45,911 nucleotides of DNA, taken from the NCBI GenBank assembly GCA_902775485.1, contig CACYMJ010000013.1:1-45911 (forward strand), given 5' to 3'. The translations under genes and the position numbers were made by a program. Positions 1 to 45,911 of the stretch are shown here, in pieces (position 1 is the first letter of the stretch; every line of letters begins with the position of its first letter). The notes under the pieces are model-generated. The model saw nothing but the letters and a program-made list of their open reading frames with translations. It was not told where the DNA came from and did no database searches. Source of the DNA: an uncultured Lachnospiraceae bacterium. GTDB lineage: Bacteria > Bacillota > Clostridia > Lachnospirales > Lachnospiraceae.

Positions 1-96
1 CTCCTTGATTAGTTTTTTTCGTCGAAAACATTGTATCAAAGATTGATGGGTTACTCTCTTTATTTTATTTGTGAACCAACTAAAGGTTTACTCTAT
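1..96. other. Left-edge intergenic stretch
   Basis: This stretch lies downstream of the first EAL gene on the minus strand. It is AT-rich and I see no convincing terminator. At positions 1-6 the minus strand reads AAGGAG, a good Shine-Dalgarno sequence, so another minus-strand gene probably starts just outside the window. A 107-codon plus-strand ORF overlapping this edge has no family features and is an antisense shadow of the EAL gene. Confidence 0.4.
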
Positions 97-2028
97 TCAC
101 ACGGCGTTTTCTTTCATAAATCTGATATATGCCGATTTTGTCAGAGGTCTGGAATAATAGAATCCCTGTATCTCATCGACACCCATCTGTCTGAAAGAAT
201 CCACCATCTCCTCAGTCTCAACACCTTCGACAAGCACCTTCAGATTCATGTTCTTGAGCATTTCAATAAGGTTTTTGATGATGACATGGTGGCCTCCGCT
301 CTCCTCCATCTGTACAAACGCACGGTCGAGTTTGACAATATCAAGAGGAAGTGATGCGATCCTCATCAGGTTCGAGTAACCGGTGCCGAAATCATCGAGT
401 GAGAATGAATATCCGCGTTCGGCCAGGGTCTGGATATTTCCGTACAGCTTGGACTGCGAATAACCACTGGCGGTTTCGGTTATCTCGAGATTAAGTTTTG
501 CGGGATCAACATTGTATTTTTCACACAGTGAGATTATCTCATCAGCCAGATTGCTTCGAAGACACTGCATGACCGACAGATTGATCTCGATATAGTCGAC
601 CCCCATCGGGGCAAAATCCGGGGATGCTATGAACTTGATGACCTCTTCAAACACAAAAGATCCTATTGCATGGATCGCTCCGCTCTTCTCGGCGATAGGG
701 ATGAACATTGACGGTGATATATATCCGTATTTGGGATCACGAAGCCTCAGCAGCGCTTCGGCCGACGCGAACCTGCCTGTATTCGTGTCATAAATAGGCT
801 GATAGAATACGGAAAAATAATGATTGGAAAGAGCCCTGTCGATGATCGTCGACATCTCTTTCTTCATAGTGAATTCCTTGGTCTCTGTTATTGTTGACGC
901 CGATACTATCTTTCCGTCTGTCTGCGCGATATCAAGGTCTGCTATGAGCATGAACAATGCGTTAATATCCGAAATGTCATTCGGGCAGTTGACGAGGCAT
1001 GTATTGATCTCCAGTTCAAAATCCGCAACCTCCATCCTTATATTCTGGCGGATGGACCGGCTTATCTCATCGGTTATCTCGCGGGCCGCTCCAAAACTCC
1101 TTTGGGACAGTTCTATCGCGAACTTACCGTCTCCGTTATAGTAGCACATGGCCTGTGCATGGTAGCGCCTCATTATGCGCAGAATCTCACCGGACATCGG
1201 AGACATCATCCTGAGCATCGCATCATATCCGATAATACGCAGAGCGTATTTGTAGTTAACGATGTTGATAAGAATGATATCCATCTGTTTACCGCTTTTG
1301 AAATTGGTATCCATATCCTCGGCAAACACTTTGTAAGTATGCATTCCGGTCGAAAAGTCGATTGAATCCTCTACTCTTCTGTTTATAAGGACAAGCCCGA
1401 GAATACATATGGTGATCGTAAAGTTTATGATATGCTGTCTCGGCGAGAACAGATCGATCAATGCTCCCACTAACACTACCCAAAGCGGAAGAACCAGTAC
1501 ATAGTATCTTTTCCTGTCGATGGGACGGACGTACTGTTTTATGAACCATCCCGTCAGGGCCATATAAAATCCGAATATGATAAGGCCCACGGCATAGCCC
1601 CAGTGTTTATCGAGGCTTCTGTCGGCTGCGATGCCGAAAACCACGGGCTTGAAGAAATTACAGATAAGAAGGCCGATATTAATGAGTATCGGGATCATGC
1701 ACAGAAAAGATCTGATCCGCACTTTCGAAAACTTGTGCCATGTATCTGTCGTTGCTATCGAATAGAGCAAAAACAGCGGCGGGACAAGTGACAGCAGCAG
1801 ATAATATATTACATTGACGTTTATCAGCCTGAATTCGTTAACCGTGCCAAGAGCCGAAAATCTGATCCTCGTGGCATCACATGCGGCGGCACCTATAGCA
1901 GCCCAGACGATGATCGTCATTATGCGTACACGGTATGTACCGTGAACGCTCGTTCGGAAATAGTATACAACTATTACAAAAAGAAGTATCAGTGCACAAT
2001 AATCATATGCAGCTATGTCATTTGCCAT
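97..2028 (-). CDS. Membrane-anchored EAL protein, probably active c-di-GMP phosphodiesterase
   Basis: Protein of 643 residues. The first ~215 residues form about seven hydrophobic segments, a membrane sensor region. A degenerate GGDEF-like domain follows at about 225-380, with YNGDG (297-301) where GGDEF would be. An EAL domain spans about 390-640. The EAL catalytic set is complete by inspection: E424 in EALLR, N483, E515 and E518 in EITET, D545-D546 in DDFGTGYS, K566, E601 in EGVE and Q621. I therefore infer hydrolysis of cyclic di-GMP to pGpG at the inner face of the membrane. The ATG at 2028 follows a GGGGTGAG ribosome site. It is last in a five-gene operon, four bases after its degenerate paralogue. 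The input signal is unknown. Confidence 0.88.
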   Translation of the reverse strand: MANDIAAYDYCALILLFVIVVYYFRTSVHGTYRVRIMTIIVWAAIGAAACDATRIRFSALGTVNEFRLINVNVIYYLLLSLVPPLFLLYSIATTDTWHKFSKVRIRSFLCMIPILINIGLLICNFFKPVVFGIAADRSLDKHWGYAVGLIIFGFYMALTGWFIKQYVRPIDRKRYYVLVLPLWVVLVGALIDLFSPRQHIINFTITICILGLVLINRRVEDSIDFSTGMHTYKVFAEDMDTNFKSGKQMDIILINIVNYKYALRIIGYDAMLRMMSPMSGEILRIMRRYHAQAMCYYNGDGKFAIELSQRSFGAAREITDEISRSIRQNIRMEVADFELEINTCLVNCPNDISDINALFMLIADLDIAQTDGKIVSASTITETKEFTMKKEMSTIIDRALSNHYFSVFYQPIYDTNTGRFASAEALLRLRDPKYGYISPSMFIPIAEKSGAIHAIGSFVFEEVIKFIASPDFAPMGVDYIEINLSVMQCLRSNLADEIISLCEKYNVDPAKLNLEITETASGYSQSKLYGNIQTLAERGYSFSLDDFGTGYSNLMRIASLPLDIVKLDRAFVQMEESGGHHVIIKNLIEMLKNMNLKVLVEGVETEEMVDSFRQMGVDEIQGFYYSRPLTKSAYIRFMKENAV

Positions 2029-2032
2029 CTTC

Positions 2033-3958
2033 TCACCCCATCAGAATGAATCTGATAAGCTCCTTTTTCTCAAGCGGCCTGCAGAAGCAATATCCCTGCA
2101 GGTAATTACATCCAAGTTCGGTAAGACGTCTTTCCGTTTCTTCATTTTCAACGCCGACCGCAACCGATTCAAGTTCAAGATCATGTATCATACGTATGCT
2201 TCCGTCAAAGACCGCCTGGTTTTCCGGTTTGAGTCCCTCACGCACAAAGTTCCTGTCAAGCTTGATACCCGACAGCGGCATCTTCGCGATCCTCTCCACT
2301 TCAAATATACCGGCTCCGAAGTCGTCCATGAGGATCGTAAATCCGACCTGTTTCAGGGCACATATATTGTCACGCATTTTCTCAAATGCATCCGGATTAT
2401 CAACATCGGTTATATTAAAGCATATGTTCTTCGGCTGAACATTGTACTCCCTGATCGTGGACAGAAGTACGGGCAGCAGATCGGACCACATACACTGTAC
2501 CGGTGACAGATTTACCTCTACAAATTCAAGCCCCAGAAGCAGATATTCCGACATTGAAATAAATCTGCATACTTCTTCCAGAACAAACGTCGTTATGGCA
2601 TGTATGGAGTTGATCTTCTCGGCTTCGCTGATGAGCAGATCGGGACTGATATCACCGAAATCCGGATCGTTCAATCTCAGAAAAGCCTCTACCCTGACAA
2701 ACCGTTTATCCTTTACCGAGTATACCGGCTGATAATGAAGCGTGAACAGCTTCTCGCTAAATGCCCTGTCAATGACCTTTACAAGATCGCGTCGAAGTTC
2801 AAATCTCTTTTTATCAAACAGTTTCTCAGCGTAACGCAGTTCCCCGCTGTACGACTCTTTCTCAAGCCGGCCGTCGAACGCAAAAAGAAAATCCGGATCA
2901 TCAATATCCTTGGGACAATTGATAAAGCATACATTGTTCATGACCTTTACGCTCATCTCGCCGACACTGACTTCCTTCGAGAGCACGGAATTGATACCCT
3001 GAGATATGGTCAGCATGTTTTCCTCATATCTCTCATCCGTGATCACCGCAAATCTTCCGCCGCCGAGATAATAAAGATCGGCATCCACGCGGTTCTCGGT
3101 CACCCACTCTTCGAGTCTTTTTGCGGTATCGTTTATAATGTCCTGAACCGTGAAGAAGCCCAGCATCTCTATGAGCGCATTGTAATTTGTCATAACGGAC
3201 AGTGTTATCCCGATAGGCGCACTAAGAACCCGGTACTTGTTTATGTCCGTCACATATGCGTTCATCGAAAACAGGCCCGTCGAGCCGTGCATCCGCTCTT
3301 CCGGTGACTGGACACCGAATACCGTCACGAGAAAAGACACCGCCGTACAGAACATCTGGATATAATACAGCGGGTTCAGCGCCTGTATGATGCTGGATAC
3401 GACCATAATGACAAACACCATGAGAACGCTTATGAGCTTACGTACAGAAAAAAGCCTGCGGTATTTGATGAGTTCATAGTATCCCACGACCGCATACATG
3501 TACGAAACGGCATACAGGGTATAAAAAATCGGCCCTCTTTGATATATTCCGTTTGAATCTATGTAAAATACTATCTTGGTAAAGGGGTTTATAACGATGA
3601 TAAGAATTGAGATCAGCACTATAGGCACCTTGTAGATCATCTCCAGAAGGCGTCTTTCACTCAGCTTATGCCATATTCCTATAAGGGCAAAAAGATAGCC
3701 GCAAAAGATCACGGAGAACATTGTCGCTCCCCACAGATCTATTGTATTGGCTATATAACTCCATACGTTATATCCGCTCCCGAGTTCCTCAAGGAACACC
3801 GCCGCTATATCGGCTCCGGTAGTGAGAATAAGATCTCCCAGAAGGACCAGCGCCCATCTGTTCACACGGCCTCTGGTCATCTTCCGGATCATAAGCGATA
3901 CGAGTATGAGCGCCTCAACTACAAGCGCGCAATAATCATAATAAATAAATCTAATCAA
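2033..3958 (-). CDS. Membrane-anchored degenerate EAL protein, probably non-catalytic c-di-GMP effector
   Basis: Protein of 641 residues with the same layout as the next gene: a multi-pass N-terminus to about residue 215, a degenerate GGDEF-like region (LGGGRF near 298-303), and a C-terminal EAL fold. Conserved EAL positions fall at the same residue numbers as in the neighbour, so the two are collinear paralogues. Here EAL is EAF (424-426), the metal-ligand glutamate of EITE is N515, E518 is D518, and the EGVE glutamate is V601. N483, D545-D546, K566 and Q621 remain. Loss of two glutamates predicts no or very weak phosphodiesterase activity; it may bind c-di-GMP or partner with the active paralogue. 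The start is TTG at 3958, inside the end of the TelA-family gene (8-base overlap), with GGAAAG upstream. The homologous start of the paralogue supports this choice. Confidence 0.85.
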   Translation of the reverse strand: MIRFIYYDYCALVVEALILVSLMIRKMTRGRVNRWALVLLGDLILTTGADIAAVFLEELGSGYNVWSYIANTIDLWGATMFSVIFCGYLFALIGIWHKLSERRLLEMIYKVPIVLISILIIVINPFTKIVFYIDSNGIYQRGPIFYTLYAVSYMYAVVGYYELIKYRRLFSVRKLISVLMVFVIMVVSSIIQALNPLYYIQMFCTAVSFLVTVFGVQSPEERMHGSTGLFSMNAYVTDINKYRVLSAPIGITLSVMTNYNALIEMLGFFTVQDIINDTAKRLEEWVTENRVDADLYYLGGGRFAVITDERYEENMLTISQGINSVLSKEVSVGEMSVKVMNNVCFINCPKDIDDPDFLFAFDGRLEKESYSGELRYAEKLFDKKRFELRRDLVKVIDRAFSEKLFTLHYQPVYSVKDKRFVRVEAFLRLNDPDFGDISPDLLISEAEKINSIHAITTFVLEEVCRFISMSEYLLLGLEFVEVNLSPVQCMWSDLLPVLLSTIREYNVQPKNICFNITDVDNPDAFEKMRDNICALKQVGFTILMDDFGAGIFEVERIAKMPLSGIKLDRNFVREGLKPENQAVFDGSIRMIHDLELESVAVGVENEETERRLTELGCNYLQGYCFCRPLEKKELIRFILMG

Positions 3959-5123
3959 CCTTCAGGCTTTCCTTACTGATCTGTAATATTTTATCTTTCA
4001 TCTCGGTCTCGATACGAACAAGTTCGGTTTCGGCAGCCTGTCTCTTTGCGCGTCCCTCGGCCTGTATCTTCATGACTTCATCAAATGTCTCTATAAGCAT
4101 CTGATTGGTGGTGGTAAGTGTTTCTATGTCCACAATTCCTCTCTCGCTCTCTTTTGCCGAATCGACCGTTGCGATCTTAAGTGCCTCTGCATTCTTCTTG
4201 AGAAGTTCGTTCGTCATATCGGTGACTTCACGCTGCGCCTTTGCGGCATCCTGTGAATGATCAAGTCCGATCGCAATGACCATCTGGCTCTTCCACAGCG
4301 GTATCGTATTTACAAGAGTTGACTGGATCTTCTCAGCCATTACGGTATCATTGCTCTGGATCAGTCGTATCTGCGGGGCCATCTGCATTGAGATGTTCCT
4401 CGTCAGTTCGAGGTCGTATATCTTCTTCTCAAATCTTTCTATCATCGCGGCATAATCCCTGGCAGCCTGTGAGTCTTCCTGAAGCCCGGATTCCTCTGCC
4501 TTTGCGAGAAGCCTCGGCAGTTCCTGTGTCTTGGCTTCGTCAAGTTTTTTCTTGCCCGCTATTATATAGAGACTGAGCTGTTTAAAATAATCGAGGTTTT
4601 CCTCATACATCTTGTCAAGCATGGCAACATCTTTAAGAAGGACCTGCTGATGTCCTTCCATAGCTTTGCTGATCTTGTTGACGTTCACTTCAGCCTTGTC
4701 ATATTTTGCCTTCAGTGATGTAAGCTGATTGCTCCCTCTTTTGAACAGTCCGAGAAATCCTCCCTTTTGTTCCTCAACGGAAAATCCCTTAAGCTCCGTG
4801 ACAACTCCGGTAAGCATCGAACCGATCTCGCCCATGTCCTTTGTCTTGACACTCTTAAGCGCGCCTTCGGAAAAATCGGCAACGTTTTTCTGCGCAGCCG
4901 CACCGTACTGGAGCACCAGCTGGGAATTCGTAATGTCGATCTGTGACATGAAATTTTCAACCTTTGCCTGATCTTCGGCAGAAAGCTGTGACTCCTGTGT
5001 CTCAACTATCTCGGTTCTTTGAGGGGTATTAAGAAGCTGTGCGAGCGGATCCGCCGCGGGCGAATTTACAGCCGCTTCCACCACCTTTTCGTCAACCACC
5101 TGTGCATCGATCACTTCACTCAT
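3951..5123 (-). CDS. TelA-family (toxic anion resistance) protein
   Basis: Protein of 390 residues, almost all helical and highly charged, without a signal peptide or membrane segment. It matches the TelA/YceH family by overall pattern: an N-terminal DPLAQLL-type leader, a central GGFLGLFKRG segment (about 120-130), and long coiled-coil-like helices ending in a conserved ETFDEVMKIQAEGRAKR-type region (about 345-362). Family members were named for tellurite resistance. Their biochemical role is unsettled and is usually discussed as an envelope or stress function together with XpaC. Here the XpaC-family gene is directly upstream with an 8-base overlap, the usual pairing. The ribosome site AAAGGAG precedes the ATG. 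The partner genes downstream are two EAL proteins, which is not the usual context. Confidence 0.82.
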   Translation of the reverse strand: MSEVIDAQVVDEKVVEAAVNSPAADPLAQLLNTPQRTEIVETQESQLSAEDQAKVENFMSQIDITNSQLVLQYGAAAQKNVADFSEGALKSVKTKDMGEIGSMLTGVVTELKGFSVEEQKGGFLGLFKRGSNQLTSLKAKYDKAEVNVNKISKAMEGHQQVLLKDVAMLDKMYEENLDYFKQLSLYIIAGKKKLDEAKTQELPRLLAKAEESGLQEDSQAARDYAAMIERFEKKIYDLELTRNISMQMAPQIRLIQSNDTVMAEKIQSTLVNTIPLWKSQMVIAIGLDHSQDAAKAQREVTDMTNELLKKNAEALKIATVDSAKESERGIVDIETLTTTNQMLIETFDEVMKIQAEGRAKRQAAETELVRIETEMKDKILQISKESLKVD

Positions 5124-6450
5124 TTTTATCTCCTTTCACCGCGGTCTCCATTCCGTCCGACAGGCCCTTCTGTACAAGGACAGTTTTCAATACCTGTGCA
5201 TCCGTTGTCACATCAAGCACCGAATCCTTAAACAGTCTGTTGAGCAGTTTGGAAAGTGCCGCATTTATCGTATCCAAAGTGTTCTCTATATCTTTTTTTG
5301 CCGAAATGATATCCTTTCCCGGTTCACTCACACTGTCATACTCTTTGTATGCACTTACAAGCTTCTCGGCTGTCGGCAGATAATAATCCATCAGTTCATG
5401 TATCCTCGACATCTGCTCGGGATGTTTTTTGATACTGACAAAGATCTCCTTAAGAAGGCCTTCGAACCTGTCAAGTTTTGCGGATATCTCTATGCCCGGG
5501 ATCCTGTCATTCAGGGCGTGGAATCTCGCGATGTATTCGTTTCCTTCCCTGATCATCCCGGACAGTTCGGCCGATTCCTCCGGAGAGAGTGTCGGGAATT
5601 CCTGTTCGTCGTCACTTCTGGCGGTTGTATCTATTATATCCTTTGATCGGTTCGATTTCTCCAGTTCAAGATAACGGTCAAAAACCTCGTCCGTCAGAAT
5701 GAACGTTGTCTGATCACGGTCAAACCGCCCCTGCGGGAAATACCCGGCATCAATGAGCCTGCGAAGTTCTCTTATGACCTTCTTCTCGCTCCTGTTCATC
5801 GCCAGTGCCAGAGTAGGAATATCGATGTAGGTTCTTTTGCCCACAGTCCTGGCATAACGTTGTGCGAGAGCGGACATATTACCGCCCCTGATACCTTTGA
5901 CCAGTACAAAAGAGAACAGTCCGACAAGTGCAAGCGGGATCGCGACTCCGGCTCCCGAAAGAATTCCGGTTATCATACCGGTTATCCCTGCCTTTAGCAG
6001 AGCTACCCCGGATATCCCCAGTCCTATGCCGCCGGATACACAAAGAGCGGTAGATCCCTGTCCGACATTTCGGTACGGAAAGCCGAGTGCAGCAGTCTCA
6101 CTCCTGCCGGTCCTGACTGCCTGTCTTGACTCCCGTTGCATCCGGCGCTCGCGGCGCTGGCGTTCCATCTCTTCACGCACGCGCTGACGCTCTGCATGCA
6201 GTTTTCTCTGCTGACTGGCAGTCCTTGTGTTACCCGAAAAATCCTCTTTTCTCTCGGACAAAGGCGTGGCACCGGCCGGTATTCCCGATCTTGTTGCAAC
6301 GGCATCGTTCATTTTATCGCCGAGATCATCAAGAAGATTGTCAACGCCCTTAACAATAACGTTATTCAGCGTTGTCCAGTTGTTGTTTTCTAACCCTTCG
6401 CTAAAGGCCCTCTCAAGGTCCTTCCCGAAATTCGATCTTCCCTCGGACAT
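5116..6450 (-). CDS. XpaC-family membrane protein (TelA partner)
   Basis: Protein of 444 residues. Residues 75-115 are very basic and probably coiled coil. Two hydrophobic segments lie at about 134-154 and 163-186. Residues ~208-265 resemble a winged-helix-like unit (DIPTLALAMNRSEKKVIRELRRL pattern split by a wing). The C-terminal half carries the HPEQMSRIHELMDYYLPT segment typical of the XpaC/5-bromo-4-chloroindolyl-phosphate-hydrolysis family. That family name comes from an indicator phenotype and no catalytic residues can be pointed to. It overlaps the TelA-family gene by 8 bases and lies six bases after the lipoprotein gene, so all are co-transcribed. I am confident of the family but not of any function. 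Confidence 0.78.
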   Translation of the reverse strand: MSEGRSNFGKDLERAFSEGLENNNWTTLNNVIVKGVDNLLDDLGDKMNDAVATRSGIPAGATPLSERKEDFSGNTRTASQQRKLHAERQRVREEMERQRRERRMQRESRQAVRTGRSETAALGFPYRNVGQGSTALCVSGGIGLGISGVALLKAGITGMITGILSGAGVAIPLALVGLFSFVLVKGIRGGNMSALAQRYARTVGKRTYIDIPTLALAMNRSEKKVIRELRRLIDAGYFPQGRFDRDQTTFILTDEVFDRYLELEKSNRSKDIIDTTARSDDEQEFPTLSPEESAELSGMIREGNEYIARFHALNDRIPGIEISAKLDRFEGLLKEIFVSIKKHPEQMSRIHELMDYYLPTAEKLVSAYKEYDSVSEPGKDIISAKKDIENTLDTINAALSKLLNRLFKDSVLDVTTDAQVLKTVLVQKGLSDGMETAVKGDKNE

Positions 6451-6456
6451 CTTCTA

Positions 6457-7920
6457 TCAATCCTTCCGGCCGTGAGTCAACGGCGGTTTCATAACATCCT
6501 GTTCATCTTCGGGGATCACTCCCGAACCGTCAAACGCATACCTTAGGATGTCGGACGGACTGTTGTATATGTACAGTCTGTTATGCCCCTCACCTTCGGC
6601 ATCCGTAATATTTAACATATAAAAAATATCAAACGAATTGTCCCTTCTGACAATAAATCCCTTATACGTGATCCCGTTTACCTCTCCGGCATGCGCACTG
6701 TTTGAGTAGTGGCTCATAACGGCATCCTTAAGCTCGCTGTCACTTTTCTGGCATAAACCGAATATATCACCTGCATCCACTGCCCGTTCGTTTTCTTTGT
6801 CATAGTTGTAACAGCGTATATCCGGATCATCCCCGTTGTTCGGGAATGTACCGAAGGTTGCAGCAAACTGAACGTATCCGTACGAAGTCAGCGGATAGGA
6901 TATTATCTCATGCCACGAACCTTCTTCAACCGGCATATCAGAGTATGCGAGGATCTCATCATCGATACGCGCATTAAGTTCATCCACCCCGGGAAGGTTA
7001 TCGGAGAACGATGCATAGTACAATACCTCATCGATACTATTGACTCCGGTTCCGTCATCTGCACCTGTATCGTTTCCGTACAGGCGCTTCTTTTCAAAGA
7101 GGAAAGGGGTTCCCTCTATTTTATCGGATGTAAGCTTATCCGCGGGACGTACTCCCGTGATCTCATAATAGAACAAGGCCGAGGTCGTTGTATCCCTTGT
7201 GTTTGGTCTCATTCCGTATATAAAACTGACCGTCTCTTCCCCGGTATCGGTGTCGGTCAGTGCCACCTCCATCTCCATCGTGCCGTCCGAATACTGGGTC
7301 ACTCTTCTGACCTCCGGAGCCGATGTTCCACGGTCTATACTCCGGAATCTGTAATTAAGCTCGGTGCTTATCGCCACATCCGGCATCCCGTCATTACCGC
7401 TCTCAAGCGATTCCTTCGGTAACTGCGGTATCTCCCTAAGCTTTCCGAACATTGAATACAGCACATCATCAACAACGCGCGGATAAACCTCGCTGTAATC
7501 GGCAACATGTTCAACCCCCAGTCTTTTGTCGGTACAGTTGATGATGTATTCATGCGCACACTTCCATAAAAACTCCGGCTTATCCTGCCTGTATGCGGTA
7601 TGCAGATCAACGCATGCAAGATTTATTGCATCACAAAGACCGATCATATCGGATACTGCCGGCGGCAGATCTTCAAGATCAAGTTTCTTTGACGTTTTCA
7701 TGGTCGTGTTAACGGTAACGGCACCTTCTTCAGCCGCCTGATCTCCGGTTTCGCCTTCTTCATTATCACTTTGCAGACCGATCAGCACCTGACCGTCCTG
7801 CATTGGATCAACATTCCCGAACGTGCTCTTTTGGGCAGGTTCCTTATCACCGCAGCCGCCAAGGGCAAAAGATACCATTATCACGCACAGTATGATGCAA
7901 ACAGAATAACGCTTTCTCAT
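6457..7920 (-). CDS. Exported lipoprotein of unknown function, first gene of the XpaC-TelA-EAL operon
   Basis: Protein of 487 residues. A positively charged N-terminus and hydrophobic stretch end in an ALGGC lipobox, with the lipidated cysteine at residue 23, so it should be anchored on the outer face of the membrane. An acidic low-complexity linker follows to about residue 75. The rest is soluble and rich in acidic and aromatic residues; I recognise no domain. It heads the operon and has its own promoter 40-67 bases upstream. An outer-surface lipoprotein could feed signals to the membrane EAL proteins in the same operon, but that is inference from position only. The Shine-Dalgarno before the ATG is weak (GTGGG). 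Confidence 0.75.
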   Translation of the reverse strand: MRKRYSVCIILCVIMVSFALGGCGDKEPAQKSTFGNVDPMQDGQVLIGLQSDNEEGETGDQAAEEGAVTVNTTMKTSKKLDLEDLPPAVSDMIGLCDAINLACVDLHTAYRQDKPEFLWKCAHEYIINCTDKRLGVEHVADYSEVYPRVVDDVLYSMFGKLREIPQLPKESLESGNDGMPDVAISTELNYRFRSIDRGTSAPEVRRVTQYSDGTMEMEVALTDTDTGEETVSFIYGMRPNTRDTTTSALFYYEITGVRPADKLTSDKIEGTPFLFEKKRLYGNDTGADDGTGVNSIDEVLYYASFSDNLPGVDELNARIDDEILAYSDMPVEEGSWHEIISYPLTSYGYVQFAATFGTFPNNGDDPDIRCYNYDKENERAVDAGDIFGLCQKSDSELKDAVMSHYSNSAHAGEVNGITYKGFIVRRDNSFDIFYMLNITDAEGEGHNRLYIYNSPSDILRYAFDGSGVIPEDEQDVMKPPLTHGRKD

Positions 7921-7959
7921 ATTTTTAACCCACGATGCTTCTTTTGAACATACATGGTT

Positions 7960-7987
7960 ATTCTATCACAATTTCACGTTTTGTAAA
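7960..7987 (-). promoter_or_regulatory. Sigma-A-type promoter for the lipoprotein-XpaC-TelA-EAL operon
   Basis: On the minus strand TTTACA (7982-7987) and TAGAAT (7960-7965) are separated by 16 bases. Transcription should start near 7953, giving a leader of about 33 bases. The promoter lies directly after the terminator of the upstream gene, which fits an independent transcription unit. Confidence 0.6.
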
Positions 7988-7994
7988 ACCGAAA

Positions 7995-8020
7995 GGAACA
8001 CAGGTACTACCCTGTGTTCC
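7995..8020 (-). terminator. Rho-independent-like terminator after the Fe-S/GGDEF/EAL gene
   Basis: GGAACACAGG (7995-8004) and CCTGTGTTCC (8011-8020) form a perfect 10-bp stem with a six-base loop. On the minus strand it is followed by a moderately U-rich stretch. It lies 31 bases past the stop codon of the 858-residue protein and before the promoter of the next operon. Confidence 0.75.
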
Positions 8021-8051
8021 TCTAAAAAACGCCTGTTGAAATATATCTGAA

Positions 8052-10628
8052 TTACAATCTGTCAGCAAATTCGGACTCCGGCATCGGCCGCGAATAATAG
8101 TACCCCTGTATGGCCGAACATCCCATTGATGAAAGGAGGTCTGCCTGTTCCTTTGTCTCAACGCCTTCGGCTATTATATCCAGTCCCAATCCCCTGGTCA
8201 TGTTGACAACGGATGATATTATTATATTTCCCCTGTCACGGTTTCTTTCGTTCTCTTCCCCGCGCAAAAATCCCATATCAAGCTTAACGATGTCTATCGG
8301 AGCGTCTTTTAACAGATTCAGCGAAGAGTATCCGCTTCCGAAATCATCCATATTTATCTTAAAGCCCATTTCCTGTATATGCCTGACCCTGTCGAAGATC
8401 TCGCTCGTATCACCCACATACGCGCTTTCCGTTATCTCGAACTGTATATAACTGATCGTTTCGGGATATTCTTTTTTCAATCCTTCGATGTAGGAAACGA
8501 TCCCCTCATCCAGAAGACTGATCCGCGAAATATTGACCGACACCGGAACCGCTTTATGTCCGCTTTTGATCCATTTCGAAACCGTCTCGAACGAACTTCT
8601 CCATACATGGCGGTCAAGTTCGGTGATGTATCCGCTCTTTTCAAATACCGGAATAAACACTGCGGGACTTATGATCGATCCGTCCGATCTGACCCATCTT
8701 GACAGCACCTCTGCACCGATCATATCACCTGTCAGATGGTCATATTTGGGCTGGTAATACAGAACAAATTCTCCCCTCTTCATGGCGGATTTCATCTTCT
8801 GTGTGATCTCAGCCTCAAGCGACATGCTCCTTGACATCTCATCGGTATAGAAAATATACGTGTTCCTGCTTCGGTCCTTACATGTTCTGTATGCATAAGT
8901 TGCGTAAAGTGCGGCTCTTGCTATGGTAGTGTTCAGATTATCAAGCCTGTATATCCCGAACTTCATCGCTATCGGATAATCAAGCCCGAGATGTGCTACG
9001 GACAACTGCGTATCCTCTTTGAATCTCGCGAAATTCTGCTCGGTATCCTCAAACAGACATCCGAATGTTCCGGCGCCCATCCTTCCGCAGACTCCTCTTT
9101 TATCGCAGAACTCGGCAAGAACCTTGGCAACATACGTTATCACAAGATCGCCTCCGGTGTTGCCGTACAGGTCATTTATCCCGCCGAGTCCGTTTATATC
9201 GCCGAGGATCATAAGGTACTTTTTGCCGGTATCCGATGCCGCCATCTTTGTCGCCGCCTTGAACAATCCCCGTTGATTGTACAATCCCGTAAGGGAATCA
9301 ATTCCCATCTGGTTCTTCATCTCGTCGTTCAGATAGTGAACGCAGTCTTCTATCCTTGAATAACCGTTCGCGACGGCGCATGCCATTTCATAGCAGCTGT
9401 TATATCCGCATGCCTGGCAGTCGAGTTCCTTTTTGACCTTTGTCGTCTTGTGCATGGATTCGAATATCTCCTCGACGACATTTTCGGGAACCGAGCACTT
9501 CTGCCTGTAGTTTTCCTCTGCATCCCACTCGAAATCACGAAGGTTTATAAACGAATACTTTTCCGTAAGACGCGCATATTTTTCATCTGCGGATATGCTC
9601 CAGTCAGAGTATTCGGACATTGCCTGTTCATATACCTTTACGTATCCGGTTACCGAATTATCCATATTGACCGTTTTCCTATTGATCGCGGGCCCGTCAA
9701 CGCACCCGTTAGCGCAGTGTGCAACGGCAACAAGTGCAGGATGGGCTCCTCTTTCAAGGAATCTGGGCGAACGAAGCATCTTTTCAAACTTCTGATTCAC
9801 TCCCGGTATATATTTGAACAGAAGATTGGCCGGGAAATAACGTGAAACGATACGCGAGAATGACTCACTGTCACACAGTACCGTACCCATGCCTGCACAT
9901 TCGATCTCAAATCCCGAATCGAAAGCCGAGATATCGGTATCTCCGATATATTCGAGCAGACTGGAAAATCCTATAAGATAATTGATGTTCCTTCCCGTAT
10001 TGTATGAACTGAACTCATCATATATCGCCGTACACGGTGAAAGAAGCGCGAACCTGTCGGAAACATTCCTGTATTTACGGTAATATATCGCAGCACATAC
10101 ATCGGGAAGTTGTACCGGTATGAAACTGTCAAGAACATCCGGTGCGTATCTCGAAACGTAATTGGAAAAACCGGGACATGTATGGGCAAAAAACTTATCG
10201 CTTTTTCCCTCGTCATCCATATTGGCATGCAGATACTCTGTATGGCAGAAAATACTGATATCTCCTCCCACCGAGCCGTCGTAGACTCCCTTCACGCCGA
10301 GACTCTTCAGATAGCCGAATATCTGCCTGGACCTTTCCATACCGTATGCCACGATGAATGCCGGATCGACGATGACGGAAATCTCGTTTCCCCTGTCAAG
10401 GTCATTGAGAAACTCCCCAAGGCTGTCCTTGTACTCTCTCGCGCCGTGCAGACAGGCATTGATACACTTTCCGCAATGAATACAGTTCTTGTCGGATACG
10501 TCTATACTGATCCTTCCGTTATCGTTGGCAGAGATATTGGCTCCAACGGCAGGACAGACATGAACACAGTGGTTGCATGCAACGCATCTGTCGTTTGTAT
10601 ATATCATTCCGTCGTTATATCGTCTCAC
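8052..10628 (-). CDS. Ferredoxin / [FeFe]-hydrogenase-like / Fe-S / GGDEF-EAL fusion, probable redox- or gas-sensing c-di-GMP enzyme
   Basis: Soluble protein of 858 residues. Two 4Fe-4S motifs open it (C15, C18, C21, C25 and C49, C52, C55, C59). Residues ~80-330 resemble the large-subunit fold of [FeFe]-hydrogenases, with cysteines where the H-cluster ligands sit: C151 (HTCPGF), C199 (SPCTAIYDE), C305 and C309 (HCANGCVDGP). A CxxCGxxxC Fe-S motif follows (C404, C407, C412, C429). A GGDEF domain (440-600) has GAGTF at 518-522, so cyclase activity is unlikely. The EAL domain (605-858) keeps E640, N699, E731, E734, D761-D762, K782, E821 and Q841, so phosphodiesterase activity is likely. The proton-relay cysteine is T150 and the lysine of PCxxK is I202, so it may bind only a 4Fe-4S cluster and act as a sensor rather than a hydrogenase. 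The start is GTG at 10628, preceded by GGGAGGG. It follows the FIST gene by 21 bases. Confidence 0.85.
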   Translation of the reverse strand: MRRYNDGMIYTNDRCVACNHCVHVCPAVGANISANDNGRISIDVSDKNCIHCGKCINACLHGAREYKDSLGEFLNDLDRGNEISVIVDPAFIVAYGMERSRQIFGYLKSLGVKGVYDGSVGGDISIFCHTEYLHANMDDEGKSDKFFAHTCPGFSNYVSRYAPDVLDSFIPVQLPDVCAAIYYRKYRNVSDRFALLSPCTAIYDEFSSYNTGRNINYLIGFSSLLEYIGDTDISAFDSGFEIECAGMGTVLCDSESFSRIVSRYFPANLLFKYIPGVNQKFEKMLRSPRFLERGAHPALVAVAHCANGCVDGPAINRKTVNMDNSVTGYVKVYEQAMSEYSDWSISADEKYARLTEKYSFINLRDFEWDAEENYRQKCSVPENVVEEIFESMHKTTKVKKELDCQACGYNSCYEMACAVANGYSRIEDCVHYLNDEMKNQMGIDSLTGLYNQRGLFKAATKMAASDTGKKYLMILGDINGLGGINDLYGNTGGDLVITYVAKVLAEFCDKRGVCGRMGAGTFGCLFEDTEQNFARFKEDTQLSVAHLGLDYPIAMKFGIYRLDNLNTTIARAALYATYAYRTCKDRSRNTYIFYTDEMSRSMSLEAEITQKMKSAMKRGEFVLYYQPKYDHLTGDMIGAEVLSRWVRSDGSIISPAVFIPVFEKSGYITELDRHVWRSSFETVSKWIKSGHKAVPVSVNISRISLLDEGIVSYIEGLKKEYPETISYIQFEITESAYVGDTSEIFDRVRHIQEMGFKINMDDFGSGYSSLNLLKDAPIDIVKLDMGFLRGEENERNRDRGNIIISSVVNMTRGLGLDIIAEGVETKEQADLLSSMGCSAIQGYYYSRPMPESEFADRL

Positions 10629-10649
10629 TTGGCAACCCTCCCACCGGCA

Positions 10650-11774
10650 TCACTCAAAAGCCAGTATAAGCATCGTCTGGTTCAGATGCCTGTATGCAAA
10701 CTGCTCTCCGTGTCCGCTCACACCTATATAATCGGGATAGTACTCTGTCAGCTTATCATTGTATTCGCCCATTTTACCCGTTTCGGTAAAATACTTAAGT
10801 CTTGAGAAGCAGTTTATGATAAAAGCAAACGAAGGATCCTTTATAAGTGCATGGGTTCTGTTTGACGTATCAAGCCAGACCTGTTCCACAGGCTCTATGG
10901 GATCAAGCAGTACCACTCTCGTCTGGTTGTAGATCCTGGAGAAAAAGCTCAAACTGCCGTCAGAAAACTGTTCCTTTACGGCAATGATGTTAAGATCGTC
11001 GTTTTCTATCCTTCCGACCGGATGGAAAAAGGCATTGGCTCCAAGCTCATCCTCAGGTATATGCATGGCCGATGCAAGTGCGCCAGTGGCCGTCCTGTGA
11101 TCGAACTCATATACCTTCCTTGCATCGCAGTCCACATCGGTTGCAACAAGAAAATGCTCGGTCGGACTGAACATGTTCTCCTTGACTATGGCTATCCTGC
11201 CCATTTCGTTATGTATGAACGCAAAAACGCAGGCATCCATATACAATATACCGTTAAGCGAAACAGCGGAGGGCTTGTCCGGGTTGACTGCCGCTGCTGC
11301 CGTACAACCGCACAGCGGTATCCCCGTATCAGCCATGATCTCATAAAACGTATCCATTACAAGTTCTTCGCAGTTACCGACAGATGCGTTAAATTCCAGG
11401 CACACCGTGTTTTCCCTCTCAACGGATCCCATGGCGGCTATGACTGATTCGGCCGATCGTTTCGGATATCGGCTGACCTCGAATATGACACCTGAAGAAA
11501 CCGAAAGTCCCTCCGTCACAGCCATAACAGACAGTCCGACTCTGTGAACGGTGCCCGGCGAATACATCGTGTCGGAGGTTGTTCCGATCACGGTTGCATT
11601 CGGAAATGAATTGGAAAGCATTCTTGAATACCAGCCGAAATTGGCATTATCCGAAGTGAATATGACAAGGACCGGGGATATCAGTTCCCCGTTCTCCTTA
11701 AGCTGTTCCAGCATCTGCGGATATGCTTTGGTACCTATCTTCTCATCCACGCTGGCTGTATAACATCTTTTCAT
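10650..11774 (-). CDS. FIST domain sensor protein
   Basis: Protein of 374 residues from the ATG at 11774, chosen because GGGGGG precedes it; a longer reading from 11822 has no good ribosome site. The FIST_N part contains PVLVIFTSDNANF and the NATVIGTTSD turn. The FIST_C part contains ANAFFHPVG near residue 240 and ends with a YIGVSGHGEQFAYRHLNQT-type segment. FIST domains are predicted small-ligand sensors that accompany signalling proteins. No transmembrane segment is seen, so it is cytoplasmic. It sits directly upstream of the hydrogenase-like GGDEF-EAL protein and probably supplies its second input. An AT-rich palindrome lies just upstream. Confidence 0.85.
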   Translation of the reverse strand: MKRCYTASVDEKIGTKAYPQMLEQLKENGELISPVLVIFTSDNANFGWYSRMLSNSFPNATVIGTTSDTMYSPGTVHRVGLSVMAVTEGLSVSSGVIFEVSRYPKRSAESVIAAMGSVERENTVCLEFNASVGNCEELVMDTFYEIMADTGIPLCGCTAAAAVNPDKPSAVSLNGILYMDACVFAFIHNEMGRIAIVKENMFSPTEHFLVATDVDCDARKVYEFDHRTATGALASAMHIPEDELGANAFFHPVGRIENDDLNIIAVKEQFSDGSLSFFSRIYNQTRVVLLDPIEPVEQVWLDTSNRTHALIKDPSFAFIINCFSRLKYFTETGKMGEYNDKLTEYYPDYIGVSGHGEQFAYRHLNQTMLILAFE

Positions 11775-11804
11775 AGAGCCCCCCAAGAAAATGAACAGAG
11801 CATA

Positions 11805-11835
11805 TTTATAACATTTTAACATTAAATGTTATAAA
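11805..11835. promoter_or_regulatory. AT-rich 12-bp inverted repeat upstream of the FIST gene
   Basis: TTTATAACATTT (11805-11816) and AAATGTTATAAA (11824-11835) are perfect inverted arms around a seven-base spacer. It lies 30 bases before the FIST start and 24 bases after the stop of the DUF2298 gene. It has no GC core, so it is a weak terminator and more likely a protein-binding operator. The surrounding sequence is AT-rich enough for a promoter, but I cannot assign one -10/-35 pair with confidence. Confidence 0.45.
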
Positions 11836-11858
11836 ATAACAGAACATTTTGTATATTT

Positions 11859-14084
11859 TCACAATTTGGATCTGTCTACCCTGATAAGCATAAGATCACA
11901 GCCCTGCCACTGTTCGCTTACGCACACTTTTCCAAGGTTCTTAAAGCCTTCTGCGTTTACAGGATATTTGCATACTTCAGCCGGACCTACGAAAATATAA
12001 TCGATATCATACAGTTTTATGAAGTTCCTGCAAAACTGTTCATTTCCGGAAGTGTAAAAATAAGAAACGTAATCCGCCCTCTCCCTTACCGGTCCGGCAT
12101 CGTTATGCCACATCCATTCATGAACGAACCAGCCCACCGGAGTACATGCTCCGGAGTATACAGACAACGCATCCTGATGCGAATAACTGTCTCCGGCAGC
12201 CTCCACGATATTGACTACATTGCTATCGTCATCATCAAGGATATCACAGGCCTTCATCTCGAATCCGTAGACCGGATCGTCCCTTAATCCCTCTACGGAT
12301 GATATGCCTGTTCTTTTCCCGGGATCTGTTATGTCTCCAAGCCATTGATGTGCCGCATATACAGTATATGACGCCGACATGACTGTGTATAATGCCGCAG
12401 CAACCGTCAAAATGTAATAAAACACCGATCTACCCTTTGCACTTACCAGTTCGTATACAAGTATCGAAAAAAGCAGTCCTGCGATAAATGCAAACAGCAC
12501 GTAGGCCTGATACGTCAGCTTGAACATCGTATTGAAACGCCTGTTATCAGCGCCATAGATATCGCGGACATATATCAGCTCCGGAACTATGATAAGTCCT
12601 ATGGTACACAAAACAAATGACAACAGTCCCGCCCTGCACACTTTATCAAACTCCCGGCGCCCCCGCTTTCCGAAATAAAGGACTGTGATAAGACCGGCCG
12701 CCGCAATAACCGGCAGCATCCAGAGAACGGCAAACTTGAATAACGGTGTATGAGTTTCGCATAATTCTATCCCGGATTCCATTTTTATAAAATGCATCGT
12801 AAAGGGAAGAGGTGAAATAATGCTGATCGCGGTTATAAACAACGCTTTTGAAACGATCTCGGTTATCGCTGCGGATATATGAACAAAACGTTTGATATCG
12901 CAGAATACGATCACAGCTCCGGTGATCACATAATAGATCGCAAAATCCCAGTAATTGCTGCCTTTGTAGTATCCCAAAAGCATGGATACCAGTAACAGCG
13001 CATATATGATACGCGCATTTGACCACCATCTTTTTGTATTGTCCGCGCTCTGTATGCAATGATCGAACAACAGTGCCAGAAGCGGAAGGACCAGCATCAG
13101 GTTTATGACATGGGCATGAAGATCTCCGAGGATGACCGAATACGCGGGAAACTCGTTTTTGCCGTTATCCGGATCTCCCAGTTCGGAACGGATAAACACC
13201 GTCCCGTCGGGAAACCAGTAATCCTTGTCAGGCACCCGGCCCGTTATCTTTTGTATAAGCGGGGACATTATCCCATAGAAAAACCAGTGCGGGTTCGCGC
13301 CGAACGCCGCAAGCAATCCACCGACTATGCCGCCTGCGACCGCACACCTGCCTGTGTGCTCTTTATCGGTAAACAGTGCCCCTGCAACACCCGCCGTAAG
13401 CTCGAACACCATCAAAAACACCATGCCGGCAAATGTTGCAAGCAGCATGTTGTATCCGAATTCAGTGGTATTCTGTCCCAGGCGCAGCAGTAAAACACAC
13501 AGAGCCTGCCCGAGATAATAATAATTGAGCGTATCCGTTGCAAACCATATGTCATTCGGAATCGCAGCCTCCTGCCGCATTATGGTCCTGATAAATCCGT
13601 AATCCATATAGTTTTCGGTTCCCGCGTCAACAAGCGGATTAAATCCTATCATCCAGAAGAAAGCGAGGAAGATAACGGCAAATACCGCAAAACCTCCCAG
13701 AAAACGCTTAAACTCAGCATGTGTTACATATGCTTCTTTCAGTATGTATTTCTTTATCAGACAGCCCGATAAAGCCATTACAAGAAATGTTATAAAGATC
13801 ACCGGATCGGCATACCTGCACAATCCAAGCGCCGACAGCGTCCATGCCGGAAAGAAACAGATAAAAGCCCCCAGGCCGAAATCCATGGCAAACCCCGCAT
13901 CCGGAAATACCAGGTTTCGTATCGGATTAAAAGGGCGCATGAAAAAAGATACCGAAAACACAACCGCCAAATGACGAAGTGCAGCTGTATTTCCGGTATC
14001 ATCCATTATCAGAAAAAGAATTATAACAACCGCGATCACTGCCGGACTAAAAAAGTCCGAACAGTTTCTCCTGAAACGATCCAT
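11859..14084 (-). CDS. DUF2298 (YYY-type) multi-pass membrane protein
   Basis: About 741 residues from the ATG at 14084, which has GAGG six bases upstream. A longer frame begins at 14144 but would overlap the preceding gene by 98 bases. There are many transmembrane helices. Family marks are the TENYMDYGF segment, the DTLNYYYLGQ motif, ILGDLHAHV, and RFNTMFKLTYQAYVLFA near the C-terminal third. DUF2298 proteins are large integral membrane proteins resembling GT-C glycosyltransferases; the substrate is unknown. The C-terminal ~120 residues are soluble and probably extracellular. It overlaps the 145-residue unknown gene by 38 bases, so the two are translationally linked. Confidence 0.78.
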   Translation of the reverse strand: MDRFRRNCSDFFSPAVIAVVIILFLIMDDTGNTAALRHLAVVFSVSFFMRPFNPIRNLVFPDAGFAMDFGLGAFICFFPAWTLSALGLCRYADPVIFITFLVMALSGCLIKKYILKEAYVTHAEFKRFLGGFAVFAVIFLAFFWMIGFNPLVDAGTENYMDYGFIRTIMRQEAAIPNDIWFATDTLNYYYLGQALCVLLLRLGQNTTEFGYNMLLATFAGMVFLMVFELTAGVAGALFTDKEHTGRCAVAGGIVGGLLAAFGANPHWFFYGIMSPLIQKITGRVPDKDYWFPDGTVFIRSELGDPDNGKNEFPAYSVILGDLHAHVINLMLVLPLLALLFDHCIQSADNTKRWWSNARIIYALLLVSMLLGYYKGSNYWDFAIYYVITGAVIVFCDIKRFVHISAAITEIVSKALFITAISIISPLPFTMHFIKMESGIELCETHTPLFKFAVLWMLPVIAAAGLITVLYFGKRGRREFDKVCRAGLLSFVLCTIGLIIVPELIYVRDIYGADNRRFNTMFKLTYQAYVLFAFIAGLLFSILVYELVSAKGRSVFYYILTVAAALYTVMSASYTVYAAHQWLGDITDPGKRTGISSVEGLRDDPVYGFEMKACDILDDDDSNVVNIVEAAGDSYSHQDALSVYSGACTPVGWFVHEWMWHNDAGPVRERADYVSYFYTSGNEQFCRNFIKLYDIDYIFVGPAEVCKYPVNAEGFKNLGKVCVSEQWQGCDLMLIRVDRSKL

Positions 14085-14484
14085 GAAGATCCTCGTATGT
14101 CGTATAATCGAAGGCAGGATTGTCTGTGCGCCTTCTCCACTCATCCCTTATACTGTCGCAAAGAAGCGTGGAATTCACATCCTCAAGCATAAGTATGGAC
14201 GGGAAAATATAATAGATCATGAACAGTGAAAGATCGGTACGGTCGCTCCCCGAAAGTTTGCCGCCGTTCCCGTATTCGGAAAAGACATTTTCCGCAAAAA
14301 TGTTCGCAACTTCCGTCGCAGCCACTTCGCGGTCTTCCCTTCCCTTTATATACTGGGTCATATCCGCAAAGCATGCCCTGTTCTCGGAAAAGAACAGATC
14401 GAACCGTTCCTCATATGTTCTTTTTTTGATCTTTTTCAGCTTTGTTCTGTAGCCTGTAAACATCTTTGCAGTCTGATCGAACAT
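14047..14484 (-). CDS. Hypothetical protein linked to the DUF2298 gene
   Basis: Protein of 145 residues that I do not recognise. The N-terminal 30 residues are strongly basic. The rest is mixed helical with a hydrophobic stretch (LSLFMIYYIFPSILML, about 95-110) that could be a buried helix rather than a membrane span. The ATG at 14484 has a GAGGTAGG ribosome site. It lies 22 bases after araD and its end overlaps the DUF2298 start, so it may be read from the arabinose operon. Confidence 0.7.
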   Translation of the reverse strand: MFDQTAKMFTGYRTKLKKIKKRTYEERFDLFFSENRACFADMTQYIKGREDREVAATEVANIFAENVFSEYGNGGKLSGSDRTDLSLFMIYYIFPSILMLEDVNSTLLCDSIRDEWRRRTDNPAFDYTTYEDLHGSFQEKLFGLF

Positions 14485-14506
14485 ATCCTACCTCACATAG
14501 CCGGAT

Positions 14507-15199
14507 TTACTGGCCGTAATATGCATTTTCGCCGTGTTTTCTGAAATAGTGCTTGTCCTGCAGCTCCTGCGGGGCCGGTTTGACATCACGGTTTATTGTT
14601 TCACAACGGTATGCCATCTTGGCCACTTCCTCAAGCACAACAGCATTGTGAACTGCCTCATGCGCATCCTTTCCCCATGCAAAAGGCCCGTGGTTTTTGC
14701 AGAGTACACACGGAACAGCACTAACATCACGGTTTGTCCTTTTAAACTCATCGATGATAAGAAGTCCCGTATTCGTCTCGTATGCGCTGTCGATCTCCTC
14801 TTTTGTAAGACACCTTACACACGGTACCTCACCGTATATATAATCGGCATGTGTGGTACCATAGCACGGAATGCTTCTTCCGGCCTGTGCCCAGCTTGTA
14901 GCGTAACTTGAATGCGTATGCACGACACCGCCTATTTTATCAAACGCTTTATACAGTTCCAGATGGGTCGGGGTATCGCTTGAAGGTTTATACTTACCCT
15001 CCACCTTGTTCCCGTCAAGATCCATTATAACCATATCTTCAGGTGTCAGTTTATCATAATCGACACCGCTCGGTTTGATCGCGAACAGCCCGCTTTCCCG
15101 GTCTATTTCCGAGACGTTGCCCCATGTAAATGTAACAAGTCCGTACTTGGGAAGAAGCATATTGGCTTCATAAACTCTCTTTTTTAATTCTTCAAGCAT
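14507..15199 (-). CDS. araD: L-ribulose-5-phosphate 4-epimerase
   Basis: Protein of 230 residues, the normal length of the family. It converts L-ribulose 5-phosphate to D-xylulose 5-phosphate, the last step of L-arabinose entry into the pentose phosphate pathway. The zinc ligands fall one residue before those of the Escherichia coli enzyme: D75 (SSDTPTH), H94 and H96 (HTHS), and H170 (HGPF). GNVSE and KPSG phosphate-binding motifs are also present. Its ATG shares one base with the araB stop (TAATG), so the genes are translationally coupled. No L-arabinose isomerase (araA) lies in the window. Confidence 0.95.
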
Positions 15200-16791
15200 T
15201 ATAACAATACCTCCACGGCTGCCTTCTCTATCTTAAGACCATCCATGTATGTTTTCATGAATGCGTCAAATCCGGCTTCATCATCCTTGGACGGCTCGAT
15301 CGTGCTGCCCTTTGCATCGGCGAATATCTTGCGGTTAAGGAAGTCTTCAAGGTTTTCTCCGGGATTTCTTCCATCTGCAAACGATGCAAGAATGGCCATT
15401 CCCCAGGGACCGCCTTCACCTGCTGTCTCCATTACCGATACGGGTGCATGGATCGCAGCTGCCGCAAACTTCTGGCCGACACCCTTTGTCTTAAAGTATC
15501 CGCCATGACCGTACATCTTGTCAACCTTGACGCCTTCTTCGTTGATCAGTATATCAAGTCCGGATTTTAAGGCTGCAAGAGCCGAGTACAGATGCATCCT
15601 CATGACATTCCCGAGCGTGAACTTCGAATCGGCAGTCCTGACAAAAAGAGGAGCTCCCTTGTCAAATCCCGTAACAGGTTCTCCCGATATATAGTTGTAT
15701 GAAAGGAGCCCGCCGCAGTCTGCCTCTCCGTCAAGAGCCTTGCTGTAAAGCCTGGTGAAGAGATCATTCATATCGATATCGTATCCCATCATCTCTCCGA
15801 ACTCTTTGAACAGATTAACCCAGGCATTGATATCGCTCGTGCAGTTATTACAGTGAACCATCGCAACAGCGGCTCCGTCGGGAGTCGTAACCATGTCTAT
15901 CTGCTCGTATACTTTTGAAAGTGCCTTTTCAAGAACGACCATCGCGAAAACGCTCGTTCCCGCTGATGTGTTACCGGTACGAAGTCCTACCGAATTGGTT
16001 GCGACCATTCCTGTTCCTGCATCTCCCTCAGGAGGACATACGGGAATACCCGCTGTCAGATTACCGGATACGTCGAGTCTCTTTGCACCTTCAGCCGTGA
16101 GCTTTCCGGCATCTTCTCCTGCAGATATCGACCTTGGCAGAACATCCGCAAGTTTCCATGAGAAACCGCACGGGGCAATAAGTGCATCAAACTTCTTCAT
16201 CATATCCGCATCATAATCTTTGGTTGCGGAATCTATCGGGAACATACCCGATGCATCTCCGACACCGAGCACCTTCTCGCCGGTAAGCATATAGTGAACA
16301 TATCCCGCAAGAGTCGTAACAAAATCAATGTCCTTAACATGCTCCTCCTTGTTCAGGATAGCCTGATAAAGATGAGCTATGCTCCATCTCTGCGGTATGT
16401 TGAATCCGAATTCCTTAGTGAGTTTTCCGGCTGCCTCTTCGGTTATGGTATTTCTCCATGTCCTGAACGGAACAAGGAGGCTGCCTGCCTTATCAAATGC
16501 AAGATATCCGTGCATCATTGCCGAAAAACCTATTGATGCAAATGCCGTCGGAACGATACCGTATTTATCCTTTATATCCTTCAGAAGGTCGGCATAGCAG
16601 TCCTGCAGGCCGCCCCAGATATCGTCCAGAGTGTATGTCCATATTCCGTTATCGAGACGGTTCTCCCACGAATGTCCTCCGGTAGCCAGAACCGTTCCCT
16701 TATCATCAATGACTACCCCTTTGATCCTTGTTGATCCGAATTCGATCCCGAGATAGGATTTTCCTTCAGCAATAAGATTTTTTGCATCCAT
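15199..16791 (-). CDS. araB: FGGY-family carbohydrate kinase, probable L-ribulokinase
   Basis: Protein of 530 residues, cytoplasmic. It has the FGGY N-terminal phosphate loop ([16 protein letters not shown], about 13-28), a substrate-binding FRTWRNT segment near 110, [11 protein letters not shown] in the linker region, and the C-terminal [17 protein letters not shown]-binding region near 450. Phosphorylation of L-ribulose is inferred from coupling to araD. By sequence alone a xylulose or other pentulose kinase remains possible, since FGGY specificity is hard to read. AGGAGAAG precedes the ATG. It is the penultimate metabolic gene of the operon that begins at 22862. Confidence 0.85.
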
Positions 16792-16812
16792 AACTCTTCT
16801 CCTTTTATGTTT

Positions 16813-17889
16813 TTAATATGGCCATTGATGCAGATCGCTCTCGCGCAGCATCGTCACATTATACTCTTTACCCCCGAGCATTATCGAAGGGACCGCTGCC
16901 GTATTGGTGTACAGTTTTTCATTGACGTACTGGTATTTGTACGGTTCGTTCCCCGCAGCGAGTTTTCTGATGATGGACTCCACTCTGGGGCCGTGCAGCG
17001 GATTACATTCACCGATACAACTTATCTGTCCCGCGACAAGACTCGACACGGCCTTTTTGTTTACACCGTCAAACGAGACAACCATGATCTCTCCGTTTGT
17101 TATATCACTGCCGCATTTTCTGCCGCTCGCCTCGATCACCTCTATAACGCCCAAAGCTTCATTGTCATTTTCACAGTATACCACATTAACGTTGTCATAG
17201 TTACGCAGTATGTTAAACATCGATTCTTTTGCCTTACTTTTGGTAAAATCGCCCTCTTCATGCGCGACAACATCCCAGCCGTAAAGCTTTGCCATATGAT
17301 CAAATCCTTTTGTACGGCCGATCTGTGCCGTACTGCCGATCGTACCCTGTATATCCACGATATGGACATCTTCGGGAGCAACACCCTTTTTCCTGAAATA
17401 GTAGGACATCCACATACAGACTTTGCGCGCTTCAAGTTCAAAATCGGACCCGACCCAGCAGGTGAACAGATCATCGTCCGCCACGTTGACCTGTCTGTCA
17501 ACTATTATGACCGGTATACCCGCTTCTCTGGCCTCCATGAGGACCGTATCCCATCCGGTTTCCGTTACCGGGGCGAGAACTATATAATCGACATCCTGCT
17601 GTATGAACGACCTGATAGCGGTTATCTGGTTGGTCTGTTTCTGCTGCGCATCCTCAAAAATGAGGTCGTATCCGTTTTCTCTTGTAAATACGGACTTCAT
17701 GGATTCGGTATTGGCATTTCTCCAGTCCGATTCGGCTCCGAGCTGTGAGAATCCGATCGTAATAAGATCTTCTTCCTCAACTACGCGTTCAGCCTCCGTG
17801 CCTTTGGCGGGATAACAACCCGCCAAAAGGCAACAGAGGCTAACTACAAGAATTGTTTTAAGTGTTTTGATGTTTATGTTTCCGATCAT
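16813..17889 (-). CDS. Second sugar-binding lipoprotein of the arabinose operon (periplasmic-binding-protein family)
   Basis: Protein of 358 residues. The signal ends in LLAGC with the lipid-bearing cysteine at 25. The Peripla_BP_4/YtfQ-type body begins IGFSQLGAESDWRNANTESM and contains DYIVLAPVTETGWD and IIVDRQ. It is related to the first binding protein at 21789-22862 but clearly diverged: the Ala/Glu linker is absent and several cysteines are added (CWVGS, CMWMS, VVYCEND, IGECN). It overlaps the permease gene by four bases (ATGA) and precedes araB. Either it widens the sugar range of the same importer or it acts as a sugar sensor for a kinase. Confidence 0.85.
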   Translation of the reverse strand: MIGNINIKTLKTILVVSLCCLLAGCYPAKGTEAERVVEEEDLITIGFSQLGAESDWRNANTESMKSVFTRENGYDLIFEDAQQKQTNQITAIRSFIQQDVDYIVLAPVTETGWDTVLMEAREAGIPVIIVDRQVNVADDDLFTCWVGSDFELEARKVCMWMSYYFRKKGVAPEDVHIVDIQGTIGSTAQIGRTKGFDHMAKLYGWDVVAHEEGDFTKSKAKESMFNILRNYDNVNVVYCENDNEALGVIEVIEASGRKCGSDITNGEIMVVSFDGVNKKAVSSLVAGQISCIGECNPLHGPRVESIIRKLAAGNEPYKYQYVNEKLYTNTAAVPSIMLGGKEYNVTMLRESDLHQWPY

Positions 17890-18935
17890 GCCTGCTTCTT
17901 AAGAGACTTTTTCTTACGGGCAATGACAACGGACTGAACAACGAGGAACAGACAGAGCATTCCCGCAACAGTTATACCCGTCCACCATGCCTGATCGAAA
18001 CCGGCAGATGATACTATACTCTGGATCGTTGCAAGCGATAATACGCCGAACAGCGTTCCGATGATATTTCCCACACCACCGGTCAGCATCGTACCGCCGA
18101 TGATGGATGATGCAATGGCATTCATCTCGGCACCGGATGCATGAGATGCCGCTCCGGAACCTACATGGAGGAAATAAACATATCCGCCCAGTCCCGCAAG
18201 TATGCCACACATCAGATGTGCGAAGAACTTTGTCCTCTTGACGTTGATACCGAGCATCAGTGCACTTGTTCTGTTACCGCCTACCGCATAGAAAGCACGT
18301 CCCAGTTTTGTATATCTGAGTACAAAGAACAGTACCAGCACTGCAAGCAGAGCAACAAAAACTCCTACTTCTATCTTTGCCGGAACAAGATTGCCCTTTT
18401 TGTTAACGGTTCCCAGAAATGCGATCCTGATGGGCTCTTTCAGCTCATTGAAAGCCTTGTTCTCAACATTGAACGGGTTGGTGTGAACTATGGTTGTCAT
18501 ACCCCTGGCAAAGAACATACCTGCAAGTGATACGATAAACGGCTGAATGTCAAGGTAGGCTATAAGATACCCCTGTATAAGGCCGTATGCAAGACCTATG
18601 CCGAGTGCTATGAGCATTGAAACGAACACGCTGCCCGGTGTCAGGTTCTGCTCGGGATTGAGCACATTTCTGTCAAGATAGACCGCACAGCACATCGAAA
18701 CAAGTGCGGCAACACCGCCGACCGAGATATCTATGCTGCCGATGATCATTACAAGCGTAAGACCGCATGCCATAAGGATCAGAGCTGCATTTGCATTCAG
18801 GATGTTAAAGAATGTCTGGAGCTTTAAAAAGCCCTTCCCCTGAAACAGCATCGCACCGATATACATCGCAAAGAATACAACGATGGTGATCGTAAGAAGG
18901 ATGGTCGTATCAGAGATACTTCTCTTAGTCTTCAT
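17886..18935 (-). CDS. Sugar ABC transporter permease, YjfF type
   Basis: Protein of 349 residues with eight or more membrane helices, BPD_transp_2 family (ribose/galactofuranose/arabinose group). Diagnostic stretches are GLTLVMIIGSIDISVGG near residue 60, PFIVSLAGMFFARG near 130, and GRAFYAVGGNRTSALMLGI near 210. It forms the membrane pore with the next permease. It abuts the YtfT-type gene with no gap and overlaps the following binding-protein gene by four bases, so stoichiometric expression is likely. Confidence 0.9.
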   Translation of the reverse strand: MKTKRSISDTTILLTITIVVFFAMYIGAMLFQGKGFLKLQTFFNILNANAALILMACGLTLVMIIGSIDISVGGVAALVSMCCAVYLDRNVLNPEQNLTPGSVFVSMLIALGIGLAYGLIQGYLIAYLDIQPFIVSLAGMFFARGMTTIVHTNPFNVENKAFNELKEPIRIAFLGTVNKKGNLVPAKIEVGVFVALLAVLVLFFVLRYTKLGRAFYAVGGNRTSALMLGINVKRTKFFAHLMCGILAGLGGYVYFLHVGSGAASHASGAEMNAIASSIIGGTMLTGGVGNIIGTLFGVLSLATIQSIVSSAGFDQAWWTGITVAGMLCLFLVVQSVVIARKKKSLKKQA

Positions 18936-20018
18936 TTATGCCACCCCCTTTTTACCGGTGAGCTTTTTGAACTTGGAACCGATCCACTCTCTCACCGTAG
19001 GAGCCGAGAAAACAACGAGCACGATGACGACTACGGCCTTGTATGCCGACAGTGCATCCGAGCTGACCTTAAACTTATAAAGCGTGGTCGTAAGGAACTG
19101 GATAACGTAAGCACCTATGATCGATGCCCACATATTGAACTTACCGCCGCCGAGAGGGTTGCCTCCAAGTGCTACGGCAAGGATCGCATCCATTTCTATA
19201 TCCTTGGCGATTACCGAGTAGTTTATGGTTGAAAGCCTGGATGTCTTGATAAGTGCCGCAACAGCCACACAGAGGCCGAGGATCACAAACGAGATGAACT
19301 TTACAAGCTCGGGATTTAATCCGTTAAGTCTGGAAGAACTCGGATTGATACCGACTGCCTGCGTATAAAGTCCCAGTGTTGTGAACTTGAGCACAAGGAA
19401 TATCACGATTATGCATATAGCCGCTATAAATACCGGAGCCGGAACGGGGATCCCGGGAATAAATCCTCCGAAATACGCGTATTTGGGATCCGGAACTATA
19501 GGAAGTTCGTTGTTGTTTATCCATGCCGCGATCGAACGTCCGGCAGTGAACAGTATCAGTGTGGCAACCATCGGCTGTATCTTGAAATATGCCACAAGCA
19601 CACCGTTAAACGCTCCGCAGATCATTCCTACTATACATGCTACGAGGAATCCGACAATGATCGGAGCCTGGAGCTGATCCGGACGCGAATTGGCTCCGCA
19701 CAGTACTCTCAAAAGAGCCGATCCGCATATGGCTATCGTCGCTCCGACGGAAATATCCTGTCCGCCTGATGCCGCCGTTACGAGCGTCATTCCTATCGCA
19801 AGTATCGCAAGCTCCGAGCCGTAATCGAGTATCGTTATAAGATATCCCGACAGAACCGGGTTCCCCGCGGAATTTGTCTTCGGCGTGATCACGAAGAATG
19901 AAGGATCAAATATAAGATTGAAAATGATCAGAAGCAGCAATGCTGCAAGCGGTATAACGATCTGGCTGCGCAGTAACCTTGATAAGACCCCGGAGCCTGA
20001 TTTGCTGTTATTATTCAT
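18936..20018 (-). CDS. Sugar ABC transporter permease, YtfT type
   Basis: About 360 residues, chosen from the ATG at 20018 because GGAGGTG lies directly upstream; a TTG six codons earlier would sit within the ribosome site itself. It has multiple membrane helices and the BPD_transp_2 signatures AIGMTLVTAASGGQDISVGA and GLYTQAVGINPSSSRLNGL. It is the partner permease of the YjfF-type protein. It overlaps the ATPase gene by eight bases. Confidence 0.9.
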   Translation of the reverse strand: MNNNSKSGSGVLSRLLRSQIVIPLAALLLLIIFNLIFDPSFFVITPKTNSAGNPVLSGYLITILDYGSELAILAIGMTLVTAASGGQDISVGATIAICGSALLRVLCGANSRPDQLQAPIIVGFLVACIVGMICGAFNGVLVAYFKIQPMVATLILFTAGRSIAAWINNNELPIVPDPKYAYFGGFIPGIPVPAPVFIAAICIIVIFLVLKFTTLGLYTQAVGINPSSSRLNGLNPELVKFISFVILGLCVAVAALIKTSRLSTINYSVIAKDIEMDAILAVALGGNPLGGGKFNMWASIIGAYVIQFLTTTLYKFKVSSDALSAYKAVVVIVLVVFSAPTVREWIGSKFKKLTGKKGVA

Positions 20019-21528
20019 TTTTTTCACCTCCGGCAATCGTACTCATTATCTTGTTCTGGTTAAGATCGTCTCCGGTCAGTTCTCCGACAACGTGTCTGTC
20101 TCTCATGACGATAAGTCTCGAACATGTCCTGAGCATCTCATCCGTCTCGGATGATATAAATGTCACGGCCATTCCTTCACTTGCAAGCTTTAACACAAGT
20201 TTCTGGATATCAACCTTTGTTCCGACATCGATACCTCTTGTAGGTTCATCAAGTATCAGATAATCGGGATGTGTCAGAAGCCATCTGGCAAGAATGACCT
20301 TCTGCTGGTTACCTCCCGAAAGTGACTTGATCGGTGTATCAGCCGATGCTGTCTTGATATCGAGAAGCTTTATGTACTCATCGGCAAACTTGTATGCTTC
20401 AGCCTTACTGAACGGATGAAGAGCACCCTTTAATACCTGATATGCGAGTACAATATTGTCTCTGACCGAAAGGTCGCCGACTATACCGTCAACCTTACGG
20501 TCTTCGGGAAGATAAGCGATACCTTTCTTCATTGCATCTATCGGTTTCGAGATCTTGACCTGTTTTCCATCCTTTGTCTTCTCTCCGGAAAGGTTTCTGT
20601 CAGCTCCGAATATCGCACGTACGCACTCGCTTCGTCCCGAACCTAAAAGTCCGGTAAAACCGTTAACCTCACCCTTGTTAATATGGAAATCGAAAGGATG
20701 CACCGCTTCCGTACTCGACAGATTCTTTGCGGTAAATACAGGCGTCTCGCCTTCTTTCTTCTCATATGTTGCATTCTCGCTCTTGATGTCGGACATATCA
20801 TCAAGTTCCTTACCGAGCATCTTGGAGACGAGCTGAACTCTCGGAAGATCTTTGATCTCGTACTCACCTACCAGCTGTCCGTCACGAAGTACCGTGATCT
20901 TGTCGCAGACTTCGTAAACCTGATCAAGGAAGTGTGTAACAAATATTATTCCTACACCCTTTGCCTTGAGGTCTCTCATGAGCTTGAACAGCTTCTCAAC
21001 CTCCTGCTCGTCAAGAGAGGAAGTGGGCTCATCAAGTATGAGTACCTTACAGTCCATATCAACGGCACGCGCTATGGCAACCATCTGCTGAACCGCGATA
21101 GAACAGCTTGCAAGCTGCTGTGTCGGCTTTGCGGGGATCGTAAGTTCGTTAAGGATCGCCCCTGCAGCCTCATTCATCTTCTTCCAGTTCTGAATACTGC
21201 CCTTCTGTCTTCCGATAAACATGTTCTCAGCCACCGAAAGATTAGGACATAAAGTTATTTCCTGATAAACAGTACTGATACCCTGGTTCTGAGCATCCTG
21301 CGGCGATTTGATCGTTACAGGTTCCAGATTTTCACCAAGGAAAATATCCCCGCCGTCTTTGGGATAGACCCCGGTCAGCACCTTGATAAGTGTTGATTTT
21401 CCGGCTCCGTTCTCCCCCATAAGTGCGTGAATCTCGCCTTTGCAAAGTGTAAAATCCACATTCTGCAAAGCGCGTACTCCCGGGAATACCTTATCTATAC
21501 CACGCATTTTAAGTACTTCATTTCCCAT
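20011..21528 (-). CDS. Sugar ABC transporter ATPase with two nucleotide domains, YtfR/XylG type
   Basis: About 505 residues from the ATG at 21528. The GGAGGTG ribosome site is 12 bases upstream, a little far. An upstream TTG at 21549 would overlap that site, so I rejected it. The first ATPase domain has GENGAGKST (38-46) and VLILDEPTSSLD; its signature is degenerate (ASCSIAVQQ). The second has a reduced Walker A (GLLGSGRSE), an intact LSGGNQQKV signature, and YLILDEPTRGID. This is the normal asymmetric layout for ribose/arabinose/galactofuranose importers. It powers the two permeases encoded downstream. A strong terminator-like hairpin separates it from the binding-protein gene. Confidence 0.93.
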   Translation of the reverse strand: MGNEVLKMRGIDKVFPGVRALQNVDFTLCKGEIHALMGENGAGKSTLIKVLTGVYPKDGGDIFLGENLEPVTIKSPQDAQNQGISTVYQEITLCPNLSVAENMFIGRQKGSIQNWKKMNEAAGAILNELTIPAKPTQQLASCSIAVQQMVAIARAVDMDCKVLILDEPTSSLDEQEVEKLFKLMRDLKAKGVGIIFVTHFLDQVYEVCDKITVLRDGQLVGEYEIKDLPRVQLVSKMLGKELDDMSDIKSENATYEKKEGETPVFTAKNLSSTEAVHPFDFHINKGEVNGFTGLLGSGRSECVRAIFGADRNLSGEKTKDGKQVKISKPIDAMKKGIAYLPEDRKVDGIVGDLSVRDNIVLAYQVLKGALHPFSKAEAYKFADEYIKLLDIKTASADTPIKSLSGGNQQKVILARWLLTHPDYLILDEPTRGIDVGTKVDIQKLVLKLASEGMAVTFISSETDEMLRTCSRLIVMRDRHVVGELTGDDLNQNKIMSTIAGGEKNE

Positions 21529-21559
21529 AATGAGTGGATTCACCTCCAAATCCGTTAGT

Positions 21560-21766
21560 TCAAAAAAAAGGCGCGAGCTGCGTAATTATTATGTACGCTG
21601 TCGCGCCCTTTTTCATTGATCTGTTTCCAGATAACAGATTGCTCCGTTTCTTCGAAACTCTCGCAATCCTGAAGCTATTCGGAAAATTGTCTGCTTCGCA
21701 GATTTTCCTCATACCTTCCTGTTTCCCGAATACGAGCACCTCCTCGCATATATGCGGTCGGTGCTC
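21560..21766 (-). repeat. Highly structured intercistronic element with five successive hairpins
   Basis: Within the 260-base gap between binding protein and ATPase I find consecutive inverted repeats: 21734-21766 (GAGCACC/GGTGCTC around the palindrome CGCATATATGCG), 21681-21708 (GGAAAA/TTTTCC with TCTG/CAGA inside), 21637-21668 (GATTGC/GCAATC with GTTTC/GAAAC inside), 21621-21637 (CTGTT/AACAG), and the terminator at 21570-21607. A 50-codon minus-strand frame runs through it (21560-21712), but the hairpins explain the sequence better than coding does. It resembles a dispersed structured repeat or an mRNA-stabilising element. Confidence 0.6.
21570..21607 (-). terminator. Strong intercistronic terminator between binding protein and ATPase
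   Basis: Outer arms TCGCGCC (21601-21607) and GGCGCGA (21570-21576) plus inner arms TACGC (21594-21598) and GCGTA (21580-21584) fold into one long hairpin. It is followed on the minus strand by eight T. Partial termination here would give more binding protein than ATPase and permease, as is common for such importers. Confidence 0.8.
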
Positions 21767-21788
21767 ACATCCGTTAAACTTATCTTAA

Positions 21789-22862
21789 TTAGATTCCGTA
21801 GTTCTCTACATCGTCAGCTGTGATCGTTGTAGCGTCGAATCCCTTCTCGTTCATGACGATAGTCTTTTCAGCGGGCTCGTTACCTGCCTGAAGCTCGTCG
21901 ATAACCTTAAGAATGTACTCTGACTGGAAAGGATTGCACTGTCCGTCATAGTTCCAGTTCTGGTCAAGGAGTTCCTGAAGTGCCCACTTGTTGCAGTCGA
22001 AGCCCATTACGATGACGTCTTTGCCAACACCGTGTGAGATGTTTGCTGCATCAAGAGCTGCAACAGCACCCTTAGCCATATCGTCGTTCTCAGCATAGAT
22101 TACGTTGAACTTCTCGCCTGAGTCGATAACTGACTGAACGATCTGCTGTGCCTTTTCTGCGTTCCACTCAGCTGTCTGCTGTGTAACGATCTTCCACTTG
22201 TCGCCGTCTGAAGCAACCTTGCTGTCAAGAGCGCCTGAACGACCCTTCTGAGCTGCTGAACCCATAACACCCTGGATGTGGATTACGTTGTACTCGTCAA
22301 GGTTCTGGCCTTCAAGCCATGCAACTGCTGTCTCACCTTCCTTGTCCATATCGGAAACGATTGAAGCGCTGTAAAGTGAAGGATCAGCATCGATAGTTCT
22401 GTCGAAAAGGATTACATGGATACCAGCATCCTGTGCATCCTTAAGAACTGAATCCCAACCTGCTGTATCAGCTGCTGAGAGAAGGAGGTAGTCAACACCG
22501 TCCTGGATGAACTTCTGAGCTGCTGTGATCTGCTCGTCGTTCTTTAAGCTGTAAGCGAATGAAGCATCAAATCCGTTCTCTTCCGAGAAAGCTGCCTTGA
22601 GGTCCTTGTCGTTAGCTGTTCTGTAACCGGACTCGTTAGGGTCATTGTTGATGATACCAACTTTGATGAGTTCGCCTGATGCTGCAGGAGCTGCTTCCTC
22701 TTCTGCGGGAGCTTCCTCTTCTGCAGGAGCTGCCTCTTCTGTTGCTGCGGGCTCTGCTGCAGGTGCTGCAGGCTCAGCGGGTGCTGTAGCTGCTGCTCCG
22801 CCGCAAGCTGTAAGTGCAACCATTGCTGCTGCCATAATAGCTGCTAAAACTTTCTTTTTCAT
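21789..22862 (-). CDS. Sugar-binding lipoprotein of the YtfQ-like ABC importer, first gene of the operon
   Basis: Protein of 357 residues. The signal ends in ALTAC with the lipid-bearing cysteine at 20. A low-complexity Ala/Glu/Pro tether (about 21-62) holds the binding domain away from the membrane. The domain begins LIKVGIINNDPNESGYRTAND and contains DYLLLSAADTAGWD, ILFDRTI and NVIYAENDDMAKGA, typical of Peripla_BP_4 galactofuranose/arabinose binders. It delivers sugar to the permeases encoded downstream. The association with araBD points to L-arabinose. The ATG follows a GGGAGG ribosome site. Direct repeats beyond the terminator upstream are candidate activator sites. Confidence 0.92.
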   Translation of the reverse strand: MKKKVLAAIMAAAMVALTACGGAAATAPAEPAAPAAEPAATEEAAPAEEEAPAEEEAAPAASGELIKVGIINNDPNESGYRTANDKDLKAAFSEENGFDASFAYSLKNDEQITAAQKFIQDGVDYLLLSAADTAGWDSVLKDAQDAGIHVILFDRTIDADPSLYSASIVSDMDKEGETAVAWLEGQNLDEYNVIHIQGVMGSAAQKGRSGALDSKVASDGDKWKIVTQQTAEWNAEKAQQIVQSVIDSGEKFNVIYAENDDMAKGAVAALDAANISHGVGKDVIVMGFDCNKWALQELLDQNWNYDGQCNPFQSEYILKVIDELQAGNEPAEKTIVMNEKGFDATTITADDVENYGI

Positions 22863-22948
22863 TTTTTATCCTCCCTGGAATAAAATTTTCTGGATCAAAG
22901 GCCTATCCTTTGTCCGACGATACAATAATAATAACCGGGAAGAAAAAA

Positions 22949-22976
22949 AACCATGAACATAAATACGTCCATGGTT
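22949..22976 (-). terminator. Terminator after the sensor kinase gene
   Basis: AACCATG (22949-22955 by complement) and CATGGTT (22970-22976) form a 7-bp stem extended by three pairs including one wobble. A run of T follows on the minus strand (22948 downward). It separates the regulator-kinase unit from the sugar operon. Confidence 0.75.
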
Positions 22977-23038
22977 GATTATTTTACTGACCGGTCATCT
23001 CCGGGTTGATTTTTTTATCCGGGAAGTTGATTTTTTTA
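22975..23038. repeat. Three TTGATTwTTTTA direct repeats between the kinase and the sugar operon
   Basis: Copies lie at 22975-22986 (TTGATTATTTTA), 23006-23017 and 23027-23038 (both TTGATTTTTTTA), at spacings of 31 and 21 bases, close to whole helical turns. CCGGG precedes the second and third copies. The last copy overlaps the kinase stop codon. Position upstream of the sugar operon and next to an AraC-type regulator suggests binding sites. They are 110-180 bases from the first gene, with the kinase terminator in between, so the fit is only moderate. Confidence 0.45.
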
Positions 23039-24475
23039 CATCTGCGCCGGCAACAATATATTGCATGTGCTTCCCTCGTTATATACACTATCTAGTGTGA
23101 TCCCGTATTTATCGCCGAATTTGAGCCTTATTCTCTCGTTGACATTGTACAGTCCGTATATGGCATTATCAAAGTGCGCACCGCCCTCAAGTCCGGCGCG
23201 GACCTCATTTAGTCTTTCGGGTGTCATTCCGATACCGTTGTCGGTCACGCTTATGACAACATCATCCTGGCTTCGCTGTCCCCGTATGATGATCTTACCT
23301 CCGCCCCTCTTGTTCTTGATCCCGTGATAAAGCGCGTTCTCAACGAGCGGCTGAATGGTTATCTTCGGTATTGTGCATTCCCCGAACTCATCGGGAACAT
23401 CGATCTCATATTCAAGTATATCCTGGTACCGGAACTGCTGGATCTCCAGATAGCTCTTCGCATGAACGAGTTCCTCGCGTATGGTTATGATGTCACGGCC
23501 TCTTGACAGGGATGTTCTGAAAAATGCGGAGATGCTCTTTACCATCTCAACAACCCTCTTCTGATCTCCCCCTTCCGCCAGCCATATGATGGTATCAAGC
23601 GTGTTGTACAGAAAATGAGGATTTATCTGTGACTGCAGAAGTTCAAGCTCAGCCTCCCTTATCCTTATCTGCTCCTTGGTTATCTGCGAGAGGAGTTCAT
23701 TGATCTTTTCGATCATCTGATTCATGGATTCGGACAAAAGACCTACCTCATCGTTTGAAGTATTCACGCTTCTGGCGCCCAGATCGCCCTTTGCCACGCG
23801 GTCGGTAACATCAACAAGGTCAGTGATCGGCTTCGTAAAGCTCTTGGGCAGATAGATTGAAAAAAATACCACCATGATTGTCAGTATCGCAAATGCCGCC
23901 AGGCTTCCCGTCATGGCCTGCCGGTAAAACCGGTCCATCTCGGCCTTTTCGTTCTGCATGTCTCTTATCTCATAGAATACATACTTGAATATTTCTTCCT
24001 TTATCAGACTTGTTACTATCTGAACATCGTTTTCCCATATCTCCATATTAGCGTCGTATTCAGCCTCTGCCTCGAGATTTTTTTCTATCCTCTTCTCGTA
24101 TTTGCGCAGATTTTCCAGATACTTCCTGACGCTTCTTAGACGACCGAGGTTCTCGCCTTCCTCCGTTATTTCCATAAGACCGTCGACGATCTTGTCGGCA
24201 TCTTCTATCATTTCATCGAGCGAGGACTCCTCCATCGTCTTGTTTCCGACAATTACAAGGTACGTCTCGTAATCGAAATCTTTTTTAAAATCGAGGGAAA
24301 AATCTCCGGCAAGAACTGCCGATCCGATCATCTCACTGTATTTTTGCGAGGATCGCTGCATCATGTAGAAATATACTATAAGAAGAAGAACGAGAGGAAT
24401 TACAAGAAGAAGATACGATATACGTATCTTCGTCGACAGAGATGTATTGTCAAAATACTCCCGTATCTTCTTCAT
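23036..24475 (-). CDS. YesM-type sensor histidine kinase
   Basis: Protein of 479 residues. TM1 is at about 20-38, an extracellular helical sensor region at about 40-185, TM2 at about 188-209, and a HAMP linker at about 210-262. The His_kinase domain has QSQINPHFLYN with the phospho-accepting H287. The ATPase domain has NALYHGIKN, DNGIGM and GLYNVNERI. The four-helix-like sensor with short periplasmic-type helices could contact a sugar-bound binding protein. It overlaps the response-regulator gene by four bases. It probably controls the adjacent arabinose-type operon, by position. Confidence 0.92.
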   Translation of the reverse strand: MKKIREYFDNTSLSTKIRISYLLLVIPLVLLLIVYFYMMQRSSQKYSEMIGSAVLAGDFSLDFKKDFDYETYLVIVGNKTMEESSLDEMIEDADKIVDGLMEITEEGENLGRLRSVRKYLENLRKYEKRIEKNLEAEAEYDANMEIWENDVQIVTSLIKEEIFKYVFYEIRDMQNEKAEMDRFYRQAMTGSLAAFAILTIMVVFFSIYLPKSFTKPITDLVDVTDRVAKGDLGARSVNTSNDEVGLLSESMNQMIEKINELLSQITKEQIRIREAELELLQSQINPHFLYNTLDTIIWLAEGGDQKRVVEMVKSISAFFRTSLSRGRDIITIREELVHAKSYLEIQQFRYQDILEYEIDVPDEFGECTIPKITIQPLVENALYHGIKNKRGGGKIIIRGQRSQDDVVISVTDNGIGMTPERLNEVRAGLEGGAHFDNAIYGLYNVNERIRLKFGDKYGITLDSVYNEGSTCNILLPAQM

Positions 24476-26097
24476 CCTTCGTCCTCATCGCCTCCGGCGC
24501 CGCCCCTGTAATTTGTGGGAGTCATTCCGACCGTTTTTTTGAACATATATGAAAAATAATGGGGATCCTTGTAGCCGACCGCCTCACTGATCTCGCTCGA
24601 TCGCATGCTCGTGCACTTGAGCATTTCCCGTGCCTTGTCCATCCTGAATTCCGTCAGATATTTGATGAACGTCTGTCCCGTCTGCTGCGAGAAGATCGTA
24701 CTCAGATGATTGGGTGAGACGTTAACATGACTTGCGAGCTGATTCAGTGACAGATTTTCGTCATCAAAGTTCTCTTCAATATACTTGACCGCTTCGTCAA
24801 CAATATCCTTGTAACGGTTCGTGGCAACGGAATCCCGGAATCTGACCGCATCGCTTATAACGGATGAGATATACGCGGCAACACTGTCAGCGCTTTCAAG
24901 CGATTCCTTGGTGACTTCCTTTATGATATCATCCTTCTTCTTTCCGGCCAGTTCCTCCAGGAAGGATGACACGGCAAAATAAACGTCCATGGCGATGTAT
25001 TGCCTGAATATGTATGAATTGAAGGCATCCTCACCGACACTGTTAACAAACTCGCTTACATAGAACGGTATCTCGTCATGATTTCCGAACTTGAGGAACT
25101 TCTGGACATTACTCTTGTCGATCCTCTTCGCATCTATGCTGGTCATGTCCAGCTTGACGTCGGATACTCCCTCCTGCCTCGACATTTTCCCGGCCTTGAA
25201 GAATCCGCTTTCCGAAACGAAAAATCTGTTGGCAAGCGCACATCCCGCTTCCTCATACGATTCATTCAGTTTGGACAGTCTGTTTACCGCACGTCCGATC
25301 CCGCCGCAATATCTCACATGGGCATAATCGGCAAAAACCTCTTCTATTCGCGCGATCAGCATCTCCTGCCTTGTGGCAAGTTCCTCTTCGGAATCTCCCA
25401 TGACAAGAACAGCTCTTCCTTCAAGATCCCTGTCGAAGATGATGCAGCCGTTATCCTTTACTATCTCATTTATACGTTCATCTATCGTAACCGAGCTCCC
25501 GGAATATTCTTCTATCTCATGATGATCCGATTTGGTGAACAGCAAAACGATGTTGTACCACAGCGCCGACAGGTCGATGCTCAGCTTTTCCGCCTTCTGA
25601 AGAAGTTCGGTGACACTGTAAGTGCCCGAAACGAGGCAGCGGAACAGTTCGCTTCTCTCCCTGCTCTCATTCTCCTCCATCTCTTTTTTAAACTGCTCCT
25701 TAAGGGCACGCTCTTCCTTGCTCTTTACGATCTTCTCACGAAGAAAATCGAGTTCACGCAGGAGATCGTCGCCGGATATGGGCTTGGTCAGGTACTGTGC
25801 AACACCTATCGAGATGGCCTGCTTGGCATAATCGAACTCTTCATAACCCGAAAGTATGACTATCTCTATGAACGGAAATTCCTTTCTGATCATCCGCGAA
25901 AGTTCAAGCCCGTCCATAAAGGGCATCTTTATGTCGGTTATCACGATATCGGGTTCGAGCTTTCTTATCAAAGGAAGGGCAAGCTCCCCGTCGGAAGCTT
26001 CCCCTACAAATTCATAACCGTTATCGGTCCAGTTTATGTTGTTTTTTATACCTTCCCGGACGACAAATTCATCCTCGCACAAAAAGACCCTGATCAT
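24472..26097 (-). CDS. AraC-type response regulator
   Basis: Protein of 541 residues. An N-terminal receiver domain has the acidic pocket ED (8-9), phospho-acceptor D55 in ITDIKMPFMDG, and the TKP lysine near 105. A central linker of about 270 residues has no clear domain. The C-terminal AraC DNA-binding domain has two helix-turn-helix units (about 430-535; SLNQLASHVNVSPNHLSTIF and SSEISEAVGYKDPHYFSYMFKK split by the connecting helix). It is the partner of the kinase directly downstream. Its ATG comes one base after the stop of the ArsR-family gene, so it is co-transcribed with a metal-response operon. Confidence 0.92.
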   Translation of the reverse strand: MIRVFLCEDEFVVREGIKNNINWTDNGYEFVGEASDGELALPLIRKLEPDIVITDIKMPFMDGLELSRMIRKEFPFIEIVILSGYEEFDYAKQAISIGVAQYLTKPISGDDLLRELDFLREKIVKSKEERALKEQFKKEMEENESRERSELFRCLVSGTYSVTELLQKAEKLSIDLSALWYNIVLLFTKSDHHEIEEYSGSSVTIDERINEIVKDNGCIIFDRDLEGRAVLVMGDSEEELATRQEMLIARIEEVFADYAHVRYCGGIGRAVNRLSKLNESYEEAGCALANRFFVSESGFFKAGKMSRQEGVSDVKLDMTSIDAKRIDKSNVQKFLKFGNHDEIPFYVSEFVNSVGEDAFNSYIFRQYIAMDVYFAVSSFLEELAGKKKDDIIKEVTKESLESADSVAAYISSVISDAVRFRDSVATNRYKDIVDEAVKYIEENFDDENLSLNQLASHVNVSPNHLSTIFSQQTGQTFIKYLTEFRMDKAREMLKCTSMRSSEISEAVGYKDPHYFSYMFKKTVGMTPTNYRGGAGGDEDEG

Positions 26098-26098
26098 C

Positions 26099-26386
26099 CT
26101 ACATTTCCTCTATGTGTTCTCTACCCATGGACAGGATCGTGCTGACATGATCATCCGCAAGAGAATAGAATATCTGCTTTCCCTCACGTCTGCTTCTGAC
26201 GAGTTTGTTCATCTTAAGTATCTTAAGCTGGTGCGATACGGCGGACTGTGTCATATCAAGTTCATCCGCGAGCACGTTCACACTGTATTCCCTCTCAAGC
26301 AGTCTGTATAATATTCTTATCCTGGAGCTGTCTCCGAAGATCTTGAAAAGATCCGCCAGATCACCCCAAATATCCGTGTTGCTCAT
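26099..26386 (-). CDS. ArsR/SmtB-family zinc-responsive repressor (CzrA-like)
   Basis: About 95 residues from the ATG at 26386; a GTG two codons earlier is the alternative. It is a winged-helix dimer-type repressor with recognition helix TQSAVSHQLKILK. Metal ligands match the alpha5 site of SmtB/CzrA exactly in spacing: D78, H80, H91 and E94 (DxH-x10-HxxE). The alpha3 cysteine motif ELCxCD of CadC/ArsR types is absent, pointing to Zn(II) or Co(II) sensing. It follows the metal ATPase gene and probably represses the palindrome at 28611-28634. It has no clear Shine-Dalgarno at the right distance, and an internal promoter ends just before the start codon. Confidence 0.9.
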   Translation of the reverse strand: MSNTDIWGDLADLFKIFGDSSRIRILYRLLEREYSVNVLADELDMTQSAVSHQLKILKMNKLVRSRREGKQIFYSLADDHVSTILSMGREHIEEM

Positions 26387-26393
26387 GCTCACG

Positions 26394-26422
26394 ATTATAT
26401 ATTCTCAACCTCATAAAATCAA
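26394..26422 (-). promoter_or_regulatory. Internal promoter before the ArsR gene, predicted leaderless
   Basis: On the minus strand TTGATT (26417-26422) and TATAAT (26394-26399) are exactly 17 bases apart. The expected transcription start is near 26387, at or next to the ATG at 26386. It could drive the repressor, response regulator and kinase independently of the metal operon. Confidence 0.55.
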
Positions 26423-26430
26423 ATCAGGTT

Positions 26431-28341
26431 TCAATCCACATGCAGCGTCCTTATCGCATTGAGCACCGCGAGTATCATGACACCCACATCGGCGAATATC
26501 GCAAGCCACATGTTGGTAAGTCCGAATGCCGATAGGATAAGGACCGCAACCTTTATTCCTATGGCAAAGTATATGTTCTCGTAAGTGATGCGCATGCACT
26601 TCTTTCCTATCCTCATCGCCTTTGCCACTCCCAGAGGATCGTCATCCATGATGACAACGTCAGCCGCCTCAATGGCCGCATCGCTTCCCAGAGCACCCAT
26701 GGCTATTCCGACATCGGCTCTTGTGAGCACCGGTGCATCATTTATTCCGTCACCGACAAACGCAACCTTTCCTTTTCCGTTTTCGCCTTTTATTATCTCT
26801 TCAGCCGCGCTGACCTTGTCCTGCGGGAGAAGCTCGGCCCGGTAATCCGTCATGCCGATATCATAAGATACGCTCTTTGCGACCTCCTCGGCATCGCCTG
26901 TCAGCATTATCGTGCGCTTAACTCCCATATCGTGCAGGCTTCTTATCGCACCCGCGGAACTTTCCTTTATAACATCGGAAATATGTATATGTCCGGCGTA
27001 TTCACCATCGATGGCGATATGCACGATAGTCCCGCCGTCATGGCATTTCGGACACTCAAGTCCGATATCGTTCATAAGTTTCTCGTTTCCGGCATAAATC
27101 CTGCTTCCGGAAACGACCGCTCCGACTCCTCTTCCGGATATCTCTTCCACATCCGTAACGAGCGATCTGTCTATATCAAGTGCATATGCGCCGACTATCG
27201 AGCGGCTGATCGGATGTGTGCTGTAGCTTTCCGCATAAGCCGCGTATTTGAGCAGCTGCTGGTCGCTCATTTTCTGCCGGTGGATCGAAACGACCTCAAA
27301 CACACCCTTTGTAAGTGTACCGGTCTTGTCAAAAATCACTGTGTCGAGTTTGGAAAGCGTCTCTATATAATTGGACCCTTTTACGAGTATTCCCGCTTTT
27401 GATGCGCCGCCTATCCCCGCAAAGAATCCGAGGGGTATGCTGATAACCATCGCACACGGGCAGCTTATGACAAGAAACGTCAGTGCCCTGTAAACATAAT
27501 CACCGAATGAAGGCGCAGCTCCTCTTATCATATTACAGACCGGAGGTACTATCGCTATCACAAGCGCAAGGATGCAGACCGCCGGAGTATATACTCTTGC
27601 AAATCTTGTTATGAAGTTCTCCGACCTCGACTTCTGGCTGCCGGCATTTTCCACAAGTTCGAGTATCTTTGTCACGGTTGATTCGCCGAACGGTTTTGTT
27701 GTCCTTATCCTGATCAGCCCGTTCTGGTTGATCGTTCCGCTTATCACCTCATCACCGGCATGGATCGTTCTCGGAACCGATTCGCCTGTAAGAGAGCTCG
27801 TGTCTATCGTTGAATCTCCCTCGATAACCATACCGTCGATCGGGATCTTTTCACCGGGCTTGACCACAAGAATGCTGTCCTTTTCAACCTCTTCGGGACT
27901 GACGGTCACCGTTTTTTCCACGCCATCCTCTGTGATGACAAGGTTCGCCCTGTCAGGTCTTATGTCCATAAGTGACGCTATGTTCCTTCTGCTCTTTCCG
28001 ACGGCATAGCTTTGGAACAGTTCACCTATCTGGTACAAAAGCATGACCATGACGCCTTCACGATACTCTCCGAGTACCATCGATCCTACCGTTGCAACAG
28101 CCATCAGAAAATTTTCATCAAGGACCTGGCCGTGTATTATTCCTTTAAACGCTTTTCTGATGATGTCATGTCCTATCAGTATATACGGGATAAGATACAG
28201 GCCGAGCAGTATATATGTTCCAAATCCTTCTTCGCCTGCTATCTTACCGGATGCTCCGGTTTCCTCAACAATGGCAAGAATGACCAGAAGTACGGCCGTA
28301 ATCAATATCCTTATGAGAGTATTTTTCTGTTTCTTTGTCAT
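26431..28341 (-). CDS. P1B-2-type heavy-metal efflux ATPase (Zn/Cd/Pb)
   Basis: About 636 residues from the ATG at 28341, which has AGGGGA upstream; a longer frame from 28398 would overlap the HMA gene. It exports divalent soft metals using ATP. Visible motifs: TGES actuator loop (185-188), CPC in the transport helix (294-296), DKTGT with phospho-acceptor D338, HP (376-377), TGD (481-483) and GDGINDAP (530-537). K597 and D618 near the C-terminus are 21 apart, as are the K and D that mark ZntA-type specificity. It lacks a fused HMA domain; that domain is encoded separately just upstream. An extra CPKC (430-433) lies in the nucleotide-binding domain. Confidence 0.94.
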   Translation of the reverse strand: MTKKQKNTLIRILITAVLLVILAIVEETGASGKIAGEEGFGTYILLGLYLIPYILIGHDIIRKAFKGIIHGQVLDENFLMAVATVGSMVLGEYREGVMVMLLYQIGELFQSYAVGKSRRNIASLMDIRPDRANLVITEDGVEKTVTVSPEEVEKDSILVVKPGEKIPIDGMVIEGDSTIDTSSLTGESVPRTIHAGDEVISGTINQNGLIRIRTTKPFGESTVTKILELVENAGSQKSRSENFITRFARVYTPAVCILALVIAIVPPVCNMIRGAAPSFGDYVYRALTFLVISCPCAMVISIPLGFFAGIGGASKAGILVKGSNYIETLSKLDTVIFDKTGTLTKGVFEVVSIHRQKMSDQQLLKYAAYAESYSTHPISRSIVGAYALDIDRSLVTDVEEISGRGVGAVVSGSRIYAGNEKLMNDIGLECPKCHDGGTIVHIAIDGEYAGHIHISDVIKESSAGAIRSLHDMGVKRTIMLTGDAEEVAKSVSYDIGMTDYRAELLPQDKVSAAEEIIKGENGKGKVAFVGDGINDAPVLTRADVGIAMGALGSDAAIEAADVVIMDDDPLGVAKAMRIGKKCMRITYENIYFAIGIKVAVLILSAFGLTNMWLAIFADVGVMILAVLNAIRTLHVD

Positions 28342-28358
28342 GATATTCCCCTGATGTA

Positions 28359-28577
28359 TTAAATAAATATCTCGCAGTCGTCTTCGACCTTTTTGCAATT
28401 CTTAAGTACTTCCTTCATGACGGCCTTTTCATCGGCTCCGTCTTCAAATTCAACGTTCATCTTAAGTGCCATGAAGTTCACGCTGCAATCCTTAACCCCC
28501 GTCGTCTTCCTGGCAGCCTCTTCCATCTTGTTCGCACAGTTTGCACAGTCAACTTCGATACCGTATGTTTTCTTCAT
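28359..28577 (-). CDS. Stand-alone HMA metal-binding domain protein
   Basis: Protein of 72 residues, one ferredoxin-like HMA fold. The metal motif is DCANC (D10, C11, C14). The aspartate before the first cysteine is typical of zinc-type rather than copper-type HMA domains. Additional cysteines at 31, 60 and 68 could extend the site. It probably hands metal to the ATPase encoded 17 bases downstream, which lacks its own HMA domain. It is the first gene of the operon and follows a GGAG ribosome site. Confidence 0.9.
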   Translation of the reverse strand: MKKTYGIEVDCANCANKMEEAARKTTGVKDCSVNFMALKMNVEFEDGADEKAVMKEVLKNCKKVEDDCEIFI

Positions 28578-28610
28578 TTTGATTCTCCTTTGCTAAAAAC
28601 TTTATCGGTT

Positions 28611-28634
28611 ACATATGAATGTTTATTCATATGT
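28611..28634. promoter_or_regulatory. ArsR/SmtB-type operator of the zinc-efflux operon
   Basis: ACATATGAAT and ATTCATATGT are perfect 10-bp arms around GTTT. The inner ATGAA..TTCAT pattern is that of SmtB/CzrA operators. It lies at about +2 to +26 relative to the predicted start, where a bound repressor would block transcription. A further half-site, CATATGAAT (28652-28660), falls inside the promoter spacer. Confidence 0.82.
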
Positions 28635-28642
28635 TTAATTGT

Positions 28643-28670
28643 ATTATACATCATATGAATGATCTGTCAA
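28643..28670 (-). promoter_or_regulatory. Consensus sigma-A promoter of the zinc-efflux operon
   Basis: On the minus strand TTGACA (28665-28670) and TATAAT (28643-28648) are perfect consensus hexamers with a 16-base spacer. Such a strong promoter needs a repressor, which the adjacent palindrome and ArsR-family gene would supply. Confidence 0.88.
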
Positions 28671-28709
28671 CTGTTTTATCGGATATTATCCGAGTGGGCC
28701 GACAAACCA

Positions 28710-28738
28710 AGAAAGTGCCGGCTGCTGCGGCACTTTCT
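28710..28738 (-). terminator. Terminator hairpin after the Re-citrate-synthase-like gene
   Basis: AGAAAGTGCCG (28710-28720) and CGGCACTTTCT (28728-28738) form an 11-bp stem with a seven-base loop, 23 bases past the stop codon at 28762. The downstream minus-strand sequence is only moderately T-rich. Confidence 0.7.
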
Positions 28739-28761
28739 GATACTCATGGTATATATGCCGG

Positions 28762-30186
28762 TCATTTATCACCCGGTTTTGTAAGTCCGAGCCTGTCGCA
28801 TGCGAGATTTATCTGCTCCACAAGCTCGTCATCGGTAAGTACCGTGACTCTTCCTTCATCATACTGCTCGTCGACCCACTTTTTAAGTTCGACGATAAGC
28901 TCATCATTCTTCGAATACTGTCTGCTTCCGCGAAGTTTGTAATATGTGTTGATCCAATGCGCTATGCCGGCAAGACCGGACGTATTTGATACAGCACACA
29001 ATACCGGACGGTTCAGGAACTTTTCGGTATCGAATATGTTGTATATCTCTTCATTTTTCAGAAGTCCGTCTGCATGAATACCAGCTCTTGTCACGTTAAA
29101 GTTCTTTCCGACGAACGGAGTCCTCGGAGGGATCTGGTATCCGATCTCCTTCTCGTAGTACTCGGCAAGCTCCGTTATCACCGTTGTATCCATTCCGTTA
29201 AGCGTACCGCGAAGCTGTGCGTACTCGAATACCATGGCTTCAAGCGGCGTGTTTCCGGTTCTTTCTCCGATACCGAACAAAGAAGTGTTGACTCCGCAGC
29301 ATCCGTACAGCCATGCCGTTGTCGAATTGGACACGGCCTTGTAAAAATCGTTATGTCCGTGCCACTCGATAAGTTCACACGGAACGCCTGCATGAGTATG
29401 TATCGCATAAATGATACCCTGAACGCTTCTGGGGATAACGGCACCGGGATAGTTGACACCGTAACCCATCGTATCGCAGGCCCTGACCTTGATCGGAATG
29501 TTATACTCTTCCATCAGTTTCATCAGTTCCAGACAGAACGGTACAACATATCCGTAAATATCGGCTCTCGTTATATCCTCAAGATGGCATCTGACGGATA
29601 TTCCTTCCTCCAGACAGTCCCTTACAACGCTGAGGTAATGCTCCATGGCCTGTCTTCTTGTCATCTTAAGTTTCAGGAAAATATGATAGTCACTGCAGCT
29701 GACAAGTATTCCGGTCTCGGGCATTCCGAGTTCCTTGACAAGTTTGAAGTCTTCCTTGCTCGCTCTTATCCAGCTCGTGACCTCAGGGAACTTGTACCCT
29801 CTTTCCATACACTTGTATACCGCATCCCTGTCCTTCTTCGAATACAGGAAGAATTCGCTCGCCCTTATCATGCCGTTAGGGCCTCCGAGTCTGTGCAGGT
29901 AATCATATATGTGGACTATCTGATCCGTAGAATACGGTGCTCTTGACTGTTGTCCGTCACGGAACGTCGTATCGGTTATCCAGATCTCTTTGGGCATATT
30001 ATGAGGAACGGTCCTGTCATTGAACGGGATCTTCGGAATCTCTTCATACGGAAACATATTTCTGAAGACATTGGGTTTTTCAATGTCATCAAGAATGTAC
30101 ATATGCTCCTCGATCTGAAGGAGGTTATTGGCCTCGTTCATCGATACGGGACGATTTTCAAAATACTCCGATTCCTGTTTTTTCAT
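28762..30186 (-). CDS. Isopropylmalate/homocitrate-synthase family enzyme, probable Re-citrate synthase
   Basis: Protein of 474 residues of the DRE-TIM aldol-condensing family. The metal and catalytic loop is DTTFRDGQQ (D72, R76, D77), the zinc histidines are H276 and H278 in HGHNDF, and GIGERTGN and GKNFNVTRAGIHADG follow. It has no LeuA C-terminal regulatory domain. Length, the N-terminal ~60-residue extension and the FRDGQQSRAPYS motif fit the Re-citrate synthases described from Clostridium kluyveri and common in anaerobes. These make citrate from acetyl-CoA and oxaloacetate. Isopropylmalate or homocitrate synthesis is the alternative. An AGAGGAG ribosome site precedes the ATG. It follows the phosphopantetheinyl transferase gene by two bases. 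Confidence 0.8.
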   Translation of the reverse strand: MKKQESEYFENRPVSMNEANNLLQIEEHMYILDDIEKPNVFRNMFPYEEIPKIPFNDRTVPHNMPKEIWITDTTFRDGQQSRAPYSTDQIVHIYDYLHRLGGPNGMIRASEFFLYSKKDRDAVYKCMERGYKFPEVTSWIRASKEDFKLVKELGMPETGILVSCSDYHIFLKLKMTRRQAMEHYLSVVRDCLEEGISVRCHLEDITRADIYGYVVPFCLELMKLMEEYNIPIKVRACDTMGYGVNYPGAVIPRSVQGIIYAIHTHAGVPCELIEWHGHNDFYKAVSNSTTAWLYGCCGVNTSLFGIGERTGNTPLEAMVFEYAQLRGTLNGMDTTVITELAEYYEKEIGYQIPPRTPFVGKNFNVTRAGIHADGLLKNEEIYNIFDTEKFLNRPVLCAVSNTSGLAGIAHWINTYYKLRGSRQYSKNDELIVELKKWVDEQYDEGRVTVLTDDELVEQINLACDRLGLTKPGDK

Positions 30187-30188
30187 GC

Positions 30189-30914
30189 TTACTCCTCTTG
30201 ATAAAACCGTGAAGGTATACGCACACGCCTTACGGTATCCTCCATATCATCATGCAATGAACACACACTGTAGCAGTATATATCCTCGCTTTCAAACTCT
30301 TTTACGTAAAACGTCCCGTCCTGCCCGGGAAGTTTTATGCTTCGGTTTTTGCAGCCATTTTCGTCAACGAGCGAAAAGCTGTCAAACGGACGCCTGATCC
30401 CGTCACCGCTGCACTTTACAACGGATTCTTTGAGCGTCCACAGCTTTGTAAACTCCAACGCTCTTTTACTCTCATTGCCGATACCGGCAAGAAATGCCAG
30501 TTCATCTTCCGCGAAAAACCGTTTGGCGATCTTAAGCGCCGCATCGCTTTTGCACTCCACGTCGCATCCGACATCCTCGCCGGAAAGCGCGACCGCCACC
30601 CTGTCTTTTGAATGGGATATGTTAAAACATATCGGAATGTCCGTAAAATACGGTTTTCCGGAAGGCATACGGGATATACCTATCTCTTCATCCCGGATCG
30701 CACGGCCCGACACGTCAGCCAGCGCATACATCAACAATGCCCAGGCGCAGATGCTGCGGTTCCGGTCGGGAATTCTCTTATACCTTAGTGTCCTCTCCTT
30801 CCTTGCCGGCGGCATTCTGTCAAACCATCCGTCAAAGAACGCATCATCATATGATATGTCAGAGACATACATGCGCACCGCAAAATCGCGGATTTCTCCG
30901 TTATCTTTCAACAT
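30189..30914 (-). CDS. 4'-phosphopantetheinyl transferase, Sfp type
   Basis: Protein of 241 residues from the ATG at 30914. It transfers phosphopantetheine from CoA to carrier proteins. Sfp-type motifs are GKPYF (86-90), FNISHS (97-102), GCDVE with magnesium ligands D118 and E120, and FxxxE/WTLKES with E163. Length fits the Sfp class rather than the short AcpS class. No carrier protein, polyketide or peptide synthase lies in the window, so the target is unknown. No Shine-Dalgarno precedes the first ATG. A promoter -10 ends eight bases before it, so the message is either leaderless or uses the ATG at 30872. Confidence 0.9.
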   Translation of the reverse strand: MLKDNGEIRDFAVRMYVSDISYDDAFFDGWFDRMPPARKERTLRYKRIPDRNRSICAWALLMYALADVSGRAIRDEEIGISRMPSGKPYFTDIPICFNISHSKDRVAVALSGEDVGCDVECKSDAALKIAKRFFAEDELAFLAGIGNESKRALEFTKLWTLKESVVKCSGDGIRRPFDSFSLVDENGCKNRSIKLPGQDGTFYVKEFESEDIYCYSVCSLHDDMEDTVRRVRIPSRFYQEE

Positions 30915-30922
30915 ACCGCACT

Positions 30923-30951
30923 ATAATAGCATAATAAGGCATGCATTTCAA
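30923..30951 (-). promoter_or_regulatory. Promoter before the phosphopantetheinyl transferase gene, predicted leaderless
   Basis: On the minus strand TTGAAA (30946-30951) and TATTAT (30923-30928) have a 17-base spacer. The predicted start is about 30916, next to the ATG at 30914, leaving almost no leader. It would drive the transferase and the citrate-synthase-like gene. Confidence 0.55.
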
Positions 30952-30974
30952 ACAACGCATTCTGTGGGGATAAG

Positions 30975-32456
30975 CTACCGGCCCAAATATCCCGCCAGTT
31001 TTGAAATGATATCAAAACACTCATTGTCATATCGTTCCACGCTCTCAATGACAAGAATATCAGTATTTGCTACCGCATCCATTATCTTCTGCCACGTTTC
31101 GGGATCATCGGTATCGTCTCCCGCCAGTACTGCCTCTTTTTGTATCGAAACGGTCTTGGAAAAATCCTTTTCAATGTAACGCATCATCGATACGCGGAAC
31201 GAATCACCGATCACGGCTATCTTCCGTTCATCCTCCGGTGCGGTCGCATCAGCTTCATAATATAACGTATATCCCTTTGCGATATCCTGCTCTCCCTCAA
31301 TGACCACAGCACCTGCATCAGGCCTGTAATCGGCAAAGTAATCCCTGGCCGGCTCATAGTCTGCGGGATTTAGCGCACCCGATGCGATCAGTCCCGCCAT
31401 CATCGTATACTCCTCGTTTACAGGAACGCTCTCCGGCTTTACCGTTTTGGCACCGATGGCCTCATAAAGGGCCTCGGTGGCGACAAAAGCGCCCCAGTGA
31501 TTCCAATGCGAATCATATCTGTAACACGTGTCGTAAAAAACGTTTCCTCTTTTGAGTTCTTCAAGCGGATATAATATGCTTATGTCCGAATTGTCCCGTA
31601 CGTATCTGACAAGATCCTGTTCCCTGTTATCCCCCGGCGGAACATCAAGAGTCGGCATATATTCCGGATATACCTGTTCTCTGTTCGGGGCGAACATTAT
31701 GACAAGCCGTATGCCTCTGTCATCGCACGCCGCCTTCAGGCGGTTCATTTCGGCAAGAACATCCGCTTTCTGCTTATCATCCATGATCATCTTTTTCTGG
31801 AAATACTCAAGGGCATGATCATTTGTATAAAACAGCCAGTCGTATTTTCCGAACAGGACCGAATTGGCCGCATAACTTATCGGATAATACTCATCATCCG
31901 GGATCTTATCCTCAAAATCATCCCATTTTCTCTCGCCGCATATGCTGCATACGTATAGTGTTCTTCCGTAATCCGTGTATGAAGCCTTGCGTTCCTGCTC
32001 GACCTCCCATTGGTGTTCACATGTTACAGGTGCGCTCTCGTCTGCTTGCATGGTGCTTTCGGTTACAGGCTTGTCTTCACGCTCGGTTTTAAGACTTGCC
32101 GCGACCGATTCCTTTTCCGTGGCGGCGCTCTTTAATCCGAGCATTCTTACAAGCGATGGCATAACCCTTTTTCTGTACTGTTTCTCAAGACCGCTCTCAA
32201 GATTGTTATCTGCTCTGACAAGCACATTCCTAAACGGCAGCCGGTCGTTATAGTAATCCTCCCATGCCCTTGTATCCGCCGCCGAAGCAGGACGCGGAGA
32301 AAGTGCCCTGTTTTCAGACAGGGAAGCAAACAGATTACTGACAGTCTCCGCATTTTTGCTCGCAAAAGCTATAAAGCCCACAATGCCCGGCAGAATGAAA
32401 AGAGCGATAAACACGCCAATATTCAGTTTTTCAAAAAATGATCTTTTCATGTTCAA
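30975..32456 (-). CDS. AlgX/AlgJ-like (DHHW-type) SGNH O-acetylation protein
   Basis: Protein of 493 residues. One N-terminal membrane anchor lies at about 12-32, followed by ENRALSPRP (48-56), a hallmark of DHHW/AlgJ-like proteins. The SGNH-like catalytic region has DSHWN (D315, H317, W318) and IGDSFR near 415 carrying the nucleophile serine. The domain faces outward and should acetylate or otherwise acylate a cell-surface polysaccharide with the MBOAT partner, whose gene overlaps by four bases. Residues 110-185 form an unusual insert with CEHQW (C146, H148) and CSIC (C170, C173), resembling a small zinc-ribbon-type motif. Confidence 0.85.
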   Translation of the reverse strand: MNMKRSFFEKLNIGVFIALFILPGIVGFIAFASKNAETVSNLFASLSENRALSPRPASAADTRAWEDYYNDRLPFRNVLVRADNNLESGLEKQYRKRVMPSLVRMLGLKSAATEKESVAASLKTEREDKPVTESTMQADESAPVTCEHQWEVEQERKASYTDYGRTLYVCSICGERKWDDFEDKIPDDEYYPISYAANSVLFGKYDWLFYTNDHALEYFQKKMIMDDKQKADVLAEMNRLKAACDDRGIRLVIMFAPNREQVYPEYMPTLDVPPGDNREQDLVRYVRDNSDISILYPLEELKRGNVFYDTCYRYDSHWNHWGAFVATEALYEAIGAKTVKPESVPVNEEYTMMAGLIASGALNPADYEPARDYFADYRPDAGAVVIEGEQDIAKGYTLYYEADATAPEDERKIAVIGDSFRVSMMRYIEKDFSKTVSIQKEAVLAGDDTDDPETWQKIMDAVANTDILVIESVERYDNECFDIISKLAGYLGR

Positions 32457-33904
32457 AACTGATAATAAATAAACGGATTATAAGTATCTCCGACAAGTGA
32501 CAGGATCGACAAAACGGTAAGCAGTGCCACAACAGCCGTACATCCGAGCATATACCATGACTTATCCCGGTTCCTGCCGGCGAATCGAGTCAGCATCATC
32601 TGCAAGGGTCCGCACAGCATTATCCCGGCCAAAAATGCCACACACATTTTCAGCGTCATGAACTCTAGTACGGTATCATACGAACTCTCCGGCCTGCAGA
32701 ATGCCTTTAAAAACGCAAAAGCATCATTTAAACTGTCGGCGCGGAAAAAGACCCATCCGACAATCACCACCAAAAGGGTATACATATGTCCGACAGCCCT
32801 TATCGCGATCAAAGCTGCGCCTTTTATTCCTTTGCGTCCGGCCGCGGCGGCAGCGGCTATCCTCTCCGCTATAAGAAATACCGCGTAATACATTCCCCAG
32901 AAAAAGAACGTATAATTCGCTCCGTGCCATATACCGGTCAAAAGGAACACGATAAATATATTCACACATGTTCGGGCAAGGCCCTTTCTGTTGCCTCCGA
33001 GAGGGATATAAACATAATTCTTAAACCACGATGACAGTGATATATGCCATCTTCGCCAGAAAGCGCCAACAGAAGATGCCATATACGGATGATCGAAGTT
33101 TTCCTTAAGTTCAAAACCGAGCATCTTTCCGAGGCCTATTGCCATATCCGAATATCCGGAAAAATCATAATAGATCTGGAGACTGTACAAAACAGCCGCG
33201 CCGATCGAGAGTACGGCTCCTATATTGTCTGCTCCCATGTCCCATATAGCATCGACCGTTTCGCCGAATACGTTGGCAAGAAGCACTTTTTTCGCCAGTC
33301 CGTATACAAACCTGTTTATACCGTCGGAAAAGCGCGATCGTGTCTCGCTCCTTGTAAGGAGCTGATCTTCTATATCACGGTACTGAACTATCGGCCCGGC
33401 AATAAGCTGTGGAAACAGCGATACATAGAGGGCGAAATCCAGAATATTTTTTCTGCATCCGGCCTCTTTTCTGTATACGTCTATTGTGTAAGACATCGAC
33501 TGGAAAACATAAAACGAAATGCCTATCGGAAGAACAATATCATGAAACCCGGCCAGCTCGTGTCCCGAAATTTTTTCCATCGTATGAACAATAAGATTAA
33601 AATATTTGAAATATACGAGGATAAGAATATCAGCCGCAAGAGATGCCGCAAGTATGATCCGGGCATATGAGGCATACGTAACAATAAGACGTGCTGCGAA
33701 ATAATTGATAAGTATCACCGATAACATCAACAACAGATATCGCGGACCGCCCCATGCATAAAAGATAAGGCTTGCGATAAGCAGGAATATGTTTTTGGTC
33801 CTGATCCTCGCCTCGTCCGCAACAGGCAGGTGCCCTATAAGAGCGTTACCGATAATGACAAGCGGAAGGAAAACCCACAAAAAAAGCATTGTAGAAAAAA
33901 CCAT
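32453..33904 (-). CDS. MBOAT family O-acyltransferase (AlgI/DltB-like)
   Basis: Protein of 483 residues with about ten membrane helices. Diagnostic are YDFSGYSDMAIGLGKMLGF (about 243-261), FWRRWHISLSSWFKNYVYIPLGG with the first conserved histidine, and LTGIWHGANYTFFFWG with the catalytic histidine. It passes acyl (usually acetyl) groups across the membrane to the extracellular partner encoded by the overlapping downstream gene. Together they form a surface-polysaccharide acetylation unit; the polymer is unknown. DltA/DltC-like genes are absent, so lipoteichoic acid D-alanylation is unlikely. Confidence 0.92.
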   Translation of the reverse strand: MVFSTMLFLWVFLPLVIIGNALIGHLPVADEARIRTKNIFLLIASLIFYAWGGPRYLLLMLSVILINYFAARLIVTYASYARIILAASLAADILILVYFKYFNLIVHTMEKISGHELAGFHDIVLPIGISFYVFQSMSYTIDVYRKEAGCRKNILDFALYVSLFPQLIAGPIVQYRDIEDQLLTRSETRSRFSDGINRFVYGLAKKVLLANVFGETVDAIWDMGADNIGAVLSIGAAVLYSLQIYYDFSGYSDMAIGLGKMLGFELKENFDHPYMASSVGAFWRRWHISLSSWFKNYVYIPLGGNRKGLARTCVNIFIVFLLTGIWHGANYTFFFWGMYYAVFLIAERIAAAAAAGRKGIKGAALIAIRAVGHMYTLLVVIVGWVFFRADSLNDAFAFLKAFCRPESSYDTVLEFMTLKMCVAFLAGIMLCGPLQMMLTRFAGRNRDKSWYMLGCTAVVALLTVLSILSLVGDTYNPFIYYQF

Positions 33905-33922
33905 TTTTCTGTCTCCCGCCCG

Positions 33923-34147
33923 TTATCTCATTTCTTTCATAGACGCAAAAAGTTCCAGATCGGATACGCTCACCTTGAGATTTGATGTGACGCTCTCCTC
34001 TCCGGGACGTGTTATCGTTACTTCGATCACCGTATCCTCCGGGATCCCCGTTCTTAAAAAATGTTCCGCAAAACTGACGAACTTCGGATGATTGTTCCGA
34101 AACGTTCCGAGGGCTGCTATCAGTTTCATCATATTTCCGGGATTCAT
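33923..34147 (-). CDS. Small hypothetical protein, 74 residues
   Basis: I do not recognise a family. It is short and soluble: an N-terminal helical part (MKLIAALGTFRNNHPKFVSF) followed by a beta-rich segment with TVIEVTITRPGEE. The ATG at 34147 follows GGCGGTG. It lies 18 bases before the MBOAT gene and after a terminator hairpin, so it probably opens the O-acetylation operon. Coding is supported by position and ribosome site only. Confidence 0.6.
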   Translation of the reverse strand: MNPGNMMKLIAALGTFRNNHPKFVSFAEHFLRTGIPEDTVIEVTITRPGEESVTSNLKVSVSDLELFASMKEMR

Positions 34148-34174
34148 TTTACACCGCCTTAAATATAATAATCA

Positions 34175-34201
34175 AGAACACAGAGTCAGACTCTGTGTTC
34201 T
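34175..34201 (-). terminator. Terminator hairpin after the GH8 gene
   Basis: AGAACACAGAG (34175-34185) and CTCTGTGTTCT (34191-34201) form a perfect 11-bp stem with loop TCAGA, six bases after the GH8 stop. The minus-strand tail TTGATTATTATATTT is AT-rich but not a clean T run. The arms share the core GAACACAG with the hairpin at 7995-8020. Confidence 0.65.
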
Positions 34202-34206
34202 ATATT

Positions 34207-35361
34207 TTACCATATTCTGTATCGTCCGCTAAGCAGTAAAAATGCAAACATGTACAGGCAGTTGTCGTAATACCTTCTGTTTCCGGTTCTGAGAGGTGTT
34301 TCCCAAAACTTTCTAAGACACGTGACGGCATCTTCCGGTACCGGAGAACCCGGCTGCGCAACAAGAGCATAAGCCGCCGCATTGGTAGCGATGACGGCTA
34401 CGGGATGAAGAACCTCCTCATCTCTGATCCTTCCGTCCCACTCAAGTATCCTGTCCCATTTTTCCTGCGTGACATGCCGGCACATCCACGAAAGAAATCT
34501 TTTTCCTTCCTCAACCTGCCACTCATCCTTGCCAAACCACACATGGTCAAGCGCTATGTTCAAAATGGTCCTGTATGCATCAGAATAATACCAGTCATGC
34601 TTTCCCCATATATTACCGCCCTTCTCATAAGGTCTTCCGTCATAATATGAGTACTCGCTGCTAAGCCCTGATACAGGGTGGCATGCCATGTGAAGGAACT
34701 GGCGGCTTGCAGAAGCTGCAGCAGCGTAAAACGTACGATCTTCCGGATAGGCCCACTGTGAGAACAGTTCGTAAAAATGAGGCAGATGATACGACGGATC
34801 GGTAAAATCGGCTTCGCATATAAAACGAATGAGATGATTATCCCTGTCGAACATGCCGCGGCCTCTGTCAGTACCCGGACGGATCATATCGTGAAGGATC
34901 TCGCATGCCTCGCGGCTGTAGTTAAATATCCCTTCTCCGTCTCCCCATCGGTGGGATGCAAACAGAAGAGCCATGGCAAAATACTCTTCTCCGTCGGGAG
35001 CCGGGCCGTTTGCGTTCTTGCTGCCGTCAAGTGAATTGGACCAGCAGAAAAACCCTCTGTTGGGTCCTTCATTTAGATACATATAGGTTCTGGCCCATTT
35101 CCAGATACGGTCAAACTCTTCCTTATGGTCGAGCTGGACACACATCATCATACCGTATGACATGCCCTCGGTTCGGGCATCTATGTTGCCGGTATCAACG
35201 ATGTAGCCCATATCCCCCGTTTCGTGATAAATGCGCTCATCTTCCGATCCGTAAAACAGCGTCTCAAAGATCTGTGACAGTCTTCTTTCGGTCTCTTCGG
35301 CCGGATATCCGGCAAGTGCGAAGAAATCGGTATATATTCCGTTAAGGCTGGCCGGGGTCAT
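34207..35361 (-). CDS. GH8 reducing-end xylose-releasing exo-oligoxylanase
   Basis: Protein of 384 residues without a signal peptide, hence intracellular. GH8 motifs: DARTEGMSYGMM with general acid E65, APDGEEYFAMAL with D123, and YYSDAYRTILN with the probable base D261. E65 and D261 lie close to E70 and D263 of the Bacillus halodurans Rex enzyme. It removes xylose from the reducing end of imported xylo-oligosaccharides. It overlaps the permease gene by four bases and is the last gene of the import operon, so uptake and cleavage are linked. Confidence 0.92.
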   Translation of the reverse strand: MTPASLNGIYTDFFALAGYPAEETERRLSQIFETLFYGSEDERIYHETGDMGYIVDTGNIDARTEGMSYGMMMCVQLDHKEEFDRIWKWARTYMYLNEGPNRGFFCWSNSLDGSKNANGPAPDGEEYFAMALLFASHRWGDGEGIFNYSREACEILHDMIRPGTDRGRGMFDRDNHLIRFICEADFTDPSYHLPHFYELFSQWAYPEDRTFYAAAASASRQFLHMACHPVSGLSSEYSYYDGRPYEKGGNIWGKHDWYYSDAYRTILNIALDHVWFGKDEWQVEEGKRFLSWMCRHVTQEKWDRILEWDGRIRDEEVLHPVAVIATNAAAYALVAQPGSPVPEDAVTCLRKFWETPLRTGNRRYYDNCLYMFAFLLLSGRYRIW

Positions 35362-36266
35362 TCCTTAACTCCGCCGATCGTAAGACCGGTGATAAAGTAT
35401 CTCTGAAGGAACGGGTACAGGCACACGATCGGGAGCATTGTCACGATCGTCGTTGCTGCACGTATCGTTATCGGTGTTATCGTAGCAGCACCGTTTTTGG
35501 CATTTTCAGCACTTCCGCTCTGCTGCATGACTGATGACAGAAGCTTCATCAGTTCGTACTGAAGCGTCGTATATTCAGTCTTCATACGGTTATACAGCAT
35601 TGCATCGAACCATGAGTTCCACTGCCATACGGCGATAAACAGCGCGACTGTTGCGTACATAGGTTTACAAAGCGGTGAGATGATATCCTTGAATATCGTC
35701 CAATATCCCGCACCGTCAAGCTGTGCGGACTCTTCAAGGCTCTCCGGTATACCCTCCATATAGGTTCTCATGACGAGCATGTTAAATGCACTGATCATTC
35801 CGGGGATCCAGTATACGTGAAATGTTCCCGTAAGTCCGAGATTTTTATAGAGAAGGAATACAGGTATCATTCCTCCGTTAACATACATCGTTATTACCCA
35901 GAAGAGCGAAAGCTGGGACTTGAACAGGAATCTCTTACGGCTGACGACAAACGCGAGTAATGCGTTTGCAAACAGTGAGGTCAGTGTTGCGATCACTGTC
36001 CTGCCCACGGTTATCTTTGCACCTGTCCATATATTCTGCATCTCCATAACCGTCTTGTAGTTCTTCATGGAGAACTTTCTCGGCCACAGATGGATCCCGC
36101 CTCTTACCGCATCAATACCGTCATTAAACGATAGGGCGACCGTATTTATAACAGGATAAAGTGTTATGATAACAAAAGCCGCAAGGAACACAACCACTAT
36201 CACCGAAAAAACTTTATCACTTATCGGTTTTCTGACTTTGTACTCTTTATTTACTGTTTCATTCAT
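35358..36266 (-). CDS. Carbohydrate ABC transporter permease, LplC/YtcP type
   Basis: About 302 residues from the ATG at 36266, which has AGGGG about ten bases upstream. An earlier ATG at 36311 overlaps the preceding stop (TGATG) but has no ribosome site. Six membrane helices; the cytoplasmic coupling loop is EESAQLDGAGYWTIFKDIISPL. LplC-type proteins pair with LplB and a large binding protein without a dedicated ATPase in the operon, using a shared MsmK/UgpC-type ATPase encoded elsewhere. No such ATPase is seen here. Likely substrate: xylo-oligosaccharides, inferred from the GH8 neighbour. Confidence 0.9.
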   Translation of the reverse strand: MNETVNKEYKVRKPISDKVFSVIVVVFLAAFVIITLYPVINTVALSFNDGIDAVRGGIHLWPRKFSMKNYKTVMEMQNIWTGAKITVGRTVIATLTSLFANALLAFVVSRKRFLFKSQLSLFWVITMYVNGGMIPVFLLYKNLGLTGTFHVYWIPGMISAFNMLVMRTYMEGIPESLEESAQLDGAGYWTIFKDIISPLCKPMYATVALFIAVWQWNSWFDAMLYNRMKTEYTTLQYELMKLLSSVMQQSGSAENAKNGAATITPITIRAATTIVTMLPIVCLYPFLQRYFITGLTIGGVKE

Positions 36267-36310
36267 GATGGTATTACCCCTTTCCAAACGAGAATCCGTC
36301 AAACGGATCA

Positions 36311-37252
36311 TCAGAACAGACGCTGCTCACTGTATCTCTTTGCTATCTCATTGGCAATTACAATGAACAGGATCGAGACCGCACTCTTAAACAGTCCGGC
36401 GGCCGTACCGAGTGAATAATCGTTCTGGGAAATACCCCATTTCAGAACGTAGATATCAATTGTCTGGGATACCGATTGTACAAGTCCGTTTCCGAGAAGG
36501 TACTGGATTTCAAATCCGGCGTTTAAAACATTTCCGACATTCATCAGCAGAAGTATAAGGAATGTCGGCTTGATGCCGGGAAGTGTGATATATCTGATCT
36601 TCTGTAATCTGTCCGCGCCGTCAATAGATGCAGCTTCATAAAGACTCGGGTCTATGGCTGTGATGGCGGCAAGATAGATTATCGCGTTCCATCCGGTTTC
36701 CTTCCAGTTTTGCGCAAATGCGACTATTGCCCAAAAGTATTTCGGATGTGCGAAGAAGTTTATTGCCTGATTTATAAGTCCTGTTTTTAAAAGAATCTCA
36801 TTAACGATACCGGAAGACGAAAGTGATGTATGAAGTATTCCGGTAACAACTATCCATGACAGGAAGTGCGGAAGGTATGAGATGGTCTGTATGGGTTTTT
36901 TGATCCATACGCGTCGTACTTCATTAAGTATTATGGCAAAAAGTACAGCCATTATCGTAGTAGTGACAAGGTTAATTAAGCCCATCGCGAACGTGTTTCT
37001 TATTACCTTGATAAAAACATCGTCCTCAAAGAGGAATTTAAACTTATCAAGCCCGACAAATTTCGAGCCCAGCAGTCCCTTTTTGGGCTTGTAATTCTGA
37101 AAAGCCATCAGCCATCCGGTCAGAGGCCAGTAATAGAATACTACCCCGTATGCCACCATGAAAAATGATACAACGAGAAGGAACTTCTGCCTCCGCAGTT
37201 CTTTTCCGGACATTTTGATCTTCGGTCTGTTTTCGGTTTTTGTTCGGGCCAT
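36311..37252 (-). CDS. Carbohydrate ABC transporter permease, LplB type
   Basis: Protein of 313 residues, partner of the LplC-type protein. It has a basic cytoplasmic N-terminus, six membrane helices, the coupling loop EAASIDGADRLQKIRYITLPGI, and the conserved YWPLTGWLMAFQNYKP first external loop. AGGAG precedes the ATG. A stable hairpin lies just upstream of its ribosome site, between it and the binding-protein gene. Confidence 0.91.
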   Translation of the reverse strand: MARTKTENRPKIKMSGKELRRQKFLLVVSFFMVAYGVVFYYWPLTGWLMAFQNYKPKKGLLGSKFVGLDKFKFLFEDDVFIKVIRNTFAMGLINLVTTTIMAVLFAIILNEVRRVWIKKPIQTISYLPHFLSWIVVTGILHTSLSSSGIVNEILLKTGLINQAINFFAHPKYFWAIVAFAQNWKETGWNAIIYLAAITAIDPSLYEAASIDGADRLQKIRYITLPGIKPTFLILLLMNVGNVLNAGFEIQYLLGNGLVQSVSQTIDIYVLKWGISQNDYSLGTAAGLFKSAVSILFIVIANEIAKRYSEQRLF

Positions 37253-37269
37253 GTTTTTTCTCCTGTAAA

Positions 37270-37300
37270 GGGCAGCAACACATGTTGATAGTTGCTGCCC
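37270..37300 (-). terminator. Intercistronic hairpin between binding protein and LplB
   Basis: GGGCAGCAAC (37270-37279) and GTTGCTGCCC (37291-37300) form a perfect 10-bp stem with an 11-base loop. It has no T run on the minus strand, so it is better read as a partial terminator or 3'-end stabiliser that raises binding-protein levels over the permeases. Confidence 0.6.
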
Positions 37301-37337
37301 TATTAATACTGTTATTGTTTATCCTGAAAGTTTAGGA

Positions 37338-39053
37338 TTATTTGAATGTATCAAGGATATCCTGCATCTCTTTGATGAAGTCTTCAGGCTTACATGCTTC
37401 ATATGCTGCCATGTATTCGCCCCAGCCCTTATCAAAGTCTTTTGCCATAACAACCTTGGGAAGCCATTCGTGCTTGCACTCGCCCATCTTCGCCCAGGCT
37501 ACACCACCGGGTGTCTCTGTTGTGAAGTTGTTTGAGAATGAGTACATCGGGAACCAAGGACCGTTTGTCTCCTGAACAGAACCGATGAACTGAGGATATG
37601 TTGTATGTCCGTATGCATCGAAGCACTTCTTAAGAGGCTCAGCCATATCGCTCATGAACTCTGAAGGCTGCTCTTCGGGCTTATTGGCGTTCTTGCCGTC
37701 ATCACTAGTACCATGCCACTGAGGGAAGTATGAGTACTGGCATCTGTGCTTAGCCTGATAAGATGTATCAGCCCAGTTCTGTCTCTGTTCGGGTGTACGG
37801 AAGTATAATCCGTCAGCGTCAACATCATAGTCAACACCCTTTACGCCCCACCATCTCAGATCATGAAGTTCCTGATCCATTGCGCAGTCTACGAGGAACT
37901 TGAATGCCTTGTCAACATCCTGGCAGTCTGTTGTGATAGCGATACCTGATGCCTGGTTTACAGTATCATCATATGTGTGCCATCTGTTCTCCATGCCTTC
38001 CTTTGTTGTAAGGCCGAGAGGTACATAGTTGCATCCCTTAAGGTCAAGACCGGACTGCTTGAAGGAATCGTTAACCGTGTATGCGAAATCCCACCACTGG
38101 TCAACCATACCGAGAACGCGGCCTGTTGAAAGCTTAGCTATGTATTCGTCGTATGTCTGTGTGAATGACTCGGGATCTACGAAGCCCTTGTTGTACTCTT
38201 CGTTGAGCTTCTTGAAGTACTGAATCGTATCTTCTGAAGTATTGTAATCCTCGATCGTCATGGTTGACTTGTTAACGATAACGGAACCGTCATTGGGATA
38301 TCCTGCAAGGAACTGTCCTGCATTCTCAAGACAGAAGTATCTCCAGTCTTCGCAGAGGATCGTGTAAGCGATGTTCTCTGTGCCGTCTTCCATTGTAGGA
38401 TTTTCTGCGATGTATTTCTCGAGAAGATCGAAGTACTGATCCATTGTCTTGATCTCAGGATATCCTGCCCACTCAAGAACGCGGACCTGAACCCAGAATG
38501 CCTCGTCGTTATGAGTTGTCTGCTTTGTCTCACCCTTTGTGTTACCGAAAGGATTGATCCAGTAGATATGTCCGTCAGGCTGGCGGAACTTGTCCCACTC
38601 TTCCTTTGTGAACCATTTGTCTCTGAACTCGGGATACTGATCGATGTAGTCATCAAGAGCTACAAGAGCATCAGCATCAACAAGAAGGTTCATTTCATCG
38701 GAATCGATAAAATCGGGATATTCGCCGCCTGCAATAAGCGTACCCGTTGCTTCCGAAGCCGTTTGGCCCGTAAGCCATGTTTCCTTAACCTTTACGCCCC
38801 ACTTATCTGCGATCATCTGAGCGATCTCGTTATCGTCATTGATCTCTGAGCCGGGCATTGTGATGAACATTGTGAAGTTCGTAACCTCGCCTGAGCCTGC
38901 GCCTTCATCAGCGTCATCAGCAGCATCAGCGTCAGCCGTTGCAGTTGCATCAGCAGCGGGTGCCGCACCGGTATCACCTGATCCGCCGCAGGCCGCGAGC
39001 ATTGAAGCTACAACTCCTGTCGCCAATAAAAGAGCTAAAACCTTTTTCTTCAT
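37338..39053 (-). CDS. Extracellular solute-binding lipoprotein, LplA-like (probable xylo-oligosaccharide binder)
   Basis: Protein of 571 residues. The signal ends in MLAAC with the lipid-bearing cysteine at 22. An Ala/Asp-rich tether runs to about residue 55. The SBP_bac_1-like body is about 500 residues and rich in tryptophan and aromatic residues (WYF clusters near 240-260, 330-340, 450-520), suited to stacking on sugar rings. It pairs with the LplB/LplC permeases. AAAGGGAGG precedes the ATG. The promoter region carries direct repeats next to the AraC-type regulator gene. Confidence 0.9.
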   Translation of the reverse strand: MKKKVLALLLATGVVASMLAACGGSGDTGAAPAADATATADADAADDADEGAGSGEVTNFTMFITMPGSEINDDNEIAQMIADKWGVKVKETWLTGQTASEATGTLIAGGEYPDFIDSDEMNLLVDADALVALDDYIDQYPEFRDKWFTKEEWDKFRQPDGHIYWINPFGNTKGETKQTTHNDEAFWVQVRVLEWAGYPEIKTMDQYFDLLEKYIAENPTMEDGTENIAYTILCEDWRYFCLENAGQFLAGYPNDGSVIVNKSTMTIEDYNTSEDTIQYFKKLNEEYNKGFVDPESFTQTYDEYIAKLSTGRVLGMVDQWWDFAYTVNDSFKQSGLDLKGCNYVPLGLTTKEGMENRWHTYDDTVNQASGIAITTDCQDVDKAFKFLVDCAMDQELHDLRWWGVKGVDYDVDADGLYFRTPEQRQNWADTSYQAKHRCQYSYFPQWHGTSDDGKNANKPEEQPSEFMSDMAEPLKKCFDAYGHTTYPQFIGSVQETNGPWFPMYSFSNNFTTETPGGVAWAKMGECKHEWLPKVVMAKDFDKGWGEYMAAYEACKPEDFIKEMQDILDTFK

Positions 39054-39098
39054 ATTGACCTCCCTTTAGGAAAATATAATAAAAAAAACTACATGACC

Positions 39099-39127
39099 AT
39101 TATATTTTGAAAAAGGAGGTCATTGTA
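39099..39127 (-). promoter_or_regulatory. Activator-dependent promoter of the xylo-oligosaccharide import operon
   Basis: On the minus strand the -10 TATAAT (39099-39104) is perfect. The hexamer 17 bases upstream is TACAAT (39122-39127), a poor -35. A strong -10 with a poor -35 and a repeat unit touching the -35 fits activation by an AraC-type regulator. Confidence 0.65.
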
Positions 39128-39163
39128 CCCGACAAACTTCAGAAAAATACCCGACAAATTTCA
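39126..39163. repeat. 22-bp-period direct repeat upstream of the binding-protein promoter
   Basis: TACCCGACAAACTTCA (39126-39141) and TACCCGACAAATTTCA (39148-39163) differ at one base and are 22 bases apart, about two helical turns. The proximal copy overlaps the -35 position and the distal copy overlaps the response-regulator stop codon. This is the classic tandem half-site arrangement for AraC-family activators. Confidence 0.72.
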
Positions 39164-40747
39164 TGTATGGTTTTTTCTGTATTTTGACGGGGTACACCCG
39201 TTTGCCTCTATAAACTTCTTCAAGAAGTAATCACTGTCACGATAGCCCACTTTTTCGGCTATTTCGGCTATCCTCATGTCCGTAGAAGTAAGCATTTCCT
39301 CGGCCCTCCTGATCCTGTAGGACGTCAGATAGTCCTTGAACGATACTCCGTATTTTTTCTGGAACATCTGACCCAGATATGAACTGTTGACAAAATATTT
39401 TTTTCCGAGATCCCGAAGTGTTAAGTTCTCTGCGTAATTATCCCGTATCTCCTTCTCTATCTCCAGGAGCACTCCACCGGACACGTTCTTTTTCAGCTGC
39501 AGAAGATATCTCGAATAATCGCAGCAGAAATTTGCCATATGTACGTTACTGCCTCGAAGTATCCCCTCTTCCGACGAGTGCTCGGCAATAAAGCGCAGGA
39601 TCTCTTCCTGATCGAGCTCCGCATCAAGTTCCGATGCCATATGAATGAGCTGGAACAGGAAGTAATTTACGTTAAGTCTCCTGGTCTCATCTGCCTCGCT
39701 TCTGTTAAGCTCGGTATAGAATTCATCGACGCCCGCACGGATCTTTGCCGTATCATCCGCTGATATCGCCCTTATCAGGGCATCTATAAGGTCCTTGAGT
39801 ATGACGACTGAACCGGAATCATATGATGCTTCATCGTCATAATAGTATATGTTCTTTCTGCTTCTGAACGCTTCAAGCGATTTGAGCATGCACGCGGTTG
39901 AATATGATTTTGATATCGCATCGATCTTTGATACGCTCTTTCCGACAAATATGTTCGTATCGTGGCCTGTTTCTTTTTGTATATGATCACGAAGCCCTTC
40001 GAGAAAATCGTTGAAGCCTAAGTTTCTCTTGGCCGCAAAATAGTCACAGTATACAAGACCGAGATCGTAACTTTTTTCGTCATGGGAAACATCGAATATG
40101 CAATGATCCTTTTCTTCACGCAGATAATCTCTCGCGGCGGCAAACACTTCCCGCTGACGGCCTCTCATCTCACCTTCTTCAAGTTCCTCCACACTGTCGG
40201 CATATTCGGACATTTCTATGTCTATATACCTTATTTCATCCGACAGATGGAGATGGTTTTTGACATAATCGGTATTGGCACTGTCAAACTTTCCAAACAA
40301 AAGTGCCATAAGGTTGCGCGCCAAAAACGCCTGCTGCATGTGCTGACGCGATTCCTCCTCTTCATCGCGCCTTACCGATTCTTTTGCTATCTTCCTGAGT
40401 ACACCTGTCAGTTCCGTCTTTTCAACGGGTTTGAGCATGTATTCCATGCAGTCGTATCGCATGGCGGTCTGGATATAAGTAAAATCCTTAAATCCGGTAA
40501 GAATGATAAAGAACGCATCCGATATGCCCTCTTCACGTATACGGCGCAGAAGTTCTATGCCGGTCATCTCGGGCATCTTGATATCGGCCAGGATCACGTC
40601 TACCTTTGTCTCCTTCAGATATTCGTATGCCTCTCGTCCGTTCGCACATGATCTTACGACCTCAAATCCTTCCGAATTCCAGTCTATGACGGCCTTAAGA
40701 CCCTGCAGTATGAATGGTTCATCATCAACGAGCAATACTTTTCTCAT
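39161..40747 (-). CDS. AraC-type response regulator of the xylan locus
   Basis: Protein of 528 residues. Receiver domain with DDE (8-10), phospho-acceptor D55 in LADIKMPEMTG and a KP lysine near 105; a ~280-residue linker; and a C-terminal AraC double helix-turn-helix (about 425-525, TLRDLGKKYFVNSSYLGQMF and MRIAEIAEKVGYRDSDYFLKKF parts). It should bind the direct repeats at 39126-39163 and activate the binding-protein, permease and GH8 operon. Its ATG has GAGGGAA upstream and lies inside the end of the kinase gene (23-base overlap). Confidence 0.92.
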   Translation of the reverse strand: MRKVLLVDDEPFILQGLKAVIDWNSEGFEVVRSCANGREAYEYLKETKVDVILADIKMPEMTGIELLRRIREEGISDAFFIILTGFKDFTYIQTAMRYDCMEYMLKPVEKTELTGVLRKIAKESVRRDEEEESRQHMQQAFLARNLMALLFGKFDSANTDYVKNHLHLSDEIRYIDIEMSEYADSVEELEEGEMRGRQREVFAAARDYLREEKDHCIFDVSHDEKSYDLGLVYCDYFAAKRNLGFNDFLEGLRDHIQKETGHDTNIFVGKSVSKIDAISKSYSTACMLKSLEAFRSRKNIYYYDDEASYDSGSVVILKDLIDALIRAISADDTAKIRAGVDEFYTELNRSEADETRRLNVNYFLFQLIHMASELDAELDQEEILRFIAEHSSEEGILRGSNVHMANFCCDYSRYLLQLKKNVSGGVLLEIEKEIRDNYAENLTLRDLGKKYFVNSSYLGQMFQKKYGVSFKDYLTSYRIRRAEEMLTSTDMRIAEIAEKVGYRDSDYFLKKFIEANGCTPSKYRKNHT

Positions 40748-42356
40748 TTACATATTCCCTCGGTATAGTCACTGTTACGGTTGTTCCGATACCTTTCTCG
40801 GATTCTATCATGAATCTGACATTGCCTTCCGTGGCGATCTTTAAACGAAGACATGCATTTACGATTCCGATCCGCCCGCCGGCCTTTAGTTCATCTATCG
40901 ATGCCTCCTCCATCTTTTTGCGAAGATTTGCGGCATCCTCATCGCCTATTCCCTCTCCGGTATCTTCTATCTCTATCACAAGATCCTGAGGGGTTTTGTA
41001 TACTCTCACAAATATCCATCCGGGACTGGACTTACCCTCTATTCCGTGAACACACGCATTTTCCACAAACGTTACTATCGTAAGCCTCGGGATCAGCATT
41101 CGCTTGCATGAGTCTTCCACGTCGATCTCATATGACAGCCTGTCGCCGAACCTGTACTGCTGAAGCCGCAGATAAGCATCGACAAAATCCATCTCGCTCT
41201 CTATGGTGATGTGATCCTCGTTCCAGTCTGCATTCTTTCGTTCGATAACGGCCAGCTTTTCAACCATCTCAGCCGTCTCATCCTCACCCCGCAGGATGCT
41301 GTGCATCCTGATGCTCTCGAGTGCATTGAACAGAAAATGCGGATTGATCTGCGAATGCAGGGCCAGAAGCTCAGCCTGCTGCCTGGCAATATCCATCTCC
41401 TGTTCCTTGAGCCTGCCCGCCTGAACCGTCTGGGTAAGCTTTGCAAAGAATACCGGGAAAAGAGCATTGACGATCAGCATCACCAGAAGCAGCGGCCAGA
41501 ACTTTTTGATCGTAGTAAGGCCCGGCCCCATCTCCTCGAGTATGTTGATATTAAAAACGCTTCCCGAATAAACGAACTGTCTTGTGTATCCGACCGGTCT
41601 GTCTATTTCACTAAGATCGGTAAATTCATCGGATATATTGTTGTTTCCGCCCGTAAACACAAATGCATGATCGTCATCGCTTATATAACCTTCGGTTCCT
41701 GCAAGCGCAGACTGCATGTTTCCCGAAAAAGTCCAGTAGTCTATATTGATCACACAGATCTTATTGTATTTTCCCCGGGGATGGTGCTCCATCCGGCTGA
41801 TATACAGCAGTTTCCTTCGAGGTTTTGTCACAGGAGACGAATCCCTGTCATAATAAAACACGACACACGAATCACTTCCGGATTCTTCAAACTGTTTATA
41901 CCACTCCTTGTCACTGATCCTGCTGATGCTGTATATGCCTCCGCCGTTGATTATCGTCGGATTGTCCGTATATATCTCCAGGGATGAATTGTTGATCGAA
42001 CACAGTGCTTTTAAGAACTTGTTGTTTGCAAATTTGGTATATTCCTGATAATAATCAACGTTACGTTCATAGTTGGTCTCCAGGAAATCCTGGATCTCAT
42101 CACTCTTCGTAACATTCATCGAAATATTAGCAGCCCCGTCAATTATCTTTCCGAACTGGTATGCAATGTTTTCCGCGCTTATCTCATATGAATGTCTCAC
42201 ATCACTTTTTCCGGAACTGATGAACATTCCGACAAAGATCAGGTCGGTTACGATCAGGGGGACAATTATGCACAGCAAATAGAGCACGACCATGTTTTTG
42301 GGCCATACCGAAGATCCTTCTTTCTTTTTTGAAAAGAATTCCCTGACCGCCTCCAT
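40725..42356 (-). CDS. YesM-type sensor histidine kinase of the xylan locus
   Basis: Protein of 543 residues. TM1 at about 22-47, a large extracellular region at about 48-283 (Cache-like size), TM2 at about 286-305. No clear HAMP follows; a short helical linker leads to the His_kinase box LHSQINPHFLFN with H340. The ATPase domain has ENACVHGIEGK, EDTGEGIGDED and GIGTTVTVTIP. It probably senses extracellular xylan fragments directly. It lies seven bases after the esterase gene and overlaps its regulator. Confidence 0.91.
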   Translation of the reverse strand: MEAVREFFSKKKEGSSVWPKNMVVLYLLCIIVPLIVTDLIFVGMFISSGKSDVRHSYEISAENIAYQFGKIIDGAANISMNVTKSDEIQDFLETNYERNVDYYQEYTKFANNKFLKALCSINNSSLEIYTDNPTIINGGGIYSISRISDKEWYKQFEESGSDSCVVFYYDRDSSPVTKPRRKLLYISRMEHHPRGKYNKICVINIDYWTFSGNMQSALAGTEGYISDDDHAFVFTGGNNNISDEFTDLSEIDRPVGYTRQFVYSGSVFNINILEEMGPGLTTIKKFWPLLLVMLIVNALFPVFFAKLTQTVQAGRLKEQEMDIARQQAELLALHSQINPHFLFNALESIRMHSILRGEDETAEMVEKLAVIERKNADWNEDHITIESEMDFVDAYLRLQQYRFGDRLSYEIDVEDSCKRMLIPRLTIVTFVENACVHGIEGKSSPGWIFVRVYKTPQDLVIEIEDTGEGIGDEDAANLRKKMEEASIDELKAGGRIGIVNACLRLKIATEGNVRFMIESEKGIGTTVTVTIPREYVNEKSIAR

Positions 42357-42363
42357 TGTTATC

Positions 42364-43974
42364 TTACCCGTTAAGAGACGATACGATCACATCCGCGATC
42401 ATCTTTCCTATCGGCTCTTTGCGCTGCGGATGAAGATCGTTAAGTTCACCCGTACCGTATGATCTAACCAGGTAAAATCCCTGTATGCCGCAGCATTTCT
42501 CCTGGGCTTCCATCAGGCCGCGCCATGCCTTTCCGCCGTCATAGGATATCTCTTCCATTCTCGCGTTAAATTCCGGCAGCTGTACACAGATGTACGGGAT
42601 ATCGTCATCCCAGAGAGTGCGAAGGCCGCTTATGAACTTTTCGGTAAGAGCCTTGTATTCGAAATTGCGCTGACAGTTGGACTCTCCCTGATAAAATGCG
42701 AACGCTTTCATCGCAAAGCCTGCCAGTGGCTCGAGCATTCCGTAATGCAGGGCAGTTGGCTTCCAGCTGACGAATACCTGATCCTTTGATGCCTCGCATC
42801 TGTTTCCGACAAGATACTTCCACTCGCCGCCAAGATATTCAATATGATCGACTCCCTCAAGCCTTTCGTTAAATCCGTCGGATATCCTCCTGCCGCTTCC
42901 GAACACTATCCCGTATATCTTTCCCGGGGTGATCCTTCCGTATCCCTTTTCAACGCCTATACGAAGCACGACCGTATTCTCTCCTTCATGAATAAGTCCT
43001 TCCGGGATCGGATAACGCCTGGGAGGATATGTGTATTCGGTATTGCCGATAAATTCCCCGTTGACGTAGCAGCTGTCAAAATCAACTATGGTCCCAAACC
43101 AGAGTGAAGCGGCTTTTCCGACGTATTCGGACGGTACGGTAAACTCCTTCGCTATCCAGAGACTTCCGATGAACCCGTCCAGTTCCGTATCGGAAAAGAA
43201 ATCAGGGAATACGATGCTGCGCCCTTCCTTGAGTATCTGTCGGCCGTACTCGTAGTGCAGTTTGATCCCTGCATCACCCCTGTCCAGATCCTCAAGCCAT
43301 TTGGCCGCATTTTTTTCGTTACTCTCAAGTATTTCTGCCTTATATGCGTCATCGGAAAACTTTTCGGCCTCGCCTAAAGCCTCGTCAAAACCTTCAAGCA
43401 TCTGCGTGCTCATGAACGCCTCTATCGGGGCACCGCCCATGGTGATATCGACTATGCCGACAGCAACGTCCTCGGCAAGTCTTAAATGCTTTGCCGTAAA
43501 ATACCCTACTGCCGAAAACGGATCGATCGACTCCGGCGACAGGCTCTTCCACTCACCGGTCACAACATCCTTAATGGTCCTTCCGAAAACGGCATTTTCG
43601 ATGACCTTAAACGTTCGAAGCTTATTATCGGTCTTTTTCCATTCATCCGGATATGTCTCGCGCACGCGCTCCATCGGAAACTCCATGTTCGACTGACCGC
43701 AGACCATAATGACATCCCCGATCCATACATCACTGCAGCTTATGCATCCGCCGTCATCCTGCGATGCTTTGAGAACATACGGACCGCCCTTGTCCATTGC
43801 CGGAAGATATGCGTCAAATCTGCCGTCTGCATCTGCGACGCACTGCTGCGAGCCCTGTTCGAGAGTTACCGTTACCGTCCCTTTCGGCTCGGCAAATCCC
43901 CACACATGTATCTGTTTGTTCCGCTGCAGTATAACGCCGTCAGAAAAAATCCTTGCAAATGATAATCCGTTCAT
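42364..43974 (-). CDS. SASA-family SGNH acetylesterase (CE20-like), probable xylo-oligosaccharide deacetylase
   Basis: Protein of 536 residues without a signal peptide, so intracellular. The SGNH blocks are GQSNMEFP with nucleophile S95, MGGAPIEAF near 179-187, YQGESN (428-433), and NDLHPQR with D513 and H515. A beta-sandwich resembling a GH2 sugar-binding domain is inserted at about 262-360 (LWIAKEFTVP through VLRIGVEKGYGRI). This layout matches xylan-acting CE20-type esterases as well as proteins annotated as sialate O-acetylesterases. No sialic-acid genes are present, while a GH8 enzyme and GH115 remnant are, so acetyl removal from xylo-oligosaccharides is the better call. GGAG precedes the ATG. 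Confidence 0.85.
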   Translation of the reverse strand: MNGLSFARIFSDGVILQRNKQIHVWGFAEPKGTVTVTLEQGSQQCVADADGRFDAYLPAMDKGGPYVLKASQDDGGCISCSDVWIGDVIMVCGQSNMEFPMERVRETYPDEWKKTDNKLRTFKVIENAVFGRTIKDVVTGEWKSLSPESIDPFSAVGYFTAKHLRLAEDVAVGIVDITMGGAPIEAFMSTQMLEGFDEALGEAEKFSDDAYKAEILESNEKNAAKWLEDLDRGDAGIKLHYEYGRQILKEGRSIVFPDFFSDTELDGFIGSLWIAKEFTVPSEYVGKAASLWFGTIVDFDSCYVNGEFIGNTEYTYPPRRYPIPEGLIHEGENTVVLRIGVEKGYGRITPGKIYGIVFGSGRRISDGFNERLEGVDHIEYLGGEWKYLVGNRCEASKDQVFVSWKPTALHYGMLEPLAGFAMKAFAFYQGESNCQRNFEYKALTEKFISGLRTLWDDDIPYICVQLPEFNARMEEISYDGGKAWRGLMEAQEKCCGIQGFYLVRSYGTGELNDLHPQRKEPIGKMIADVIVSSLNG

Positions 43975-43987
43975 TTTTTACTCCTTT

Positions 43988-44019
43988 GTTGTGATCCATT
44001 ATGGTTTCCGGTTGTGATC
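43988..44019. repeat. GTTGTGATC direct repeat between esterase and mosaic gene
   Basis: GTTGTGATC occurs at 43988-43996 and 44011-44019, 23 bases apart, in the 50-base gap upstream of the esterase gene. It could be a regulator site for a promoter of the esterase-kinase-regulator unit, but no clear -10 is visible. Confidence 0.35.
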
Positions 44020-44024
44020 ATCCG

Positions 44025-45866
44025 TTAGGAATGAAAGCTCTCCGGCGGTCCGAGATACGAATACGGAAGCGTTTCTCCCTCACGCGTGATAACTATCTTT
44101 TCGAGAACGAATCCGGGATACAGCGCTCCTATCGTAAGTTCATTGATACCCTCCGAAAGCTGTACGGTTATCGTTTTGATACGTATATTGTCAAGCACTC
44201 CCTCTGACCAGGCTGTATTTCCCGCAGCAACCGAATATCCTTCCGGTATCATGTCGTCCGTTATCGTATCAAGCGAATTTACCGAATACGAGAACAACAG
44301 CGTGTTGTCAGGATACGGCGGATTGGCAGGTGATGTGTACAAGCTTATATCATACCGGCCCGCCCGGGCTATCATAAACGAATATGTTACCTTGGGCGAA
44401 TCAGCCTGTGTAAATATAACGTTCTGGGGATATGCCTTTATCGACGAGCCCTCTCTTGCGAGTCCCTCAACCGTCTCAAAAGAACCGGACTTTGAATCGG
44501 TCTTTTTTGACCAGTTTACGGCGACTATGGAAATATATCCCGATCCGTCGTCAAAAAAGACGCCTGTATACGTGTTCTTTTCTGTTTTGTCCGGCAGTCT
44601 TTTGATACCGACCGGAACCCTTATGACGATCGTATTGTTTTCCGATGTTACCCTGACCGTTCCGGACGGATTTTTATCATCGCCGCCGATCGCGCTTCTG
44701 TCAACGGAAATAAATACTTTCCGGCTCTTTCCGCATTTGACGCTCCTCTTGTGATCTTCGATCTTTATGAATCCGTCATCACTTTCAATGACATAAGATA
44801 CCCTGCCGGATGAAGCTGTGGACAGTTCTATGTATCCGCCGTCTGATGAGGGATCGAGCGCATCCGGTAATGTAAGCTCGCGTCCGGTCCAGAATCCGCC
44901 TTCGGTATATTCTCCCGTTGACGGAATGCTCACGATAAGCCTTGGCTTGTTCGCGCACTCAAAAGTATGGACTATCGGGTACTGGCACTGTTCCTCGCAC
45001 CAGTATTTAAAACCGATATGCTCCGACAGGCCCATTGCGTACCATTTTTCTCCATGGATCCGGTGAAGTCCTTCGACAAGTTTTCTGTCCTCTTTGATGC
45101 AGTCATCTATCCTGCCCGCAAGAGTATTCGCCACCGTTGAGCCCATACGGGCATAGGCATGATTCAGGCCGGTGTATATCCACATCTTTTGAACGTTCAT
45201 GACAGCCTTAAGCGGAAGGTAAACCAGTTCATAGAACGCAAATGATGAAGAGTATTCGTCCTTATACAGACGCTCCGCCCTCTTTTCCAGATCCTCTATC
45301 CTTGTCCGGCACTCATTCTCCTCTTCATCAAGGCGCTGCATCTCTACATCTTCAGTGAATATAACCTTTTCCTTCAACGTGCCGTCAGCTTCACGCAGCT
45401 TTCTGTAACGGAGCAGATCCAGTGTATCCTCTCCGTTTATCTTCTCATCGGTAGTCCTGGAAATATCCGACTCATTAAGCTCCTTAAGATCGAGGATCAG
45501 ATCCTCGTATTTCTCCAGCAGATCTTTACGCTTCTCTTCTTTCCTGGTCGCCTCTTCATGCTCCCTCTGGCGGCGCGCATTGGATTCTTCCAGCTGCTTT
45601 TGCCATTCAACCTTCCATTCTTCATACCGCAGGCCGCGCTCTGTTGCATCTATCATATTTGCCCCTGCTGCGGTAAGCTTTATCGTTGTTTCATTTCCGC
45701 GTTTTCTCTGGGATGTAAGGATATAATAATCCTTCCAGATATCATATAATGCTAATTCATGTGTAAAATCTGTATCGATCCGGTCGTAAGGCATATATTC
45801 GGCATAATAGGCCGCGCCAAAAAGGAATTTGTCATATTTTGGGGAAAAAGAGTATTCTGTATTCAA
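44025..45866 (-). CDS. Mosaic ORF: GH42-like start, coiled-coil middle, GH115 C-terminal part
   Basis: Protein of 613 residues from a TTG at 45866 with AGAGGTG upstream. Residues 1-34 (FLFGAAYYAEYMPYDRIDTDF end) look like the first strand of a GH42-type beta-galactosidase, then stop resembling it. Residues 35-~185 are unrelated: a wing-like TIKLTAAGANMI piece and a long charged coiled coil. From about residue 190-205 (SSFAFYELVYLPLKAVMNVQ) to the end it follows the C-terminal half of GH115 alpha-glucuronidases, including EKWYAMGLSEHIGFKYWCEEQ (271-291, split in family by a loop) and a final beta-sandwich. GH115 proteins are usually 800-1000 residues and the catalytic barrel is missing, so no glycosidase activity is expected. 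It may be a fusion from rearrangement, a pseudogene, or an assembly chimera. Confidence 0.7.
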   Translation of the reverse strand: MNTEYSFSPKYDKFLFGAAYYAEYMPYDRIDTDFTHELALYDIWKDYYILTSQRKRGNETTIKLTAAGANMIDATERGLRYEEWKVEWQKQLEESNARRQREHEEATRKEEKRKDLLEKYEDLILDLKELNESDISRTTDEKINGEDTLDLLRYRKLREADGTLKEKVIFTEDVEMQRLDEEENECRTRIEDLEKRAERLYKDEYSSSFAFYELVYLPLKAVMNVQKMWIYTGLNHAYARMGSTVANTLAGRIDDCIKEDRKLVEGLHRIHGEKWYAMGLSEHIGFKYWCEEQCQYPIVHTFECANKPRLIVSIPSTGEYTEGGFWTGRELTLPDALDPSSDGGYIELSTASSGRVSYVIESDDGFIKIEDHKRSVKCGKSRKVFISVDRSAIGGDDKNPSGTVRVTSENNTIVIRVPVGIKRLPDKTEKNTYTGVFFDDGSGYISIVAVNWSKKTDSKSGSFETVEGLAREGSSIKAYPQNVIFTQADSPKVTYSFMIARAGRYDISLYTSPANPPYPDNTLLFSYSVNSLDTITDDMIPEGYSVAAGNTAWSEGVLDNIRIKTITVQLSEGINELTIGALYPGFVLEKIVITREGETLPYSYLGPPESFHS

Positions 45867-45911
45867 TCTGACACCTCTTAATTAGTATGGATAATATAGA
45901 TTGCTGCTAAT

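Follow-up and report, generated by a model that had tools for sequence, protein, structure and literature searches.

Sensory [FeFe] hydrogenases of groups C and D (TmHydS, TamHydS; HydDB classes C1-C3) share two N-terminal 4Fe-4S motifs, an H-domain with four cysteines, a C-terminal 4Fe-4S motif, a signalling output and the lack of the relay cysteine. In these sensors C299, M353 and M497 are described as altered, and the cysteines and the residues hydrogen-bonded to the [2Fe] subcluster as conserved (PMC10055695, available part); the C299 position is mostly alanine in both groups (PMC10407848, available part). The group C classes of HydDB are kinase-linked, chemotactic and phosphatase-linked, with no c-di-GMP phosphodiesterase output in the available part of that source, where the one class tied to c-di-GMP is [NiFe] group 2c, a putative diguanylate-cyclase-linked sensor of hydrogenase type proposed to act via c-di-GMP (PMC5037454). 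FIST proteins are likewise coupled to c-di-GMP output in NosP-NahK-NarR and other FIST/NosP systems, NosP raising phosphodiesterase activity via a kinase in the former (PMC8846402, available part). The words hydrogenase, Fe-S and iron-sulfur are absent from the main text of the 2022 census of c-di-GMP sensory inputs (PMC8846402). No paper on an [FeFe]-hydrogenase-type module fused to an EAL domain was found by title or abstract opening among the matches listed, a scope that leaves most subscription journals outside. Eukaryotic Nar1/IOP1/NARF are hydrogenase-like proteins with the cysteines kept, which bind only 4Fe-4S clusters and have no known signalling output.

The window studied here, the whole stretch of DNA analysed (45,911 nucleotides from an uncultured Lachnospiraceae bacterium), contains a gene pair related to all of these. 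Its large protein differs from the sensory [FeFe] hydrogenases by a probable phosphodiesterase output, by changed residues at the A230 and K358 positions and by a FIST partner; from [NiFe] group 2c, which is a [NiFe] protein, it also differs in being linked to c-di-GMP breakdown and not to synthesis. Compared with the NosP systems, the gene pair misses the NosP cut-off, contains no kinase relay and has FIST paired with an Fe-S protein. The large protein resembles Nar1/IOP1/NARF in its kept cysteines and in its proposed 4Fe-4S-only content, and differs from them by its signalling output and bacterial host. The features are as follows.

8052 to 10628, minus strand: large protein, 858 aa, with two Fer4 motifs, an Fe_hyd_lg_C-like domain, an FeS motif, a degenerate GGDEF domain and an EAL domain (ORF list, Pfam, orthologue alignment)
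10440 to 10607, minus strand: two ferredoxin-type 4Fe-4S motifs, residues 8-63, with C15, C18, C21, C25 and C49, C52, C55, C59 (Pfam, alignments)
9690 to 10382, minus strand: hydrogenase-like (H) domain, residues 83-313, with C151, C199, C305 and C309 (Pfam, alignments, profile match)
9339 to 9425, minus strand: C-terminal FeS motif PF04060, residues 402-430, with C404, C407, C412 and C429 (Pfam, alignments)
8862 to 9302, minus strand: degenerate GGDEF domain, residues 443-589, with GAGTF (Pfam, motif reading)
8085 to 8795, minus strand: EAL domain, residues 612-848, with the expected catalytic residues (Pfam, alignments)
10650 to 11774, minus strand: FIST / FIST_C protein, immediately upstream of the large protein, with a gap of 21 nt (Pfam, adjacency in the clade)
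2033 to 3958, minus strand: downstream EAL-domain protein, a neighbour whose link to the FIST/large-protein system is putative at most (neighbourhood comparison, Pfam)
97 to 2028, minus strand: second downstream EAL-domain protein, likewise a neighbour with a putative link at most (neighbourhood comparison, Pfam)

The large protein was confirmed as real and unusual. Its reading frame (8052-10628, minus strand) starts with GTG, with a GGGAGGG run on the 5' side, and all its Pfam scores were above the curated cut-offs: 208 bits for EAL (PF00563), 60.8 for Fe_hyd_lg_C (cut-off 22.1), 55.4 for GGDEF, 33.1 for Fer4_10 and 29.3 for FeS (PF04060). Pfam and the alignments thus agreed with the first-pass annotation, which had described ferredoxin motifs, four cysteines at H-cluster positions, a further Fe-S motif, a degenerate GGDEF and an EAL in one chain, and whose numbering (C151, C199, C305, C309, T150 and I202) was exact. 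The scores obtained with the NCBIfam models of the catalytic groups A and B were far under the cut-offs (96.6 of 450 bits for TIGR04105 and 64.9 of 405.95 for TIGR02512), so that by these models it is no catalytic enzyme of either group. Its layout, two Fer4 motifs, Fe_hyd_lg_C with four ligand cysteines and a C-terminal FeS motif, is that of sensory groups C and D. A profile of 56 modules matched the Fe-hydrogenase subunit alpha chain of 7p5h with 131.5 bits across all three H-cluster motifs, and the four module cysteines aligned with its ligand motifs CCPAW, MPCTAKK and MACNYGC. To judge from its residues, the N-terminal half looks like a hydrogenase-derived Fe-S module that has kept the ligands and lost residues of the hydrogen-splitting site.

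Matches to this N-terminal half were present in 39 of 61 genomes, the window's own included (E <= 1e-20). Ten genomes of the same genus had full-length orthologues, 66-69% identical over the entire chain. A profile scan of named genomes gave 31 loci: ten close ones (L089-L098, which correspond to these ten orthologue genomes), two 30% identical along the query (L099 and L100) and 19 partial matches. The close loci came from MAGs titled Lachnospiraceae, three of which are named after ruminant gut samples (buffalo rumen, sheep rumen and goat jejunum). Among 120 module rows, which are part of the module matches listed and whose outputs were called against reference domains (Pfam agreed in 10 of 10 checked), the C-terminal output was a chemoreceptor in 59, a kinase with or without receiver in 34, GGDEF with EAL in 19, EAL alone in two and GGDEF alone in two; none was found in four. 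This range of outputs indicates that the N-terminal half is a widespread, general sensor module. The PAS, kinase and phosphatase modules named beforehand as the partners of known sensory hydrogenases leave out the chemoreceptor-linked class C2 (PMC5037454, available part).

Sixteen cysteines were invariant in all 11 rows of the window type (window and ten same-genus orthologues), and across the order all but one of the modules had the full set (118/119); the sole row short of it, L179, has a gap over the first eight, and its frame starts at base 3 of a contig. The hydrogenase-like cysteine pattern is therefore not due to chance. Residues D88, T150 and I202 were mapped through alignments of the H-domain and of the 56-module profile, together with the L2 motif, to what we take to be the CpI positions A230, C299 and K358; A230 and K358 are presumably among the residues holding the [2Fe] subcluster. 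Position 88 was D in 13 of the 14 members of the FIST-linked clade described below and in 11/11 window-type proteins, outside the clade being D in 1/107 modules and A in 98/107. Position 202 was K in 101 of the 107 modules outside the clade and I or M in 11/11 window-type proteins, the lysine being lost in 13/14 clade members (arginine in two, of genomes G519 and G270) versus 6/107 other modules. Position 150 was a cysteine in 0/119 modules, P in 102/107 outside the clade and T or N throughout the window type (11/11). The PGG motif, present in most relatives displayed, was missing from the window-type rows displayed.

The loss of the relay cysteine thus says little, since none of the 119 modules has it and groups C and D have mostly alanine there (PMC10407848, available part). 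The changes at 88 and 202 are the unusual part, because sensory enzymes are stated to keep the residues holding [2Fe] (PMC10055695, available part), unlike the 11/11 window-type proteins, which lack the conserved residues at both positions. The first-pass annotation had taken T150 and I202 together as signs of a sensor; I202 is unusual, and the missing cysteine at 150 carries little weight. Retention of the cluster ligands while the [2Fe] pocket changes points to 4Fe-4S clusters without [2Fe], the fallback of that annotation, which is supported by the 16 kept cysteines and the changed pocket positions.

The gene immediately upstream of the large protein, overlooked earlier, probably starts at ATG 11774, which a GGGGGG run precedes; in the mechanical ORF list its frame starts at 11822. 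Its product reached 68 bits with the FIST model PF08495 (cut-off 23.2) and 27.8 of 28.5 bits, just under the cut-off, with FIST_C; the cut-off of the NosP model NF041558 was missed (79.8 of 450 bits). A FIST gene stood immediately upstream of the large-protein gene in 14/14 clade members, of four genera. Inside the window's genus (11/11) this adjacency is part of a wider synteny, so only the three other genera count as independent support. Genomes G519, G553 and G270 are each from a different genus, the first two having been found from the FIST side, outside the 117 module loci; identities to the window proteins were 42, 39 and 31%, respectively, for the large protein and 41, 39 and 35% for FIST. 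In the 10 to 18 kb around these three pairs, of the 13 window genes compared, only FIST and the large protein had matches, apart from cross-matches between EAL domains.

The FIST profile matched in 72 of 397 genomes of the family and in 19 of 398 of the phylum. The module stood beside FIST in five of the best 50 FIST loci (window genome, congener G025, G519, G553 and G270); a chemoreceptor-signal ORF was directly downstream in 33 (31 within the gap limit and two with longer frame overlaps) and upstream in one, and 11 had neither the module nor such an ORF alongside. As a chemoreceptor ORF stands beside most of these best 50, FIST usually accompanies signalling outputs. In the common FIST-chemoreceptor pair (L198-L234) the downstream ORF is soluble and of roughly 320 aa. 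Among the 117 module loci the FIST profile matched in the 11 of the window type and in G270, and gave no match among ORFs of at least 200 aa in the other 105, many of which had flanks of only 1.5 kb. On this count (0/105) the idea that FIST goes with the module family in general was rejected, ten neighbouring ORFs being other than FIST by Pfam. Also dropped was an operator palindrome before the FIST start (11805-11836, perfect 12-nt arms and a 7-nt spacer), which was not matched in relatives: of 13 other FIST upstream stretches, one of them truncated where its contig ends, two had 8-nt repeats elsewhere and the rest none of at least 8 nt. A scan of 7850-12000 gave six promoter-like sites (shuffled mean 7.0, sd 2.4) and five terminator-like sites (shuffled mean 2.9, sd 2.0), and these sites were set aside.

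Downstream of the system, the region 97-5123 holds TelA as well as both EAL-domain genes, which stand in tandem. In 10/11 genus members this EAL pair lay near the system, whole or as far as the contig or stretch reached; it was not seen in 7.7 kb downstream in G018 (L060).

In a tree of 49 modules, for which no root was inferred and in which several long or deep rows (G270, G553) are less surely placed, with a warning on L189, a branch supported at 100/100 separated the 14 FIST-linked proteins from the rest. This clade spans four genera of one family, and G553 splits off first. In a quick tree that left out G519 and G553, G270 grouped next to the window type (support 86, with a long-branch warning). 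Residues 88, 150 and 202 were A, P and K in G553; D, S and R in G519; D, T and R in G270; and D, T or N, and I or M in the window genus. All 16 cysteines were complete in 14/14 members, G519, G553 and G270 included. Since the outermost G553 has A, P and K like most other modules, the simplest account places the pocket change within the clade.

Nine other GGDEF-EAL proteins formed a separate, well-supported part of the tree, among chemoreceptor and kinase types. This second fusion type (L035, L038, L042-L044, L055-L058), from the same genus and with the same domain order as the window protein, differs from it in having kept the pocket residues (A88, P150 and K202 in 9/9), in lying on another branch and in that no FIST gene was found in the surroundings examined. 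With GGDEF-EAL on two separate branches, the simplest reading is that the module acquired c-di-GMP outputs on two occasions. This other type had escaped the first-pass annotation, which had proposed a family search for the same architecture. Its proposal that an Fe-S module is coupled to c-di-GMP breakdown stands as far as the fusion to a probable phosphodiesterase goes; H2 as the signal is weakened by the changes at 88 and 202 in 11/11. With its ordinary pocket residues, the second type appears a better candidate for coupling H2 to c-di-GMP than the window protein.

On the output side, the active-site motif GG(D/E)EF was absent from the large protein, residues 518-522 being G-A-G-T-F. The catalytic residues known from other EAL enzymes (here E640, N699, E731, D761, D762, K782, E821 and Q841) were present and invariant in 11/11 (window and ten same-genus orthologues), and those expected were also present in G519 and G553. 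From its EAL domain and these residues, the large protein is a probable c-di-GMP phosphodiesterase. The G270 member (L189:6936-10394) has the same gene pair and a degenerate EAL with the catalytic residues lost, so that not every clade member has hydrolysis as its output; its chain is extended at the C-terminus, where a PAS domain was found, and two ORFs of kinase-receiver type lie downstream of it.

HydF and HydG were above the cut-offs in 4/11 orthologue genomes, the window genome being among those with both. No HydF above its cut-off was found in the seven orthologue genomes without HydG (HydG search at E <= 0.001), and no HydG match in G519, G553 or G270 (3/3, at 1e-10); HydG was thus not found in 10/14 genomes of the clade. 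Where it is present (4/14), the [2Fe] subcluster could be made. In the wider set, HydG was found in 33 of 61 genomes (E <= 1e-60) and a Fe_hyd_lg_C match in 61/61. The 14 [FeFe] hydrogenases examined from HydG-less genomes comprised 11 of TSCCP type with intact second and third motifs, including those of the seven orthologue genomes, and three with TSCSP. G519, G553 and G270 (L245-L248, L251, L254), though without HydG, have [FeFe] hydrogenases with intact ligand motifs. Because HydG-less genomes still encode such hydrogenases, the maturase genes do not decide the cluster content, and their absence was rejected as proof of a missing H-cluster. Other HydG-less genomes with intact [FeFe] hydrogenases, up to 99% complete, include G029, G010, G003 and G057 (L069, L070, L071, L083), G057 being a single contig. 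Group A-like hydrogenases with TSCSPGW for TSCCPGW, and thus with serine where the motif normally has its second cysteine, were seen at L080, L081, L082, L084, L085 and L087.

We consider it an evenly balanced proposition that the locus is a two-gene signalling unit, found in gut bacteria of Lachnospiraceae type, of a FIST receptor and a phosphodiesterase with a retired [FeFe]-hydrogenase module, which would carry up to four [4Fe-4S] clusters and no [2Fe]. The FIST protein would be a separate ligand-binding receptor subunit, its ligand and its contact with the large protein being presumed. The N-terminal half would hold two ferredoxin-like clusters, one at the old H-cluster site and one C-terminal, whose state might be changed by low-potential electron carriers (e.g., reduced ferredoxin) or by O2 or NO damage. 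The states of the clusters and of FIST would then pass via the C-terminal cluster to the dead, regulatory GGDEF and switch EAL activity, in one direction or the other. The fuller version of this model, in which a fossil hydrogenase, within one clade, lost its [2Fe] pocket but none of its cluster ligands and so became a four-cluster gauge of ferredoxin potential that, with FIST, directly sets c-di-GMP breakdown, is more tentative, and we would put it well short of even.

Binding of a full H-cluster, with H2 sensed and c-di-GMP lowered in response, seems unlikely. In its favour, the four ligand cysteines are all kept, the architecture matches group C/D sensors as far as the FeS motif, HydF and HydG were found above their cut-offs in the window genome, and TmHydS and TamHydS accept synthetic [2Fe] though C299 is missing, M497 also being replaced in TmHydS (PMC10055695, PMC10407848, available parts). 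This reading is opposed by the changes at the A230 and K358 positions in 11/11 window-type proteins (D; I or M), against K in 101/107 others, in a setting where sensory enzymes are stated to conserve the residues that hold [2Fe] (PMC10055695, available part), A230 and K358 presumably among them. The absence of HydG in 10/14 genomes is a weak point on the same side, as other [FeFe] hydrogenases remain there. Given the FIST linkage and the 16 cysteines kept while pocket residues decay, a FIST-coupled, 4Fe-4S-only sensor of redox state or of a small molecule, acting on c-di-GMP hydrolysis, appears likelier than H2 sensing.

It is also improbable, in our judgement, that the Fe-S clusters are structural and non-switching, FIST alone being the sensor and the old module a docking scaffold between FIST and GGDEF-EAL. 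The adjacency of FIST in 14/14 would fit such a scaffold, but in the 105 loci without a FIST match the module is found with outputs of several kinds (chemoreceptor, kinase, GGDEF, other GGDEF-EAL), so that it presumably signals elsewhere without FIST. A role as c-di-GMP receptor or trigger protein, and not as active phosphodiesterase, which the G270 member with its lost catalytic residues and added PAS domain might suggest, is very doubtful in view of the expected catalytic residues, which are invariant in the window type and which G519 and G553 also have.

Joined directly to the module on two separate branches, c-di-GMP breakdown adds an output to the [FeFe] group C sensors. The clade forms a natural series from an ordinary pocket (G553) to a lost one (window genus), which makes what sensory hydrogenases sense testable by comparison. 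If the four-cluster gauge of ferredoxin potential is real, it would let these bacteria translate their fermentative redox balance into lifestyle in a single step.
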